A DNA stretch of 64,000 bases, taken from positions 744,001-808,000 of the forward strand of contig NZ_CP058561.1 in the NCBI RefSeq assembly GCF_018141425.1, given 5' to 3'. Positions 1 to 64,000 of this stretch are shown piece by piece. Each line of letters opens with the position of its first letter. The first letter of the stretch is position 1. The stretch is from Vallitalea guaymasensis (GTDB lineage: Bacteria > Bacillota > Clostridia > Lachnospirales > Vallitaleaceae). The notes below the pieces were generated by a model that saw only the letters and a list, made by a program, of their open reading frames with translations, made no database searches and was not told the origin of the DNA. The translations under genes were made by a program, and so were the position numbers.

Positions 1-791
1 CCTATTCTTTCTTCACGTTTATCTATGACTTCATTGTCTTTCTTTAATAAAATTGACACATTATATAGATTAGGACTATCTATATCCCATAACTTTATAT
101 TAGTCAATCCATTGAGGGATATTGTCTTTACAGTATCACCTATACTAACTTCTATATTCTTTTCTATTGTTCCTAATACATTATTTTCTTCGTCCAACAA
201 TTTTATTTCTACTATTATATCAGCTGATATCTTACTGCTAATATAAATATCTGTTTCTAATGTCTTATTATCACTCAAAACATCTTCAGTACGAATGAAT
301 GAATGACTAATATGTATATCATCAACTATTCTTAATGTAACTTCTCGATATATTCCCCCGTAGCATAGATAATCTATTGTATGTCCAAAAGGAGGTATAT
401 CATTTCTTTCTGTAGAATCTACCATTACTGTCAATACGTTATCTTCATTAAATAATACTTTATCCGTGATGTCTATTGAAAAAGGTGTATACCCACCTTT
501 ATGCTCACCTACATATTCTCCGTTGACAAAACATTTTGCATAAGTCATTACACCTTCAAAATCAATAAATAATCCATTCTTAATGTATTTATCTTCAATA
601 GTGAAATGTTTTCTATAGCATGAAACAAATTGGTAATCTTTCTCATCAAAATAATTATACGGTATAGTCTTATTAGCATGTGGCAGCATCACATTATTGA
701 AAGAGGAATCATCATAGTTCCTTTCAATGAATTCTTCCTCAAACCTTGCAGTATATAACCAGTCGTTATTGAATGATATATCTTTATGCAT
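1..791 (-). CDS. Glycoside hydrolase family 2, N-terminal part (beta-galactosidase/beta-glucuronidase type), cut by window edge
   Basis: About 263 codons are visible; the C-terminus and catalytic barrel lie outside the window. The protein starts with an FNxDWLY-like segment, then a jelly-roll sugar-binding domain ending in GGYTPFSIDITD and YCYGGIYREVTLRI-like text, then an Ig-like domain. This is the usual GH2 order. The ATG at 791 follows GGGAGGAG at good spacing. No signal peptide is seen, so it should act in the cytosol on imported beta-glycosides. It is divergent from the AraC gene at 972, a likely local regulator. The substrate cannot be judged without the catalytic domain. Confidence 0.85.
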   Translation of the reverse strand, partial: MHKDISFNNDWLYTARFEEEFIERNYDDSSFNNVMLPHANKTIPYNYFDEKDYQFVSCYRKHFTIEDKYIKNGLFIDFEGVMTYAKCFVNGEYVGEHKGGYTPFSIDITDKVLFNEDNVLTVMVDSTERNDIPPFGHTIDYLCYGGIYREVTLRIVDDIHISHSFIRTEDVLSDNKTLETDIYISSKISADIIVEIKLLDEENNVLGTIEKNIEVSIGDTVKTISLNGLTNIKLWDIDSPNLYNVSILLKKDNEVIDKREERI

Positions 792-971
792 AATATCTCC
801 TCCCAAAATATAATATTTCTTGCTGATCTTTAATTTCTTACATATATAAGATACAAATATATAACTATATTAATAATATAGCAAAGATATATTTCCTTGT
901 ACATCTAATAATATTATGGTATATATAATTATATGAAACTATATTATTATATTATGAAGAGGTGATTTCTT

Positions 972-1781
972 ATGCAACAGACATTCTTCCCAATGATATT
1001 GGATAAAGATGCTAAATTACCCATTTACTTAACATCAGCAGGTTGTGAATTCCATCAGGATAGCATTGACCGTAGATATGGTTTTTCTTCATATCATTGG
1101 ATTCAATGTTATGAGGGGAAAGGCGAGGTAACAATTGGTAATGACAGTATTATATTAGAAAAAGACATGGGTATGATTATATACAAAGATGAACCTCATC
1201 ATTATCGTCCTTTATCAGAAACATGGCTTACTGATTGGATTACTTTTGATGGATTTGCTGTGAAACAACTGCTGAATTCCTTGGGGTTCTATAAATCTAA
1301 CTATTATTATATAAAAGACATAGACCTAATAAGGCAAAAAATTATTAACTGTATCGAAACTGGTGATTCTTATAATAACCATAATCAACTGTCTGTAATG
1401 AGCTATGATTTTATAATGTCATTACCTGATTACATCATACATAAATCTTCCCCTTTTCAATTATCTAAAATGGCTATAGTCATTGAATATATCAATGAAA
1501 ATTATTTTAACACTCTTACTATAGATACCTTGGCATCACTTATTGATGTAACACCTCAATATCTATGCAGAATTTTTATTGAAAGCACTAAAAAAAGACC
1601 CTTTGAATACATTAATGGGGTCAGGATACAAAAAAGCAAAGAATTAATGCTGAATACCAGTCTGAGTATAAGTAAAATAGGTAAACAAGTAGGCTTTGAA
1701 GATGCAAGTTATTATGGTAAATGGTTTAAAAGAATAGAAAAAGTCACCCCAGGTGCATTTAGAAAACATTATAAGGGGTGA
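972..1781 (+). CDS. AraC-family transcriptional regulator
   Basis: 269 residues. The N-terminal half (about 1-140) is a cupin-like effector domain with an HWIQCYEGKGEVTI stretch and a DEPHHYRP segment. The last 100 residues are a double helix-turn-helix of AraC type (TIDTLASLIDVTPQYLCRIF and SISKIGKQVGFEDASYYGKWFKR). GAGGTG precedes the ATG. It is divergent from the GH2 gene with a 180-bp AT-rich spacer and probably controls it in response to a sugar; that link is inferred from position only. Confidence 0.9.
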   Translation: MQQTFFPMILDKDAKLPIYLTSAGCEFHQDSIDRRYGFSSYHWIQCYEGKGEVTIGNDSIILEKDMGMIIYKDEPHHYRPLSETWLTDWITFDGFAVKQLLNSLGFYKSNYYYIKDIDLIRQKIINCIETGDSYNNHNQLSVMSYDFIMSLPDYIIHKSSPFQLSKMAIVIEYINENYFNTLTIDTLASLIDVTPQYLCRIFIESTKKRPFEYINGVRIQKSKELMLNTSLSISKIGKQVGFEDASYYGKWFKRIEKVTPGAFRKHYKG

Positions 1782-1796
1782 TTTTTAGATTGAATC

Positions 1797-2384
1797 TCAA
1801 TTAACTTCAAAACTATCAATACATTCAATTGGATTAGTACAATTCATAATCTGAGACATAATGCACATTCCTTTTGCCCCGGTTTTAATTATATCCTTTT
1901 TTTTATCACTAGTTATACCTCCTATTGCAAATACAGGTATAGATGAGATATGACATACTTCTTGCAAAAATGATATACCTCTTGGTGGAACCCCTTGTTT
2001 GCAATCAGTAGGAAATATGTGTCCCGCAATTATATATGAAGCACCTAACTCCCCAGCTTCTTTAGCTTCAGCCAATGAATGAACAGAAGCACCTATATTA
2101 GTAAATTGACTTAATCGATTCTTATTTGTCCTAAGAGCAGACATTGATAGATGAATATTGGAAATACCTAGTTTCGTAGCTGTTTCTATATTATTATTGA
2201 TTATCAACTCTACATTACTATTATTACATATTTCTTTTATCTTCAAAGCTAGACATTCATATTCAGATCTATCCATATCCTTTTCCCTTAACATTATCGC
2301 ATGGGGTTTTCCTTCTGCTATCTTATTTATTCTCTCTATAAAATTATCTCTACACAATTTTCTATTAGTTACACAAATAAGCAT
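1797..2384 (-). CDS. thiE: Thiamine-phosphate synthase ThiE-like protein
   Basis: 195 residues, a TIM-barrel protein that would join the pyrimidine and thiazole phosphates of thiamine. Family features are IMLREKDM near the N-terminus, NNNIETA, a VHS segment, YIIAGHIFPTDCKQGVPPRG and FAIGGIT. The ATG at 2384 is chosen because AGGAGA lies just upstream; an earlier in-frame start would overlap thiH and has no ribosome site. It is somewhat short and divergent, so a TenI-like role is possible. It is the last gene of the thiSFGHE operon and ends 15 bp from the convergent AraC gene. Confidence 0.8.
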   Translation of the reverse strand: MLICVTNRKLCRDNFIERINKIAEGKPHAIMLREKDMDRSEYECLALKIKEICNNSNVELIINNNIETATKLGISNIHLSMSALRTNKNRLSQFTNIGASVHSLAEAKEAGELGASYIIAGHIFPTDCKQGVPPRGISFLQEVCHISSIPVFAIGGITSDKKKDIIKTGAKGMCIMSQIMNCTNPIECIDSFEVN

Positions 2385-2394
2385 ACTCTTTCTC

Positions 2395-3549
2395 CTAAAC
2401 ATAGATATAATCAGTATATACTGGCTGTAAGCCTCTATCAAGAATCATATTGTGGATTTCTTCTACATCTCGTGGGTCGGAAATCTCAAATTGTTCATCA
2501 CCTTTTTCTTCTTCCCCATGACCTCCAACACTAACCTTTACACCTGCAGATATCTTGGTTGCTGCCATTCCAATAACATTGTTACGAAAACCTGCTCTCT
2601 CCCTTGTAGAAATGGTTATACCTGCAAATGGCATGAAAATACGATGAGCTGTCATTACCTGTAGAAGCTGTTTTTCGTGAACATCATTAGGGTTATTATC
2701 AGCATTATTGATATAAGGTCTTAGCCTAGGGGTTGAAAATGAAATTTCTGCATAAGGATACTTCTTCTGTACAAAATACGCATGTAATCCTGTAGCAAAA
2801 GCATCTTTTCTAAAATCATCTATACCTAATAATGCTCCAAATGATACTCCTCTCATACCACCTAACAAAGCTCTTTCTTGTGCATAAAATCTGTATGGAA
2901 ATATTCGTTTCGAACCACTTAAATGAACCTGTTCGTACTTATCTGTATTATAGGTTTCTTGGTAAACTGAAACAAAATCGGCACCACGTTTATGTAAGTA
3001 AGCATATTCTTCTGTATTAAGAGGATATATCTCTATTCCAACTGCAGAAAAATATTTTGCGGCTAATTCTACGGCACCTCCAATATATTCTACACTAGAA
3101 GTACTACGGGATTCACCTGTCAATAACAGAATCTCTTTCAAACCAGTGGATGCAATATTTTTAAGTTCTTGTTCTACTTCTTCTAATGTAAGCATTCCTC
3201 TCTGAATTTTATTCATACAGTTGAACCCACAATAAACACAATGATTTTCACAGTAGTTTGATATATATAAAGGAGTAAACATGGTTACAGAATTACCGAA
3301 ATATTTTTTTGTATTCATAGTAGCTTTTTTTGCCATATCTTCTAAATAGGGCATAGCTGCTGGAGATAACAAAGCCCCATAATCATCTATTGTAATCATG
3401 TCTTTCTCCAGTGCTATCTCAACGTCTTTGGAAGTATACATATGATAATCGTATTTATCTACTATTCCCAATACTTTTTCCATTAAATCTGAATCTATGA
3501 CATCCATTCCTTCTAAATATTCCATGTGGTTTACTTTTTCTCTATTCAT
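2395..3549 (-). CDS. thiH: 2-iminoacetate synthase ThiH (radical SAM)
   Basis: 384 residues. It cleaves tyrosine to dehydroglycine for the thiazole ring, the anaerobic route. The radical-SAM cluster motif CxxxCxxC (CENHCVYC, near residues 100-107) follows a typical ThiH N-terminus, and the C-terminal ISTRERAGFRNN region fits the family. A TTG codon at 3558 also opens the frame, but GGAGGA directly abuts it and lies 9 nt before the ATG at 3549, so the ATG is preferred. The gene follows thiG with only a few bases between. Confidence 0.93.
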   Translation of the reverse strand: MNREKVNHMEYLEGMDVIDSDLMEKVLGIVDKYDYHMYTSKDVEIALEKDMITIDDYGALLSPAAMPYLEDMAKKATMNTKKYFGNSVTMFTPLYISNYCENHCVYCGFNCMNKIQRGMLTLEEVEQELKNIASTGLKEILLLTGESRSTSSVEYIGGAVELAAKYFSAVGIEIYPLNTEEYAYLHKRGADFVSVYQETYNTDKYEQVHLSGSKRIFPYRFYAQERALLGGMRGVSFGALLGIDDFRKDAFATGLHAYFVQKKYPYAEISFSTPRLRPYINNADNNPNDVHEKQLLQVMTAHRIFMPFAGITISTRERAGFRNNVIGMAATKISAGVKVSVGGHGEEEKGDEQFEISDPRDVEEIHNMILDRGLQPVYTDYIYV

Positions 3550-3554
3550 AATAA

Positions 3555-4322
3555 TCAATCCTCCAAAAATCCAGTTAAAGGACTAGAAGCTTCCGCTTTA
3601 TTGTTCAAAACTCTTCCAAGTCCAGCTAAGTAAGCTTTACGTCCTGACCTTATTGCAAGTTTAAATGCTTCTGCCATTGTATATATATCAGAAGCGGTAG
3701 CAATCGCTGTATTACACATAACTGCATCAGCCCCCATTTCCATTGCCTCACAGGCTTGTGATGGACGGCCTATACCTGCATCTACGATAATTGGTACATC
3801 TATTTCATCAATTAATATCTTTATAAAATCTTTTGTGCAAAGTCCTTTGTTACTGCCGATAGGTGAACCCAAAGGCATGATAGTTGCTGCACCAGCATCT
3901 ACTAATGCTCTTGCTACATTTAGGTCTGGATACATATAAGGCATTACAACAAAACCTTCCTTTGCAAGAATTTCAGTAGCTTTTATGGTTTCATAATTAT
4001 CTGGCATCAGATATTTTGAATCTCTTATTACCTCTAACTTTATGAAATTACCACATCCAATTTCTCTTGAAAGTCTTGCTATCCTTACTGCTTCAGAAGC
4101 ATTTCTAGCACCAGAAGTATTAGGCAATAATGTTATACCTTCTGGTATATGATCCAATATATTTTCTTGCCCACCTACATTAGAGCGTCGTAAGGCAAGA
4201 GTTATTATCTCTACATCTCCCTTATTTATAACTGCATCTATCATATCCAAAGAAAATTTACCTGAACCCAATATAAATCTTGAATCAAATTCGTGTTCTC
4301 CTATTATTAATTTATCATTCAT
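3555..4322 (-). CDS. thiG: Thiazole synthase ThiG
   Basis: 255 residues. It forms the thiazole phosphate from deoxyxylulose phosphate, dehydroglycine and ThiS thiocarboxylate. The text matches the family: [46 protein letters not shown], the lysine in FIKLEVI expected to form the Schiff base, and [36 protein letters not shown] touches an upstream ATG at 4331 but sits 9 nt before the ATG at 4322, which also matches the usual N-terminus. Confidence 0.95.
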
Positions 4323-4337
4323 TTTATACATCCTTTC

Positions 4338-5141
4338 CTATATATCATTTATTCCTAGTAATAATCTTAGTATCATATTAGCTTGATGCCCTGCACATAT
4401 ATTCACTCTTGGAGCCATTAGCCCTTGTCCGATTTTTGCTTCACTCTGTAAATCACCACATACATATAATCTTTTCATAGGATTGATTGTCTTGATTATA
4501 TTGGAACTGCCATAACCTGCCATACCAGAAGCTGCAACAATCTTCACGTCATCCATCTCTTCCAAAGCTACGTTAACAAGTGTTGATTTTGCCTCAGGCT
4601 TATCAAAGGCTTCACAAATAATATCATATCCATTAAAAAGCTCATAAACATTATCTATAGTTACTTTTACAGTCTTAATCTGTACTTCTATATAAGGATT
4701 GATTTCTTTTATCTGCTGTTTTAGCGCTTCTGTCTTAGGCATACCTAAATGACTGATATTATAACACTGGCGATTTAGATTACTTGGTTCAACAATATCA
4801 AAATCTACAAGGAGTACTTCTCCAATGCCCGTTCTTGCAAGCATGATTGCAATGTTAGAACCTAATCCTCCTAATCCAGCTATAGCCACTTTACCTTTTT
4901 TAATCTTTTTATGTACATTAGGAGTATGTCTAGCCATTAGCATACTCTCTAGCTCATCACTATTAACCATAGCACCTTTTGTTATGATACTAAGTGTGTC
5001 ATTCTCTACTAACTTTTTATCTTCTTCTATTTGATAACCGTTGAAAATTACAATATCATCTTCATTTCCAATCTGGTTTCGTAATTGGAATGCAGTAACT
5101 ACATCTGTATTAATCCTTTTACCGTTAACTGTTATCTTCAT
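4338..5141 (-). CDS. thiF: ThiF-type sulfur-carrier adenylyltransferase with ThiS-like N-terminal domain
   Basis: 267 residues. It adenylates the ThiS C-terminus. Residues 1-60 resemble a ThiS/beta-grasp fold but end in IITKGAM and lack the terminal Gly-Gly, so this domain cannot serve as a sulfur carrier. The rest is an E1-like Rossmann domain with AGLGGLGSNIA, LVDFDIVEPSNLNRQ and GPR-like APRVNICAGHQAN text. The arrangement fits the ThiF family 2 of clostridia. The ATG follows GGAGGAGGT, which is itself the Gly-Gly-Gly codons of thiS. Confidence 0.9.
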   Translation of the reverse strand: MKITVNGKRINTDVVTAFQLRNQIGNEDDIVIFNGYQIEEDKKLVENDTLSIITKGAMVNSDELESMLMARHTPNVHKKIKKGKVAIAGLGGLGSNIAIMLARTGIGEVLLVDFDIVEPSNLNRQCYNISHLGMPKTEALKQQIKEINPYIEVQIKTVKVTIDNVYELFNGYDIICEAFDKPEAKSTLVNVALEEMDDVKIVAASGMAGYGSSNIIKTINPMKRLYVCGDLQSEAKIGQGLMAPRVNICAGHQANMILRLLLGINDI

Positions 5142-5144
5142 ATA

Positions 5145-5339
5145 TCAACCTCCTCCAACAAAGCTGACAATTTCCAAGGTATCATTATTCTTGAGCATGA
5201 TATTTCTATATTCTATCTTAGGAACAATATTACTATTATGTTCAACAGCAATCTTGGTAATATCATAATTATTGTTAACCAAGAAATCATATAAATTTAT
5301 ATCCTCATCAAGCTTAATATCAGTTCCATTAACTCTCAT
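5145..5339 (-). CDS. thiS: Sulfur carrier protein ThiS
   Basis: 64 residues with the beta-grasp carrier pattern and a C-terminal Gly-Gly-Gly, the end that becomes a thiocarboxylate. It is the first gene of the thiSFGHE set. GGGAAG lies upstream of the ATG. thiC, thiD and thiM are not in the window. I see no TPP riboswitch in the 154 bp upstream, only a terminator-like hairpin, so control of this operon is unclear. Confidence 0.9.
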   Translation of the reverse strand: MRVNGTDIKLDEDINLYDFLVNNNYDITKIAVEHNSNIVPKIEYRNIMLKNNDTLEIVSFVGGG

Positions 5340-5367
5340 TTCTTCACTTCCCTTATGTTTAATTCAT

Positions 5368-5424
5368 AAAAAAAAGCATAAAATGGAGATTTACACCCGC
5401 GGTGGTGTACCCCATTTTATGCTT
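5368..5424 (-). terminator. Two-tier terminator hairpin between the ABC pair and thiS
   Basis: Arms 5374-5386 and 5412-5424 form a perfect 13-bp stem. Inside it 5392-5397 pairs with 5404-5409, leaving an ACCGCG loop. On the minus strand the stem runs into about eight T residues, so it should end transcripts of the ABC pair or attenuate thiS. Confidence 0.75.
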
Positions 5425-5493
5425 AATAATTACGAACCATATTTTATTAACTAGTATTATAGATTATTTTATAGATTTAGTCAAGCTGCTTTT

Positions 5494-7239
5494 TCAGATG
5501 CTCCAGCTCTCAGCCCTTTCACGTATTGTCAAGAATCTCCTGTAAATACCCTCTTGTTTATATAACTGCTCATGAGTACCTTTTTGGGCTATATTTCCAT
5601 TGTCAACAACTAGAATCTGGTCTGCATTTTGTATTGTAGCAAGTCTATGAGCAATGATGATGATAGTCTTTCCATGGGTCAATGAACTTATTGCTTCTTG
5701 AATATAGTGTTCATTCTCTGGATCAACACTAGCTGTAGCTTCGTCAAGGATAACAATAGGAGCATCTTTCAGAATTGCTCTAGCAATAGAAATCCTTTGT
5801 TTTTCCCCTCCAGATAGAGAAGAACCGCCCTCACCTATCATAGTATCATACCCATTAGACAAATCCATAATAAAATCATGACAACAAGCTTTTTTTGCAG
5901 CTTCTTTGATTTCGGCATCTGTGGCACTTGGATTACCAAATCTTATATTATTTTTTATAGTATCATGAAATAGATAGACATTTTGAAATACCATACTCAT
6001 ATTAGATAGAAGGCTGTCACATGTCAATTTTCTTATATCAACTCCACCAATAGATATCTTTCCTGAATTAACATCATAGAAACGGGCTAGTAAACTACAT
6101 AATGTAGTTTTTCCACTTCCAGATGGACCGATAATCGCTGTTGTAGTATTTTGTGGAATATTAAACGAAACATCATTTATAATGTCTTTATTATCATAAG
6201 CAAACCTTACATGGTCAAATCTTATATTATATGAGGTTAGTGCTATATCCTTTCCATCTTTATCTATAAAATCAGCGTTTTTCATTTTTTCTAACTTATT
6301 AAGGGTGTTATCAATCAACCTAAGTAAATGAGCAGCATCATTTACGCCTTCTACATTACTAAATATTGTGAAGGAAAATACACCAATCATCAACATTATA
6401 GGTAAATCCATTTTGCCATCCAATACAAGTCTTCCAGATATCAAAACAATCAATACTGACGCTAATCTTAATGATAATAGATGCAAACAATTATAAGGCA
6501 CAAAATTTTTTTCAACCTTGATATTGATGCCTTTACTATCACTATATGATTTTTTTATTTTGTCAATTGCTACACCATCTTGTTTGAAAGCCTTTACTAT
6601 ATGCATTCCCCTGATATATTCTATTGTATCACTTGTCATATCTATCTGGGCTTTCTCTAGTATAGGTGCATTCTCTTTACACTTTCTACTTATTCCGTTT
6701 ACAAATATAAAGGATAATATAGCTCCAGCTAAAGATATTAATGCTATTTCTATATTAAAAAAGGCTAAACATAAAATTGTAGCAATAATATTGATATAAC
6801 CATTAACGACTTTATCTATCATTTTCATTCCTTGCAATTCAAGAACTGACAACTCACTTGTTAATGTAGCAGATACATCTCCTGTATTATTTTTGTTAAA
6901 ATATCCTAGAGAAACCCTCTTGAGTACTTCACCAATCTTAATCCTCTGTTTTGCAGCTATCTCATATCCAACACTTTCTTGAGATTTAGCTCTTAGATAA
7001 GAGAAGTAAAAACGAAGTAATACTGTTAGGATAATAAATATCAGCATGGTAAAAGCAAGATTTTTTTCAAGAGTAATCTCACCTCTCATATCTTTTAATA
7101 CTAAATCTAATGTATATCCAGTTGCCATTATAGGCATAGCTGAAAAAATAGTTACTAAAAAAGAATATACAAACCCGATGTAAAGAGATTTCTTATAATT
7201 GCCTGTCCATATAATTATACGTTTTATGGTTTTAAACAT
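5494..7239 (-). CDS. ABC half-transporter (permease-ATPase fusion), second of pair 1
   Basis: 581 residues: an N-terminal six-helix exporter-type membrane domain (about 1-320), then an ATPase domain with Walker A GPSGSGKTT, Q-loop, signature LSGGEKQRISIARAILKDAPIVILDEAT and H-loop AHRLA. The ATG at 7239 follows GGAGG; the frame extends upstream but overlaps the previous gene. It starts 4 bp after the partner half, so the two probably form a heterodimer. Its fold is close to the pair at 21.5-25 kb that belongs to an iron-linked ECF module. Substrate and direction of transport are not evident. Confidence 0.88.
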   Translation of the reverse strand: MFKTIKRIIIWTGNYKKSLYIGFVYSFLVTIFSAMPIMATGYTLDLVLKDMRGEITLEKNLAFTMLIFIILTVLLRFYFSYLRAKSQESVGYEIAAKQRIKIGEVLKRVSLGYFNKNNTGDVSATLTSELSVLELQGMKMIDKVVNGYINIIATILCLAFFNIEIALISLAGAILSFIFVNGISRKCKENAPILEKAQIDMTSDTIEYIRGMHIVKAFKQDGVAIDKIKKSYSDSKGINIKVEKNFVPYNCLHLLSLRLASVLIVLISGRLVLDGKMDLPIMLMIGVFSFTIFSNVEGVNDAAHLLRLIDNTLNKLEKMKNADFIDKDGKDIALTSYNIRFDHVRFAYDNKDIINDVSFNIPQNTTTAIIGPSGSGKTTLCSLLARFYDVNSGKISIGGVDIRKLTCDSLLSNMSMVFQNVYLFHDTIKNNIRFGNPSATDAEIKEAAKKACCHDFIMDLSNGYDTMIGEGGSSLSGGEKQRISIARAILKDAPIVILDEATASVDPENEHYIQEAISSLTHGKTIIIIAHRLATIQNADQILVVDNGNIAQKGTHEQLYKQEGIYRRFLTIRERAESWSI

Positions 7240-7243
7240 TATC

Positions 7244-9022
7244 TTATGCCTCCTTTTTTCTTTTAGTTGAAACAGTCCATGATTTTGAATTAATATGAGC
7301 ATTCCACATATTAATATAAAGAGGGCATGACTTAAGTAACTCGCCTTGTTTACCATTACTTACAATATTTCCTTTTTCCATGACTATTATCTGGTCTGCG
7401 TCTTTAATAGTTGAGAGTCTATGTGCTATAACTAATAATGTTTTGCCTTTTGTCAATGCGGCTATGGATTTTTGAATTTTATGTTCATTTTCAGGATCGG
7501 TAAAAGCAGTTGCTTCATCCAATATTACTATAGGTGCATCTTTTAGGATAGCTCTAGCAATTGAAATTCTTTGTTTTTCCCCACCTGAAAGACATTTTCC
7601 AGCTGCTCCTGCATTGGTGTTATAACCATCTTCCAATTTACTTATGAATTCATCACAGCATGCAGCTTTTGCTGCAGCAAAAACCTCTTCATCTGATGCT
7701 TTTGGTTTCCCCAATCGTATATTTTCCATCAGGGAACAGTTGAATAAAAAGTTGTCTTGAGCAACATAGGTAATTGTATTTCCAAGTTGATTAAGAGGTA
7801 TATCCTTTATATTGATACCTCCTATCTTGATACATCCTTCATTTACATCCCAAAATCTTGCAATTAGCCTTGCAACTGTAGATTTACCTCCACCTGAAGA
7901 ACCAACAAGAGCAGAAAATGACCCTTCTGGAATACTTATATCAACATTAGATAATGCCATCTTTTCTTCTGTATCATCAACTCTTCCATAAGAAAATGAC
8001 ACATTTTCCAGTTGAATTGCATAATTCTTAAAGCTCACTGGTTCTTTTTTTATACTTAACTCTGGTAGCGTAAGTAACATATCAGCATCCCTAACAGAAT
8101 ATTCCATTGATTTTATATCATTTACAAAGATTGAAAACTTCATTAGTGGAGAAACTATTCCCATAGATAATATTAGACAAATAGTAAACTCTGATGGTGT
8201 CAGACTTCCATTAAGGTACAGTAATATACCAACAGGTAATGTTCCTAACATAGTAGAAGGTAAAACTGCACCTACAAAATTCAAGGATTTCCATGTACTT
8301 CTAAACCACCCAAGAGTGTATCCCTTGAATGAATCAACTGATTTAGTAAACTTTTCGTATGATGATGTAGATTGATTGAATGCCTTGATGACTTCAATTC
8401 CTTCTACATATTCCACAATAACACTATTAATATGATTATTAGCTTTCATATAATCATCATACTGTTTACTAAAAGTCTTCATCATTCTTTTTAGTACAAT
8501 ACCTGCAATTGGTATGGTTATCATAGAAGCTAACGCCATACGCCAGTCAATCATACATAAGAAAATGAATACTCCAATTGGTAATAATAGATTAGATATC
8601 AATTCTGGTATAGCATGAGCCAAAGGTATTTCTATGGCTTCTACTCTATCTACTATAATATTTTTCAGATTACCAATTTGTTCGTTCAGCACAGTTCCAA
8701 GAGGCGCTTTCATTAATTTATCTGCAATTTTCAATCTGATAGATTCTAAAATAGTGTATGCAGAGATATGTGATAAAGTTGTTGATATGCCATAAAATAG
8801 CACCTGCACCAAATAGCCTGCAATACTAATTATGGACCAAAATATAATTTTGTCCAAGGTTGGAGTCTCATCAATGAAAAGACATATAATCTTATAAACT
8901 CCAAAATAAGGTACTATACCGCCTGCAACACTAATTATTGCACATATAACAGATATGGTAATTTTCCCTTTACATCTTGATGCAAAAGAAAATAGCGTTT
9001 TCACCCAGCTTTTTTGTTTCAT
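7244..9022 (-). CDS. ABC half-transporter (permease-ATPase fusion), first of pair 1
   Basis: 592 residues with an exporter-type membrane domain followed by an ATPase domain (Walker A GSSGGGKST, signature LSGGEKQRISIARAILKDAPIVILDEATAFTDPEN). The N-terminus FSFASRCKGKITISVICAIISVAGGIVPYFGVYKII is similar in layout to the half at 23239-25008. GGGAG precedes the ATG at 9022. A strong terminator lies only about 20 bp upstream, between this gene and the GH31 gene. The pair is therefore either expressed by read-through or served by an unseen promoter. Confidence 0.88.
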   Translation of the reverse strand: MKQKSWVKTLFSFASRCKGKITISVICAIISVAGGIVPYFGVYKIICLFIDETPTLDKIIFWSIISIAGYLVQVLFYGISTTLSHISAYTILESIRLKIADKLMKAPLGTVLNEQIGNLKNIIVDRVEAIEIPLAHAIPELISNLLLPIGVFIFLCMIDWRMALASMITIPIAGIVLKRMMKTFSKQYDDYMKANNHINSVIVEYVEGIEVIKAFNQSTSSYEKFTKSVDSFKGYTLGWFRSTWKSLNFVGAVLPSTMLGTLPVGILLYLNGSLTPSEFTICLILSMGIVSPLMKFSIFVNDIKSMEYSVRDADMLLTLPELSIKKEPVSFKNYAIQLENVSFSYGRVDDTEEKMALSNVDISIPEGSFSALVGSSGGGKSTVARLIARFWDVNEGCIKIGGINIKDIPLNQLGNTITYVAQDNFLFNCSLMENIRLGKPKASDEEVFAAAKAACCDEFISKLEDGYNTNAGAAGKCLSGGEKQRISIARAILKDAPIVILDEATAFTDPENEHKIQKSIAALTKGKTLLVIAHRLSTIKDADQIIVMEKGNIVSNGKQGELLKSCPLYINMWNAHINSKSWTVSTKRKKEA

Positions 9023-9037
9023 AATAATCTCCCTTCC

Positions 9038-9079
9038 AAAAAAAAATGTATTGGTTAAACTATTCCTTAACCAATACAT
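9038..9079 (-). terminator. Rho-independent terminator after the GH31 operon
   Basis: Arms 9046-9058 and 9067-9079 are a perfect 13-bp inverted repeat with an 8-nt loop, followed on the minus strand by T residues at 9045-9038. It lies between the stop of the GH31 gene (9142) and the ABC start (9022). Confidence 0.85.
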
Positions 9080-9141
9080 ATTATAGAGTGTCTCTATTAA
9101 TTTTTCAGCTCTACATTGACTATTATGAACCATTTGGACAA

Positions 9142-11196
9142 TTAAATTTCTCTCTTTATTTTTAGATTAAAATTAATATTATCGCAATCAGAAATTACTG
9201 TATCATTTTCAACTTGAATATTAATCATATTGTCTTTTCTGTCATAGTCCTTTGACATACCATCGTCATGATATAGCTTATATGATACACTATCATCAAC
9301 ATATCCTATCAACGTTAAATTATTAGTGTCCAACTTTTCTGTATTAAGTGCCGGTTCACATATAGGTATCAGGTGATTCTTTTTAATGAAGAATACTACC
9401 TCATCTAGAGATATGTCTATGTGATGATGTCCTTTTTGTAGAATTTCTTCAGTCAGTTTTCCGCCTTTGACCTTAACCTTCAACATATCTTCTGGAAGGT
9501 ATACATATCTGCCTATTGCATTTTGCTCGTATACAGGTGTGACCATCATTCCTTCACCTACCATTAGTTGATCTTCAACATGTATTGCAAAGGAATCACT
9601 AGGATAATCAAATGCTAATGGCCTAAAATACATTTCGTCATTTAAAACAGCTTTCATATACTCACTATAGATATATGGAATCAACCTATATCTAAGGTCG
9701 ATGATATTTTTAAAATCAACTGTTTGTTCAAACTGATAACATTCCTGTGGTCTTATAGAGCATGAATGATTTCTCATCAATGGAGTAAAAATTCCGAAAG
9801 CAAGCCAACGAAGTACCAAGTCCCTAGTTGTATTACAGCCGAATCCTCCTATGTCTGCACCTGAATAAAGGAATCCACACATATTCAATGATGGCATCAT
9901 TTTGATATTCAATAATAAATGTGACCACCAAGAATTATTGTCTCCAGTCCAAATCCCTCCATATCTATGCATTCCAATATAAGAAGAACGAGAAAACATT
10001 AATATCCTTTTTTCAGGTACTAATCTCTCAAATGCTTCCCCTGCTGCTCTAGTCATATTATAACCATATAGATTATGAAGCTTATCGTGGCAAATCATCT
10101 CTCCGTCTACATTATGGTAGAATCTTTTATAATCATCTGGATTGTTTAATAGACCTTTTACAAGATTCTGGAACTCAAAATATGAATTTACATCTAGTTT
10201 ATCCTCTTTATACTCTTCAATCTTGGAAAAAGCTTCACTCAATCCTTCATCGGAATAGAATATAGCAGGTTCATTCATATCATTCCAAAAGCCCTCAATA
10301 CCTTTATCCAATAAGAATTTGTATTGTTCTCCAAACCACTCTCTAGCATCTTCATTCAGAAAATCCGGAAAATGTGTTCTTCCTGGCCATACACCCGCTA
10401 CAAAATCAGTACCATCTTCTCTCTTACAAAAATAGTTTTTGGCTACACCTTCTTCATAGACATTATAGCCATCTTCTATTTTTACACCTGCATCTATAAT
10501 AGGTACTAATCGTATTCCCTCTTTTTTCATATCAGAAACTAATTTTTCAAAATCAGGAAACTTATCAGTATCAACAGTAAAATCTTTATAATCCTTCATA
10601 TAATCAATATCAAGATATATTGCATCCAAAGGAATCTCATTTTTTCTGTATTCATCCAATACTTTTCTTACATCTTCTTCATTTCTATATCCCCATCTGC
10701 TTTGCTGATATCCAAAAGCCCAATATGGAGGAATATAGCTTCTACCTATAAGCTGTCTAAATTCTTTTACTATATCATTGAGACTGTTTCCTTCAATATA
10801 ATATAGATTGACATCTTTCTCTGGCATTGTTACTTTCAACTCATTTTGTCTAGTGTACCCAATATCAAAAGCTATTTTTTGAGGTGTATCAAAGAATAAT
10901 CCAAATGTTTTTTCTCCAAGGATAATAATAAAATTATGTGCCCCATATAATGAAACCTTATCTTCCGTATGAACAGCATCATCTGTACAATTGCTTACGT
11001 ATCTATATCCTCTCTTGTTTATTCCTCTTATGTTTTCACCTAGACCAAAAACAATATCATCTTTCATGTCATATGTATATGTGAAGCCTTCTGACAAATC
11101 TAATTTACCGTACTTAGGTGTATCATTTTCAATTGGCAATTCCTTAATGACAGCTTCTGTATTAAATGGATTACCATATATAAATCTCTTAATCAT
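9142..11196 (-). CDS. Glycoside hydrolase family 31, alpha-glucosidase
   Basis: 684 residues, no signal peptide, so cytosolic. It hydrolyses alpha-linked glucosides by a retaining mechanism. The GH31 signature EGFWNDMNEP is present, with Asp306 as the expected nucleophile, and a TGDN motif further on supplies the acid/base region. The N-terminal beta-sandwich has FGLGENIRGINKRG. AAGGAG precedes the ATG at 11196; the frame is open a little further upstream without a ribosome site. It follows a second GH31 gene in the sugar operon. Confidence 0.92.
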   Translation of the reverse strand: MIKRFIYGNPFNTEAVIKELPIENDTPKYGKLDLSEGFTYTYDMKDDIVFGLGENIRGINKRGYRYVSNCTDDAVHTEDKVSLYGAHNFIIILGEKTFGLFFDTPQKIAFDIGYTRQNELKVTMPEKDVNLYYIEGNSLNDIVKEFRQLIGRSYIPPYWAFGYQQSRWGYRNEEDVRKVLDEYRKNEIPLDAIYLDIDYMKDYKDFTVDTDKFPDFEKLVSDMKKEGIRLVPIIDAGVKIEDGYNVYEEGVAKNYFCKREDGTDFVAGVWPGRTHFPDFLNEDAREWFGEQYKFLLDKGIEGFWNDMNEPAIFYSDEGLSEAFSKIEEYKEDKLDVNSYFEFQNLVKGLLNNPDDYKRFYHNVDGEMICHDKLHNLYGYNMTRAAGEAFERLVPEKRILMFSRSSYIGMHRYGGIWTGDNNSWWSHLLLNIKMMPSLNMCGFLYSGADIGGFGCNTTRDLVLRWLAFGIFTPLMRNHSCSIRPQECYQFEQTVDFKNIIDLRYRLIPYIYSEYMKAVLNDEMYFRPLAFDYPSDSFAIHVEDQLMVGEGMMVTPVYEQNAIGRYVYLPEDMLKVKVKGGKLTEEILQKGHHHIDISLDEVVFFIKKNHLIPICEPALNTEKLDTNNLTLIGYVDDSVSYKLYHDDGMSKDYDRKDNMINIQVENDTVISDCDNINFNLKIKREI

Positions 11197-11223
11197 TTTA
11201 TGTCTCCTTATGATAGTCATCAA

Positions 11224-13152
11224 TTATATATTATCAATAATATCAAACTGTATATTTCCAGATAAGACTTGTGTCTTATTGATACCATCTTTCCAAGTTA
11301 TTAATATTTTATTTCCCAAATCATCACTGAAACAGTATTCTCCTACATCACCTGCTAGGTAGAAGCATAGGTTGTTATATTCTTCCATGCCATTACCAAC
11401 ATAGCTTCCTAATTCTTTGTCCTCACCTAGATTCAAGGCAATACCTCCACCGTTTCGAAGGAAAACAGGGATACGTTCTTTTCCAGAATCAATCTGATAT
11501 CTTTTGTTTCCTGTGAATGTCTCGCCAGTCCATAGATTGGTCCACATACCATCTGGTAGATATACCTCTCTATCTGTCTTACCTTCAAATATTATAGGAG
11601 CAACTAAAATATCTCCAAACATGAAACTATCTTCAATATTATATACCAACTCATCCTCTGGATACTCTAATACTAGATGTTTCATCATTGGAATTCCTGT
11701 TTCACTGGATTTCTTTGCTTGGTCATAAATATAAGGTAATAGATTCGTTCTTAGATTATGGTGATATCTTAATCTATCAATCAAATCTTCATCCTGATAG
11801 CATAGAGCCATATTCCATGGGCTTCTATCGTTAGTGCCTTTTATACCAGGTAATATTTCTGAAAACTGACCGCCTATGGGCTCTGAATGCCATTGCATTA
11901 CAGGCGTGAATACAGCCAACTGTGTTGATCTTTCGTATAATTCAACTGTTGGAAGCTCTCCAGCAAATCCAGCAATATCAAATCCCCAGTACGGAACTCC
12001 ACTCATTCCTAATGAAATTCCTGCTAATATAATATGACGCAACTCATCCCAAGTGGATTGCTGATCTCCAGCCCATTGCATTGGAAAATTTTGTTGTCCT
12101 TTATATCCAGCTCTGCTGTAAAGTACTCTGTCTTTTCCTATGAAGTCATGATAAGCTTGTACATAACTGGAGGCATAAGCATTCTTTAGTTCAATACCTG
12201 TCATTCCATTATGAGCTTTTATATCATCATCATAAACGAATTCTCCACCATCTGTTTTGAACCCATCTACTCCTATATCTAATAGATGCTGTCTTTTTTC
12301 AAACCACCATTTTATAGTTTCTTCATTAGTAAAATCAGGTATCATGGACCCACTGAACCAACGTCTTTTTGGAATAGTATAAGGACTTCCATCTGCATTT
12401 TTTATACATAAGCCCTTTTGTTTCACATGTTCCCAATCTTCCTCATTGACTTTATGGAATCTTCCTTCTTCCATTTTCTTTATGACTGGGCATTGCCACA
12501 ATAATAATTTAATACCTTTATCATGAAGCTTATCAATCATTTCTTTTGGATTTTTCCATTCGCCGTTTTCATTCCATCTATAGAAGGTAGCTTCGTCACT
12601 CCATGCTTCAAGAACCATTACATTAGCAGGGAACTTATGCTTTTCCAGTAATTCTAATTGCTCTTCTACCAATTCTTCTGTATTCCATCTGTTAGCTGAT
12701 ATCCATGGACCAAAACTCCATTTCGGTGTAATGAAAGGTTTCCCTGTCAATGATACATACTCGCTGATAATTTCTTTTGGCTCGCCAAGAAAGAAATATA
12801 TTTCTGGGAATTTATCTGAACTGTCTTTTGATATTGTAATCTTTATTGTATCACCGAAATCGAATTCATTTATAACCCAAGAATCTACATAAACTCCTAA
12901 TCCCGTATTAGTGAAGAAAAAAGGAATTGGGCAATAACTTATTTCTCCCTGATTACAAAATTTCTCATATACATGTGATTGTACTGTTAGACCTTTTTGA
13001 TTAATACAATTGAATCTTTCACCCAAACCATAAGCAGCTTGGTAATTTATATCAATAGTAATCGTGCATTTATCATTTTCTTTTTTCAAGCAAACATAAT
13101 CTAAATCATCAATATTAAGAGCACTATTTAAGTTATACTTATATGTTTTCAT
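11224..13152 (-). CDS. Glycoside hydrolase family 31, alpha-xylosidase/alpha-glucosidase type
   Basis: 642 residues with GH31 landmarks: YGLGERFNCINQKG, PKWSFGPWISANRW, and GVDGFKTDGGEF with Asp301 as the expected nucleophile. The KTD-GE form is seen in YicI/YihQ-like members rather than maltase-type enzymes, so alpha-xylosides or another substituted glycoside are possible substrates. AAGGAG precedes the ATG. It lies between the binding protein and the second GH31 gene, so the two enzymes may act in turn on one imported sugar. Confidence 0.9.
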   Translation of the reverse strand: MKTYKYNLNSALNIDDLDYVCLKKENDKCTITIDINYQAAYGLGERFNCINQKGLTVQSHVYEKFCNQGEISYCPIPFFFTNTGLGVYVDSWVINEFDFGDTIKITISKDSSDKFPEIYFFLGEPKEIISEYVSLTGKPFITPKWSFGPWISANRWNTEELVEEQLELLEKHKFPANVMVLEAWSDEATFYRWNENGEWKNPKEMIDKLHDKGIKLLLWQCPVIKKMEEGRFHKVNEEDWEHVKQKGLCIKNADGSPYTIPKRRWFSGSMIPDFTNEETIKWWFEKRQHLLDIGVDGFKTDGGEFVYDDDIKAHNGMTGIELKNAYASSYVQAYHDFIGKDRVLYSRAGYKGQQNFPMQWAGDQQSTWDELRHIILAGISLGMSGVPYWGFDIAGFAGELPTVELYERSTQLAVFTPVMQWHSEPIGGQFSEILPGIKGTNDRSPWNMALCYQDEDLIDRLRYHHNLRTNLLPYIYDQAKKSSETGIPMMKHLVLEYPEDELVYNIEDSFMFGDILVAPIIFEGKTDREVYLPDGMWTNLWTGETFTGNKRYQIDSGKERIPVFLRNGGGIALNLGEDKELGSYVGNGMEEYNNLCFYLAGDVGEYCFSDDLGNKILITWKDGINKTQVLSGNIQFDIIDNI

Positions 13153-13220
13153 TTTATACTCCTTGTATTCTTTTATATAAATTAATTATTTCTGTCCCGT
13201 TGTATCCACTTAAATTAATA

Positions 13221-13302
13221 AAGGGGCTGCTACAATTTATACCGTTAAGAAGATTCTACTTCATTAGGATATTAACGTAAAATGTATATAGGACAGCCCC
13301 TT
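13221..13302 (-). terminator. Long-loop hairpin after the binding-protein gene
   Basis: Arms 13221-13229 and 13294-13302 (AAGGGGCTG and its complement) enclose a 64-nt loop that holds a weaker CGTTAA/TTAACG pair. On the minus strand it runs into TATTAATTT. It probably reduces read-through from the abundant binding-protein message into the GH31 genes. Confidence 0.55.
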
Positions 13303-13344
13303 ATTACTATATTAATTAATATTAAGTTATATTAAATAATAATA

Positions 13345-14994
13345 CTATTCACCTTTTGAGTAACGCTCCATTGCATCTGTACGGATTTCAATCAAACGTT
13401 CCAATCCCATTTCATTTAATTTTTTAACATATGTATCCCAACCTTCATCTACATTACCGTTAATTACCCAATCAGCTCTAGTAACATCGATGAATTTGTT
13501 GATATCTGTTTCTAATGTAGCTAATTCTTCGATTTCTTCTGCACTTAACATTACTTTTGGATATGTTCTAGTAATGTATTCTTCTCCTAATTTACTAAGT
13601 TCTAGTTTTAATCCGTCTCCACTTTCTGGTGATAATTTAATTTTTTCTTGGAAATCAGCACTTACATATTTTGGTCCAAAATCTCTTAAACTTTGATCCC
13701 AGTACCAACCATCAGCACTTGTTCCTTCTGGTGGATTATTTAAAGTATAAGTACCATCTTCATTTTTAGAGATAACTGTTCCAATTGCTCCCCAGAAGTT
13801 CTGGATACTTGCTTCACCTGTGTAGAATTCATCTAACCAACGTGCAGCTATTTCAGGGTATTTACAATTCTTTGTGATTAAAGCTTCATTACGTTCAATT
13901 GCAGAAATACCGTTTTTATCTCCACCTGCATATCTCTTTCCATCTGGTCCAGCAATAGGTGCTAAAGCGATGTATTCATCTTTCCATTGTCCATAAACTG
14001 CATCTGGAATCCAGTTGTATGAGAAACCTACTCTTGATACATTAGGGTCTTGATTCTTACCAAGTGCCATAGTATCATCTTGTGTGAAAGTTTCTGGATC
14101 GATGATTCCTTCAGTATATAATTTATTTAACCATTTTATACCTTCTTTGTATTGTTCACTTGTTGGATAGAATGTCAAACTGTCATCTTCATCTACAAGC
14201 ATCATAGCTCCATTTATATCAGTGATTCCAAAAGGATTAAGTAAATCCATTGAAAGACCTTTACTTCCAGTTATAGGAACCTCATCATTAGGATCTCCAT
14301 TTCCATTAGCATCTTGCTCTTTGAATGCTTTTAATACTGTATATAATTCTTCAATAGTAGTTGGTTCTTCTAATCCTAATCTATCTAACCAAGCTTTGTT
14401 GATGATTGGTTGGTTACATACAACTGGACGACAAGGTAGGTTTTTACCCATTGAATACATTTTTCCATCTAAATATGTAACTGTCTTTTTCAAGTCAGGC
14501 ATGTCTGTTAATGCTTTTTTGTAGTTAGGCATATATTTATCCACTAAATCATTTACTGGCAAAAACATTTCTAGATTGTTGATTACATCAGTATCTTCAA
14601 ATGTTTTATTACCGATGATGATGTCTGGTAGATCTCCTCCAGCTAACAAGATACCTTTTTGTTCTCCCCAATCACTTAGAGATTGAACTTGCCACTCAAT
14701 CTTAACGTTTGTCTTAGTTTCCAAATCTTTTATGAATTGATTGTCAGTGAAACTATCTCCCATATTACCCCATCTAGTAGTTAATACTGTTAATGTAACA
14801 GGTTCATTTACAATAGGTAGTCCTTCTTTATTGAAGTTACTGTTTTCTGTATTTCCCGCTGTCTCTTTTGCACCATTATTATTGTCCTTTTCATTGTTTG
14901 ATCCACATCCTGTAACACATGTAAGCATTAACATTGCTACAACCAAAAGACTTATTGTCTTTTTTAAAAATGATCTTGTTGTTTTATTTTTCAT
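13345..14994 (-). CDS. Extracellular sugar-binding lipoprotein (LplA-like)
   Basis: 549 residues. A lysine-rich N-terminus and hydrophobic segment end in a VTGC lipobox with Cys30 as lipid anchor. The mature part is a large solute-binding protein of the LplA type, typical for oligosaccharide ABC importers of Firmicutes. GAGGAGG precedes the ATG. The two permease genes lie directly upstream; no dedicated ATPase is present, so the importer probably shares an MsmK-like ATPase encoded elsewhere. Confidence 0.93.
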   Translation of the reverse strand: MKNKTTRSFLKKTISLLVVAMLMLTCVTGCGSNNEKDNNNGAKETAGNTENSNFNKEGLPIVNEPVTLTVLTTRWGNMGDSFTDNQFIKDLETKTNVKIEWQVQSLSDWGEQKGILLAGGDLPDIIIGNKTFEDTDVINNLEMFLPVNDLVDKYMPNYKKALTDMPDLKKTVTYLDGKMYSMGKNLPCRPVVCNQPIINKAWLDRLGLEEPTTIEELYTVLKAFKEQDANGNGDPNDEVPITGSKGLSMDLLNPFGITDINGAMMLVDEDDSLTFYPTSEQYKEGIKWLNKLYTEGIIDPETFTQDDTMALGKNQDPNVSRVGFSYNWIPDAVYGQWKDEYIALAPIAGPDGKRYAGGDKNGISAIERNEALITKNCKYPEIAARWLDEFYTGEASIQNFWGAIGTVISKNEDGTYTLNNPPEGTSADGWYWDQSLRDFGPKYVSADFQEKIKLSPESGDGLKLELSKLGEEYITRTYPKVMLSAEEIEELATLETDINKFIDVTRADWVINGNVDEGWDTYVKKLNEMGLERLIEIRTDAMERYSKGE

Positions 14995-15063
14995 AATCTT
15001 TTCCTCCTCAATTATAATAATTAAAAGTAATCTATATAAATTTTAATAGATTCATGGTTATTT

Positions 15064-15954
15064 TTATCCTTTTACTGCACCTATCATTACACCTTTGTTA
15101 AAATACTTTTGCACAAATGGATATACACACATAATTGGAAGAGTGGATACTACAATTACGGAATATCTCATCAAATTGGCCCTTCTTAGTGCAATCTGTG
15201 CTGCTTCACCACTACCAAGTGCAGTCTGCATATTGTTAGTTATCAAAATATTTCTTAATATCAACTGAAGTGGATGTAGGCTGCTGCTCTTCAAATATAT
15301 CAAAGCATTGAAGTAGGAATTCCATTGTCCAACAGCTATCCAAAGTCCTAATACAGATATTATCGCTTTTGATAAAGGTACTACAATCTGAACGAAATAT
15401 CTTACATTACCACATCCATCAATTCGAGCCTGATCCCATAAACTGCTAGGGATGGAATTTTGGAAAAATGTTCTGGCTACGATTATATTAAAAGCTGATA
15501 CTGAAAAAGGAAGTACCATTACTAAGAAATTATCATACAATCCAAATCTTTTTACTGTTAAGAATGTTGGTATCAAACCACCATTGAAAAACATGGTGAA
15601 TACAAATAACAGCATAAAAAATTTACGACCCACAAAATCTTTTCTTGATAATGTATAGGCAGCAGTTATATTAACAAAAATACCAATTGCAGTTCCTGCT
15701 GCTGTATATAGAATTGTATTTTTATATCCTATCCATATTTCTTTGTGTTTCAAGAGTTCTGTATAACCTTCTAATGTAAAACCTTTTGGCCATAACCAAA
15801 CATTACCGCTGGCTACTGCTGCAGGTTCACTAAAAGATGCAGTAACAACAAAATAAATAGGATAAAGAATAATAATTAATAAAATAACTGATATAGAATA
15901 TAATATAATGTCAAACTTGGTAATTTTCTTTCTTTTCTTTAGATTACTCATCAT
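15064..15954 (-). CDS. Sugar ABC transporter permease (LplC/YtcP-like)
   Basis: 296 residues with about six membrane helices and the EAA-type loop DQARIDGCGNVRYFVQIVVPLSKAIISVLGLW that contacts the ATPase. It pairs with the permease encoded just upstream. GGGGAGG is followed by two successive ATG codons (15954 and 15951); either may start translation. Confidence 0.93.
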   Translation of the reverse strand: MMSNLKKRKKITKFDIILYSISVILLIIILYPIYFVVTASFSEPAAVASGNVWLWPKGFTLEGYTELLKHKEIWIGYKNTILYTAAGTAIGIFVNITAAYTLSRKDFVGRKFFMLLFVFTMFFNGGLIPTFLTVKRFGLYDNFLVMVLPFSVSAFNIIVARTFFQNSIPSSLWDQARIDGCGNVRYFVQIVVPLSKAIISVLGLWIAVGQWNSYFNALIYLKSSSLHPLQLILRNILITNNMQTALGSGEAAQIALRRANLMRYSVIVVSTLPIMCVYPFVQKYFNKGVMIGAVKG

Positions 15955-15966
15955 TATGCCTCCCCT

Positions 15967-16899
15967 CTACCATAAGCTGTTTTCTGATACTTTTCTGCTG
16001 AACTTGTTGACGGATATTAAAAGTATAAAGTTAATCACCGTACTAAATAAGTTAACTGCCGAGGAATAACTATATTGAGCACTTATCATACCCACTTTGT
16101 AAACATATGTAGAAATAACTTCGCTATTTAATAAATTAAGGTCATTTTGCATAAGGTATACTTTTTCAAAACCAAGAGCCATAAGTCCACCACATCTAAG
16201 TATCAATAATGTCATAGCTGTAGGTATCAACATTGGAATATCTACATACAATATTTTTTGGAACTGACTGGCACCATCAATACCAGCGGCTTCATATAGA
16301 TTAGGGTCAACGGATGATAGTGCTGCTATGTAAATAATTGAATCCCATCCAACATGCTGCCATACATCCGACCATACATACAAATGTTTAAAAGCTGAAG
16401 GACTACCCAATAAGTTTGGTGCTTCGGCTCCGAACAATCCGAATATCTGTCCAATCAATCCAGCTCCTGGTGAAAAAATTAAATTAAGTATTCCAACTAT
16501 TACCACGGTACTAATAAAGTGTGGCATATATGAAATAGTTTGAAATGTCTTTTTATATCTGTTAGTTCTCATTTGATTAATTGCTAATGCAAAGATTATT
16601 GGAATAGGAAAGCTGACCAATAAGCTGTAACCTGTTATAACCAAAGTGTTTTTTATTGTATTAACAAACTGATAAGAATTAAAATACTTAATAAAATATT
16701 TGTACCAAGGATCAGCCCATGGACTACCCATAATACCAAGAGAACCTTTGTAGTCCTTAAATGAAATTAGTACCCCGTACATTGGTATGTAACTAAAGCA
16801 AATTAACAATATTAAAGACGGTAATAATATTAAATAGAGACCCCGATTTCGAAATATTCTTTTCCATAAGTGATTTGACTTAAATAATTTTTGATACAT
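15967..16899 (-). CDS. Sugar ABC transporter permease (LplB-like)
   Basis: 310 residues with about six membrane helices. The EAA loop reads EAAGIDGASQFQKILYVDIPMLIP. It is the first gene of the alpha-glycoside operon lplB-lplC-binding protein-GH31-GH31. A sigma-A promoter and a perfect 10-bp palindrome lie upstream, between this gene and the terminator of the preceding AraC gene. Confidence 0.93.
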   Translation of the reverse strand: MYQKLFKSNHLWKRIFRNRGLYLILLPSLILLICFSYIPMYGVLISFKDYKGSLGIMGSPWADPWYKYFIKYFNSYQFVNTIKNTLVITGYSLLVSFPIPIIFALAINQMRTNRYKKTFQTISYMPHFISTVVIVGILNLIFSPGAGLIGQIFGLFGAEAPNLLGSPSAFKHLYVWSDVWQHVGWDSIIYIAALSSVDPNLYEAAGIDGASQFQKILYVDIPMLIPTAMTLLILRCGGLMALGFEKVYLMQNDLNLLNSEVISTYVYKVGMISAQYSYSSAVNLFSTVINFILLISVNKFSRKVSENSLW

Positions 16900-17035
16900 T
16901 TTCCATCATGCCTTCCTTTTTTAATGTACATATCTCAATTATTGCAATAATAAATATACCATTTTATTTTTACTTTTAACATTTTTGTATATTTTTAATG
17001 TAAAACATGATATATTCATTGGTGTTATTGTTAGT

Positions 17036-17089
17036 TTAACGTTAATCTATTTATGTATGTATGGTAACATTTTTATACTTTCATGTCAA
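17036..17089 (-). promoter_or_regulatory. Promoter and candidate operator of the glycoside operon
   Basis: On the minus strand TTGACA (17089-17084), a 17-bp spacer and TACCAT (17066-17061) form a sigma-A promoter. A perfect palindrome TTAACGTTAA at 17036-17045 would lie just downstream of the start of transcription, where a LacI-type or CcpA-like repressor could bind. The 16900-17105 stretch is otherwise AT-rich with nothing else recognised. Confidence 0.6.
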
Positions 17090-17103
17090 GAATTAATTGC
17101 AAT

Positions 17104-17144
17104 AAAAAAATGTATTGAATAGATAATTCTAAACAATACATTTT
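17104..17144 (-). terminator. Terminator after AraC gene of ECF module A
   Basis: Arms 17107-17117 and 17134-17144 (11 bp) are followed by T residues on the minus strand. Its stem sequence resembles the terminator at 9046-9079. Confidence 0.75.
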
Positions 17145-17188
17145 ATATAAGCTTTATATTATAATATTAATTGGTTATAACAAACTAC

Positions 17189-18139
17189 TTAAACTATAGA
17201 TTTTCTATACTCTAATGGAGATTTACCCATGATTGATTTAAAAGCATAAGCAAATTTGCTTGGACTATCATAACCTACACATCCTGCAATATAAGCAATA
17301 TTATCTTTACTTTGACGTAGGAGCACTGCAGCCCTATTCATACGGTAAGTACGTAGATATGCATAGATTGATGTCCCATACACTCCTTTGAAACAAGTTT
17401 TCATTGATGTTAGTGAGATATCAAATCTAGCAGATAACTGATCTAGTGTATAGTGAGTTTCCAAATCAGATGTAATCAATTTTTCCATAGCCTTAACCTT
17501 TTCCACTTGGGTCTTATAGAAATATGGACGTTCCAACTCTTCATCCTGTAATTCTAGAGCACTGAGATATAATAAAAGCTCCAATACTTTTATTTTGAAA
17601 TAATACTTTTTTATCTTACTTGGAACAGCATATAATTCTGAAAAAATATGTGCAATGGATTTTTCACCACGTATGACATATGACTTTTTGTTGTCACAGT
17701 ATTTCTTCTGAAGTTCAATCAGATCAACTGGAAAACCGTATAATACAGAATTAAGTGATTTAGTCGCCTCTTCTAAACACAGTAAAATTGAAATGCCATG
17801 ATAATGAGTCAAAGGAAAGGAATAATTACCAGTATGATGATTACAATTATCAATCTTAAGGTCACCTTCCCTAAGATACAAGTATGCACCATCTCCTACA
17901 TCCCATTCCATTCTTCCTTCATTACAATGGTTGATACTGAACATATTGCAATGAGGCTTGAATTCTGAAATACAACTTTTCATATGATAATCGTTGTACA
18001 TCAAATAAACACCTGGAAAAACCTTATAAGTAGTCATTAGTCCTTCACCAGTTTCATCTTTCATCTGAAAAACCGTACAATCATTATCCTTACAGATAAC
18101 AGATACATTTTGCCCGAGAAAAACTTTATCTTCCATCAT
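17189..18139 (-). CDS. AraC-family regulator of ECF module A
   Basis: 316 residues. The C-terminal 100 residues are an AraC double helix-turn-helix (LDQLSARFDISLTSMKTCFKGVYG and IAYIAGCVGYDSPSKFAYAFKSIMGKSPLEYRK). The N-terminal part shares its plan with the regulator at 25121 (TYKVFPGVYLMYND versus SYNVMPGVEVIYND), so the two are paralogues. The ATG at 18139 lies 8 nt after AAGGAGG; a GTG three codons earlier overlaps that site. It is the last gene of S-T-A-AraC module A. Regulators of this sort often sense an imported iron chelate; here that is inference. Confidence 0.9.
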   Translation of the reverse strand: MMEDKVFLGQNVSVICKDNDCTVFQMKDETGEGLMTTYKVFPGVYLMYNDYHMKSCISEFKPHCNMFSINHCNEGRMEWDVGDGAYLYLREGDLKIDNCNHHTGNYSFPLTHYHGISILLCLEEATKSLNSVLYGFPVDLIELQKKYCDNKKSYVIRGEKSIAHIFSELYAVPSKIKKYYFKIKVLELLLYLSALELQDEELERPYFYKTQVEKVKAMEKLITSDLETHYTLDQLSARFDISLTSMKTCFKGVYGTSIYAYLRTYRMNRAAVLLRQSKDNIAYIAGCVGYDSPSKFAYAFKSIMGKSPLEYRKSIV

Positions 18140-18167
18140 TGTTCTCACCTCCTTAGATTATATAAAA

Positions 18168-19556
18168 TCACTCCTTATTTGTTAAATCAATTGTCCTGTC
18201 GCATGTAACTTCCAAAAATTCCATATCATGGGTTATAATTAATATTATATGACCCTCTTTTAGTTTTTTGATTGTTCTACTAACAGCAATCATATGATAA
18301 TAATCAAGACCACTAGTTGGTTCGTCGAATATAAGAATCTTCTTGTTTGTTAAAACTCCTGTTGCAATAGCAAGTCTTTGTTTTTGTCCACCTGATAAAG
18401 CCATAGGATGACTGTCTTTGTACTCCAGCAAATCAAAATCCAGTAATACTTTATCAATATCTTGATTTTCATCTCTATAACCTGAAATCTCACATTCATT
18501 CCATACACTGTCTCCAAAAAGCTGATGATTCACATCCTGCATTATCATATAACATGCTTTATTCCGTTGTTTAATGTTCAATACTTTTCCATCAAGAATT
18601 ATCTTTCCCCTTTTTTCTTTGATAAGTCCAGCGATACACCGCACTAAAGTCGTTTTCCCAGTTCCATTATAACCTGTTATACCAATAATTTCACCTTCAT
18701 ACGCATTGAATGAAATCCCTCTTAAGATAGTTTCATTCTTATATGCACATGTTAAGTCTTTTACTATTAGTTCATTTTTATTGGAATATCCTTGACAATT
18801 ATTTATATCAATCTTATCTTGATACAACGTCCGAAGTCCCATTTTAACTCTATCCTCTCTACTAATGGATAGAAATTCTTCACGACTGTATATATCAACT
18901 ATCTCCCCATTATCTATGTAGATTGCCTTATCAATCAAATCGGTCAGGTAGTACAGCCTATGATCCGCTATCAATATAGTCTTGCCAAGCTTTTTAAGTT
19001 GTGCTATCTGCTCTTTTAATATTTCTATTGCCCTTGCATCTAGATTAGCAGTGGGTTCATCTAAAACGTATATATCCGAATCCATAGCATATACCGAAGC
19101 AAAAGCAAGGTTCTGTTTTTCCCCACCTGACATTTTAAAAATATTTCTGTGCCTAAGTCTTTCGATCTTCAGATCCTTAACAGTCTTTTTGATCCTTTGT
19201 TCTATAAGTTCAGGTCTAGCCCCTTCGTTTTCCAGTCCAAAGGCTAGCTCGCTATCGGAGTCCACATTAAAGAATTGTGATTTTGGATTTTGAAAAACCG
19301 AACCAATTTTTTTAGATAATTGATACAACTCAGTATTGGGCACGTCCATACCAGCTACTTCAACACTTCCAGAGAGATGACAATCTGGTGTGAAATGAGG
19401 AATAAGCCCATTAATCATTTTTGTTATAGTTGTCTTCCCACACCCACTTTTTCCACATAGTAATACACATTCTCCACTTCTTATATGCAAATTAATATTT
19501 TTTAGTGTATCCCTTTCCTCTGTATATCCAAAAGATACATCATTGATTCTAATCAT
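18168..19556 (-). CDS. ECF transporter fused double ATPase, module A
   Basis: 462 residues with two CbiO/EcfA-type ATPase domains in tandem. The first (about 1-225) has Walker A GKSGCGKTT and signature MSGGEKQNLAFASVYAMDSDIYVLDEPTANLD. The second (about 245-462) has GYNGTGKTT and LSGGQKQRLAIATGVLTNKKILIFDEPTSGLD. One protein can thus provide both nucleotide sites of the transporter. GGAGGA precedes the ATG. It starts 11 bp after the EcfT gene. Confidence 0.93.
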   Translation of the reverse strand: MIRINDVSFGYTEERDTLKNINLHIRSGECVLLCGKSGCGKTTITKMINGLIPHFTPDCHLSGSVEVAGMDVPNTELYQLSKKIGSVFQNPKSQFFNVDSDSELAFGLENEGARPELIEQRIKKTVKDLKIERLRHRNIFKMSGGEKQNLAFASVYAMDSDIYVLDEPTANLDARAIEILKEQIAQLKKLGKTILIADHRLYYLTDLIDKAIYIDNGEIVDIYSREEFLSISREDRVKMGLRTLYQDKIDINNCQGYSNKNELIVKDLTCAYKNETILRGISFNAYEGEIIGITGYNGTGKTTLVRCIAGLIKEKRGKIILDGKVLNIKQRNKACYMIMQDVNHQLFGDSVWNECEISGYRDENQDIDKVLLDFDLLEYKDSHPMALSGGQKQRLAIATGVLTNKKILIFDEPTSGLDYYHMIAVSRTIKKLKEGHIILIITHDMEFLEVTCDRTIDLTNKE

Positions 19557-19567
19557 TCTATTTCCTC

Positions 19568-20248
19568 CTACTTAAAAACTACTGCCCCAATAACAGAAAT
19601 AATTATCAAGGCAAGGCATATATAATCTTGTATATAGAAATGTATATTGACCACACTTGTCTTTCTTACTGGATTTTCTATTCCTCTAGTGACAGCAGCA
19701 GCACTCAATTCTTCTGCTGTATTAGTAGCAGAAATCATAAGAGGAACTAGATAACACTCTAATTTAGCCACGCCTTTAACTTTTCGTAGCTTCATTGCAT
19801 CCCTTATATGACCTGTTTCTTCTTTTATTGAAGGGAAATATCGCATAGTCACCGAAAGAGGAATTATAATCTGTTCTGGTAAATGCCATTTTCTTAGAGC
19901 CAAAACAAAATATCTAACTTCTGTTGTCTTCACAATTAGAGTTCCTACTATTAAGCACGGGAAAATCTTTCTAACATAAAATACTAAAAAAGAAAATGTA
20001 TCTCTTATGAATTTTGGTCCATAAGGTAATATATAATATTGTAGCATTAAAGTAATTCCAAATAAAATAATCCACTTCACACTAGCCTTGTAGCACTTAG
20101 CATATACTAACATAATTATTAGTAAAGCTATCAGACCAACCTCAACGTATATTGACCGCTGAGTAAATGCAGCTATATTAGCTAATATTAAGAATATGAT
20201 TTCTGCTCTAGGATCAAAAACTAATGTCTTTTCTTTATTTTCGAACAT
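19568..20248 (-). CDS. ECF transporter T component, module A
   Basis: 226 residues, about five membrane helices. The coupling region carries MKLRKVKGVAKLE and AAAVTRGIENPVRKTS, matching the two short cytoplasmic motifs of EcfT/CbiQ proteins (the usual A-R-G is T-R-G here). It connects the S component to the double ATPase. It begins almost immediately after the S-component stop. Confidence 0.88.
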   Translation of the reverse strand: MFENKEKTLVFDPRAEIIFLILANIAAFTQRSIYVEVGLIALLIIMLVYAKCYKASVKWIILFGITLMLQYYILPYGPKFIRDTFSFLVFYVRKIFPCLIVGTLIVKTTEVRYFVLALRKWHLPEQIIIPLSVTMRYFPSIKEETGHIRDAMKLRKVKGVAKLECYLVPLMISATNTAEELSAAAVTRGIENPVRKTSVVNIHFYIQDYICLALIIISVIGAVVFK

Positions 20249-20251
20249 TAT

Positions 20252-20863
20252 TTATACTATTCCCGCTTTCTGAAAATGCTTATTAAAGAGAACTTTTGTT
20301 ATTATTCCACCTATGACAGCTCCAATGATCGGTGCTACTATGAGCACAATAAGCATTCCTGTAGAAGATACTGCTTCTAGATTAGCGACGTAATCAGCAG
20401 ACATCCCCTGCTCTTTTATCTGCGCAAAGAAACTATCCCTGAACAACCAGATTGGTAATGGTGAACCAATCATACCTAGAGAAAAAAATACAAACGCTAA
20501 CATATTACCAAGGTAACTTCTATAATTGGTAACAAAACGAATTATTTCAGCTATTAAACAAGATACTACAAAAGTTATAAGGATTACCAAAGTAAATTGC
20601 CCTGTTAAAAAGTATAAAAGTCCCGTTATGATTCCCATAACAAATACTGCACCTGTTTTTTGAACCTTAGAAACCATTATCATAAAAGGTACACCTGTCA
20701 AAAGAGCTATAATCCCCGGCATTAAAATCCAAATAACCGGTGACAATCCAGATGAAATCATAATAATAAAATTAATTATAAAATAAATAGCAGAGAAAAT
20801 TCCAATAGTTATGAGATCTTTCCCTTTCAATGCTTTACTTCCACTTGTTCTTATTGTTGCCAT
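20252..20863 (-). CDS. MptD-type ECF transporter S component, module A
   Basis: 203 residues, about five to six hydrophobic helices. The N-terminus KALKGKDLITIGIFSAIYFIINF and GLSPVIWILMPGIIALLTGVPFMIM fit the MptD/Trep_Strep family of putative ECF substrate-binding subunits. It should set the substrate specificity of module A, and is paralogous to the protein at 28316. The leader is 230 bp or more long and begins at a promoter with a perfect Fur box. Confidence 0.88.
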   Translation of the reverse strand: MATIRTSGSKALKGKDLITIGIFSAIYFIINFIIMISSGLSPVIWILMPGIIALLTGVPFMIMVSKVQKTGAVFVMGIITGLLYFLTGQFTLVILITFVVSCLIAEIIRFVTNYRSYLGNMLAFVFFSLGMIGSPLPIWLFRDSFFAQIKEQGMSADYVANLEAVSSTGMLIVLIVAPIIGAVIGGIITKVLFNKHFQKAGIV

Positions 20864-21093
20864 ATCTTTATTATTCCTCCCTAATTTTGATATCCTATAT
20901 AGTCACATGCATATAACTATATTCTTCCTAAATGTCTAACAGCCCAAATACCAACCTATTATAACAACGCATCATTATAATTTCTGCTCCATTTCGACTT
21001 AACTATTCCATTTAGGCATTTTTATTTTATTATCGCCATATAAACTTATAAACATAATTTACTTAATAAAATGCAAATCATGTTTATACTGTA

Positions 21094-21186
21094 ACTATAA
21101 ATCCATGTATTCAGGTGTCAAACATTAGGCTAATGATAATAATTATCATTATTAATAATATTATCAAGTTTTCATCCCTCTGTCAA
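21094..21186 (-). promoter_or_regulatory. Tandem promoters with a perfect Fur box, module A
   Basis: Minus strand. P1: TTGACA (21186-21181), 17-bp spacer, TAATAT (21163-21158). P2: TTGACA (21121-21116), 16-bp spacer, TATAGT (21099-21094). Between them AATGATAATAATTATCATT at 21132-21150 is a perfect palindrome and contains TGATAAT-A-ATTATCA, the 7-1-7 Fur box of Bacillus. It covers the P1 start site and abuts P2. This points to iron repression of the module. Confidence 0.85.
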
Positions 21187-21264
21187 TATCATATAACTAA
21201 GAAATTGTATCATTCTGGTTTTCACATCTTATATAAAAGTAACTTAGCCATTAATACCTAAGTT

Positions 21265-21511
21265 CAGAAGAAAAAGGGTTTTGTGATTATATTGAAGGGG
21301 ACTACAAGCAAAATAGTATATATATATGTGAAGTAGTGAGACAGGACGTCGAATCCAGCTTTTAATCTGACAGCCCTACTGGACTGTCAGGAATAATAAT
21401 GGACTCGATGTCCATTATTATTCGTTGAGCTCAGGACGAGCAAGTAGCTGGCGTAACATATATATATACTATTTTGCAGAAACCAAGTCAGAACAAATCG
21501 TTTTTTCTGAC
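21265..21511. repeat. 240-bp foldback element, copy 1
   Basis: An imperfect 16-bp terminal inverted repeat (21269-21284 with 21493-21508) encloses a perfect 22-bp inner stem (21308-21329 with 21456-21477). Inside are hairpins around CTGACAG/CTGTCAG (21367-21390) and GGACTCGATGTCC with AT-rich flanks, and a GCTC-AGGAC-GAGC hairpin. The right end holds its own GTCAGAA/TTCTGAC hairpin. Copy 2 at 49946-50192 has the same length with few changes. No open reading frame is evident. It lies 20 bp after the stop of the ABC gene at 21531. Confidence 0.9.
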
Positions 21512-21530
21512 TTAGTAACAATATTTTAAT

Positions 21531-23252
21531 TTAGTCAGCTATATTGACATTCAATTTTTCTTCTGCCTCCCACATATCATAATATTTCCCTTTTCTCTTA
21601 AGAAGTTCATCATGAGTCCCCTTCTCTTTTATCTTACTATCTCCCACAACAAGTATCTGATCAGCGTTTTTAATAATGGAAAGTGTATGCGCAATCATAA
21701 TAACTGTCTTCTTATTTTTCAATAAATTAGCGATAGCATTCTTTACAGCCAGCTCATTCTCAATATCTAATGATGCCGTAGCTTCATCCAATAGAAGAAT
21801 AGGACTGTTTTTAAGGATAGCCCGTGCAATGGATAACCTTTGTCTTTCTCCACCAGAGAATTGATTACCATTTTCCCCAACTGGTGTATCATATCCCAAT
21901 TCCAGCTTTTCAATAAATTCTTCACAGTTAGCAAGTCTACAAGCTTCTTCTATCTCTTCATCTGTAGCAGAAGAACGAGCATATCTTATATTATTCCTTA
22001 TAGTATCATTAAACAAAAATACATCTTGATCAACCATTGAAATCTGACTAAGCACCTTAGCTGCATCAATATCCTTAATTGAAATTCCTCCTATTTTTAT
22101 TTCACCTGAATCAGGTTGATAATATTTGGAAATAAGATTAAGAATAGTTGATTTCCCCGAACCTGAGTCACCTACAATAGCCGTTAATTTTTGATTTTCA
22201 ACTAACAAATTTACTCCTGCTAACACAGGTTTATCTTTATCATAAGAAAAAGTTACATTATCAAATTCAATATTATGAAATCTAGGACTAAAAGCTATAT
22301 CTCTTTCTACCTCTTCTTTTTCCTGGATAACATTATTAATATGCCATTTAGATATCATTAAATTTTTATAAGAAGTCAAATCTACAAAAATAACCCCTGC
22401 AAGTTTAGACGAGAATATAGGTAATATGCTTAACATAAATAATGTAGGTGCATCAAAAGCATTAGTATTAAGACCATGCCAAGCAATCAATATCATAATA
22501 GGTAAAGTACACCATGATAAAACACTGAATACCATACCAATAGGTATAACATTTTTTTCATATACATAACTGATATTACTATATGAATACATAGAATCAG
22601 ACACAGTCTTATTTTTTGTACCACCAATACCATAAGCACGGAAGGTTTGGATTCCTGTTATATATTCAACTATATTACTCACATTATCTGCCATTATCCT
22701 GTTTTTCTCATTACCGTATCTCTTAACCGAACGAAACGAAAACCACAAAGTAGGTATTAATAGCAAATATCCTATTAACATTGCCAAACCAGCTGGAACA
22801 TAGATAGTAAATATGAAAATAATCAACATTGTTGAAAGAGAGATATTTTTAGCAATATCACCAGCTTTATGTGTAAGAATTTTTTCATAGTTGTTTACAT
22901 CATTTGTTGCAACATTGATATATTCACCTGTTTGTCCTTTAGTGAACCTGAATAATGGAATTTTCTTTATTTTATCTCCCAAAAACAAACGAATTTGTTT
23001 ACTTATATCAGCCCCTCCAATCTGTCCTTGTGTATAACCAATACTGTATATTATGATACGAACTAGGAAAACAAGTGCAAGTGCACCAGTTGAAGTAAGT
23101 AATAAACTTGAAGTCATATTATTATTCCATAACGCCTTTATACAATCTAGAAGTACTATAAAATTACAACCTGATAACATACCCTCAATAACATTTAACA
23201 CCATAGATAAATAATAATGTCTATTCTTTTTCATGATATTACTTTGTTTCAT
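21531..23252 (-). CDS. ABC half-transporter, second of pair 2 (ECF module B)
   Basis: 573 residues: exporter-type membrane domain (about 1-310) and ATPase domain with GDSGSGKST, FSGGERQRLSIARAILKNSPILLLDEATASLDIEN and AHTLS in place of the usual AHRL at the H-loop. Two ATG codons (23255, 23252) follow GGGAGGAGGT; the second has the better spacing. It overlaps the end of the upstream half by about 14 nt. The partner layout and the ECF context recall YbtP/YbtQ and the equibactin-locus transporters, which import iron-siderophores despite an exporter fold; this comparison is from memory of those families. Confidence 0.9.
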   Translation of the reverse strand: MKQSNIMKKNRHYYLSMVLNVIEGMLSGCNFIVLLDCIKALWNNNMTSSLLLTSTGALALVFLVRIIIYSIGYTQGQIGGADISKQIRLFLGDKIKKIPLFRFTKGQTGEYINVATNDVNNYEKILTHKAGDIAKNISLSTMLIIFIFTIYVPAGLAMLIGYLLLIPTLWFSFRSVKRYGNEKNRIMADNVSNIVEYITGIQTFRAYGIGGTKNKTVSDSMYSYSNISYVYEKNVIPIGMVFSVLSWCTLPIMILIAWHGLNTNAFDAPTLFMLSILPIFSSKLAGVIFVDLTSYKNLMISKWHINNVIQEKEEVERDIAFSPRFHNIEFDNVTFSYDKDKPVLAGVNLLVENQKLTAIVGDSGSGKSTILNLISKYYQPDSGEIKIGGISIKDIDAAKVLSQISMVDQDVFLFNDTIRNNIRYARSSATDEEIEEACRLANCEEFIEKLELGYDTPVGENGNQFSGGERQRLSIARAILKNSPILLLDEATASLDIENELAVKNAIANLLKNKKTVIMIAHTLSIIKNADQILVVGDSKIKEKGTHDELLKRKGKYYDMWEAEEKLNVNIAD

Positions 23253-25008
23253 CATTATTACCTCCTCCCAAGCTATAAGAAGTTTTTCTGGCTTCTTCAT
23301 AATCACGCCAAGCATTTCTGTAATATTCGTTTTTCTGCCTTACTTGTTCATGAGTACCTACACATGATATTGTATTATTTTCTACTACTGCTACTCTATC
23401 GCACTGTAGAACTACACTTAAACGATGGGCAACTATAATAACCGTTTTCCCTTTACAAAGATTCTGAATCCCTTTGTCTATCTCTAGTTGATTTTCTGGG
23501 TCTGCCGCTGAAGTAGCTTCATCCAGTATTAGTATTGGGGCATTCTTAAGAATAGCTCTAGCAATAGCAATACGCTGTTTTTCTCCTCCTGAAAAACGAG
23601 AACCATAACTTCCAACAAGAGTATCATATCCATTAGGCAATGTCATAATGAAATCATCAATTTGTGCTTGTCGTGCAGCTTCTCTAACCTGTTCTAATGA
23701 AGCATTACTTCCCATTCTTATGTTCTCTAAAACGCTACCTCTGGTCAGAAATGTTTTTTGGAAAACTATTGATACATTTTCTAATAATTGTTCATAATCT
23801 ATGTCTTTTACATTCTTATCACCAATCATTACTTTTCCACGATTAACATCATAAAACCTAGCCATCAATTGGACTACTGTACTCTTACCAGCACCAGAAC
23901 GTCCTACTAAAGCTATTTTTTCTCCATCTCTTATATTGATATTACAATCCTTTAATATATTAGTGTCACCATCATAACTGAATTCTACATCTTTCAGTTT
24001 AATTGAATGGCTATCAGGAAATTTACTACCACCTACATAAGCAGGAATATTAAGAATTTCTTCTGCTTTTCTTATTCCATTCAATACTTGTGCAAAGTTA
24101 GTTCCCAGCTCTTGTAATGGTCGTAATTCCGTTAAATATAGCGAGCCTACAAAAGCAAATAATATAAAAGCACTAGCCGTCAATGTCCCTTTCATGAACC
24201 AATAACCACCTATAGGTACAATAAGTAACAACCCACATTCTACAATCACTATATACATGGCATAAGGTGGTCCCATCTTACGAGATATCTTTTTCCAAAC
24301 CGAACATTCGTCTTCCACTGCATTAGAATATTTTGTAAATGACCTGCTTCCCATATTATAAGCCTTAATCAGCTTCATCCCACTGATGTACTCAATCACG
24401 GTTGAATTAAGGTCAGCAATTGATTTTGATGCATTATCCATCATTTCATCTGTTCCTCTGAACATCATTCCCATAACTATAAAAGCAAACACTAGAGGAA
24501 TCAAAGATACAAGAGCCAATTTCCAATTGACTGTACATAGATATATGAATATGGCTATAGGACCACTTATGTAAAATATGAGTTCAGGTAAATGATGAGC
24601 TAAAAACAATTCCAGTTTTTCTATTTCCTCATTTAGAACTGTTTTTATTTCACCAGTGTTACGCTCGCTTAGATTCCCAAGAGGTGCTTTAGCCATATGG
24701 TCTATGACCATACAACGCACTTTAAATAGAGTATTATAGGCTCCTTTATGAGACAATATACCTGATGTACCAAACAATAGAAATCTAAAAATAATCCCAA
24801 GAAAAAGTACTAAGCAATAGTGAATAATAACATTTTCTGTACATGTACGGGCATAAATATTTTCTAGAATCTTATATACAGCATAATATGGAACAGCTGT
24901 ACTCAACCCACTGATTAATGATAATATAACTGCTAAATATAGATAATATCTATCCTTACCAGCCCATTTCAATAATTGTAAAACTAAATCTTTTTTACTT
25001 TTCTTCAT
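23239..25008 (-). CDS. ABC half-transporter, first of pair 2 (ECF module B)
   Basis: 589 residues with an exporter-type membrane domain and an ATPase domain (GRSGAGKST, FSGGEKQRIAIARAILKNAPILILDEATSAADPEN, AHRLS). AAGGAG lies 9 nt before the ATG at 25008; an ATG at 25026 contains that site and is not used as start. The C-terminal Gly-Gly-Gly codons form the ribosome site of the next gene. It is separated by about 110 bp from the AraC gene, with no clear terminator, so the whole S-T-A-AraC-ABC-ABC run may be one transcript. Confidence 0.9.
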   Translation of the reverse strand: MKKSKKDLVLQLLKWAGKDRYYLYLAVILSLISGLSTAVPYYAVYKILENIYARTCTENVIIHYCLVLFLGIIFRFLLFGTSGILSHKGAYNTLFKVRCMVIDHMAKAPLGNLSERNTGEIKTVLNEEIEKLELFLAHHLPELIFYISGPIAIFIYLCTVNWKLALVSLIPLVFAFIVMGMMFRGTDEMMDNASKSIADLNSTVIEYISGMKLIKAYNMGSRSFTKYSNAVEDECSVWKKISRKMGPPYAMYIVIVECGLLLIVPIGGYWFMKGTLTASAFILFAFVGSLYLTELRPLQELGTNFAQVLNGIRKAEEILNIPAYVGGSKFPDSHSIKLKDVEFSYDGDTNILKDCNINIRDGEKIALVGRSGAGKSTVVQLMARFYDVNRGKVMIGDKNVKDIDYEQLLENVSIVFQKTFLTRGSVLENIRMGSNASLEQVREAARQAQIDDFIMTLPNGYDTLVGSYGSRFSGGEKQRIAIARAILKNAPILILDEATSAADPENQLEIDKGIQNLCKGKTVIIVAHRLSVVLQCDRVAVVENNTISCVGTHEQVRQKNEYYRNAWRDYEEARKTSYSLGGGNNDETK

Positions 25009-25120
25009 GTATAACACTCCTTTCATGACTAATAATAAATAATTTATTAATTCTTATCTACTCCAATTGATTGTAAATAGCCCACTTGAAAATAAACCAC
25101 AGCATACGCTTCTGCGAATC

Positions 25121-26092
25121 CTATGGTTTACTTATTACACCACTTTTTCTATATTTTGATGGTGTCATATTAAATTCATTTTTGAATGCTTTTGCGAATT
25201 TTCCTCCATTAGAATATCCACAAGCAAGTGAAATGTCCATTATTGACATATTTGAATCAATAAGAAGCTCTTTTGCTCTCTGCATCTTGCGTATTCTACT
25301 ATAAGAAAAAACAGGATAATCGTATATGCTCTTAAAACCTTTTTCCAGGTCAGTTGCATTCATTCCAACCATCTCAGAAAGTGTCCCAACAGTAATCCAT
25401 TCATCAAGTCTAGTAACTATAATACGTCTAGCTTCTTTTATTTTATCAACTGATGTCTTTGAAAAATAAATCACCCGGTTATCTTTATAATCCGAATCGG
25501 ATAATAAGTATAATAAAAGTTCTGTTATCTTGATTTTCATAAGATAAGTCTTAAACTTATCAGGTAGAACCCATAATTCTTTGAAAATATGTTCAACACT
25601 TTCATTGGCATTACTTATAATGCACGAATCAGTTTCAAATACTTTTTGAAAAAAAGTCTCTTCTCTAAATTCATTGGTACCTAACATATTATTAAGACTT
25701 TTAATAATATCAGGCAAATAAAGCATTACAGTTATTCCTACATACGGTTTTGTAGTAAAATCACAGTACAGAGCATCTGTTTGACAGTTAAATAAAGATA
25801 TATCTCCATCTGACATATAAGCATATCTTTGATTTTTGAACTTAATTTCAACATGTCCTTTTAGACAATAGTTTATCTCTATGGAATCCACATCAATCTT
25901 CATTGTTTTATTCAATGGCTTGAAAAGTTCCATATCATTATAAATAACTTCAACTCCTGGCATAACATTATAACTACGCATAGTACCTTTACCCGCATAG
26001 GAAGCTACCTTATATAATACCGAGTTTTTCTGAGGAATCTGTTTATCAATAATGGATCTGTAGTATGATTGATTTTCCTCTACTCTTCTCAT
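25121..26092 (-). CDS. AraC-family regulator of ECF module B
   Basis: 323 residues. The C-terminal double helix-turn-helix is intact (VGTLSEMVGMNATDLEKGFKSIYD and IMDISLACGYSNGGKFAKAFKNEFNMTPSKYRKS). The N-terminal effector domain is paralogous to that at 17189. AAGGAG precedes the ATG. It lies between the ECF ATPase and the ABC pair, in the same position relative to the ECF genes as in module A. Confidence 0.9.
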   Translation of the reverse strand: MRRVEENQSYYRSIIDKQIPQKNSVLYKVASYAGKGTMRSYNVMPGVEVIYNDMELFKPLNKTMKIDVDSIEINYCLKGHVEIKFKNQRYAYMSDGDISLFNCQTDALYCDFTTKPYVGITVMLYLPDIIKSLNNMLGTNEFREETFFQKVFETDSCIISNANESVEHIFKELWVLPDKFKTYLMKIKITELLLYLLSDSDYKDNRVIYFSKTSVDKIKEARRIIVTRLDEWITVGTLSEMVGMNATDLEKGFKSIYDYPVFSYSRIRKMQRAKELLIDSNMSIMDISLACGYSNGGKFAKAFKNEFNMTPSKYRKSGVISKP

Positions 26093-26129
26093 CTTTAACT
26101 CCTTCTTTTATATAACCTTCATGAATCAC

Positions 26130-27584
26130 TTATACTATAAAAAACTCTTGAAGTTTTTCTATGTTTTTTTCATTAAGAGTAAAATCATCTTTTAACATAC
26201 CATCGTCAAAATGTATAATACGATTGCAAGCTAAAGATATGAATTCATAATCATGGGTTACAATGAATATTATCTTGCCCTTGCAAGCCAATTTTTTGAT
26301 TAAAGCTACAACTTGCAACATGCTGTCGTAGTCAAGACCACTTGTTGGCTCATCAAATACCAGAATGTCTTTTTTACATATCATACTTACTGCCACAGCC
26401 GTCCTTTGTTTTTGACCTCCTGACAATGTATTGGGATGCCTATCTTTGTATTGATAAATTTTCAGATCTTTCATTACCTGTTGTATAAGTTCCGTATCAG
26501 GATTTTTAATGCCAAAATGACATTCATTCTCTACATTTTCACTGAAAAGCTGGTAATTTACATCTTGCATAACCATATAGGATAGCTTTAATCGCTGTTT
26601 ATTACTCACTTTCTTACCTTTCCAGCAAAAGTTGCCTTTACACCCTTTGTGTAAACCGCATACACTTCTTAGAAAAGTAGATTTTCCTGCTCCATTATGT
26701 CCAATGATTCCTATAATTTCTCCATGTTTTGCACTGATAGCAATATCTTTCATAACCACTTTTTTCTTGTATGCTACTGCCATCTCATTAATATCCAGAA
26801 CATCCTCATTAACTTTTTTGGTTTTACTGATTGGTACAATGGTTGATAAATCAGTAGTTCTAAACCCTAATTTTCTTCTTTCATTGAAAGGAATATTTAT
26901 GAATTCATCTTTTTCATATATTTTTTTGATTTCACCTTCTTCAACATGAATAACCCTGTCAATAATATCTCTAAGGTAATACAATCTATGTTCTGCTATG
27001 ATGATTGTTTTACCTTGTTCTTTTAACATTTTAAGAATATCACGTAACTGGGATATGGCATCTACATCCAGATTGGAAGACGGTTCATCAAGAACATATA
27101 TATCTGGGGACATGGCATATATTGAAGCAAATGCGATTTTTTGTTTTTCTCCTCCAGATAACTCAAAAATACTTCTTCCCATTAATTCTGTCAATTTTAA
27201 ATCTTTTTCCGTTTTCCTTACACATCTCTTCAGTTTTTCATGTGGATATGAAAGGTTTTCTATACCAAAGGCTATTTCACTATCTGTATCAACATTAAAA
27301 AATTGTGTACGGGGATTTTGAAACACTGATCCTACTTTTTCTGCAATCTCATACATATTCATTTCCAGAATATCTCTATTATCTATCTTTATACTACCCT
27401 TTAATTCTCCAGAATAAAAATGAGGAATTAACCCATTGATCAACCTTGTTATTGTAGTTTTACCACAACCGCTTTTTCCACATAGAAGAATACACTCACC
27501 GTTTTTTATAGTGATATTAACATTTTTAATTCCATTCTCTTCTTTACCTTGATAAGTAAAAGAAGTATTCTTTATTTCAATCAA
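26130..27584 (-). CDS. ECF transporter fused double ATPase, module B
   Basis: 484 residues, two ATPase domains in tandem: GKSGCGKTT with LSGGEKQKIAFASIYAMSPDIYVLDEPSSNLD, then GHNGAGKST with LSGGQKQRTAVAVSMICKKDILVFDEPTSGLD. It is the paralogue of the protein at 18168. Translation probably starts at TTG 27584, 7 nt after AAGGAGG; an ATT codon directly after it is the alternative. It powers the S and T components encoded just upstream. Confidence 0.92.
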   Translation of the reverse strand: MIEIKNTSFTYQGKEENGIKNVNITIKNGECILLCGKSGCGKTTITRLINGLIPHFYSGELKGSIKIDNRDILEMNMYEIAEKVGSVFQNPRTQFFNVDTDSEIAFGIENLSYPHEKLKRCVRKTEKDLKLTELMGRSIFELSGGEKQKIAFASIYAMSPDIYVLDEPSSNLDVDAISQLRDILKMLKEQGKTIIIAEHRLYYLRDIIDRVIHVEEGEIKKIYEKDEFINIPFNERRKLGFRTTDLSTIVPISKTKKVNEDVLDINEMAVAYKKKVVMKDIAISAKHGEIIGIIGHNGAGKSTFLRSVCGLHKGCKGNFCWKGKKVSNKQRLKLSYMVMQDVNYQLFSENVENECHFGIKNPDTELIQQVMKDLKIYQYKDRHPNTLSGGQKQRTAVAVSMICKKDILVFDEPTSGLDYDSMLQVVALIKKLACKGKIIFIVTHDYEFISLACNRIIHFDDGMLKDDFTLNEKNIEKLQEFFIV

Positions 27585-27596
27585 ACCATTGCCTCC

Positions 27597-28319
27597 TTAT
27601 GTCATAATCGCTATTGTCAACAACCCTGAAAAACAAATAGTACAAATAACATCTGTATATGAGAAACGAATTGTCTGTACACATGTACGGATTTTAGGAT
27701 TCTCAATTCCTCTTGTTACCGCTGCAGCTGAAAGTTCATCTGCAACTTTGGATGCAGACATCATAAGTGGAACATAGGCACATTCTATAGTTTGAAGAGG
27801 TCTAGTTATCAATCCTCTAAATGATGGTGTGACATTTCTCATTTTCATAGCATCTTTTATAAAACTCCAATCCTCTCCTACCATAGGAAAATATCTCAGC
27901 ATAACCGTTAAGGGAATAACTACAGTTTTGGGCATATGTATACGATTCATTGCTGCCATGAATTCGTTGACTCTGGTTGTTGAGATGATTATTCCTCCAA
28001 GCATACCACATGGAAATATCTTTCTTATGAACATACAAAAACTAACTATAATCACCTTAAAGGTTCCGCCAATATATACGGAACCTAACATTTGTATTAT
28101 CAATATCATAAAATAAATTGCTGACATTTTAAAAGTTAATCGGTAAGCACCACTAACTAATCCAAGCAAAATAATAAAACATGCAAGGATTACTTCCAAT
28201 TTTATGGAGCCTGCAAAAAAAATTGATAAATTACCAACTAATAGTATAAATAATTTTGTTCTTGGATCTATATGTACAAGTCCTTGTTTTTTTGTACTTG
28301 TTCCAAATATCATGTTCAT
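27597..28319 (-). CDS. ECF transporter T component, module B
   Basis: 240 residues, about five membrane helices, with the coupling text MKMRNVTPSFRGL and AAAVTRGIENPKIRTC, as in the module A paralogue. The ATG overlaps the stop of the S component (ATGA), so the two are translationally coupled. Confidence 0.88.
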   Translation of the reverse strand: MNMIFGTSTKKQGLVHIDPRTKLFILLVGNLSIFFAGSIKLEVILACFIILLGLVSGAYRLTFKMSAIYFMILIIQMLGSVYIGGTFKVIIVSFCMFIRKIFPCGMLGGIIISTTRVNEFMAAMNRIHMPKTVVIPLTVMLRYFPMVGEDWSFIKDAMKMRNVTPSFRGLITRPLQTIECAYVPLMMSASKVADELSAAAVTRGIENPKIRTCVQTIRFSYTDVICTICFSGLLTIAIMT

Positions 28320-28927
28320 GCTACTATTCCTGCTTTTTCAAATTGTTTCTTTAATAATCTCTTTCCTAATAACGCACTAATGAATGCTAATAGTAATGTT
28401 CCAATAATCATTGCTGGCAACATCCAATCTTTAGCTGTTTCAACCATGGTATTCATATAACTTTGTTCTGTCCCTTTTCCAACTAGATAATCTATGTACT
28501 TGTTTTGATTAATCCATAACATCATATAAGACCCTATTGGATTGAGAGAAAAAATCATAAACCCGATAATATTAAGTTTCATATTGTTGAATTTCCCTGC
28601 TCCTGAAATCAGTTCTGCTACAATTGCAAGCACTATATATGCAACAGACCATAACCAATACATTCCTGTAACAAACATCAGTAGTCCCATTAAAATACCA
28701 AGTATAAGTATTGGACCATGTTTAGGAACTTTAGCTATTAGTAGAAGGTATACAGGACCTGTAAGAAGTGCTACAGCAGGTGGTAATAGAAATGTCAACA
28801 CTGGATTAGGTGCAAAGAATATTCCCCCAATCATTGTCATTACAAAAAACAGTGCTGAAAAAATTCCTGTTACCACTAAATCTTTAATACTAAGTTTTTG
28901 TTTTGAAACAGTTGATAAATTAGACAT
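28316..28927 (-). CDS. MptD-type ECF transporter S component, module B
   Basis: 203 residues, hydrophobic, with KLSIKDLVVTGIFSALFFVMTMIGGIFFAPNPVLTFLLPPAVALLTGPVYLLLIAKV, fitting the MptD/Trep_Strep family and paralogous to the protein at 20252. It should bind the substrate of module B. GGAGG precedes the ATG. The 214-bp region upstream holds a Fur-box promoter and an inverted-repeat operator shared with the divergent AraC gene. Confidence 0.88.
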   Translation of the reverse strand: MSNLSTVSKQKLSIKDLVVTGIFSALFFVMTMIGGIFFAPNPVLTFLLPPAVALLTGPVYLLLIAKVPKHGPILILGILMGLLMFVTGMYWLWSVAYIVLAIVAELISGAGKFNNMKLNIIGFMIFSLNPIGSYMMLWINQNKYIDYLVGKGTEQSYMNTMVETAKDWMLPAMIIGTLLLAFISALLGKRLLKKQFEKAGIVA

Positions 28928-28970
28928 ATATTAATCCTCCTATTTTAGTAATCTCTTTATTTCATATCAC

Positions 28971-29078
28971 CTTATTGACAAAGCAATTATGATTAATTAA
29001 AATAGCAATAGACTGATTTATTGCTATATTGCTGTCAATAAGTATACAATGCTCTAGAGAAAATGACAATGATTCTCA
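28971..29078. promoter_or_regulatory. Divergent promoters, Fur box and AraC-type operator, module B
   Basis: Minus strand: TTGTCA (29069-29064), 17-bp spacer, TATACT (29046-29041). A Fur-like box TGACAAT-G-ATTCTCA at 29064-29078 (12 of 14 arm positions match) overlaps this -35. Plus strand: TTGACA (28975-28980), 17-bp spacer, TAAAAT (28998-29003). Four AGCAAT half-sites lie symmetrically: 28982-28987 and 29004-29009 in one direction, 29020-29025 and 29028-29033 in the other, inside nested inverted repeats. This suits binding by an AraC protein. Confidence 0.75.
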
Positions 29079-29141
29079 AATACATTCGCCTAATCCTAGT
29101 AAAAAATCGTCTAATCATGGCATTAGGGGGAGGAATTAAAA

Positions 29142-30143
29142 ATCAAAAGTATAATTAAAGATATACATGAACCTTATTTATTAGAAAAGGGATTCACACT
29201 AGATAATACTAATAAACAATTTAATACAATGGGTCAATGCTATAAGATCGATCCTAAGATTGGAAAAGGTCATTACTGGATATACGCTCATAGCAATCTG
29301 TTTGCTATTGCTATTCATGACTTTTACTTCTATGAAGATTATTTATTAGAATGTAGATTACCAGAATATCTAAGTATCACTTATTATGATTCTCTCTCAG
29401 GAGAAGAATTGAATCCATATAAACGATTGAATGCAGGCTGCGTAAAAGGATATTGGAGCAACGGTGAAATCTATAAAGCATTATTTCATAAGAATATTCC
29501 AATTCGCTCAATTGGTATTGAGATTACACCAGAGTATTATGAGGATTATCTAAAATCCAAATATTCAGGAGAGTACATAAGTCCTCGTTCAGCTGTACTA
29601 AGTATAGATGAAGATACCAGCTTTCCTGAAATGGTTTTGTTATTACATCAAATCAGAATTTACAAAAGTACAGGTATGGCAGCAAGATTATTCTTTGAAA
29701 GCAAAGTAACTGAGGCTATATCTCTTCTTATTGAGAGATCAAAACAGATGAAACCCAAAACTCCTAAAAGGATTACTAAACAAGACCTTGAAAATCTTGA
29801 AACTGTTACTTCCTATATAAATGACCATTACGCCTATGACCTTCACTTGGAAAAGCTATCACAAATAGCCTGTATGGGAACTACTAAACTAAAATCTAAT
29901 TTTAAAGAGATTTACAAATGTACTATTACGGAATATATACAACATAGACGTATGAGTCAAGCAGAACATTTGTTGGGAAATACAGACCTTAATATAGGTC
30001 AGATAGCTGGTATTGTAGGATATCAAAGTGCCAGCCGATTTTCAGAATTATTCAGAAAAAGTACAGGATTACTTCCTAGTAAATATCGAGAATTATCATT
30101 AGGAGAAAAGATGAGATTACCAAATAAGGCAGCCTCAATCTGA
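29142..30143 (+). CDS. AraC-family regulator divergent from ECF module B, probable ATC start
   Basis: 333 residues if started at 29142. The first ATG is at 29229 but has no ribosome site, whereas GGGGGAGG at 29125-29132 is 9 nt before an in-frame ATC, and the added text (HEPYLLEKGFTLDN) looks like coding sequence. An effector domain (IGKGHYWIY, IPIRSIGIEITPEYYEDYL) is followed by a C-terminal double helix-turn-helix (LEKLSQIACMGTTKLKSNFKEIYK, IGQIAGIVGYQSASRFSELFRKSTG). It probably regulates module B from the shared operator. The start codon choice is inference. Confidence 0.88.
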   Translation: MKSIIKDIHEPYLLEKGFTLDNTNKQFNTMGQCYKIDPKIGKGHYWIYAHSNLFAIAIHDFYFYEDYLLECRLPEYLSITYYDSLSGEELNPYKRLNAGCVKGYWSNGEIYKALFHKNIPIRSIGIEITPEYYEDYLKSKYSGEYISPRSAVLSIDEDTSFPEMVLLLHQIRIYKSTGMAARLFFESKVTEAISLLIERSKQMKPKTPKRITKQDLENLETVTSYINDHYAYDLHLEKLSQIACMGTTKLKSNFKEIYKCTITEYIQHRRMSQAEHLLGNTDLNIGQIAGIVGYQSASRFSELFRKSTGLLPSKYRELSLGEKMRLPNKAASI

Positions 30144-30161
30144 AATGTATCAGACTGAGGC
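30132..30161 (+). terminator. Terminator of the AraC gene
   Basis: Arms 30132-30143 and 30150-30161 pair over 12 bp with one mismatch, followed by TTGTTATTT. The stop codon of the gene lies within the left arm. Confidence 0.7.
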
Positions 30162-30179
30162 TTGTTATTTAGTAATACC

Positions 30180-31085
30180 TTATTGATAACTCTTCAAAAT
30201 TTCTTCTAATCTCTTTTTGATTAAATCATTAATATAACTTGGCTCAATAATTTTTATATATGGACCAAATGAAATTATATAATTGTATAACCACTCATCT
30301 TCCAATGCTTCAAAAGTAATTTCAAAGTTACCATCTTCTCTTGGTATAATATCCTTAGAATCAAATTCATTATAAGCTCTATATTTAATCTCAGGTGCCA
30401 AAAGAATCTTTAAAGTAATCAATGGAGCTGTGTACTGATACGATAAATTAACATCTTCTAAATTATATTTATCTCTATCAAACCCGTTATTGGTTATTTC
30501 AAGGTTTTTCATTCTATAGATCTTGAACATCCTATAATCTTTTCTCATTAGACAATACCCTAACAAGTACCAATCTTTCTGCTTAAAAATTAGTTTTAGA
30601 GGGTTAACGACTCTTGTCGTTTTATCACCATACAGATTATAATATTTGAAGCTGATACTCCTGCAAAGAGTTAAAGCATCTTTTAGATCTTCAAATTTCT
30701 TCTTTTCCGACTCTGAGCTTCCCCAATAAGAGAAATCTACTTCTATCCAGTTTTCATTATTTTTATTAAACAATGATTTCAGTTTTAAAATGGCATCATC
30801 AACATTTTCATATTCAGTAGCTTTCAATAATTCCAAACCTATAAGTACCTTATTCTGTTCTTCATTTGATAAAACTGATTTATTTATAATAAAATTATCA
30901 AGGAGACTTATACCTCCACCCTTGCCCTTATTAGTATATATGGGTATTCCAGCTATAGACAGAGTTTCTACATCTCTGTATATTGTTCTTGTGGATACCT
31001 CTAATATATTAGATAATTCTTTTGCTGTTACTTGTTTTTTATCTAATAGTAGATATACTATCTGAAATAATCTGTCAATCTGCAA
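30180..31085 (-). CDS. WYL-domain transcriptional regulator with N-terminal HTH
   Basis: 301 residues: a winged helix-turn-helix (about 1-60, VTAKELSNILEVSTRTIYRDVETLSIAGIPIYTNKGKGGGISL) followed by a WYL effector domain (about 130-215, WYLLGYCLMRKDYRMFKIYRM) and a C-terminal region. TTG at 31085 lies 8 nt after AGGTGG and gives the usual QIDRLFQIV start; GTG codons further upstream overlap that site. The target is unknown; the ATC-hydrolase-like gene lies upstream on the same strand. Confidence 0.88.
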   Translation of the reverse strand: MQIDRLFQIVYLLLDKKQVTAKELSNILEVSTRTIYRDVETLSIAGIPIYTNKGKGGGISLLDNFIINKSVLSNEEQNKVLIGLELLKATEYENVDDAILKLKSLFNKNNENWIEVDFSYWGSSESEKKKFEDLKDALTLCRSISFKYYNLYGDKTTRVVNPLKLIFKQKDWYLLGYCLMRKDYRMFKIYRMKNLEITNNGFDRDKYNLEDVNLSYQYTAPLITLKILLAPEIKYRAYNEFDSKDIIPREDGNFEITFEALEDEWLYNYIISFGPYIKIIEPSYINDLIKKRLEEILKSYQ

Positions 31086-31177
31086 TAATATCACCACCTA
31101 TTAATATTATAACAGATAAATATGACATCTATTTGTCTTATTTAAAGATTTATGTAGTATTTTTCATTTATACAAGC

Positions 31178-31795
31178 TTACTTATTGACATACCAAAAAT
31201 CACAACAAGAAGCTCCCTCTGCTAGTGTTGATTTTCTTATTAACTTTGATTTGCCAAAACTAGCAGTTACATAATCTGTTTCACACAAATAGGGAGCGAG
31301 CTCAGTACAATTTTCTAATTTACATAATTCACAAAGTCCACAGCGAGAAAACTCAAAATATGTTCCAGTATCATGCTTACTATTATCTTCCCTCATAATC
31401 CAATTTGCGGGATACTTATCAGCATTTTCTTGCGTCCATTTGGATACGCTGCTAACCCAATTCTTGAACTTCTGAGTTGTTTGATCTTGTCCTTTACATA
31501 CAAATTTTACAATTTTTGATTGCTTTAATCCATCTAATATGATATTACCCATTATTTCAGGTGAGATAGCTTTATCAGCTGCCTTATAACATGCTATAAA
31601 GATTCCTCCTGCATATATATTCATAATTAGCTTATTTTCTTTCCCTCCTATGTCAGGAGCTCTTGAAATCATGGCATTGTACTCTGTTTTAGTTTTTTTC
31701 AACAAATCCTTCGTAAATTCTTTAGAATATCTTTTGGATATCTGTTTTTTCAAAATCCCCTTAAATACTAACCAATAAACCTTAGTTTGTGACAT
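31178..31795 (-). CDS. ATC-hydrolase-like protein (L-2-amino-thiazoline-4-carboxylate hydrolase family)
   Basis: 205 residues. The sequence fits the ATC hydrolase family by the YxxxISRAPDIGG region and the C-terminal FEFSRCGLCELCKLENCTELAPYLCETDYVTASF...GASCCDFWY text, rich in cysteine. Most members have no proven reaction, so the enzyme name is a family label. A second relative lies at 46242. It is upstream of the WYL regulator on the same strand. Confidence 0.7.
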   Translation of the reverse strand: MSQTKVYWLVFKGILKKQISKRYSKEFTKDLLKKTKTEYNAMISRAPDIGGKENKLIMNIYAGGIFIACYKAADKAISPEIMGNIILDGLKQSKIVKFVCKGQDQTTQKFKNWVSSVSKWTQENADKYPANWIMREDNSKHDTGTYFEFSRCGLCELCKLENCTELAPYLCETDYVTASFGKSKLIRKSTLAEGASCCDFWYVNK

Positions 31796-31962
31796 TGATT
31801 TACCTCCATATCTTACTTAATTTTATCTTGCATTATCTCATTATATTTTTCAAATAGCTATTTACTTAAATGATAATGAGTTTTAATATCAATTAAATTA
31901 TAAATCTAAATAAATATTCTGTCAATAATATCAGCTTTAATATTTGTAATTATATTACCATC

Positions 31963-32009
31963 TTGACAAGTAAAATAATCAATGCTATGATTAACTAAAT
32001 GAACGTTCA
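31963..32009 (+). promoter_or_regulatory. Promoter and TetR-like operator of the alcohol dehydrogenase gene
   Basis: TTGACA (31963-31968), 17-bp spacer and TATGAT (31986-31991) form a strong promoter. A perfect palindrome TGAACGTTCA at 32000-32009 sits at the start of the transcript and could bind the TetR protein encoded at 33242. Confidence 0.7.
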
Positions 32010-32067
32010 GCTAGTTACCTGTAGATGACTAGTACTTACTTATATATTACATAAAGGAGTGTTTACT

Positions 32068-33108
32068 ATTAAAGCATTATACTTTCCAGAAATAAATAAA
32101 GTTGAATTAAAAAATGTTGAAAAACCTGTATTAAGAAACTCTACTGATGTTATTGTAAAAGTTACTACAACAACAATATGTGGTAGTGATATTCATATCA
32201 TCAAAGGTGCAATTCCTACAGAACCTGGATTTGTACTAGGTCACGAATATGTAGGGATAATTGAATCAGTGGGAAAAGATGTAAAGAATTTCAAAGCTGG
32301 TGACAGAGTTATCGGTCCTCCTGCTCCTTACTGTGGTAAATGCGAACCATGTAAAAACGGATACGTATCTCATTGTGCCAATGGTGGTATTCATGGTGCA
32401 GGAATAACTAGAGGCGATATACCTGGCGTTCATGCCGAATATACATGTGTTCCTCATGCTGATTCATGCTTGTTGAAAGTACCTGATAATCTTACTGATG
32501 AACAGGTTATCTTTGTATCTGATATCGCTTCTACTGGCTATACAGGTATTGAACATTCTGGTTTAAAAGAAGGTGAAACCATTGTTATATTTGGTTGTGG
32601 TCCTGTTGGTATGGCAACAATCCTAACAGCTAAACTTCATAATCCAGATAAAATAATAGTAGTTGAAAAATCCGAAACAAGATTGAAAAAAGCATTAAAA
32701 ATTGGAGCTACTCACGCCATCAGTACAGATGAGGATGTATTAAAAAATATAGCTGAATACACTAACAACAAAGGGGCTGACGTTGTTATTGATGCAGCAG
32801 GATTAGATATTACAATCAATCAAGGTATTGATTGTCTTGGTATTGGTGGCAGAATGTTCCTTGTAGGTATTCCAAAGAAACCTATCAATATTCAATCAAA
32901 TAATTTTTATAAGAATATTACTTTCAGTATGGGATTGGGTGATCTAAAGAATATAAGCGGGCTTCTTAATCAAGTCAATGAGGGTAATCTTGATTTGACA
33001 CCTTTAATAAGTCATACAATGCCTTTAGATGATATTGAAAGTGCTATTGATCTAGTTCAAAACAAACCGGACGAAGTAGTTAAGGTTATTATAAAACCTC
33101 AACTATAA
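32068..33108 (+). CDS. Zinc-dependent medium-chain alcohol dehydrogenase, probable ATT start
   Basis: 346 residues. It oxidises alcohols or reduces aldehydes with NAD(P). The catalytic zinc region CGSDIH and GHEYVG, the structural zinc site with four cysteines (CGKCEPCKNGYVSHC) and the Rossmann motif GCGPVG are all present. AAGGAG at 32054-32059 overlaps an upstream GTG but is 8 nt before an ATT codon that begins the standard KALYFPE N-terminus, so ATT is the likely start. A TetR gene follows. The natural substrate is not evident. Confidence 0.92.
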   Translation: MKALYFPEINKVELKNVEKPVLRNSTDVIVKVTTTTICGSDIHIIKGAIPTEPGFVLGHEYVGIIESVGKDVKNFKAGDRVIGPPAPYCGKCEPCKNGYVSHCANGGIHGAGITRGDIPGVHAEYTCVPHADSCLLKVPDNLTDEQVIFVSDIASTGYTGIEHSGLKEGETIVIFGCGPVGMATILTAKLHNPDKIIVVEKSETRLKKALKIGATHAISTDEDVLKNIAEYTNNKGADVVIDAAGLDITINQGIDCLGIGGRMFLVGIPKKPINIQSNNFYKNITFSMGLGDLKNISGLLNQVNEGNLDLTPLISHTMPLDDIESAIDLVQNKPDEVVKVIIKPQL

Positions 33109-33160
33109 AAAGCATTGTTTAATGCTACAGCGATATGTTATAATTACATAGTAATATTTC

Positions 33161-33199
33161 CAAAAAAAGACTTGATATGTTTATTATAGTCTTTTTTTG
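33161..33199 (+). terminator. Terminator between the dehydrogenase and tetR
   Basis: Arms 33161-33172 and 33188-33199 are a perfect 12-bp inverted repeat ending in a run of seven T residues. Only about 40 bp remain before tetR, so some read-through into tetR may be needed. Confidence 0.8.
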
Positions 33200-33241
33200 T
33201 AATTGCTAATATAACAAATCATTCGATGAAGGAGTCATATT

Positions 33242-33856
33242 ATGGATAATATAAAAAAAAGAGATGCTGAGTTGTCCAGAAAAAAAATACTAGATGCCGC
33301 TGAAACACTTTTTGCTCAAAAAGGTTATCATCTAACAACTTTGACAGAGATTGCAGAATTAAGCGGTTTATCACGGACTACCCCCTCTTACTTCTTTGGT
33401 AATAAAGAGATGCTGTATAAAAAAGTTATCGAACATCTTATAGAAGATGAAAAAAATTATGTTGATAAATTAGTAATTGAAGATAAAGTAACCGTTGAGG
33501 CATTAAAAACTATTCTGGCACGTCACATTGATTATACTTTCAAACATCCTAATCTAACCAAAATCTTAGTTACTGAATCGTTAAATAAAAACAGACAGGA
33601 ATGGATACTTAGCTTCTTCCCTGACATGATTTCCTGGAGCCATAAATACTTGTCAGATGCAAAAGAAATGGGAATCATAAGGCAAGATATAGATATAAAT
33701 ACCCTATGGTTGAATGCAATGGCAATGGCATGGTTACCTATCATAACTCAAGATACTTTTCTAAAGTTGATGGATAAAGATTTTACTGAACAAGAATTTA
33801 TTGACAATCACAAAAAACAAGTTGAAACACTTATTTTTGAATCCATACTAGCATAA
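33242..33856 (+). CDS. TetR-family transcriptional regulator
   Basis: 204 residues. The N-terminal helix-turn-helix (about 10-60) reads KKILDAAETLFAQKGYHLTTLTEIAELSGLSRTTPSYFFGNKEMLYKKV. The remainder is a helical ligand-binding domain. AAGGAG precedes the ATG. Its likely target is the alcohol dehydrogenase promoter upstream, which contains a matching palindrome. Confidence 0.92.
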   Translation: MDNIKKRDAELSRKKILDAAETLFAQKGYHLTTLTEIAELSGLSRTTPSYFFGNKEMLYKKVIEHLIEDEKNYVDKLVIEDKVTVEALKTILARHIDYTFKHPNLTKILVTESLNKNRQEWILSFFPDMISWSHKYLSDAKEMGIIRQDIDINTLWLNAMAMAWLPIITQDTFLKLMDKDFTEQEFIDNHKKQVETLIFESILA

Positions 33857-33881
33857 TAAAATAAGTAGAATAAATAATTAC

Positions 33882-33993
33882 ATGCTTCTGCTATAATCAA
33901 CAGGGTTATTAATCCTGACAGCAGAAAAGCACTATAATATTTCATTTCATAATATACTTAGAGGCTGCAACAATTTATATGTTTGCAGCCTCT
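33882..33993. terminator. Two hairpins between convergent tetR and mtnK
   Basis: The first hairpin pairs TGCTTCTGCT (about 33883-33892) with AGCAGAAAAGCA (about 33921-33932) with one bulge. The second is a perfect 11-bp stem, 33960-33970 with 33983-33993. Neither has a long T run, but their place between converging genes suggests a shared end for both transcripts. Nothing else was seen in 33857-34080. Confidence 0.55.
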
Positions 33994-34080
33994 TCATCTA
34001 TTTCGTCAATTATATCAATGCCCTCAAATACACTTATAATGTTTAACAGTCTCTATTATAGTAATAATTCAACATCTATG

Positions 34081-35283
34081 TTAAATATGTTTTTTTAATA
34101 TATCAGTAAAACCTTTACCGTTCTTGATATTCTCACGATTCATAATCATTTCTTTTCCAATATTGATTAACAATCTTTCTGCTTTGATACGTTTATCAGT
34201 GTCTTCAATAGTAGTCACATCTGCAACTTTTGAATCACCAACGACTCTTCTTATTATTTCAAGTCCTGCACTACCAGCTGAATCAGCTAATACTGATTCC
34301 AGATACCATTTTTTATAGTAATCTTTTTTAGCCATTTCATCAGTTACAATTTCTTTATAAAGTTTATTGAACTTGACAATGAATTTATCTGCTATTTCCT
34401 CGATTGTATCGGATAACCAGTCTAGAAAATCATTATCATCTGTATCATCTACATATGCATGTGCCCATGCAAAAAACAGATTACCTATTACATTTCCTAC
34501 ATCATAACCTATAGGTCCATAGAAAGCAAATTCAGGATCCAATACTTTGATTCCAGTTTCATTAGCGAATATTGAACCTGAGTGTAAATCTCCATGAACT
34601 AAGGCTTGAGCATTATTCATGAAATTATTTTTCAATTTGCCTACTTCAAGGATTAAATCTTCATCATTATATAAGATTTCTTCAACAAATTTTAGATTTT
34701 CATCTAGAATTATATTTCTGCCTTTATAGTCAATATAAGGTTCTGTGAAAACAAGGTCTTCTGATATCTTACATAAATCTTTATTGATATATGCTTTTAC
34801 TTGATCTTTTTTCTCTCCTGAATCCATAACCAAATCTGTAGTTGGTAATAGAGTATTTACTAAGAAAGTTGTGATATCTTCTGCTAATGTTGGAAAAGTT
34901 TTTCTTTGTAATAACTCTGTTCTAAGATTATGATATACTGATACGTCTTCCATTGCTAATACACACATGACAGGATCATATTTATATATTTTAGGAACTA
35001 AGTTAGGAGCTAATTTTTCTTGCTGCATCAGTACCATAGCTTCTATTTTGTTTCTATTTACATCTAATGCTCTTCCAGATGATCTAAGTACTGTATCAGC
35101 ATGTTTAATGATAATTGATTTATTAGTATTCTCATCCCAAACTTTGAATACATAATTTATATTACCATCGCCTATCTCTTTTGCATTTAACTTAGCATTA
35201 TCGTCAAAATAGTCAAGTTTCTCTAATGTATAATCAATAGCATCTTGCTCGTTCATTTTAAAATGTTTGTCAAATCTAGACAT
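34081..35283 (-). CDS. mtnK: S-methyl-5-thioribose kinase (or 5-deoxyribose kinase)
   Basis: 400 residues, aminoglycoside-phosphotransferase fold. It phosphorylates the C1 hydroxyl of methylthioribose. Typical text is EIGDGNINYVFKVW near residue 40, the catalytic loop HGDLHSGSIF and the metal site VLDPEFAFYGPIGYDVGN. It starts 19 bp after mtnA. With mtnA and a class II aldolase it can also act on 5-deoxyribose, the radical-SAM by-product, so the substrate is not settled by sequence. Confidence 0.92.
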   Translation of the reverse strand: MSRFDKHFKMNEQDAIDYTLEKLDYFDDNAKLNAKEIGDGNINYVFKVWDENTNKSIIIKHADTVLRSSGRALDVNRNKIEAMVLMQQEKLAPNLVPKIYKYDPVMCVLAMEDVSVYHNLRTELLQRKTFPTLAEDITTFLVNTLLPTTDLVMDSGEKKDQVKAYINKDLCKISEDLVFTEPYIDYKGRNIILDENLKFVEEILYNDEDLILEVGKLKNNFMNNAQALVHGDLHSGSIFANETGIKVLDPEFAFYGPIGYDVGNVIGNLFFAWAHAYVDDTDDNDFLDWLSDTIEEIADKFIVKFNKLYKEIVTDEMAKKDYYKKWYLESVLADSAGSAGLEIIRRVVGDSKVADVTTIEDTDKRIKAERLLINIGKEMIMNRENIKNGKGFTDILKKHI

Positions 35284-35302
35284 CTAATCATCTCCAATTA
35301 TT

Positions 35303-36352
35303 CTACCAGTAATTATCTACTTCTGTAGCAAAATATCTTTTTAAGTCATATGGACTATATATTCCTTTATCTGTTACTACTCCACTTACTAAATGAGGTG
35401 GTGTTATATCAAAAGCTGGATAATAAGCCTTAACCCCGTCCAATGTATTTTTTATACCTCTGAACTCTAATACTTCCTTCTGGTCTCTTTCTTCTATCTT
35501 AACCTTTTCTATTGTATCTCTATCTGGAATTCCTGTAACAAAATATGGAATACCAAAATATTTTGCAGCAATTGCAATCTGCATTGTTCCTACTTTATTG
35601 ACGATATGTCCATCTATACATATGGAATCAGCAGCTGATGTAAATAAATCTATATTTTTAGTCTGCATAGTAATAGCTGGCATATTATCTGTAATTACGG
35701 TTACATCAAATCCTTGGTCTTTTATTACACTTGCTGTAAGTCTTGCACCTTGAAGGAAAGGTCTTGTTTCTGGGCAGAAGAACTTAACAACTTTGTCTCG
35801 TTTTTTAGCCTCTTTTAGCATCATACCTATTATGGTTTCTCCAAAACATTGAGTCATAACGTTACCATTTTGCGGAAACATATCTACTAGATAATTAGCT
35901 ACTTCACCTATCTTGGAGTATCTTCTATTCATAGAATTAACAGTATGTTTGAATATCTCTTCGTCCACTCTCTGCGAATTTGCAAAAGCTTTTTTTACTA
36001 CCTCCAGACATCCATTGACAACTAGAGTCATTCTAGGAACTGTCGTAGGTCTTGCATGTGATAATGTATATGCCGCATCTTCTAGATACTTCATCTGTTC
36101 TTCTTCTTTTAAGTCTCTACACTCATAAGCTGCAAGTGCCATTCCCATTCCTGCTGCTGTATAAGGTCCTGCACTCTGGGTTACCATATCAGCTATAGCC
36201 TGGGCTACTTCCTGATGAGACTCGCAAGTAACAAATCTAACTTCTGTTGGATAAATTCTACGATCTAATATTTTTACTTTTCCATCTTCATACCAAGCAA
36301 CATTTTCATATCTTAACATAAATGCAAGATCTTTATCTACTCTTTCCATCAT
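35303..36352 (-). CDS. mtnA: S-methyl-5-thioribose-1-phosphate isomerase
   Basis: 349 residues. It converts the aldose 1-phosphate into the ribulose 1-phosphate. Family landmarks are SAGPYTAAGMGMALAAYE, the catalytic cysteine in QCFGET, CPETRPFLQGARLTASV, and the TDNMPA segment. AGGAGGT precedes two successive ATG codons; the first is taken. The product is the substrate for the aldolase at 37865. Confidence 0.93.
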   Translation of the reverse strand: MMERVDKDLAFMLRYENVAWYEDGKVKILDRRIYPTEVRFVTCESHQEVAQAIADMVTQSAGPYTAAGMGMALAAYECRDLKEEEQMKYLEDAAYTLSHARPTTVPRMTLVVNGCLEVVKKAFANSQRVDEEIFKHTVNSMNRRYSKIGEVANYLVDMFPQNGNVMTQCFGETIIGMMLKEAKKRDKVVKFFCPETRPFLQGARLTASVIKDQGFDVTVITDNMPAITMQTKNIDLFTSAADSICIDGHIVNKVGTMQIAIAAKYFGIPYFVTGIPDRDTIEKVKIEERDQKEVLEFRGIKNTLDGVKAYYPAFDITPPHLVSGVVTDKGIYSPYDLKRYFATEVDNYW

Positions 36353-36400
36353 TGCTTTTACCTCCTGTGTTCGTTTACCCTGTAAAATTTCTTATGAATG

Positions 36401-36435
36401 TACCATATATAATGCTCTCCACATTATATATGGTA
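36401..36435. other. Intercistronic hairpin between nhaC-type gene and mtnA
   Basis: Arms 36401-36414 and 36422-36435 form a perfect 14-bp stem with a 7-nt loop and no T run. It may mark an RNA processing or stability site within the operon. Confidence 0.6.
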
Positions 36436-36487
36436 TATTCTGTTGTTGTTATCCTTATTAAATTATTTTCTTCAATGAATCTATATA

Positions 36488-37798
36488 TTATTTTCTAGCT
36501 CTTTTATATCTAGGGAATCCAATAATAATAGATATACTACCAATTATTAACATTAATATTGAATATATTGAATACGGTACTATTTCAACAGGTGAAATAT
36601 GTCCTAACCCTGCTGCCAATAACAGCTGTCCCCCATAAGGTATAAGTCCTTGTACTGCTGCTGAAAAGATATCTAATAGACTGGCAGTTTTTCTTGGGTC
36701 GATATCATATTCTTCAGATATATCTTTTGCTAATGGTCCTGCTGTAAGGATTGAGATTGTGTTATTAGTTGTAGCTGCTGTAATTAATCCAACTAAGGCT
36801 GCAATTCCGAATTGTCCACCTTTTTTACCTTTTACTTTGGCAGTAACTTTTTCTAATAGATAATCTATTCCTCCATAATATTTCATTAGTCCAACTAGAC
36901 CAGCAACAACTATTGCTATCATTGATAGATCTTCCATCCATCCCATACCTCTTTGTAAAACTCCTAATAATCCAACGCCATCAAAGCTATTATTGATTAA
37001 ACCTATGATTGAACCAACACCAATACCTATTCCTAATACAGCCATTACATTAAGTCCTATCAATGCACTAACTATTATAGCTACATAAGGTAATATATTA
37101 ATTAATGAATAATCAACACTCTCTAAGCTTACTACATCAACTGGAATCATAGCTAATATTATAAGTGTTATGATTACTGCTGGTAGAACAATAAGAATGT
37201 TAGACTTGAACTTATCCCTTAGTTCTACATTTTGAGTTCTTGTTGCAGCAATTGTGGTATCAGATATGAATGATAGGTTATCACCGAACATTGCACTACC
37301 TACAACTGTCGCTAATACTAGAGCCATACTGATATCCGCTTGATTAGCGATACCAACACCAATTGGTGCTAATGCTGTGATTGTACCCATTGATGTTCCC
37401 ATTGAAAATGACAGGATACATCCAATGATAAATATTCCTGGTAAGATCATATTGACAGGCAATACTGTTAATCCTAGGTTAACTATTGAGTTTACTGCTC
37501 CCATAGCATCTGCTACAGAATAGAAAGCTCCTGCTAATATGAATATGACTACCATCAAAATAATTGTTTCTTCACCACCAGCTCTAGTAAATATTGCTAC
37601 TTTTTCTCCAAAGCTTGTTTTACCACCTTTTTTATCCAATAATAAAGCAAATCCTGATGCAAAAATAAATGCTACCAGCAATGGCATACTACTAAAATCT
37701 CCTGTTATAATGCCTGTGCCCATAAATAATACCAAGAACACTATTAATGGTAATAATCCTTTAAAATTACTATTACTATTATCTTTGTTATTGTTCAT
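36488..37798 (-). CDS. NhaC-type Na+/H+ antiporter family transporter
   Basis: 436 residues, about 11-12 membrane helices. The motif SFSMGTSMGTITALAPIGVGIA and VVGSAMFGDNLSFISDTTIAATRTQ fit the NhaC branch. AAGGAGAGG precedes the ATG at 37798. Its position inside a methylthioribose-type salvage operon, between aldolase and isomerase genes, suggests it carries the sugar or an acid product with sodium rather than only exchanging Na+ and H+; this is inference. Confidence 0.88.
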   Translation of the reverse strand: MNNNKDNSNSNFKGLLPLIVFLVLFMGTGIITGDFSSMPLLVAFIFASGFALLLDKKGGKTSFGEKVAIFTRAGGEETIILMVVIFILAGAFYSVADAMGAVNSIVNLGLTVLPVNMILPGIFIIGCILSFSMGTSMGTITALAPIGVGIANQADISMALVLATVVGSAMFGDNLSFISDTTIAATRTQNVELRDKFKSNILIVLPAVIITLIILAMIPVDVVSLESVDYSLINILPYVAIIVSALIGLNVMAVLGIGIGVGSIIGLINNSFDGVGLLGVLQRGMGWMEDLSMIAIVVAGLVGLMKYYGGIDYLLEKVTAKVKGKKGGQFGIAALVGLITAATTNNTISILTAGPLAKDISEEYDIDPRKTASLLDIFSAAVQGLIPYGGQLLLAAGLGHISPVEIVPYSIYSILMLIIGSISIIIGFPRYKRARK

Positions 37799-37864
37799 GT
37801 CTGACCTCTCCTTAATGTTTAGTAGTTTTATAGTAAATCTCAATTAAAACACTATGTAACAATC

Positions 37865-38512
37865 CTAAGCTCTTTGTCCATATCCTTGGAACATCTTTAA
37901 CATTTTATTGACTTCTTGCGTATCGAGTATTACAGGTTCACCTATAGATTTTGCTCTATAATAAACCTCTGCACATAACTCAATCTCTTCTGCTTTTCCG
38001 AAGGCACTAGATAAGCTCTTAGCACCTACCAATAATCCATGGTTAGCTAAGAATACAGCGTTTCTGTCTTTCATGGCTTCAAATGCATTCTCGGCGAGTT
38101 CTTCAGTACTATATGTAGCATATTTAGCGCATCTTACATTTTCACCTCCTGATACTCCTATTAGATAGTGAGTTGCTGGCAGCTCCTGTCGTAGACATGC
38201 AAGTATTGTTGAATATACTGAATGAAGATGAACAACTGAATCTATATCATCTCTCTCTTTATAGAAAATTCTATGCATTGAGTATTCTGATGAAGGTCTT
38301 TTGTCACCATCAACAACATTATCTTCCAAATCCATTATGACAATATCTTCAGGCTTCATTTCATAATAATCAATTCCACTTGGAGTAATTGCCATCAATC
38401 CTTCCTTTCTAATGAAAATACTAAGATTTCCACCAGATCCTTTGGTCAGATTTCTATCAACCATTTTCTTTCCATATTCTACTAATAATTTTCTTTCTTC
38501 TTCAAACTTCAT
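37865..38512 (-). CDS. Class II aldolase (FucA/AraD family), likely Ald2/DrdA type
   Basis: 215 residues. It should cleave 5-methylthioribulose or 5-deoxyribulose 1-phosphate to DHAP and an aldehyde. The family marks are GSGGNLSIF, TPSG(I)DY, SSEYSMHRIFY, and metal-binding histidines in VVHLHSVYS and NHGLL. The ATG at 38512 follows AAGGGG with an 11-nt gap; a GTG at 38533 is the alternative. The next gene upstream is the alcohol dehydrogenase that could reduce the aldehyde. Confidence 0.88.
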   Translation of the reverse strand: MKFEEERKLLVEYGKKMVDRNLTKGSGGNLSIFIRKEGLMAITPSGIDYYEMKPEDIVIMDLEDNVVDGDKRPSSEYSMHRIFYKERDDIDSVVHLHSVYSTILACLRQELPATHYLIGVSGGENVRCAKYATYSTEELAENAFEAMKDRNAVFLANHGLLVGAKSLSSAFGKAEEIELCAEVYYRAKSIGEPVILDTQEVNKMLKMFQGYGQRA

Positions 38513-38569
38513 CTTATTAATAACCCCTTTCACATATGTATTTCTGATTAATTCTATTATAATGAATGC

Positions 38570-39730
38570 CTATTTTGCTATGTTTAGTATTTCTATGATA
38601 TCTTTTACTTCAAGTCTTTTGAATCTACCAACGAATCCAGCTTCGCCAACTGCTTTTTCAGCCATTTCCTCAAATCTATCCAAAGGAATATCTGCTTCTG
38701 TCAATGTAGTTTTCAGTCCTAGAGTTCTAAAGAATTCTTCCACTTTATTAATTCCTTGGTCTGCTGCTTCTTCTTTATCAGTATTATCAACTCCAAATAC
38801 TCTAGTTGCTAACTGATTGAACCTGTCTATATCTTGATTCTTAACGTATTTCATCCATGCAGGGTATATTATTGCCATACCACCACCGTGAGTAATGTCG
38901 TATAGAGCACTTATTTCATGCTCGATTCTATGAGAACCCCAGTCAGAAGCTCTTCCCACATCCATAGTACCATTGTGGGCTATTGTCGCAATCCACATGA
39001 ATTCAGCACAATAATCATAGTTTTTAGGATCTTTTTTAAGCTTAGGTCCTATTTCCAGTAATGCTTTCATTGCTCCTTCAATCAAGTAATCAGTTATTAC
39101 CACATTTTTAGTTGGTGTAAAATATCTTTCAAATAGATGAGTTAATGTATCTGCTATTCCACAGGATAATAAATATGGTGGAATGGTATAACACATCTCT
39201 GGATTAAGTATTGCAAATTCAGGGACTATCACTTCTGTATCAATACCACATTTCAGGTTCTCTTTTTCATTAGTGATAATGCTGCTTTCGGACATTTCTG
39301 AACCAGAACCTGGTATAGTCAGCACTACTCCCACTTTCAAAGCTTTTTCTGGAGTTGCTTGTCCTGTATAGAAATCCCACACATCTCCATCATACATAGT
39401 TCCCAAAGCTATCGCTTTTGAAGAATCTATTGCACTTCCGCCTCCAACAGCAAGAATAAAGTCAATATCCTGTTCCCTGCATATCTTGATTCCCTCATTT
39501 ACTAGAGATAATCTTGGGTTAGGTACAACACCATCAAAAATAACATATTCTATATTGTTTTCTTCCAGTGATTTGGTAATCCTGTCAAGTATTCCATATT
39601 CTTTCAGGTAATCTCCACCGTAATGTATCAAGACTTTTTTGCTATATCCAGCTACATATTTTCCAACTTCATTTTCTCTGCCTTCACCAAAAACGACTCT
39701 TGTTCCTAGTTTACATTCGAAATTTTGCAT
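38570..39730 (-). CDS. Iron-dependent alcohol dehydrogenase (BdhA/YqhD-like)
   Basis: 386 residues. It would reduce the aldehyde released by the aldolase (methylthioacetaldehyde or acetaldehyde) with NAD(P)H. Family text: VGGGSAIDSSKAIA, GSGSEMS, and the metal ligands in GIADTLTH, HRIEHEISALYDITHGGGMAI. AGGAG lies 8 nt before the ATG at 39730, within the end of deoR. It is the second gene of the operon. Confidence 0.92.
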   Translation of the reverse strand: MQNFECKLGTRVVFGEGRENEVGKYVAGYSKKVLIHYGGDYLKEYGILDRITKSLEENNIEYVIFDGVVPNPRLSLVNEGIKICREQDIDFILAVGGGSAIDSSKAIALGTMYDGDVWDFYTGQATPEKALKVGVVLTIPGSGSEMSESSIITNEKENLKCGIDTEVIVPEFAILNPEMCYTIPPYLLSCGIADTLTHLFERYFTPTKNVVITDYLIEGAMKALLEIGPKLKKDPKNYDYCAEFMWIATIAHNGTMDVGRASDWGSHRIEHEISALYDITHGGGMAIIYPAWMKYVKNQDIDRFNQLATRVFGVDNTDKEEAADQGINKVEEFFRTLGLKTTLTEADIPLDRFEEMAEKAVGEAGFVGRFKRLEVKDIIEILNIAK

Positions 39731-39741
39731 GTGATTCACTC

Positions 39742-40512
39742 CTATTCTTCACAACATACAACTTCTATTTTATGTTTTTTAAGGACATCAAGCTGTTCAT
39801 TAGATAATTTTCTATCTATAATAATTACATCTATATCCTTTATGTCACATATTTTGTTAACTGCTGGTTCTTCAAATTTTGTATAATCCACAACTAAAAA
39901 TTTTTTCACTGAATTATTAAGCATACCTTTTCTTACTCTAGCTTCCAAATTATGATTATCTGTTACACCGAATTTCACATTTACGGAAGAACAGCTTACA
40001 AAAGCTTTATCTGCTGACAGATCCATTAAACTATCTGTTGTCATATAGCCTACATAAGATTTTGTTCTTCGTCTTAAGGTACCACCTAGATTAATGATTT
40101 TTATTAAGGAATTGTCAGCTAGTTCATTTGCTATTTTTATGGAATTAGTAATTACAGTCACTTTTTTCTTGCTTAGATTCAAATTTTTTGCTATATAAAG
40201 AGCTGTTGTGCTGCTATCAAGCATAATGGTATCTCCATCATCAATGAAGCTGACACTCTTTGCACCAATGACCTGTTTTTCTTTTATGTATATCTGTTCT
40301 CTTATCTTAACAGGTACTTCTGTATCAGAGGATTCGTATAAATAAGCTCCTCCACGAACACGTCTGAATTTCATGGTTTTACTTAATTTCTCCAAATCTC
40401 TTCTTATGGTTTCTTCTGATACATCCAACATATCACTTAGTTGACTTATGACAATACTTCCATTTTCTTTTAATAGTTCTTCAATCTTTTTCAATCTATC
40501 TATAGCTAACAT
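39742..40512 (-). CDS. DeoR-family transcriptional regulator
   Basis: 256 residues. N-terminal winged helix (ISQLSDMLDVSEETIRRDLEKLSK, about 24-47) and a sugar-phosphate-binding DeoRC domain (DDGDTIMLDSSTTALYIAKNL, NLGGTLRRRTKSYVG). GAGGAG precedes the ATG. It is the first gene of the run to mtnK and faces an array of phased ACATTW repeats, so it probably represses its own operon until a pathway phosphate accumulates. Confidence 0.93.
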   Translation of the reverse strand: MLAIDRLKKIEELLKENGSIVISQLSDMLDVSEETIRRDLEKLSKTMKFRRVRGGAYLYESSDTEVPVKIREQIYIKEKQVIGAKSVSFIDDGDTIMLDSSTTALYIAKNLNLSKKKVTVITNSIKIANELADNSLIKIINLGGTLRRRTKSYVGYMTTDSLMDLSADKAFVSCSSVNVKFGVTDNHNLEARVRKGMLNNSVKKFLVVDYTKFEEPAVNKICDIKDIDVIIIDRKLSNEQLDVLKKHKIEVVCCEE

Positions 40513-40590
40513 TTTACATCTCCTCTTGATATGTTATAATAAACAACTTTTTAATATGTAGAATAATAATCTTAGCAATAAATACAAATC

Positions 40591-40724
40591 ACATTTAACC
40601 ACATTTGTTAAATTGTTATTTACATTTTACCACATTATCCAACATTAAGTCAACATTTATATACATTTTTATAAATTATATTTTGTGTTTTAGTAATAAA
40701 TTAGCTGAGAATGTGGGAAAATGT
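40591..40724. promoter_or_regulatory. Helically phased ACATTW repeat array upstream of deoR
   Basis: ACATT(T/A) begins at 40591, 40601, 40622, 40632, 40642, 40653 and 40663, a step of 10 or 11 bp with a degenerate unit near 40611. Two reverse-oriented units, 10 bp apart, occur at 40709-40714 and 40719-40724. All seven direct copies therefore face one side of the helix. It is the expected place for DeoR binding. The promoter itself is not obvious. Confidence 0.7.
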
Positions 40725-40741
40725 TATATTTGTGCAGTATA

Positions 40742-40778
40742 AAAGGAGTCTATAGATTTCATATCATCTATAGACTCC
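40742..40778 (-). terminator. Terminator of the methyltransferase gene
   Basis: Arms 40745-40757 and 40766-40778 are a perfect 13-bp inverted repeat; on the minus strand the stem is followed by TTTT. It separates the methyltransferase transcript from the deoR operon. Confidence 0.85.
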
Positions 40779-40839
40779 AATAGCTCCAATACAGTTTTTA
40801 CCAATATTTAGGTAATATGTTACACATCCTATTACTGTC

Positions 40840-41454
40840 CTATATTAAGATTTTAGTTTTAAAAGAAATCATATAATTATATCCTAAGTCCACATAGCTA
40901 TTTTTTTCAAAACCATAGGGCAAAAAGAATTCTTTAAATTCTTCTGGTGATATACGACAACTCATTGGTGGTCCAACTGGATAGTCACCTTTTTTACATT
41001 CAATAATAACAATTCGTCCCCTTGGTTTCAATACACGATCAATCTCATCAAACAACCTTTTTCCATCTATACTTAAATCAATAGTATGAAGAACTGTTGA
41101 GATAAAGCAAATATCAATACTATTATCATCTAGATTAATATTCTCTTTTATATTACAAACCTTAGTCTTAATATTTGTTATTCCATTTTCACCTGCACGT
41201 TCATTAAGTCCTTCCAGTACTTCCCCCCATATATCAAGGGCATAGACCATACCTAACTCTCCAACCAATCCAGCCGCCTGTATTGAATAATCTCCTGACC
41301 CACAACCTAGATCGAGGAAACTATCTCCCTTTTTAATATTTAATTCATTAAACACCACATCGGGATTATGCATATGATAACTGCTAGGACCACGTCTATG
41401 TGTTTTTTTGTGATTGTATGGATGTTCATTCATACATCTATTCTTTTTATCCAT
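40840..41454 (-). CDS. Class I SAM-dependent methyltransferase
   Basis: 204 residues. Motif I is FLDLGCGSGDYSIQAA, followed by VYALDIW and a Methyltransf_11/25-type C-terminal half (VLKPRGRIVIIECKK). The N-terminus is rich in His, Lys and Arg. GGAGGTTG precedes the ATG. It follows the large CoA-dehydratase activase gene on the same strand with a 38-bp gap, so the two may be cotranscribed. The substrate is unknown. Confidence 0.9.
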   Translation of the reverse strand: MDKKNRCMNEHPYNHKKTHRRGPSSYHMHNPDVVFNELNIKKGDSFLDLGCGSGDYSIQAAGLVGELGMVYALDIWGEVLEGLNERAGENGITNIKTKVCNIKENINLDDNSIDICFISTVLHTIDLSIDGKRLFDEIDRVLKPRGRIVIIECKKGDYPVGPPMSCRISPEEFKEFFLPYGFEKNSYVDLGYNYMISFKTKILI

Positions 41455-41492
41455 TTAATCAACCTCCTTCAATAATTCTTCAACAATACAAC

Positions 41493-44400
41493 TTATAAAT
41501 AATACATGAATGATTCAATTTTGGTTTCCTGATTCTCATTTTTATTACCATCAAAAGTAAGATTAAGAATAGGTTTCTCGTTACCCTGTTCAAATCCTTT
41601 ATGCAATATACCTAGTACAATACCTGTATTTTCATACATAGATGCCACAGTTATGTTTCCATCTATTCCATTAAGCTGACCTAACACTTTTGCTTCCCTA
41701 TATCTTCCATTCGCTCCTGAATAATAACCTATAGTCCTATCTGCTGTTTCTACCAGATTGTCTATCTCATATTCAAAGGGCGATTGACTTGATAAAGCTC
41801 TTGATATCAATCTAATATTTTCCTTGAACCTAGCTAATCTTTGCTGCTGAACAACACTGGTTTCATTTATATTGTGGTTCAAGAAGTCTTTCCAGAAGAG
41901 CCACATGGTTTCACTTAAAGGGCTATAAACTATTTTATGTCCTTTATCTTCTAATTTGTCAAAAACATCATTATTGAGAATATGGTTATATAGTATCCAA
42001 ACTTCTCCAACAGCTAAAATCTTTTTATTGTACTTAATGGATTTTGAATCTTCACGGACTTCATTAGCTATCTTAATTAATTCATCAACTGTAAGATTAT
42101 TGCTCTTAATCACCTTTAGAATATCCTTCAAATATTTATCTCTATAATCTTTCGTCGCTGCCCTTACTATATCACCAGCTAACAAGCCTAAACATATTGA
42201 AGTTACATAGTCTTCCTGGGTATTTAACACATCTTCCATAAAAGGAGAGATTACATCTACATCCTTATACCCTTCCTCATCAAGTTTAGTTCTAAGTAAT
42301 CTACCATACTGTCCATCTGTCTCAGTTCCCTCATTACGTGGTATCAGGAATGCTATCTTCTTATTTTTTTCTTTTAGTGAAGCAAGTTCTGTAAAAACAT
42401 CTCCTAATAAAGCCGTCAAAGAAAAGTACTCTTCCGTAATTGTGAATTTCCTTCCCATATATATAGAACTTTGGCTTGTTTCTGGTAATGTCCTTGCATC
42501 TATTTTGTAATTGATCAAAAGCTCCTTGAAAATATCTGAATAGGGATATAAATAAGGTAGATAAACTATTGTATCTTCATCTATATCCTTCAAAGAATAT
42601 TTTACATTTGTCTCTTTATGCACAATCTTTTTTTGATAGACCTCTACTGGATTTGCTTTTTTTACACCTATTGAATTGAGACTGTTAATAAAAGCTTCTA
42701 CTCTCGTTATTACTCCCACACCTGATGAATGTTCATCTACTTCAATGTGAAGATAAGGTTTACCATCCATTTCTTCTCTAAAATAGTGTGAAATGATTGA
42801 ATCGGGTCCACAGCCATGATGCGTCAACAATATAGCATATAGATTAGGATGTTCTTTAACAAGCTTTGCTGGTTCTAATATATGTTGACCAAAAGGCCAG
42901 AACATATTAGGGTATTCTTTTGAAACATCTCCTTCTGGTAAATCATAGAATGGAATTACCTTGTATCCCATATCCATAAGTTTTGAAGGTATTCCCATAT
43001 TTAACATTGGATCGGCAACTCCGTAAATCTTTGATATCATAACGAATACCTTTTCTTCCGGTTTTATTGACCCAAGAACTTCCTTACCATTTTCCTCCAT
43101 CTTTTCTTCAAATCTATAGTAAGCTTCTGTACCTTTGCCTAGTGCCTTCTGAATCTGCTCCTTGCTTCTGTTCAATTGTTTTCCCATCTTAGAAAAACTC
43201 TCCATCATAAATTTCTTTCCTAGATTAAAGGCAAAAGTTGGAGATAATAATTGTATTCCTTTCTTATCCAACTCCATAGTTTGATTCATAACCTTAAAAG
43301 CTAACTGCATGAAAGCACAACCATAATTAACTCTGCTCTTGGAACCTGGATGATCTACTGAAAATAAATCAGGGAAGAATATATAATCAACATTTTTTCC
43401 TACTAATTCTGCTACATGACCAGTTATTAGTTTTACAGGATAGCAGGTCTCATCAAGTGCATATTGTTGCCCTAGACGAATAGTCTCTTCATTGGTAGGT
43501 TCAGATAATACAACATTGAATCCCAGGTCTTTGAAAATACCATGAAACATGGAAAACATACCAAATGTAAAAAGTGCTCTTGGTATCCCAACAGTTTTCT
43601 TATTACCATCAACATTATTTTTATAACCGTCAAATACTATTTCTGTAACTTTGTTATTAAATATTGAAGTATTATCTTGCTTTAATTTATCCTCTCTATG
43701 TCTTTCTAGGAACTCTTTATTCTCAATATTAAAACCTTTAAACTTGGTTTTCTTATTTGTCATACCCTCTTTAGCCAATATAGCAGCCCCATATGCTCCT
43801 GTAACACTGAAGAAAGGTGGAACAACGATATCTTTTCCAGTTAATGCTCTAAAAGCATTGACTATACCTTGATTGAATGCGACTCCTCCTTGCAAAAATA
43901 TCTTATTACCTATCTTTTTCTGTCCTACTACTCTTCCAATATAATTTTTGACAATTGAATAGCAAAGTCCAGAAGCAATGTTCTCCATTTTAGCTTCTTT
44001 TGATATATTGGAAGCAATACTGGTTTCTATGAAAACAGTACACCTTTCTCCTAGATTAATAGGGGTATCCCCATCAAGAGCCATATCTCCAAATTCATTT
44101 ATAGGAATATTGAATTTCTTAGCTTGCTCTTCAATAAAAGACCCTGTTCCAGCTGCACATATCTTATTCATCTGAAAGTCAGTTACCACACCATCCTTGA
44201 TAGATATATACTTTGAGTCTTGCCCTCCAATCTCAAAAATGGTATCAACACTTTTATCTATTGTTACGGCTGCTTTGGCTTGAGCAGTAATCTCATCTTT
44301 TACAACGTCTGCTCCTATGAATTTACCTATCATATATCTACCAGAACCAGTAGTACCCACACCTATAACATTAACTTTATCACCGAATTCTTTCATTAAT

Positions 44401-45488
44401 ACTTTCAAGCCCAATCTAACGGCTTCTATTGGATTACCTAGAGTTTTTAGATATTTATAGGAAATGATTTCCTTGTTCTCATCCATCAGAACTAGATTAG
44501 TACTGGTAGACCCTATATCAATACCTAAATAGCAATCCAAGCGTTTTGTTTCATCTTCTATAGATTTATATATATGCTTATTAAAACTATCACCATTACC
44601 ATACTCAATTAATTTCGGCAGTTTAACCTCATTATCTTCATTACTATAATCTTCATTAGATTTTACATAGTTCAGTAAATCTATAAGATTAATATTTAGC
44701 TCATCGTTTTTAGCTATTATTGCTGCTCCATAAGCCCCAATATTGCTAAAGTGTTCTGGTATAATCAAATCTCCATCCTCCAGATTAAGCACATCTTTTA
44801 GAGCGGTAATTATACCTTGATTATGAGCTACGCCACCTGAAAAAAGAATTGGTTTTGTAAGTGGCAGTTTTTTGATGATAGCTCCCCTATAATTCTTAAT
44901 CACCGCATATGCCAAGCCAAGTAAAATGTCATCAACGGATACTCCTTCCTGTTGATGATGAGTAATGTCTGTTTTAGCAAAAACACTGCACCTACCTGCT
45001 ATTCTAGGTATTGATTTAGCTCTGTTGGCATATAGTGAATAATCTTCTAACTTCAGATTAAGCCTTGACATCTGTTCTTCTAAAAATGAACCTGTTCCAG
45101 CAGAACAATTGGAGTTCATGGCTATCTGTATTTTAGATTTATCCATTCCTTCAAAACCTGTAATATATTTAGCACTCTCTCCACCAATATCGATGATTGA
45201 TTTAATGTTGCCATCTATTTTAGTACTCCCCTCTACTATTGATGCAACTTCATTAACAAACTCAGCTTTATTTCCTTTAGATAAAAACTTACTCCCGTTA
45301 CCAGTGACAGCTCCTAATTTTATATCTTCGTTATTATACTGTATTAATACATCTTCAAGTGTTTTAATTAGGATTTGCTTTACTTTACCTTTATGTAACA
45401 GATATTTACTATATTTAATTTTACAGTTACTATCCATCAATATTATTTTTATTGCTGAATATCCTATATCAATTCCTATGCTGTACAA
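41493..45488 (-). CDS. Large acyl-CoA dehydratase activase-related protein (two ATPase domains plus DUF2229 and dehydratase-like region)
   Basis: 1331 residues. Two BadF/BcrA-type actin-fold ATPase domains lie in tandem, each with the cluster-binding pattern (NCSAGTGSFLEEQ...GRCSVFAKTD, and ICAAGTGSFIEEQ...ERCTVFIETS). They are followed by a DUF2229 region (GIPRALFTFGMFSMFHG) and a long C-terminal part resembling 2-hydroxyacyl-CoA dehydratase subunits (HHGCGPDSIISHYFREEM). Such fused proteins are common in Clostridia, oxygen-sensitive, and their substrate is unknown. TTG at 45488 lies 7 nt after AGGAGG. No separate dehydratase genes are near. Confidence 0.9.
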   Translation of the reverse strand: MYSIGIDIGYSAIKIILMDSNCKIKYSKYLLHKGKVKQILIKTLEDVLIQYNNEDIKLGAVTGNGSKFLSKGNKAEFVNEVASIVEGSTKIDGNIKSIIDIGGESAKYITGFEGMDKSKIQIAMNSNCSAGTGSFLEEQMSRLNLKLEDYSLYANRAKSIPRIAGRCSVFAKTDITHHQQEGVSVDDILLGLAYAVIKNYRGAIIKKLPLTKPILFSGGVAHNQGIITALKDVLNLEDGDLIIPEHFSNIGAYGAAIIAKNDELNINLIDLLNYVKSNEDYSNEDNEVKLPKLIEYGNGDSFNKHIYKSIEDETKRLDCYLGIDIGSTSTNLVLMDENKEIISYKYLKTLGNPIEAVRLGLKVLMKEFGDKVNVIGVGTTGSGRYMIGKFIGADVVKDEITAQAKAAVTIDKSVDTIFEIGGQDSKYISIKDGVVTDFQMNKICAAGTGSFIEEQAKKFNIPINEFGDMALDGDTPINLGERCTVFIETSIASNISKEAKMENIASGLCYSIVKNYIGRVVGQKKIGNKIFLQGGVAFNQGIVNAFRALTGKDIVVPPFFSVTGAYGAAILAKEGMTNKKTKFKGFNIENKEFLERHREDKLKQDNTSIFNNKVTEIVFDGYKNNVDGNKKTVGIPRALFTFGMFSMFHGIFKDLGFNVVLSEPTNEETIRLGQQYALDETCYPVKLITGHVAELVGKNVDYIFFPDLFSVDHPGSKSRVNYGCAFMQLAFKVMNQTMELDKKGIQLLSPTFAFNLGKKFMMESFSKMGKQLNRSKEQIQKALGKGTEAYYRFEEKMEENGKEVLGSIKPEEKVFVMISKIYGVADPMLNMGIPSKLMDMGYKVIPFYDLPEGDVSKEYPNMFWPFGQHILEPAKLVKEHPNLYAILLTHHGCGPDSIISHYFREEMDGKPYLHIEVDEHSSGVGVITRVEAFINSLNSIGVKKANPVEVYQKKIVHKETNVKYSLKDIDEDTIVYLPYLYPYSDIFKELLINYKIDARTLPETSQSSIYMGRKFTITEEYFSLTALLGDVFTELASLKEKNKKIAFLIPRNEGTETDGQYGRLLRTKLDEEGYKDVDVISPFMEDVLNTQEDYVTSICLGLLAGDIVRAATKDYRDKYLKDILKVIKSNNLTVDELIKIANEVREDSKSIKYNKKILAVGEVWILYNHILNNDVFDKLEDKGHKIVYSPLSETMWLFWKDFLNHNINETSVVQQQRLARFKENIRLISRALSSQSPFEYEIDNLVETADRTIGYYSGANGRYREAKVLGQLNGIDGNITVASMYENTGIVLGILHKGFEQGNEKPILNLTFDGNKNENQETKIESFMYYL

Positions 45489-45566
45489 TTTATTACCTCC
45501 TGTATCTAATGGTTTGTGAAAACGAAATTCATTTTCATTGGTGAGGTAATTTTATCATAATCTCAT

Positions 45567-45593
45567 TAAAAAAAGTGTATCTAGTGATACACT
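45567..45593 (-). terminator. Terminator before the activase gene
   Basis: Arms 45574-45581 and 45586-45593 (8 bp, loop TAGT) with seven T residues on the minus strand. It closes the transcript of the small membrane protein at 45603. Confidence 0.85.
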
Positions 45594-45602
45594 ATAAGGA
45601 TT

Positions 45603-45965
45603 TTAATTATAGAAAGTATTAACTTCCTTGAATTTGAAATTGTTAGACTTACAATCTTTTAATTTATCTATTTTATCTTGTAACTGGTCTTCATTAAGAT
45701 AACCTAGATTATTTAATTGAATGAGTATATCAAGATATTTCTCATACCTAATCTTATTCTTGTTATCTTTGCCCTTAGTTTGAAATAATATTAATATCTC
45801 TTCCATCTCTTCGTTGTCAAATAATCCTAGATTTTTTAGATCAATAATACTTATTTCATCTTCTTTAGACATATCTTTATTTTCAATAGGAATTAACGGC
45901 CTTATTGCCAATCGTACTGCTAAGTATATTATTGCAAATAGACAAATACCATAAAAAACAATCAT
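45603..45965 (-). CDS. Small single-pass membrane protein, function unknown
   Basis: 120 residues. One N-terminal membrane helix (about 1-22, IVFYGICLFAIIYLAVRLAI) precedes a charged cytosolic part with leucine-rich helices (IIDLKNLGLFDNEEMEEILILF, LDILIQLNNLGYLNEDQLQDKIDKL). The two helical units look alike and may be a repeat. ATG at 45965 follows AGGTAGG; a GTG upstream overlaps that site. It has its own terminator. I do not recognise a family. The 275 bp upstream, to 46241, holds only a terminator near 46203-46226. Confidence 0.65.
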   Translation of the reverse strand: MIVFYGICLFAIIYLAVRLAIRPLIPIENKDMSKEDEISIIDLKNLGLFDNEEMEEILILFQTKGKDNKNKIRYEKYLDILIQLNNLGYLNEDQLQDKIDKLKDCKSNNFKFKEVNTFYN

Positions 45966-46196
45966 ATAACTCACCTACCTTACTTATAATAAAATTTTAA
46001 AACTACCAATTAAAATGTTTGTTTTCCAAGTTCAATACTTCAAGGGCTGAATCCACTTATAACTTGTTTTGGGTGATTATGATGTAGTGATTTATTTACA
46101 TTTACACATAATCAGCGATACCTATATTAATTTTAGCTTATAATTATATGATTGTAAAGAAATCTACAGTGACCATGCACCGGTTAGTATATATAC

Positions 46197-46226
46197 TAAA
46201 AAAGGCTGGATTCAGATATCCAACCT
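46197..46226 (-). terminator. Terminator of the marR/ATC-hydrolase operon
   Basis: Arms 46203-46211 and 46218-46226 pair over 9 bp with one mismatch, followed on the minus strand by six T residues. Confidence 0.75.
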
Positions 46227-46241
46227 AGATTAACATTATAT

Positions 46242-46862
46242 TTATTTTACATTGTTTTCAATTACAAACATACATTCACAAGCACCATCTACCATCCTAT
46301 TATTGATTCCATCACGATGGAAAGTAATTTTTTCTGGGGAATACGTATTAAAAATAGCATTATCAATACTGCACATTATAGTAGTGAGTTCTGGTACCTT
46401 CAAATATTTGAAAAACTCATAAAACATACATTTAGTAACTTTATAAACATATTTGCTTTCTGTTTCCTCAATAATCTCCATTTTATTAAGTTTTGTCGTA
46501 CCTTCATTCTTTACACGTTTTTGATATTTCACAAGATTTTCGAAAGTTCTCTCTGCTTCTACGTTCCTAAAGTTGGCTTGTTGAACTGCAAGTCCTGAAC
46601 ACAGTATAGTAGCTCTTATTATCTCAAAAGCTTTATCTTTTCCAACTTCTTTTTTTAGTCTTATGTATAACCAAGCAATCAATCCACTGGAATTAATAAA
46701 TTCCTTTGGTAAATCCATCTCAATACTTTTCTTGAACTTCTTAAAAGTAAGTATTGTTTTTATGAAAAATGATTTTGGATGTTTTAAATATCCTTTTAGA
46801 ATTCCTATTATAATTAAACCACTGGAAGGGTTTGCTATATTGTCTATATTAGTTTTTAACAT
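46242..46862 (-). CDS. ATC-hydrolase-like protein (second copy, divergent)
   Basis: 206 residues. The C-terminal RMVDGACECMFVIENN and the LKVPELTTIMCSIDNAIFNTYSPEKITFHRD stretch fit the L-2-amino-thiazoline-4-carboxylate hydrolase family, but it is only distantly like the protein at 31178. GGAGAGG precedes the ATG. It follows a MarR gene by 15 bp and is probably under that regulator. Confidence 0.65.
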   Translation of the reverse strand: MLKTNIDNIANPSSGLIIIGILKGYLKHPKSFFIKTILTFKKFKKSIEMDLPKEFINSSGLIAWLYIRLKKEVGKDKAFEIIRATILCSGLAVQQANFRNVEAERTFENLVKYQKRVKNEGTTKLNKMEIIEETESKYVYKVTKCMFYEFFKYLKVPELTTIMCSIDNAIFNTYSPEKITFHRDGINNRMVDGACECMFVIENNVK

Positions 46863-46877
46863 AATTATGATCCTCTC

Positions 46878-47345
46878 CTATTCTTCACTATCTAGTTTTT
46901 CTATATGTTCCTTTAAGTACTCTTTTGAATAAGCGAACATTTTCTGTATGGTTTCCTTATTATCAGTTACAAATTGTGTAAATTCTTTTGATGGTTCATC
47001 AAAAAAATTCTTATGAAATTTCTCATGTCCTTCATATGCCAATATGCCTTTTTTGGTTAACTCAAAATAAGTGTTTTTATTGTTATCAACCTTTTTATAT
47101 CTTATCAATAACTCCTTCTTTTCTAATTTCTGTATAATCTTGAAAATTGCACCTTTTGTTACTCCTAATCTCTTGGCTATTGTAGTCATATTATTGTCGA
47201 TATTATCTTGGATAAATACTAAAGTGTGGATTTCTGACGGATACAACTCAATTCCATTATAATTCCTTTTGACTTTCTCTGTTTTTTTAATAAGTTCCAT
47301 ATAAACACTAGAAACTTCCATAAATTCATTAATAATAGTTTTCAT
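46878..47345 (-). CDS. MarR-family transcriptional regulator
   Basis: 155 residues with a winged helix-turn-helix (ELYPSEIHTLVFIQDNIDNNMTTIAKRLGVTKGAIFKIIQKLEKKELLIRYKKVDNNKNTYFELTKKG, about 33-105). GAGGTG precedes the ATG. Two nearly identical 16-bp sites lie over its promoter, which suggests autorepression. Confidence 0.9.
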   Translation of the reverse strand: MKTIINEFMEVSSVYMELIKKTEKVKRNYNGIELYPSEIHTLVFIQDNIDNNMTTIAKRLGVTKGAIFKIIQKLEKKELLIRYKKVDNNKNTYFELTKKGILAYEGHEKFHKNFFDEPSKEFTQFVTDNKETIQKMFAYSKEYLKEHIEKLDSEE

Positions 47346-47405
47346 AAAATAATCACCTCTTGAATAGATTTAAGTATTTATTAGTTATTAACATTAAGCT
47401 TTTTG

Positions 47406-47453
47406 TAATACAGGTATACTAAATATAGTAATACAGGCATACTATTTTGTCAA
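47406..47453 (-). promoter_or_regulatory. marR promoter with two repeated operator sites
   Basis: TTGACA (47453-47448), 17-bp spacer and TACTAT (47430-47425) on the minus strand. The 16-bp sequence TAATACAGG(T/C)ATACTA occurs at 47406-47421 and 47429-47444, 23 bp apart. One copy lies between -35 and -10, the other over the start site. Confidence 0.7.
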
Positions 47454-47483
47454 GAAAAAAATACACACCCCAAAAGATGTGTA
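47454..47483 (-). terminator. Terminator of blaI/M56 operon
   Basis: 47462-47470 pairs imperfectly with 47476-47483 and is followed by a long T run on the minus strand, just upstream of the marR promoter. Confidence 0.6.
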
Positions 47484-47529
47484 CTCTTTTAATATTATTT
47501 TATTAGTAGAAGTAAAATATAGTATTTAT

Positions 47530-49431
47530 TTATAAGTCATTCAATACTTCTTTTAGTAAATCTAAATTGTTACCTAGTTCTGTAAGATCTCCATATTCTT
47601 TGAAAGCTTCTCTTGGAAATGTAAAAGAAGTATTATATTTTGATTGATCTAGACTTCCATCTGACCTTGAATTACGAAAAGCAAAGGTTACTATATCTAG
47701 ATTATCAATCATGGAAAATACAACTAATGCATTAATTCTTGAATTAGTCTGGAAAATTGAATTTGGAGTTACTATAGGCCATTCTCCCTTATATTCTAGA
47801 TCAGGAGCCAATTCATAAAATATGGTCAAACTATACGGTCTTTCACTTGTTTCCATAGATGTATAGTGCTGCATAAAAGTCTTTTCTGGAGATGGTAAAT
47901 ACCCTGCTATATGGCTTACTTTACTACTGTCACCTACATATGGGGTTTTATATTCTGATAAACTTTCCAAATCATAAGTAAGCATATTGACTCTTACTAC
48001 AAATCCATATGTAACTATTCCTTTATCATATTTTAGTGTCAAAACATAAATATATTCGCCTTTTTCATTAGGTGATTGAATATACAAGTTCCCATCCATG
48101 AAACTAGGATCAATCATATCCGTTTCCATTAATTGATTATCCTTATATATAGATATATCTTCAATAGTAAAATCGTACTTCTTATCGTTTTTTAACTTTT
48201 GTGTACTTATAATTAGTTGTTCCCCACTAGCAACTGATACTATATTATCAAATCTATAATCAAAATCAGTTGGATTGATTGAGTCTGCTTGTATATGTTC
48301 ATTCCCTTTTTTCCAAGAATAACTACCTCTAATTGCTTCTTTAGTCTTTTGTCTTTCTGCACTGACATAGATATTAGGAGGCGAATCATCTCCTTTGATA
48401 ACTCCTGTACCCAGCAATAATGAAACAACTATAACTGCTACTACTAAAATGGCAGAGAAAATTATCGCAATCTTTGATTTCTTATTATACTTCATAATAG
48501 ATATTAACCTTTCTTTTAAAGTCTTTTTCTCCTCGCACATAGTTGCCTGTAATACTGAATTAGAATATTTATGCTCTGCAATAACATATATCAAGGTATC
48601 ACCATATGCTTGTTTTTCTTCATTACTTAGATTTTTGATAACTGTTTCATCACATGCTAATTCACATGCATTATTGATTTCTTTTTTCATGAAATACATC
48701 ATAGGATTGAACCAATGGATAGAAGTAACAATCATGGTTAACCATTTTACCCATATATCAAAATGTTTTAAATGTGTAGTCTCATGAAGAAGAATATTCT
48801 TAAGTTGTGTTTCTGTATATTCCTCATCAGGAATTACAATGCAAGGTCTAATAATCCCTATTAACATAGGTGTTGCAACATCTGGATTCCGAAAAAATCT
48901 TACATTACTGATTCCATCAAGCAAACTGTTTAATAACCTATTTTCATTATCTCCAACAAGTTTATTAGACTTCTTCAAATGTATCAAGAATCTAATATAT
49001 GAATATATGTTTTTAGTAAAAACTATGACTACCCCCAATATCCATATGTTCAAGATATATTTGTCAGCAATATTTTTCAATCCTTTATCACCCATACCAG
49101 TAATATAAGCAATTTTTGATTTATATTTTTCAACCTCTTGTGCCACATTGGGCATTATTGAATTCTTATCTGATTCATTAATCTCAGCAGCATTTTTAGG
49201 CGTAATAATCTCTATCTGACTTTCACTACTATTGAATACCTTATTCATTACACTATCTTCAAAAGAAATAGGGACAATAAACCTTAATAGAATTATAATC
49301 CATATTATATATTGTATAATCTTAGATAGTTTATATTTAACAAATGGTTTTATAGCAAAAAACAATAATGCAAGAATACTACCTGATAATGAAAGGGATA
49401 GTATTAGCTTCAATATCTCATTCACTATCAT
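47530..49431 (-). CDS. M56 (BlaR1/MecR1-like) membrane metalloprotease with DUF4825-like domain
   Basis: 633 residues. Four N-terminal membrane helices carry a cytosolic zinc protease site HETTH (216-220). A further helix near 325-345 leads to an extracellular part with TPYVGDSSKVSHIAGYL, as in DUF4825, in place of a penicillin-binding sensor. It should sense an outside signal and trigger cleavage of the BlaI-like repressor. The start, ATG 49431 or GTG 49425, overlaps the end of blaI. The signal is unknown. Confidence 0.85.
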   Translation of the reverse strand: MIVNEILKLILSLSLSGSILALLFFAIKPFVKYKLSKIIQYIIWIIILLRFIVPISFEDSVMNKVFNSSESQIEIITPKNAAEINESDKNSIMPNVAQEVEKYKSKIAYITGMGDKGLKNIADKYILNIWILGVVIVFTKNIYSYIRFLIHLKKSNKLVGDNENRLLNSLLDGISNVRFFRNPDVATPMLIGIIRPCIVIPDEEYTETQLKNILLHETTHLKHFDIWVKWLTMIVTSIHWFNPMMYFMKKEINNACELACDETVIKNLSNEEKQAYGDTLIYVIAEHKYSNSVLQATMCEEKKTLKERLISIMKYNKKSKIAIIFSAILVVAVIVVSLLLGTGVIKGDDSPPNIYVSAERQKTKEAIRGSYSWKKGNEHIQADSINPTDFDYRFDNIVSVASGEQLIISTQKLKNDKKYDFTIEDISIYKDNQLMETDMIDPSFMDGNLYIQSPNEKGEYIYVLTLKYDKGIVTYGFVVRVNMLTYDLESLSEYKTPYVGDSSKVSHIAGYLPSPEKTFMQHYTSMETSERPYSLTIFYELAPDLEYKGEWPIVTPNSIFQTNSRINALVVFSMIDNLDIVTFAFRNSRSDGSLDQSKYNTSFTFPREAFKEYGDLTELGNNLDLLKEVLNDL

Positions 49432-49801
49432 CACCTACTTTAAATAATGTACGTAATTCTTCTATATCTTCATCATCAAGTTTCTTACTCCCCAAAAGGG
49501 ATGCTATAAGATTCTTGGCACTACCTGAATACAACTTATCAATTAATTTTTGTGTACTATATTCATTATATTCATTTTCTGTTACCTGAGGTTTATAGTA
49601 GAATACTTCTTTCTTTGTTGCTAGAACAACTTCTTTCTTACAAAGTCTCCTAAGCAATGTTTTTATTGTAGATGTATCCCAATCACTTCTTATCTCAAGT
49701 GTCTTCCTAATATCCGCAATAGGAAGTTCAGTTCCAGCTTCCCATAGAACACGCATAACTTCAAGCTCAGAATCAGAAATTTTGGAAACCAATTTACTCA
49801 T
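49418..49801 (-). CDS. BlaI/MecI-family repressor
   Basis: 127 residues. Winged helix at 1-75 (ISDSELEVMRVLWEAGTELPIADIRKTL...WDTSTIKTLLRRLCKKEVV) and a C-terminal dimerisation and cleavage region (LIASLLGSKKLDDEDIEELRTLF). AGGAG lies 9 nt before ATG 49801; a TTG two codons earlier is too close. It is cotranscribed with the M56 sensor and faces two operator sites. Confidence 0.93.
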   Translation of the reverse strand: MSKLVSKISDSELEVMRVLWEAGTELPIADIRKTLEIRSDWDTSTIKTLLRRLCKKEVVLATKKEVFYYKPQVTENEYNEYSTQKLIDKLYSGSAKNLIASLLGSKKLDDEDIEELRTLFKVGDDSE

Positions 49802-49818
49802 ATACAATTTCTCCTCTC

Positions 49819-49875
49819 AGGTTACATTCGTAACCTACACATATACAGTTTACTCTTGTAACCTCTATTTGTCAA
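49819..49875 (-). promoter_or_regulatory. blaI promoter with two operators
   Basis: TTGACA (49875-49870), 17-bp spacer and TAAACT (49852-49847) on the minus strand. Operator 1 at 49819-49836 is a perfect AGGTTAC-N4-GTAACCT palindrome; a weaker copy at 49847-49864 spans the core promoter, centred 28 bp away. Between here and 49946 there is only a small AGTGACT/AGTCACT repeat. Confidence 0.75.
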
Positions 49876-49945
49876 TATAAAAGTGACTATATAAGTCACT
49901 CTGATTTTATAGATAAAATTTGAAGTAGCCAATAGTTCTACTATT

Positions 49946-50192
49946 TAGAAGAAAAAGAGTTTTGTAAGTATATTGACGATGACTACAAGCAAAATAGTAT
50001 ATGTATATGTGAAGTAGTGAGGCAGGACGCCGAACCCAGCTTTTAATCTGACAGCCCTACTGGACTGTCAGAAATAATTATGGACTCGATGTCCATTATT
50101 ATTTGATGAGCTCAGGACGAGCAAGTAGCTGGCGTAACATATACATATACTATTTTGCAAAAGCCACGTCAGAACAAAACTCTTTTTCTGAC
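49946..50192. repeat. 240-bp foldback element, copy 2
   Basis: A perfect 16-bp terminal inverted repeat (49950-49965 with 50174-50189) encloses a perfect 22-bp stem (49989-50010 with 50137-50158), then the same inner hairpins as copy 1. Relative to copy 1 an A-T pair in the stem is replaced by G-C (50003 with 50144), which keeps pairing. The orientation is the same, and it lies 11 bp after the stop of the antiporter gene. Confidence 0.9.
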
Positions 50193-50202
50193 ATAATTGA
50201 TA

Positions 50203-51468
50203 TTAATCAACAATTACTTTCATCTCATCTATATGTTTCTGTTCCATTTTATCACCATCTAATTCTCCCGCCAATCTAAATCCTTGCTTAGCCAAAATCA
50301 CCGCTATCACTTCATTAATAACAGCTGCCGCAGCAATGGTCCCTTGAATTATCTTAGCATATTCAGGAGCTGGTTGCATAAGAGTACTTACTGCAATACC
50401 TGTAAAAATAAGTGAAACACCTGAATGAGGCAATAATGTAAGCCCTAGATATTTTTTCACTGTTACTGGTGCTTTAGAAATCACAGCACCAATATATGCT
50501 CCTCCTAATTTACCAATGGCACGAGCAACAATATAAACTGCTGTAAAAATACCTGCTCCCGTAATCAAATGAAAATCTAATGGTGCTCCAAGATTAATAA
50601 TGAGAATAACCATAGCTAACATAACCACGATATTTACATCCTTCATTATCTGCTCTAGTCTTTCCTTTGGTATGAGGTTTGCAAAAACAGTTGAAAAAGT
50701 AACACCAACAAGCATTAGATTCATCATAGGTTCTGGTAGAAGATATTCATTAATATACATCCCAATTCCAGTTACCATAACAAGACATGCCAATACTAAT
50801 ATAATCGTGCTTTTACTACCTACTTCTTTTTTTAATACAATTGATGCTAAAAACCCTGTTACAATACCTACTACAATAGACAAAACTATCATAAGTGGTG
50901 CATAGTACAAGGGCATACCTCCACCAGCCAAAACATTAGATACTATCCCTACTACCAAAAAGAAAACAATCAATGCAATTACATCATCTAGGATAGCTAA
51001 AGGCATCAACGTTCTTGTAACTGGTCCTTTCGCTTTATACTCATTGATTATGGATAAAGAAGGTGCTGGTGCAGTTGCTAATGCAATAGCGCCAAAAATG
51101 AACGCTAAATATATTGGAATATCCATAAATGCAAAGATACACCCAAAAGCTATAGTGACAATCAAGAATGTCCCAAAAGCTTCTGTAAAACATATTGTTA
51201 TAATCTGCTTACCTGATTTCTTAAGATCCTTCCAAATCAATTCCGTACCTATAAAAAGTCCTACTGTCACTTCGCAAATACTGCTAATGATATGGAACCA
51301 TGTACTATGCATCATACTATTACTTAACCATCCCAAAGCATATGGTCCAATTATCATCCCAGTCAATAACCATCCCAGTATAGCAGGCATTTTTGCTTTT
51401 GCTACCAATTTACCAACAATCATTGCAATAAAAATAAAACCTATCAATAATATTATTCCTTTTACCAT
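50203..51468 (-). CDS. CPA2-type cation:proton antiporter
   Basis: 421 residues, about 12 membrane helices. GKLVAKAKMPAILGWLLTGMIIGPYALG, IALATAPAPSLSIINEYKAKGPVTRTLMPLAILDDVIAL and PHSGVSLIFTGIA fit the Kef/NapA-like CPA2 family without a TrkA domain. Start ATG 51468 lies 9 nt after GGAGG; other in-frame starts are too close. The TetR gene is immediately upstream and likely controls it. Confidence 0.9.
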   Translation of the reverse strand: MVKGIILLIGFIFIAMIVGKLVAKAKMPAILGWLLTGMIIGPYALGWLSNSMMHSTWFHIISSICEVTVGLFIGTELIWKDLKKSGKQIITICFTEAFGTFLIVTIAFGCIFAFMDIPIYLAFIFGAIALATAPAPSLSIINEYKAKGPVTRTLMPLAILDDVIALIVFFLVVGIVSNVLAGGGMPLYYAPLMIVLSIVVGIVTGFLASIVLKKEVGSKSTIILVLACLVMVTGIGMYINEYLLPEPMMNLMLVGVTFSTVFANLIPKERLEQIMKDVNIVVMLAMVILIINLGAPLDFHLITGAGIFTAVYIVARAIGKLGGAYIGAVISKAPVTVKKYLGLTLLPHSGVSLIFTGIAVSTLMQPAPEYAKIIQGTIAAAAVINEVIAVILAKQGFRLAGELDGDKMEQKHIDEMKVIVD

Positions 51469-51489
51469 GTTCATTTCCTCCACAACTGC

Positions 51490-52110
51490 TTAATCTATTA
51501 TTCCGTATAAAAGCATATTTATCATTTTCACATATTCTGTTGTATATTTCTCTACCACCCAGGATTCACCCTCCATATATTGAGTATTATTCTGCTGAAT
51601 TTTAATATGCAGATGATTCCCTATACCTATAATCATATCAATTACATCATCTATAATTATATCTGGTTTTAAATTAAGATGTCCTATAATTTCACACCAG
51701 AACTCTTTATTAGTTTCATCAATGGGTTTTCTTAACAAATTTATTTCATATATCAAATGTTTTGGCGGATTAAAGGTTGACGAATAAAATATCTGCTCAT
51801 AATAAGGATATTGATGAAAAAAAATAAACCTTTTTTGAATAAAATCTCTAAAATTATCTTCCATGTTTGAATGTAATATCTTAAAGTTATCCTTTAAATA
51901 ATTACTTAAATCAATAAAAAGCTTCTCCACACAGAGAAGAAAAATCTCATCCTTGTTTTTGTAATAGTGAAATAACATCCCTTTAGAAATATTATGATTC
52001 TTACATATATTATTGATGGATGCTGACGTATAATCTTTTTCACCAAATTCCTGTAAGCTGGCTTCCAAGATCTTTTTTCTACTATTTTTGTTTTGTTCTT
52101 CCCTATTCAA
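51490..52110 (-). CDS. TetR-family transcriptional regulator
   Basis: 206 residues with an N-terminal helix-turn-helix (KKILEASLQEFGEKDYTSASINNICKNHNISKGMLFHYYKNKDEIF, about 13-58) and a TetR_C-type ligand domain. It probably starts at TTG 52110 after AAGGT. It is followed at once by the antiporter gene. A palindrome upstream fits a TetR operator. Confidence 0.9.
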   Translation of the reverse strand: MNREEQNKNSRKKILEASLQEFGEKDYTSASINNICKNHNISKGMLFHYYKNKDEIFLLCVEKLFIDLSNYLKDNFKILHSNMEDNFRDFIQKRFIFFHQYPYYEQIFYSSTFNPPKHLIYEINLLRKPIDETNKEFWCEIIGHLNLKPDIIIDDVIDMIIGIGNHLHIKIQQNNTQYMEGESWVVEKYTTEYVKMINMLLYGIID

Positions 52111-52138
52111 TCTAATGACCTTCCTTCAATATTATACA

Positions 52139-52161
52139 ACCAGATAAACAAACCATCTGGT
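52139..52161. promoter_or_regulatory. Candidate TetR operator
   Basis: ACCAGAT (52139-52145) and ATCTGGT (52155-52161) form a perfect 7-bp inverted repeat with a 9-bp spacer, about 30 bp upstream of the tetR start. Confidence 0.6.
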
Positions 52162-52235
52162 CTGTATTTTAGTATAACAAACTTCTATCCTTAATTCAAC
52201 CATTATAGCTATATATCTACAACAATTGACAAATA

Positions 52236-52267
52236 CAAAAAGGACTGTCTCATATGTACAGTCCCTT
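52236..52267 (-). terminator. Terminator after the decayed WYL/ABC gene
   Basis: AGGACTGT (52241-52248) pairs with ACAGTCC (52258-52264); on the minus strand it runs into TTTTTGTATTTG. A related AGGACTGTCT hairpin occurs near 56793. Confidence 0.7.
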
Positions 52268-52290
52268 GCTATTGGTATTATATTAACTTG

Positions 52291-52940
52291 TTATTTCTTT
52301 TTATACGCAACTGCATCCATCATACATAAACACCTATCATCAAAGAAATCTGTTGTCAAGGTCATCCTTGCAGGTACTTCATCTCCAAAAACTTCATAAA
52401 ACACATCACATCCAAAATCTATATTTGATTGTACTATCTCCTGAATCCTGTTTAGTTTAAAAATTCTGTAATCTTGTTTATCCAAGCAGTAAGCAGCTAC
52501 ATACCATGTGTACCACATATATTTAAGCATAACTGGTTCAATATTTCGTTTAGTAATCAATTGGTCTGCATTACAATATATAACTGTTACCATTTTTTTG
52601 TTGACAATAGCATCTGACAGTACTCTCATATATTTGCTTATACATTGATTTTCATTTATTATACTAAAGTCTATACTTATAATCTCATTATTATCGGATG
52701 ACAAGGATTTATTTTTAGAGTCTTCGTTATCTGTTCATTTTCAAGAGTAGTCTCTAGTCCTTTCAATGCAATTATAATTGCCTCTATATCATTATTGGTC
52801 ATAGGCTGTTTCATTACCTTAAAAGTGTCATTAGGTCCTAGAAGTCCGTACACACCATTTTCAAGTGTTATATTTATATTATCATTCGCATTTTTTTCAC
52901 CATATGTTTTAGTTATATTTTGTATTTCTAATCTATTCAT
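52291..52940 (-). pseudogene. Decayed fusion: ABC ATPase N-terminus joined to a WYL regulator remnant, with a frameshift
   Basis: From ATG 52940 (after GAGGAGGAG) the first 35 or so residues are an ABC ATPase start (LEIQNITKTYGEKNANDNINITLENGVYGLLGPN) that breaks off before Walker A. It continues as DIEAIIIALKGLETTLENEQITKTL, which resembles a YafY/WYL regulator middle. The frame ends at 52677; the WYL domain resumes in another frame (SSDNNEIISIDF...WYTWYVAAYCLDKQDYRIFKLNRI) to 52291. The helix-turn-helix is missing. It looks like a deletion fusion followed by a frameshift, leaving the permease at 52957 without its ATPase. Confidence 0.75.
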
Positions 52941-52956
52941 GACTCTCCTCCTCATA

Positions 52957-53976
52957 TTATCTATTCAATTTTTTCTTGATCGCCAACACACTAAATAAAA
53001 TTCCTGTGAAAATAGTCGCTATCAGAACAACATTGCACACATTGATTACTCCAAAATCTCTTCCCAATATACTAATTTCTCCAGCATACATTCCAATGAA
53101 TCTATCAGGATAAAGTATTAGCTCTTCATAATTTCCTTTTGTCAGTATACTAAGCAATGGATAAGGTAAAAATTTCATGAGGGTACATACTCTACCTAGA
53201 CCCATGAATATTAGAACAGCACTTATAGATGCCAAAGAAGTAGAGGATATCAATGAAAAAAAACAAGCTGCTACTGATATACTGATGAATACACCTGTCA
53301 TTGTCATAATTTTTAATAGTAGATACTCATTAATGGTATAAGCCTTATTAAAAAGAAATCCCATGTCAGATATTCGAAATGCTCCCAATTCTCCATTCAC
53401 AGGCAACCCATATTGAACAACAGTTATTATGAAAGTAACTAACAAATAGATACTATACAATACTATAGGTAATGTTACTGCTAATGCTACTTTTGAATAT
53501 AATTCCTTGAATTTGTTTTTGGATGATAGTATTATATTGTCTACACCTGATATTTTTTCATCTGTATATATATTAGAGAATATTAAAATCAAAATAATAA
53601 TTATGATAGCTGACATTAATGGATAATCTATTCTATGATCCATGACTTTGTAGAAATCTACATCTTTGTATTCTTCATATTTAATATTCTTTAGTTGTTC
53701 CCGCATCTTCTTAGAAAACCCACTGGCTGTTTCATCATTTTGGGATGCGTTCAAAATTTGATTCATCTGTATTATTTTGTTATTATACTTCTCTTGTGCA
53801 ATCTCTTGTTTAGGTCTTGTATCTATAACTAATCTATAGTTTTCATCCCGGAATGAGTGTTCTGTTTCTAGTGTGGGTTTTATTAAAAATATAATTCCAG
53901 ACAGAAAAACGAATAATGCAATAATTATCAAGCCTATTTTTGCTTTAAATATCTTTTTTAGTTCCCAAGAAATCAT
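52957..53976 (-). CDS. ABC-2 type permease, orphan
   Basis: 339 residues with about six membrane helices and a large outside loop after the first (ETEHSFRDENYRLVIDTRPKQEIAQEKYNNKI). The build is that of BcrB/ABC-2 export permeases. AAGGAGG precedes the ATG. The partner ATPase just downstream is broken, so it may be inactive or use another ATPase. Confidence 0.75.
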   Translation of the reverse strand: MISWELKKIFKAKIGLIIIALFVFLSGIIFLIKPTLETEHSFRDENYRLVIDTRPKQEIAQEKYNNKIIQMNQILNASQNDETASGFSKKMREQLKNIKYEEYKDVDFYKVMDHRIDYPLMSAIIIIILILIFSNIYTDEKISGVDNIILSSKNKFKELYSKVALAVTLPIVLYSIYLLVTFIITVVQYGLPVNGELGAFRISDMGFLFNKAYTINEYLLLKIMTMTGVFISISVAACFFSLISSTSLASISAVLIFMGLGRVCTLMKFLPYPLLSILTKGNYEELILYPDRFIGMYAGEISILGRDFGVINVCNVVLIATIFTGILFSVLAIKKKLNR

Positions 53977-54116
53977 CTAAGTATGCCTCCTTTTTTTGAA
54001 TACAGAAAGATTATAGCATCCCAAACTTTCACGTGATTAAACTAAACCTTAAATAAACCTTACAAATGAAAAAATGTGAATAAGTCTTAATCTATAGCTT
54101 ATTTCATAACAGACAA

Positions 54117-54154
54117 AAAACCGATAAGACATGGTTTATTTGTCTTATCGGTCT
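54117..54154 (-). terminator. Terminator in the 53977-54373 spacer
   Basis: Arms 54122-54133 and 54143-54154 are a perfect 12-bp stem, followed on the minus strand by six T residues. Confidence 0.85.
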
Positions 54155-54190
54155 ATTTTATACAATTATCAAATAAGCAAGCCAAGTATG

Positions 54191-54222
54191 AGGGCATGTA
54201 ATTATTAACAGTTACATGCCCT
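54191..54222. other. Second hairpin in the same spacer
   Basis: Arms 54191-54201 and 54212-54222 form a perfect 11-bp stem without a T run. Apart from these two hairpins I see nothing in 53977-54373. Confidence 0.6.
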
Positions 54223-54373
54223 ATACTCTCATCTATAGAGATAAAAATCACCAACAGCTTTCACAAGCGTAGTGGAGTCATTTTTCTTACTTATATAATA
54301 TGCTATATATAGCACATTAGTATCAATTTATGTATTTTTTGATTATATTAAGATATTTTTCAACATTAGTATT

Positions 54374-54649
54374 CTAGTTATTATCTTCGTCATACAACAG
54401 TTCATAGGCTAACTTAAAGCCTGTTTTAAAGCCATAGACAAAGTGGATTTTATTCCCTACTACAGAACGTTGTGATTTTATATCCAATAGTTTATCGTAT
54501 ATTTGTCTTTGCTCTTGGCTAATTTGTTTTAAAAATTCATTTTCTTCCTTAATGACTTCTGAACTGCATTTATTATATTCATCTGTTCCGATGAAATTCT
54601 TAAACGAATCAATTTCTCCGTTAAATAATTGTTCTATTATTGGTTTCAT
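54374..54649 (-). CDS. DUF6809-like small protein
   Basis: 91 residues. It begins KPIIEQLFNGEI and ends IHFVYGFKTGFKLAYELL, with a helical middle (EENEFLKQISQEQRQIYDKLLDIKSQ). This pattern matches the DUF6809 family often found near mobile or plasmid-like genes in clostridia; function is unknown. ATG 54649 follows AAAGGAGG. Confidence 0.75.
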   Translation of the reverse strand: MKPIIEQLFNGEIDSFKNFIGTDEYNKCSSEVIKEENEFLKQISQEQRQIYDKLLDIKSQRSVVGNKIHFVYGFKTGFKLAYELLYDEDNN

Positions 54650-54686
54650 ATAATCCTCCTTTAATCGTGCAATCAATAAAAATGCA

Positions 54687-54790
54687 TTGAATTCCACAAT
54701 AAACGGATGTATAATATATTTACCTCTGCTTATTGTGGAGGGTGTAGAAGTAGTGTTCTAGTTTAGCGACAAGTCACTACTTCTTTTATT
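54687..54790 (+). ncRNA. Candidate small RNA opposite the end of the ribbon-helix-helix gene
   Basis: Plus strand: TTGAAT (54687-54692), 17-bp spacer and a perfect TATAAT (54710-54715). About 60 nt later a perfect 10-bp stem (54746-54755 with 54775-54784) runs into TTTTATT. The transcript would be about 70 nt. It has no coding frame and overlaps only the last bases of the gene at 54786. Confidence 0.45.
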
Positions 54791-54965
54791 TGTCCTTAAG
54801 CTCATCTGCTATCCTATCTATCCCCTTTCGGATGACATCAGAACGATTAGAATTAAGCTTTACAGCACACCAATCTAATCTATCCAATGTATCTTTATCA
54901 ACACGTATTCGTATCGCCTTATCCTTAGGATTATCAGATAGCGGACGCCCCATTTTTTTAGGCAT
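54786..54965 (-). CDS. Ribbon-helix-helix DNA-binding protein (CopG/Arc type)
   Basis: 59 residues: MPKKMGRPLSDNPKD, a beta-strand KAIRIRVDK, then two helices (DTLDRLDWCAVKLN and SDVIRKGIDRIADELKDK). GRP-led basic N-termini are common in this class. AGGGAGGTGA precedes the ATG. It is divergent from nothing but faces a 16-bp inverted repeat that covers its own promoter, so it is probably autoregulated. It might be one half of a toxin-antitoxin pair, but no toxin gene is adjacent. Confidence 0.88.
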   Translation of the reverse strand: MPKKMGRPLSDNPKDKAIRIRVDKDTLDRLDWCAVKLNSNRSDVIRKGIDRIADELKDK

Positions 54966-54980
54966 TGTGTATTCACCTCC

Positions 54981-55027
54981 CTTTTAGTGCCTACAACAAG
55001 TATATTATTGTAGGCACTAAAAGTCAA
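54981..55027 (-). promoter_or_regulatory. Autoregulatory operator over the RHH promoter
   Basis: A perfect 16-bp inverted repeat, 54981-54996 with 55008-55023, has an 11-bp centre. The promoter lies inside it: TTGACT (55027-55022), 17-bp spacer, TATACT (55004-54999) on the minus strand. Confidence 0.8.
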
Positions 55028-55104
55028 TAGTTTTATATTACATTATAGATTAGTTCATTTTTAATAATTATTGTCAAGTAGCTATTTTTTTAAATTTTGT
55101 TATA

Positions 55105-55150
55105 ACAAAGCAAACAGCACTCTTATTAATAAAAGTGCTGTTTGCTTTGT
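55105..55150. terminator. Strong hairpin after the small CxC protein gene
   Basis: Arms 55105-55121 and 55134-55150 form a perfect 17-bp stem. There is no clear T run on either side. Confidence 0.6.
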
Positions 55151-55183
55151 TTAATGATATAAAACTACCCTTAATCTATATTA

Positions 55184-55315
55184 TTATTTTTTTTGCTTGG
55201 ACTTTTCATTAGTCTCTTTAGTTTTCTTATCTTCTTCAACTATTTGTATTCCACAGCTGCATCCTCCTGAATTTTTAAATAGCTTATTCAAAAGTGACTT
55301 TTTCTCTTTACTCAT
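55184..55315 (-). CDS. Small CxC-motif protein next to the permease
   Basis: 43 residues: a lysine-rich start (SKEKKSLLNKLF), then NSGGCSCGIQIVEED and a charged tail. The CxC could bind a metal or thiol. AGAGGAGGTG precedes the ATG. It follows the UPF0718 permease by about 30 bp; very short cysteine proteins in that place are familiar in clostridia. Function unknown. Confidence 0.75.
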   Translation of the reverse strand: MSKEKKSLLNKLFKNSGGCSCGIQIVEEDKKTKETNEKSKQKK

Positions 55316-55346
55316 ATTTTTCACCTCCTCTACCAATAAGTTATTT

Positions 55347-56273
55347 TTATATAGCAAATAGATTAAACATGTATCCTGCAATTGTAGCTACTAGAAATAC
55401 TGATACTACAAAAGCAATAACCATCTTTTTCTTGAATATTGTATTCAGCAATGTAACTTCAGGTATACTTGCTCCTGCTCCACCGATTATTAACGCCATT
55501 ATAGCTCCTATACTCATACCTGATGAATTGAGTGCTTTTGCTATTGGAATCATAGTCTCTGTTCTAACATACATAGGAACTCCTATGATAGAAGCTACAG
55601 GAACTGCAAATAAATTGTCTGGTCCAGCAACTTTTGCTATAAGATCTTCTGGAACAAATCCATATATGAATGCTCCTATTCCTGCACCAACCAATAAATA
55701 AGGTATAACCTTTATAAATAGTGAAAAGGTATCCTTTAATGCTAATTTCATTACTTGTAGATGTTTTTCTTTCCTTGTTCCTTCAAGAATGTCATAAGTT
55801 ATTTCATCGTCGTGTCCACCTTTTATGGCAACATTTTTTATTTGTTTCTCCATTCCTAGTTTTTCTAGTAATATACCCGCTAAAACTGCAAAAATGAATG
55901 TGAATACTGCATAGATTACAGTTACTTTTATACCAAAAAATTTTAGGAAAAGAATAATAATCATTGGATTTAATATTGGTGAAGATATTAAAAATGAGAT
56001 TGTTCCCCCAAAAGGTGCTCCGCTTTTAAACAACCCAACTAGTATAGGTATAGTTGAACAAGAGCAAAATGGAGTTACTGCACCTAGTAAAGCACCTAAA
56101 ATATTTTGAAATCCTTTACGGGGCTTTGTCAATATATTTTTTATTGTGTGTTTTGAAATATATCTTTGAAGTAATGCCACTAGAAAACTTATTCCAATAA
56201 ACAATGCAATAAGTTCTCCCATAATTAATTTAAAAAAATCTAGTGCTACTGAAAAATTATTTACTTGAAACAT
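55347..56273 (-). CDS. UPF0718/DUF318-family permease
   Basis: 308 residues, about eight membrane helices. It contains PFCSCSTIPILVGLFKSGAPFGGTISFLISSPILNPMII and IGGAGASIPEVTLLN, both typical of the YraQ/UPF0718 family, which includes arsenic-operon permeases. AAGGAGG precedes the ATG. A divergent HxlR regulator and a small CxC protein suggest control by a metal, metalloid or thiol stress; this is inference. Confidence 0.9.
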   Translation of the reverse strand: MFQVNNFSVALDFFKLIMGELIALFIGISFLVALLQRYISKHTIKNILTKPRKGFQNILGALLGAVTPFCSCSTIPILVGLFKSGAPFGGTISFLISSPILNPMIIILFLKFFGIKVTVIYAVFTFIFAVLAGILLEKLGMEKQIKNVAIKGGHDDEITYDILEGTRKEKHLQVMKLALKDTFSLFIKVIPYLLVGAGIGAFIYGFVPEDLIAKVAGPDNLFAVPVASIIGVPMYVRTETMIPIAKALNSSGMSIGAIMALIIGGAGASIPEVTLLNTIFKKKMVIAFVVSVFLVATIAGYMFNLFAI

Positions 56274-56344
56274 TATTATGTCCTCCTTTGATAGTTGATT
56301 TTTTTTGTTTATGGGTTTATTATAATGTATATATGCAAAAATAA

Positions 56345-56377
56345 AAGTACTTACTTTTAAGTTACTAGTAACTTTTT
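56345..56377. promoter_or_regulatory. Candidate HxlR operator in the divergent spacer
   Basis: A perfect palindrome GTTACTAGTAAC at 56361-56372 lies in a longer AAAGT/ACTTT-flanked symmetric region, with a partial AAAGTACTTACTTTT copy before it. It stands between the permease and the HxlR gene. Confidence 0.6.
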
Positions 56378-56422
56378 AGATACTATAAATCAACGAAACC
56401 CTTAAGAAATGGAGGACTACAG

Positions 56423-56770
56423 ATGGAAACCAAATCAGAAAAAATTGAAGCTTTAACAAGTTCAGAGTGTGGAATCGAATTCACTTTATCAATAATGGGA
56501 GGAAAATGGAAACCATTGATTCTATGGTTTTTAGCTAAAAAAGGTGTTAAAAGATATGGTGAGATCAGAAAATTCATACCAACTGTTACCAATAAAATGC
56601 TTAGCCAACAACTGAAAGAATTAACAAATGACAAACTCATTTATAGAAAAGATTATAAAGTAATTCCACCAAAAGTAGAATACAGTATTACAGAAAAAGG
56701 TAAAACCCTAATGCCCATGTTAGATTTCATGTGCTCTTGGGGATATGAATATAAGAGCCAATCAAAATAA
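56423..56770 (+). CDS. HxlR-family transcriptional regulator
   Basis: 115 residues, a single winged helix domain: CGIEFTLSIMGGKWKPLILWFLAKKGVKRYGEIRKFIPTVTNKMLSQQLKELTNDKLIYRKDY...VEYSITEKGKTLMPML. One cysteine (about residue 15) precedes the domain, as in redox-sensing members of the family. GGAGGA precedes the ATG. It is divergent from the permease it probably regulates. Confidence 0.93.
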   Translation: METKSEKIEALTSSECGIEFTLSIMGGKWKPLILWFLAKKGVKRYGEIRKFIPTVTNKMLSQQLKELTNDKLIYRKDYKVIPPKVEYSITEKGKTLMPMLDFMCSWGYEYKSQSK

Positions 56771-56787
56771 TGTGTATATATACACTA

Positions 56788-56864
56788 AAAAGGACTGTCT
56801 CACAATAGCATCTAAGAGTCCTAGATTATGGACTGCGAAAAAGCATATGGTGAGACAGTCACTT
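56788..56864. terminator. Bidirectional terminator, HxlR versus 4Fe-4S gene
   Basis: Arms 56793-56803 and 56850-56860 form a perfect 11-bp stem around a 46-nt loop. T runs follow on both strands (ACTTTTAT on plus, CCTTTTTAG on minus), suited to convergent genes. Confidence 0.7.
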
Positions 56865-56926
56865 TTATATAACTATCATCTGCACAAAGGTATTTTATTA
56901 AGTAACACTTATCTATATAATATTAA

Positions 56927-57805
56927 TTATTTAACTTCCCTCAAATTATTTTTGCTATTTTTTACTAATGGTAACTTAGGTTTAACTATTTCTATTGCAT
57001 TCTGGGGACAACTTGAAATACATTCCCCACATCTTATACATTCTAGACTATTGGGATTCTTATAAACATCAACTTGCATTTTACATTTTCTACTGCAAAT
57101 ACCACAACTTGTGCATTTGTCTGAATCAATCTTCAATCTATATAAACTTATAGGATTAAATAATGAATAAATGGCTCCAAGTGGACATATGAATCTGCAA
57201 AAAGGTCTGAATATGAAAATTGATAGTATAACTGTAATAACCAATAATGCTATTTTCCATGTGTATAAAAATCCAATAACTGCTCTTAATGGTTTGTTTA
57301 GTAGAACAAGAGGTATTCCACCTTCCAAAGTTCCTGCGGGACAGATGAATTCACAAAAAGTAGGTTTTCCCATACCAACAATATTGACCCAGAACATGGG
57401 AAGCAAGAATACAAAAATCACTAAAATTAAATACTTTAAATATTTTAGTTTATTAAAGGTTTTGTTGACTTTTAATTTTGGTAATGGAATCTTATGTATA
57501 AGTTCTTGAATTAGCCCGAAAGGACATAACCAACCACATACAAATCGTCCTACTAAACTTCCTATCAGCATCAAGAGACCTATCATATAAAATGAAAATT
57601 GATATTTTATTCCTCCAATTACTGCTTGGAGAGACCCGATAGGACAACTTCCTAGGGCTCCAGGACAAGAATAACAATTAAGTCCTGGAACACATATTTT
57701 TTTCATCTTACCAGTATATATTTTACCTGTTGAAAAACCTTTTAGATGTAAATTAGTGATAATAGCTGTCATTACTTGAACAATTCTTCTTAAATATCTA
57801 CCCAA
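56927..57805 (-). CDS. 4Fe-4S membrane protein, NapH/YccM-like
   Basis: 292 residues. Four to six membrane helices with cysteine motifs (CVPGLNCYSCPGALGSCPIG, FVCGWLCPFGLIQE, FICPAGT, FICPLGAI) and a C-terminal double ferredoxin domain (CTSCGICSRKC, CIRCGECISSCP). It should pass electrons across or along the membrane. Start TTG 57805 matches the usual RRIVQ N-terminus and has GGAG 10 nt upstream; ATG 57772 lacks a ribosome site. It overlaps the end of the CD1871A gene. Confidence 0.88.
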   Translation of the reverse strand: MGRYLRRIVQVMTAIITNLHLKGFSTGKIYTGKMKKICVPGLNCYSCPGALGSCPIGSLQAVIGGIKYQFSFYMIGLLMLIGSLVGRFVCGWLCPFGLIQELIHKIPLPKLKVNKTFNKLKYLKYLILVIFVFLLPMFWVNIVGMGKPTFCEFICPAGTLEGGIPLVLLNKPLRAVIGFLYTWKIALLVITVILSIFIFRPFCRFICPLGAIYSLFNPISLYRLKIDSDKCTSCGICSRKCKMQVDVYKNPNSLECIRCGECISSCPQNAIEIVKPKLPLVKNSKNNLREVK

Positions 57806-57932
57806 TTCCTATGCACTCCAAACATACATTAATCGCTTTCTTGAAAACATCATTTAACTCACCTCTATACAAACCTACACCAATAAAAACGAAACTTAAT
57901 GTTATTATAAAAATTCTAATATACTTTTTCAC
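57798..57932 (-). CDS. CD1871A-family CXXC small membrane protein
   Basis: 44 residues starting at GTG 57932: a membrane helix (YIRIFIITLSFVFIGVGLYRGE) then KKAINVCLECIGIG with a CxxC at the end. This matches the CD1871A family of short clostridial proteins. AAGGTGGG lies 7 nt before GTG. It sits between a TlpA-like lipoprotein and a 4Fe-4S protein, so a redox relay role is plausible. The gene is short and easily missed. Confidence 0.88.
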   Translation of the reverse strand: MKKYIRIFIITLSFVFIGVGLYRGELNDVFKKAINVCLECIGIG

Positions 57933-57950
57933 CTAATAGCCCACCTTATA

Positions 57951-59072
57951 CTATTTTAAGCGCTTAATAATTTCTTCTTCATAAGCCTCTTTTGCATTTT
58001 CTCTAGGTGCTCCTATCTGTATATCTCCTACCTTTTCACCTTTTTCGTTGACAAATATTGTTGTAGGTGTAGCAGTCAAATTCTTTAGATATTCATTCAA
58101 ACTATCGTCTGGTACTATATTTGTATATTCTACTCCTGTTTTTTCAATTATTGTTTTTGTTAATTCTAGCTCCTCTGAGCCATCTGTTACTATTCCTATT
58201 ACATTAATATCTTTTTCTTTCATATCCTTATACAGTTCTTGTAATTCTGGCATTTCGTTAACACATGCTCCACAAGTTGTTGCCCATACATTAATCATTG
58301 TAAGTTTTTTGCCTTCAAAAATACTGTTGTCTACATCATTACCATTTGTATCTTTTGCTTTGAATTGAGGGACAACTGTAAAAGACTCACTTGCTCTTTT
58401 ATCTCTTTCTTCCAGTGTTACAATTTCTATGAATTCTATTGATTTTAACAGTTCTTCTGATGTCACCAGCATATTTTTATACTGTTTTTCTTCATCTGTT
58501 TTTTCAGTTATCTTACTCTTATCAGGAGTAACTATTATATACATATAATCATTTTCTTCATGTGTAGTTATATTAGGTTCATGTTCAAAAAGCAACCAAT
58601 TTTCTTCAGTCAAGAAATCTTTCATTGACTTACCATTTTCTATCATTTTATTCCATTCATCTATTGAAACCATAAATACATTTGCCAAATTTTGTGGTTT
58701 CTGATTTATATTATAATCCCACAGTACACTTCCCTGTATTTCCATATTATATCCTGATTCAGTCTTTAATTGAAAACCTCCATTTACACATCCCATCATA
58801 TCATCAAAATTTTCATGCCATAACTTTGGATAAGTTAGTAATATACCCATTTCTTGCATTTTAAAATTTTTTGGATTAACACCTTCCAATATTTCTTCTG
58901 AAGGATTTAGCTCTTCTTGAGAGTCATCTGGTTGTTCTTTCTCATCTACTGAATTGTCTTGTTGTTCTATCTTGTCATCTTGTTTTTTCTTATTATCTTT
59001 TTCCTTTCCACATCCTATTATTGAAATACTTAGACATGCAATTAATAAAACCGTTATTATTCTTTTCATCAT
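57951..59072 (-). CDS. Lipoprotein with C-terminal TlpA/ResA-like thioredoxin domain
   Basis: 373 residues. Signal peptide with lipobox IIGC (Cys21), an acidic low-complexity linker (about 22-60), a middle domain of unknown type (70-220), and a thioredoxin fold with NVWATTCGACVNEMPEL (Cys267, Cys270). It should be an extracytoplasmic thiol-disulfide enzyme anchored to the membrane. AGGAAG precedes the ATG. It leads the operon with the CD1871A and 4Fe-4S genes, so reductant may come from that membrane iron-sulfur protein. Confidence 0.9.
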   Translation of the reverse strand: MMKRIITVLLIACLSISIIGCGKEKDNKKKQDDKIEQQDNSVDEKEQPDDSQEELNPSEEILEGVNPKNFKMQEMGILLTYPKLWHENFDDMMGCVNGGFQLKTESGYNMEIQGSVLWDYNINQKPQNLANVFMVSIDEWNKMIENGKSMKDFLTEENWLLFEHEPNITTHEENDYMYIIVTPDKSKITEKTDEEKQYKNMLVTSEELLKSIEFIEIVTLEERDKRASESFTVVPQFKAKDTNGNDVDNSIFEGKKLTMINVWATTCGACVNEMPELQELYKDMKEKDINVIGIVTDGSEELELTKTIIEKTGVEYTNIVPDDSLNEYLKNLTATPTTIFVNEKGEKVGDIQIGAPRENAKEAYEEEIIKRLK

Positions 59073-59204
59073 ATTGTTAACTTCCTTTCTATTTTTTCCT
59101 ATGATATCTTTTTGTAGTTTTCATCAATATCAATGAATGTTCTCACTGCAAATCCAGTATATTTCAAAACTATATGGAAAGTTTATGCTAGTTGTATAGA
59201 AGTT

Positions 59205-59241
59205 GTAAAAAAATCCAACATATCAAATTATATGTTGGATT
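59205..59241 (-). terminator. Terminator after the YgbA_NO gene
   Basis: Arms 59212-59223 and 59230-59241 are a perfect 12-bp stem with seven T residues on the minus strand. Confidence 0.85.
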
Positions 59242-59254
59242 CTTAATATCAATA

Positions 59255-59551
59255 TTAATTTTTTTGTATAAAATGTTTTATTACCATTAATGGATTATGT
59301 AAAATCATACGTGGACCACTAAAACCCATTACATTTCGCATCTGCTCTCTTTTATCTTTTTTATAGCAATGTGTGGGACATTTATTACAAAATGTCTTAT
59401 TTTCTCCATAACGGCAATGATCTAGTCTCTTTAATGCATACTCTAGTAATTCTTTACACTCATTACATAATTCTTTATTGTGGTGATTTTTCTTACAATA
59501 TAATTTTATCATCTGAGCAATCATACGCTTTTCTTTCTCTATTCTTGTCAT
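59255..59551 (-). CDS. Nitrous-oxide-stimulated-promoter family protein (YgbA_NO)
   Basis: 98 residues, cysteine-rich: IKLYCKKNHHNKELCNECKELLEYALKRLDHCRYGENKTFCNKCPTHCYKKDKREQMRNVMGFSGPRMILHNPLMVIKHF. This is characteristic of the YgbA_NO family, whose E. coli member is linked to nitric oxide stress; the cysteines could bind a metal. Its ATG overlaps the stop of the ABC gene (TAATG), so it is translationally coupled. Confidence 0.92.
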   Translation of the reverse strand: MTRIEKEKRMIAQMIKLYCKKNHHNKELCNECKELLEYALKRLDHCRYGENKTFCNKCPTHCYKKDKREQMRNVMGFSGPRMILHNPLMVIKHFIQKN

Positions 59552-61176
59552 TAAAAAACTATCTCCTTTTTCTTATCACAAATGGATACACTGCTTTTTC
59601 TATGAGATACCATTATTACCGTTTTATCCTTGCATTCATCATTTATACTTCTAAGTATTTCTGCCTCATTCAAGATATCTAAATTACTAGTGGGTTCATC
59701 TAAGATAATAACTGGAGCATCATGCAAGAAAGCTCTTGCTATTCCAAGTCTTTGTCTTTCACCTGAAGATAAATTTCCACCAAGCTCCCCTACATTAGTG
59801 TCATATCCCTTTGGAAGTGCCATAATAAATTCATGTATAGATGCTTTCTTACATGCGTTTACCACTTCTATATGTGTAGCATCCTTATTACCTATTTTTA
59901 TATTGTTCTCTATAGTATCATTGAATAAAAATGTCTCTTGACTCACTAACGACTGATTTTTTCTAAGGATTTTACTTGGTATAGTATCTATTCTTTTATT
60001 ATCTATACTTATACTTCCTGAAGTAACATCCCAAAATCTCATTATAAGCTTTATTAGTGTACTTTTACCACAACCACTAGGTCCTATTATAGCTACCTTA
60101 TCCCCTTTGTTTATCTGTAGATTCACATCTTTCAATAGCTCGTTTTCTCTAGAATCATAGTTAAAATTCATATCCTCTATAGATATATTATTTGATTTTA
60201 GATCCATATCTCCTTCTATCTCATTAACCGCTGGCACCTCGTCTAATATATCAAATAATCTCTGTGCACATGCAAAAGTATGAATTAGATTATTGGATAA
60301 GCTACTCAAAGCTACTACGGGACCAAATGAACTTGATAGTAATACTAGAGCTACTAACACTTCTCCCAAATTAATATCATTATCTCTGTAAAGAAATATA
60401 CCAGCAAATAAAAAAGTAAGTATAGCTATCATTATAGTTAAATCGGTTATTGCTCTTATTAATCCTTCATGGGATTTTATAACCTTTGACTTAGAATTTA
60501 ATCTGTCACTATTGTTATTTATCTCTTCAAGCCTTCTATCTCCTTCACCAAAAAACAATATCTCTTTAATACCTCTTAATGAATCCAGCAAAAAACTGTT
60601 TGTCTTACCAAATTCATCTCTATATTCCAAACCTGCATCATTACCAAGTTTTGATGATAATACAGGTATCACATATCCTACCAGTATATAGAATACAGCT
60701 GATAATATCCCAAATAGGGCATTAATATTAAATAATACGATAATTATTATAGTTGAAGTGAGTATCGCTATAGCGATTGGTGCTATTGTATGAGCATAAA
60801 ATACTTCTAATAACTCTATATCACTAGTTATTATAGATATCAGATTCCCTTTTTCCTTTGTCTCCAGTTTGGCTGGTGCTAATCTTCTTAGTGCTTTATA
60901 TACCTTATCTCTAAGTATGGCAAGGATTCTAAAAGCTATATAATGCCCTGAATATTGCTCAATATATCTTAAAACACCCCTTAATACTGCACAAGCTATT
61001 ATTATACTTATGGCTTGAGATAAAGTAAATCCCATATCTATTCCTAATTTCTCTGATACTGCTACCGCCCCAAATGTCATTATTGACATAGATGCTAAAT
61101 ATCCTATTACTCCAAAGAAGATTGTAATAACCATTATTGGACTTAGTGGCTTCAGAACCTTAATAAGTCTAGCCAT
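59551..61176 (-). CDS. ABC half-transporter, CydC-like, second of pair 3
   Basis: 541 residues with a membrane domain and ATPase domain (GPSGCGKST, LSSGERQRLGIARAFLHDAPVIILDEPTSNLDILNE, SHRKSS). The signature has SSGE in place of SGGE/Q. The likely start is ATG 61176 with a weak AGGT; the open frame continues upstream into the previous gene. It pairs with the protein at 61199 and resembles CydDC-type transporters for thiols or haem-related compounds, but the substrate is open. Confidence 0.87.
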   Translation of the reverse strand: MARLIKVLKPLSPIMVITIFFGVIGYLASMSIMTFGAVAVSEKLGIDMGFTLSQAISIIIACAVLRGVLRYIEQYSGHYIAFRILAILRDKVYKALRRLAPAKLETKEKGNLISIITSDIELLEVFYAHTIAPIAIAILTSTIIIIVLFNINALFGILSAVFYILVGYVIPVLSSKLGNDAGLEYRDEFGKTNSFLLDSLRGIKEILFFGEGDRRLEEINNNSDRLNSKSKVIKSHEGLIRAITDLTIMIAILTFLFAGIFLYRDNDINLGEVLVALVLLSSSFGPVVALSSLSNNLIHTFACAQRLFDILDEVPAVNEIEGDMDLKSNNISIEDMNFNYDSRENELLKDVNLQINKGDKVAIIGPSGCGKSTLIKLIMRFWDVTSGSISIDNKRIDTIPSKILRKNQSLVSQETFLFNDTIENNIKIGNKDATHIEVVNACKKASIHEFIMALPKGYDTNVGELGGNLSSGERQRLGIARAFLHDAPVIILDEPTSNLDILNEAEILRSINDECKDKTVIMVSHRKSSVSICDKKKEIVF

Positions 61177-61198
61177 TATCTTAATACCTGATTGTCTT

Positions 61199-62980
61199 TT
61201 ATTCACTGATAGCCACCTCACTTTTGATATTTGATTCACTCTTCATATATATACTTTCTAACTCTTCTTGGTGTTTTAGTAAATTATAATACTTTGATCT
61301 ATTATTCATAAGTTCACTATGACTACCCCACTCAACCATATTTCCTTTATCCAATACATATATTGTATCTGCATTTTTTACATTCGCTAACCTATGGGAT
61401 ATCAATATGACCGTTTTGTTTTCAGCTATTTCATAAATTGATTTCCATATTTTTTCTTCACTTTCAACATCTATATTGGAGGTTGCCTCATCAAAAATAA
61501 TTATTTCTGGATCTGAAAGTATGATTCTAGCAAGGGCTAATCTTTGCTTTTGTCCACCAGATAAAAGAGCTCCACCTTCTCCTACATTTGTCTTTAATCT
61601 ACTTGGAAGTCCCATGACAAAATCATATAAATTAGCATTTTCAAGAGCATTTTTTATCTCTTCATTACTTGCATCATATTTACCCATTCTCAAATTATCT
61701 TCTATTGTTCCATTGAATATATACGAATTATGACTTATAATTCCTATTTTATTTCTTAAATAATTAAATGGAATATCATTTATATTAAGCCCATTCAATG
61801 TTATCTCTCCCTCATCCACTTTTTTTAGTTTTAGGAGTAAATTAGCTATTGTACTTTTCCCACAACCACTTTCACCTACTAAAGCTATCATCTTCTTATT
61901 TTTTATATGTAGATTTATATGGTTAAGGACTACTCTTTCTTTATCATAACTAAATGTCACATCAGCAAATTTTATATTAATATCTTTAAGTGATTCTTTC
62001 TCTTTTTCTGTTAGGTCTACTTCCTTCTCTTTTTCTTGGTCAAGTAAATCAAATATCTTATCACTTGCAGCCATTCCATTCATGGAAACATGAAATAGGG
62101 AACCTAATAATCTAAGTGGTATAAAAAACTCTGAAGATAACAGAATAATAACAATCACTCCACCTACACTTATGTTGCCTGCTGAGAATTCATTAAGCGC
62201 TATTAATATACCTACAGCCGAACCACCAAATGCTATTAGATCCATTATAGTTATGGAATTCAACTGCATTGCTAACACTTTCATGGTTATCTTTCTAAAA
62301 CTTTCCGCTTCCTCGTTCATTTTAATATTTTTTTCTTTATCTTGATTGAATACTTTTAGTGTTGTAAGTCCCTGTATGTTCTCTAAAAAAGAATCTCCTA
62401 GATTAGTATAGATATTCCAATAATTACTCAATATTTTTTTAGCTATCTTCATGACTGCTACTATTGAAATAGGTATTAAGGGAACACATAATAAAAGTAT
62501 CACTGCTACTTTTAAACTAATGAATGATACTACTATAAACAATGTAATAGGAGCTAATAAACTGTAAAACAACTGGGGTAGATATCTTCCGAAATAAACC
62601 TCAAGAGCTTCTACTCCATCTACGGATATTTGAACTATTGAAGAAGTAGATATTGTATCATTATAATTTACCCCTAGGTCTAACAGCTTTTTATAAATTC
62701 TTTCTCTCAGCGTTTTTTTTATTTCAGCTGATGAATAATATGAAAATGTAGTTGATAACTTATTAGAAATAAACTTTATTATTAGAATTAAAATAACAAA
62801 TAAAAACTGTTTTGTCAGATTATAATCTAAATCATTGTTGTTCAACTTATCTATGATATCACCAATAAATACTATTACTGCTATATTACATATTATTGCT
62901 ATCCAATTCATAAATACTGTAAGTGCTACCCATTTCTTGGAATTATCATTTAGTGATAATAATCTTTTATTCATCATCAT
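61199..62980 (-). CDS. ABC half-transporter, CydD-like, first of pair 3
   Basis: 593 residues with a six-helix membrane domain and ATPase domain (GESGCGKST, LSGGQKQRLALARIILSDPEIIIFDEATSNIDVESE, SHRLANV). Three ATG codons in a row follow AGGTGTTG; the first overlaps the end of ybaN by about 14 nt. It should form a heterodimer with the next gene product. Confidence 0.88.
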   Translation of the reverse strand: MMMNKRLLSLNDNSKKWVALTVFMNWIAIICNIAVIVFIGDIIDKLNNNDLDYNLTKQFLFVILILIIKFISNKLSTTFSYYSSAEIKKTLRERIYKKLLDLGVNYNDTISTSSIVQISVDGVEALEVYFGRYLPQLFYSLLAPITLFIVVSFISLKVAVILLLCVPLIPISIVAVMKIAKKILSNYWNIYTNLGDSFLENIQGLTTLKVFNQDKEKNIKMNEEAESFRKITMKVLAMQLNSITIMDLIAFGGSAVGILIALNEFSAGNISVGGVIVIILLSSEFFIPLRLLGSLFHVSMNGMAASDKIFDLLDQEKEKEVDLTEKEKESLKDINIKFADVTFSYDKERVVLNHINLHIKNKKMIALVGESGCGKSTIANLLLKLKKVDEGEITLNGLNINDIPFNYLRNKIGIISHNSYIFNGTIEDNLRMGKYDASNEEIKNALENANLYDFVMGLPSRLKTNVGEGGALLSGGQKQRLALARIILSDPEIIIFDEATSNIDVESEEKIWKSIYEIAENKTVILISHRLANVKNADTIYVLDKGNMVEWGSHSELMNNRSKYYNLLKHQEELESIYMKSESNIKSEVAISE

Positions 62981-63347
62981 TCAACACCTCTGTCTTTATA
63001 GTTTTAATTCTAGAAAATACTACAATCTTTACTGTCAAAAGAACTGCGATAACTATCCTCATTACAGTGTTATCTATTAATACAGCCATAATTAGTAACA
63101 TCAGACTTACAGGTATTATTATTACTAACTTTGACTTTATTGTCATACCTTTATTTTCTTTAAATGGTTTTACATGCTCCCTATAAAATTTTGTTCTAAT
63201 GAATCTATCATTCAATTTATCACTGCTTTTTAATAAACAATATGATGTAAGCAGCATAAAAGGAGTTGTAGGCAATATGGGGAGTACAACTCCTATAAGA
63301 CCTATGATAAAAAAAATTAACCCCGCAGTTAAATATACTATTTTCAC
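62967..63347 (-). CDS. DUF454/YbaN-family membrane protein
   Basis: 126 residues. Two or three membrane helices and the text GVVLPILPTTPFMLLTSYCLLKSSDKLNDRFIRTKFYREHVKPFKENKGMTIKSK, which identifies the DUF454/YbaN family. GTG 63347 follows GGGAGGG at 6 nt. It is first in the operon with the ABC pair and the YgbA_NO gene. Function is unproven. Confidence 0.92.
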   Translation of the reverse strand: MKIVYLTAGLIFFIIGLIGVVLPILPTTPFMLLTSYCLLKSSDKLNDRFIRTKFYREHVKPFKENKGMTIKSKLVIIIPVSLMLLIMAVLIDNTVMRIVIAVLLTVKIVVFSRIKTIKTEVLNDDE

Positions 63348-63382
63348 ACTTTACCCTCCCAACCTGTGGTATAATATTTTTA

Positions 63383-63438
63383 TTGACAAATTAACTTTGA
63401 TACTTAATAATATGTATTATAAACGATATTGATTATCA
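63383..63438 (+). promoter_or_regulatory. Promoter with Fur-like site between ybaN and the AraC gene
   Basis: Plus strand TTGACA (63383-63388), 17-bp spacer and AATAAT (63406-63411). A Fur-like 7-1-7 site CGATATT-G-ATTATCA at 63424-63438 matches 12 of 14 arm positions and would cover the start of transcription. Confidence 0.55.
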
Positions 63439-63535
63439 CTTTCATGTATTATTATATATCATTACACATAAAAAAACTTAACTATATTTGTTTTTTTATT
63501 ACTATATATAACTCATTTCTAAGGAGGAGTAAATA

Positions 63536-64000
63536 TTGAATTTTATAGATAATATAATTTCCGACTTCTTTAACTGCTGTAATCTACCTGTAATAGCAGT
63601 AGATATTAACTTTAATGAGCTTTGTAGTGTTGGATATAATCCTATTTTAAGGCAAATCTATAATAACTGTAATGTTTATAGAGATATCCCCCATGATTCT
63701 AATAACTTGCTCAGTCTTAATTTGAGCTATGCAAAGGATATTAATTTCATAGTAGTTCCAATATCCAGATTCAATAAATATAGAGGATACTTCATAATCG
63801 GTCCTATCAAATGTGAAAAAACCCAAAATGAATATATCCCCTACAAACCAAAGAGCTGTCTAGAATTTTTTTCTTCTATAATATTGAATATTGCAGATCA
63901 TAATTTTAGTAAAGGTATGAGCAATTTGAAGTTCAACATACACGTAAAAAAAGCCATCCAATACATACATGAACATTATACTCAATGTATTAATCTGGAT
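63536..64000 (+). CDS. AraC-family regulator, 5' part only (cut by window edge)
   Basis: 155 codons are visible from TTG 63536, which follows AAGGAGGA at about 6 nt. The N-terminal domain (FFNCCNLPVIAVDINFNELCSVGYNP) does not look like a cupin. The last residues VKKAIQYIHEHYTQCINLD are the entry to an AraC DNA-binding domain. It is divergent from the ybaN-ABC operon and may regulate it. Confidence 0.75.
   Translation, partial: MNFIDNIISDFFNCCNLPVIAVDINFNELCSVGYNPILRQIYNNCNVYRDIPHDSNNLLSLNLSYAKDINFIVVPISRFNKYRGYFIIGPIKCEKTQNEYIPYKPKSCLEFFSSIILNIADHNFSKGMSNLKFNIHVKKAIQYIHEHYTQCINLD

Follow-up and report, generated by a model that had tools for sequence, protein, structure and literature searches.

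A high-copy foldback element of Vallitalea guaymasensis with TwoAYGGAY-like architecture and putative CsrA-binding loops

The binding site published for CsrA/RsmE is an ANGGAN hexaloop, described for CsrA as CANGGANG, and the sponge RNAs CsrB/CsrC and RsmX/Y/Z are described as displaying GGA in small hairpin loops of this ANGGAN type. In the Campylobacter flaA leader, presented as a CsrA antagonist in a species with FliW, two GGA hexaloops lie 21 nt apart and are thought to bind one CsrA dimer. TwoAYGGAY (Rfam RF01731) was introduced as a motif of unknown role: in the account of Weinberg et al. (2010) it is probably an RNA and probably not cis-regulatory, and it occurs in the human gut, gamma-Proteobacteria and Clostridiales. 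A CsrA role was put forward later, when Gardner and Eldai (2014) proposed it as a CsrA-binding small RNA of Clostridia, awaiting validation. The bcr1 repeats of the Bacillus cereus group, to which they are limited, are described as short, dispersed and chromosomal, with mobile features and 11 to 130 copies per genome. Here we analyse a dispersed foldback element of Vallitalea guaymasensis that resembles each of these systems in some respects, the likeness to bcr1 being one of general description.

The window, that is, the whole stretch of 64,000 nucleotides that we analysed, lies in the 5.63-Mb single contig of the host genome (G000). An initial annotation had pointed to two foldback copies in it, at 21265-21511 and 49946-50192, with an inner perfect 22-bp stem and one compensatory change. 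Both copies are present, neither stem has a mismatch (21308-21329 with 21456-21477; 49989-50010 with 50137-50158), and the A-T pair 21322/21463 is indeed G-C at 50003/50144; a further compensatory difference lies in the stem of the first small hairpin, GAC/GTC in copy 1 (21340-21350) and GGC/GCC in copy 2 (50021-50031). The location of the copies stands but their ends do not: the conserved unit reaches somewhat past both, and flank alignment, with ends judged by eye, gives copy 2 an extent of ~49926-50205, common to its subfamily (A, below) and running from TAGCC to a CTTGC-like end.

The fold comprises the 22-bp basal stem (P2), a three-way junction and two small hairpins, a and b, with ANGGAN or AGGAY loops, all on the + strand. 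In copy 1, the conserved core, here in its long form of 170 nt (21308-21477), begins and ends with the P2 arms given above, whose columns covary; between them lie hairpin a (loop AGGAC), the covarying P3 arms (21355-21359 pairing with 21447-21451), an extra two-hairpin domain of 64 nt net that the short forms lack (21364-21428), and hairpin b (21429-21441, loop AGGAC). Copy 2 has the same parts: a long-form core of 170 nt (49989-50158), hairpin a with loop AGGAC, P3 arms at 50036-50040 and 50128-50132, the extra domain at 50045-50109 (64 nt net) and hairpin b at 50110-50122, again with loop AGGAC. Folding and alignment add an outer stem that pairs 49950-49965 with 50174-50189. The stretch 49940-50200 folds at -98.7 kcal/mol (z -10.6), with 0 of 200 shuffles equally good, and the opposite strand folds equally well or better (z -13.5) because the element is nearly palindromic. 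The likeness of the two window copies is not due to chance: by blastn the genome has dozens of copies, and a covariance model with neither window copy in its seed, R3, matches exactly two sites in the window, copy 2 at 72.1 bits (E 2.1e-16) and copy 1 at 68.4 bits (E 1.9e-15).

Where the initial annotation had counted two copies, the host genome holds about 80 by blastn and covariance model. Blastn returns full-length relatives, 85-100% identical, and a short form without the inner two hairpins. The first covariance model, R1, built from 19 copies, gives at least 82 distinct copies, some of them partial, once overlapping reverse-strand matches and duplicates are removed; its raw figure of 103 for this genome includes reverse-strand matches to the palindromic stem and is not a copy number. 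R3 likewise gives at least 82 forward matches in the host loci, adding L008:1851-1958 and losing the partial L113; among the 82 listed, 51 are short and 31 long. The loci were drawn from the matches listed, and the true number may exceed 82. Subfamily A, which includes the window copies, has the stem GTATATGTATATGT and GGC/GCC in hairpin a, and subfamily B has the stem GTATAGGGGAATAT and GCC/GGC; the two stems are unlike over much of their length and are paired in both. The 64-nt domain also occurs in six long subfamily B copies; a cruder sorting, made for the GC-skew test described below, had placed one A copy (L012) with B. In another genome, G001, four of the listed matches span 227-228 nt and point to a different insert of ~120 nt at the site of this domain.

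Several variants were seen alongside these forms. The ~120-nt insert, in L079, L097 and L155 of G001, is a hairpin in its own right, with GGTCACTGAAAAAC arms, and was inspected in full in L079 and L097. Mini foldbacks of 53-55 nt (L072:1047-1101 and L094:1501-1553) extend scarcely beyond the basal stem, their core gone, and may represent either decayed copies or repeats of minimal size. Two species have a third, strongly divergent subfamily (L144:1775-1881 and L153:7510-7616), which combines a GTTAC-type stem and another P3 with the same GGA loops. Some copies form close pairs, ~8 to 155 bp apart, of the same or of different subfamilies (L145:1504-1611 and 1717-1823; L046:929-1036 and 1192-1361; L267:1390-1492 and 1501-1609; L008:1535-1704 and 1851-1958). 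In the decayed copy L062 (G005, contig C43), both small loops read AGAAC and not AGGAC.

The initial annotation had argued from its single compensatory pair for function as folded RNA or single-stranded DNA, and the larger alignments support this. Two-sided changes are found in 28 of 54 pairs in A2 (19 rows); in 24 of 36 in A7 (25 rows aligned by MAFFT with no structure model, 97.5% of cells paired); in 35 of 36 in A9 (41 diverse rows that span 6 genera and four of the order's families, 95.8% paired, an alignment fitted to the model that therefore leans to it); and in 31 of 36 in A10, the host-genome set (98.1% paired). None of 500 shuffles reaches the observed covariation score in any of the four, and of the five measures on A7 one, further pair types, is attained in 4 of the 500. 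Rows of the seed alignments (A1, A2 and A5-A7) were picked by hand, and an alignment with reverse-strand matches, A8, was set aside: L020 is in A1 and absent from A2, which holds its orthologue L061, and A6 and A7 leave out the mispaired A5 rows L143, L024, L144 (second copy), L080, L086, L098, L107 and L108, all but L143 and L024 being back in A9. Covariation is also seen in P3 (5 bp) and in the 3-bp stem of hairpin a; conservation is among the highest at loop and junction positions, and hairpin a is preceded and followed by GA in every one of the 25 A7 rows.

Across the 82 host copies, changes do not break the stems as often as they keep them, since cells that depart from the subfamily consensus mostly retain pairing (42 of 47 in A, 163 of 193 in B); kin copies share changes, so that these are not independent events. 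The + strand of the host copies has 36 G.U against 3 A.C cells (18 against 2 distinct column types), one reverse-strand A10 row being excluded from the wobble and departure counts and included in the 31 of 36 pairs above; the corresponding figures are 13 and 1 in A2, 11 and 1 in A7, and 21 and 6 in A9. A strandless DNA palindrome would be expected to show the two about equally, and the excess of G.U therefore marks one strand as the folded one. This asymmetry favours RNA, and single-stranded DNA of the + strand would fit too. We consider a role at the RNA level very likely.

Although the initial annotation had left the element unrecognised, and the window copies themselves have no useful Rfam match at default or lax threshold, short divergent copies disclose a relation to TwoAYGGAY. 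RF01731 matches 11 of 18 loci tested at E up to 0.5. Its gathering score of 43 bits is reached by two of them, L270 (56.8) and L134 of the host genome (43.5), and the nine others lie below it, at 31.8-38.7 bits. Separate lax-threshold searches give 38.3 bits for L085 and 38.7 for L268. At E 0.5 there is no match in the remaining seven (L126, L144, L087, L267, L274, L275 and the window copy L001). On account of these matches the element can be read as a derived, high-copy relative of TwoAYGGAY, and that the two are related is nearly certain. Common to both are a basal stem and, on the same strand, a hairpin pair whose loops can be of the AYGGAY type; a tandem GA in a stem is a described TwoAYGGAY feature, and in the element GA stands on either side of hairpin a. 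AYGGAY occupies both terminal loops in most subfamily B and distant copies but not in the window subfamily, whose loops are AGGAC, with the Y missing. Also unlike TwoAYGGAY are the 64-nt two-hairpin domain, present in 31 of the 82 listed copies, and the ~80 dispersed copies in one genome. Judged by its sequence, the element thus appears to be a TwoAYGGAY variant that is derived and high in copy number, with loops that are shorter and 64 nt of additional domain; a high-copy TwoAYGGAY is not mentioned in the main-text literature passages searched that name the motif.

The loops themselves vary in a restricted manner. Hairpin a reads AGGAC in 52 of the 82 host copies, AUGGAC in 27, and ACGGAC, AUGGAU and AGGAU in one each. 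Over the 41 diverse rows it reads AUGGAC in 16, ACGGAC in 6, AGGAC in 6 (one U-G closed), AUGGAU in 4, ACGGAU, AAGGAU and AUGGAG in 2 each, and AAGGAC, AGGAU and AGGGAC (A-U closed) in 1 each, which makes it ANGGA- or AGGA-type in all 41 and C-G closed in 39. Hairpin b reads ACGGAC in 15, AUGGAC in 11, AGGAC in 11, ACGGAU in 3 and a base-shifted AUGGAC in one, with a C-G closing pair in 41 of 41. The second and last loop letters vary, A and GGA stay the same, and so does the closing C-G in nearly every case; this is the pattern published for CsrA/RsmE sites. The distance from GGA to GGA is 26-29 nt in 50 of 51 short host copies. Window copies have pentaloops and not hexaloops, and four members of their subfamily (L014, L119, L126, L128) have AUGGAC in one hairpin.

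Short hairpins with ANGGAN or GGA loops, in pairs, are a feature of CsrA-binding sponge RNAs that is also found here, and we regard the loops as putative CsrA-binding sites, a reading that we consider fairly probable. Compared with CsrB/CsrC and RsmX/Y/Z, the element has two loops per RNA and a very long basal stem, its copies are many and dispersed, no promoter of its own is recognised and its CsrA binding is putative. The Campylobacter flaA leader differs in being a single mRNA leader with no repeat family.

Further copies, which the initial annotation had suggested seeking in the genome and its relatives, are found beyond the host as well. R1 matches all six Vallitalea genomes searched, and 22 of 24 stretches from a conserved-pattern search come from two Vallitalea MAGs. 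Pattern matches in Pantoea and one other bacterium (L165, L172) are taken as chance, R1 missing both at E 0.1. Across the order, R2 matches 12 of 392 genomes at E 1e-4, weakly in G006 (7.7e-7) and G060 (1.2e-5); across the class, R3 matches 8 of 391 at E 1e-5, of which G000 and G060 are also in the order set. Together these searches give 18 distinct carriers, including five of family f45 of another order, a number that may omit weak carriers because the stricter filters were applied. Carriers from different families of the order, and from another family of the class, retain the loops and the junction.

A csrA gene is found in 12 of 12 order carriers from the R2 search, compared with 225 of 392 order genomes; counted by genus, in 6 of 6 carrier genera against 110 of 174, which is a weak excess. 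Among the six further carriers, csrA is present in G129, G519 and G722 and was not detected in G603, G622 and G657 (80, 82 and 95% complete), for a total of 15 of 18. The three negatives are incomplete genomes of one genus, whose fourth member, G722, has csrA. In the host, csrA lies beside ORFs read, from their sequences and with no search, as fliW, flagellins and hook-associated proteins. Residues 3-72 of its 77-residue CsrA align to a solved carbon storage regulator, and the HRKEIY stretch, which we take to be part of the RNA-binding surface, is kept. The leader of the second flagellin ORF, as read from the sequence, apparently has GGA in a small hairpin, plus GGAGG, as in other CsrA-hag systems.

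Relative to the element, the upstream and downstream genes of the 82 listed host copies run +/+ in 39, -/- in 20, -/+ in 13 and +/- in 9, the upstream gene of one copy being unknown. The upstream ORF is opposite to the element in 33 of 81 copies, where read-through would therefore not yield the folded strand. Sigma-70-like promoters with a score of at least 10 show no excess upstream (10 of 82 on the + strand, 19 of 82 on the other) and an excess downstream (30 of 82 against 8 of 82), from which we infer that the usual site lies between a gene end and the next promoter; we take the downstream + strand scores to be promoters of the next genes. A promoter belonging to the element is not supported, there being no upstream + strand excess over the 82 copies, and around copy 2 the promoter scan is near chance (6 found, 4.8 expected). 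Terminator-like sites number 3 in 49500-50600, with 0.4 expected, and one of them lies outside the core. A replication-strand bias, suggested by a contig-half test (p 0.003), was set aside, as the contig start need not be the origin and local GC skew gives p 0.22. Purine and TPP riboswitches also lie near some copies (L274:2863-2962, -; L268:1715-1816, -; L280:2538-2637, +), probably by chance.

The history of the copies can be followed in a sister genome, G005, which is ~93% identical to the host over most flanks (84-97%). Collinear places in the compared part of G005 were obtained for 20 of the 82 host queries, and 13 of these, L133 not being one, were aligned base by base. Four copies are spanned whole (L020, L111, L121, L140), L016 and L046 lack the inner domain in the counterpart, losses in several more are partial and ragged (L004, L142, L034, L042 and L123 among them), and no element can be recognised in G005 for L139, L023 and L134, whose flanks are messy. 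Most copies that can be judged are thus older than the split of the two genomes. The inner domain would seem to be altered where it stands, recombination among copies being the simplest route. In f6 and f45 the copies sit within still longer inverted repeats: in 12 of 13 folded f6/f45 copies the 70-nt flanks are joined by 50-59 pairs (33 in L295), compared with 12 and 5 in two Vallitalea copies. Such long outer repeats were seen in L270, L301, L305 and L308 (G060) and in L297, L304, L299, L300 and L296 (f45), with arms that differ by eye between copies of one genome and are complementary within each.

We propose that the element is a dispersed TwoAYGGAY-type RNA whose loop pair, in transcribed copies, binds a CsrA dimer, so that the family acts as a distributed CsrA sink; from the sequence features described, we judge this the probable explanation. 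The + strand folds so that the long basal stem and three-way junction display the two small GGA-loop hairpins, in copies that are mostly intergenic and whose fold is kept by paired changes. Transcription of a copy would mostly be as part of a neighbouring gene's 3' untranslated region, its two loops would bind one dimer of host CsrA, and CsrA would be drawn off its messenger targets, the ~80 copies together forming the sink. The element may have spread as a non-autonomous repeat by some enzyme acting on it.

The most serious competitor, which we consider rather improbable, is that the element is a non-autonomous mobile DNA repeat of MITE- or REP-like type, whose folded strand serves its own transposition, for instance as a hairpin substrate in single-stranded form, whose loops bind the transposase and which has no host function. 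Its ~80 copies, of which 71 of the 82 listed overlap no called ORF of at least 70 aa by more than 40 bases (11 do), would suit such a repeat, as would a leading/lagging distribution with no significant bias by local GC skew (47 against 35, p 0.22), the ragged way in which copies shared with the sister genome have decayed there, which neutral repeats would be expected to show, the longer inverted repeats around f6 and f45 copies, and the similar copy numbers described for bcr1. Yet the 20 orthologous comparisons reveal no target duplication, the 13 places aligned base by base include no clean empty site, and loops and junction are conserved between families of the order and into another family of the class. 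A Y1 transposase (Y1_Tnp) was not found in the many-copy drafts G001 and G002 (both ~94% complete), which leaves the REP/RAYT idea unsupported, and no reverse transcriptase was found in G002. The latter result also bears on a retron-like msr-msd repeat, in which the basal stem would be a1/a2, copied in trans by a reverse transcriptase. Retrons have a long end-to-end stem with AGC after it, and so does the element; but G002 has 45 R1 matches and no reverse transcriptase domain, and the four reverse transcriptase ORFs of the host (463-501 aa, near 640, 642, 1568 and 1610 kb) are all more than 20 kb from the nearest listed copies (~617, 1547 and 1642 kb). We reject this idea as extremely improbable. 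Two of these ORFs are arranged back to back in under 3 kb (G000:C1:640002-642824).

Each copy could instead be a cis-acting mRNA element that sets the stability, termination or translation of its neighbour, with or without CsrA. This would accord with the position of the core 8-60 bp from the stop of a convergent downstream gene in 18 of 30 copies, with the co-orientation of element and genes in tandem settings (39 against 20, p 0.018), with the Cis-reg type given to RF01731 in Rfam, and with the terminator-like score, on both strands, of the second hairpin of the copy 2 extra domain (50080-50096). Against it, the window neighbours are unrelated to each other (an ABC transporter, a membrane protein, a penicillinase-repressor type regulator and a Na/H exchanger), both orientations occur, with no significant bias over the 81 copies that have a called upstream ORF (48 against 33, p 0.12), the 51 short copies are without the terminator-like hairpin, none is scored after the copy 2 basal stem, and Weinberg et al. 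(2010) lean away from cis-regulation for TwoAYGGAY; we think it unlikely. The preserved pairing might also be a mutational artefact, hairpin arms correcting each other by template switching with no selection, and the subfamily A changes that keep pairing, 33 two-sided against 9 one-sided, are a high ratio for stepwise compensation. However, the strand-specific wobble is unexpected of a symmetric process, the short hairpin a and P3 stems covary too, and the letters of loops and junction rank with the most conserved; together these points make the artefact very unlikely.

If the distributed sink is real, its weight for the cell is a separate matter, and that such titration has consequences for the host is a tentative suggestion. 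More speculative still is that a selfish repeat has spread paired CsrA sites to ~80 places, the CsrA pool being set by a mobile, distributed RNA sponge of variable copy number; the boldest form would have the element use CsrA for its own spread. If true, Firmicutes could gain their first demonstrated CsrA-sequestering RNA, with a repeat, not a single gene, as its source. Vallitalea has cultured species, and some 80 covarying copies, together with csrA beside flagellar genes, make it a strong system in which to test the question of TwoAYGGAY and CsrA. The element also opens the prospect of a global regulator tuned by a dispersed repeat in place of one small RNA gene.
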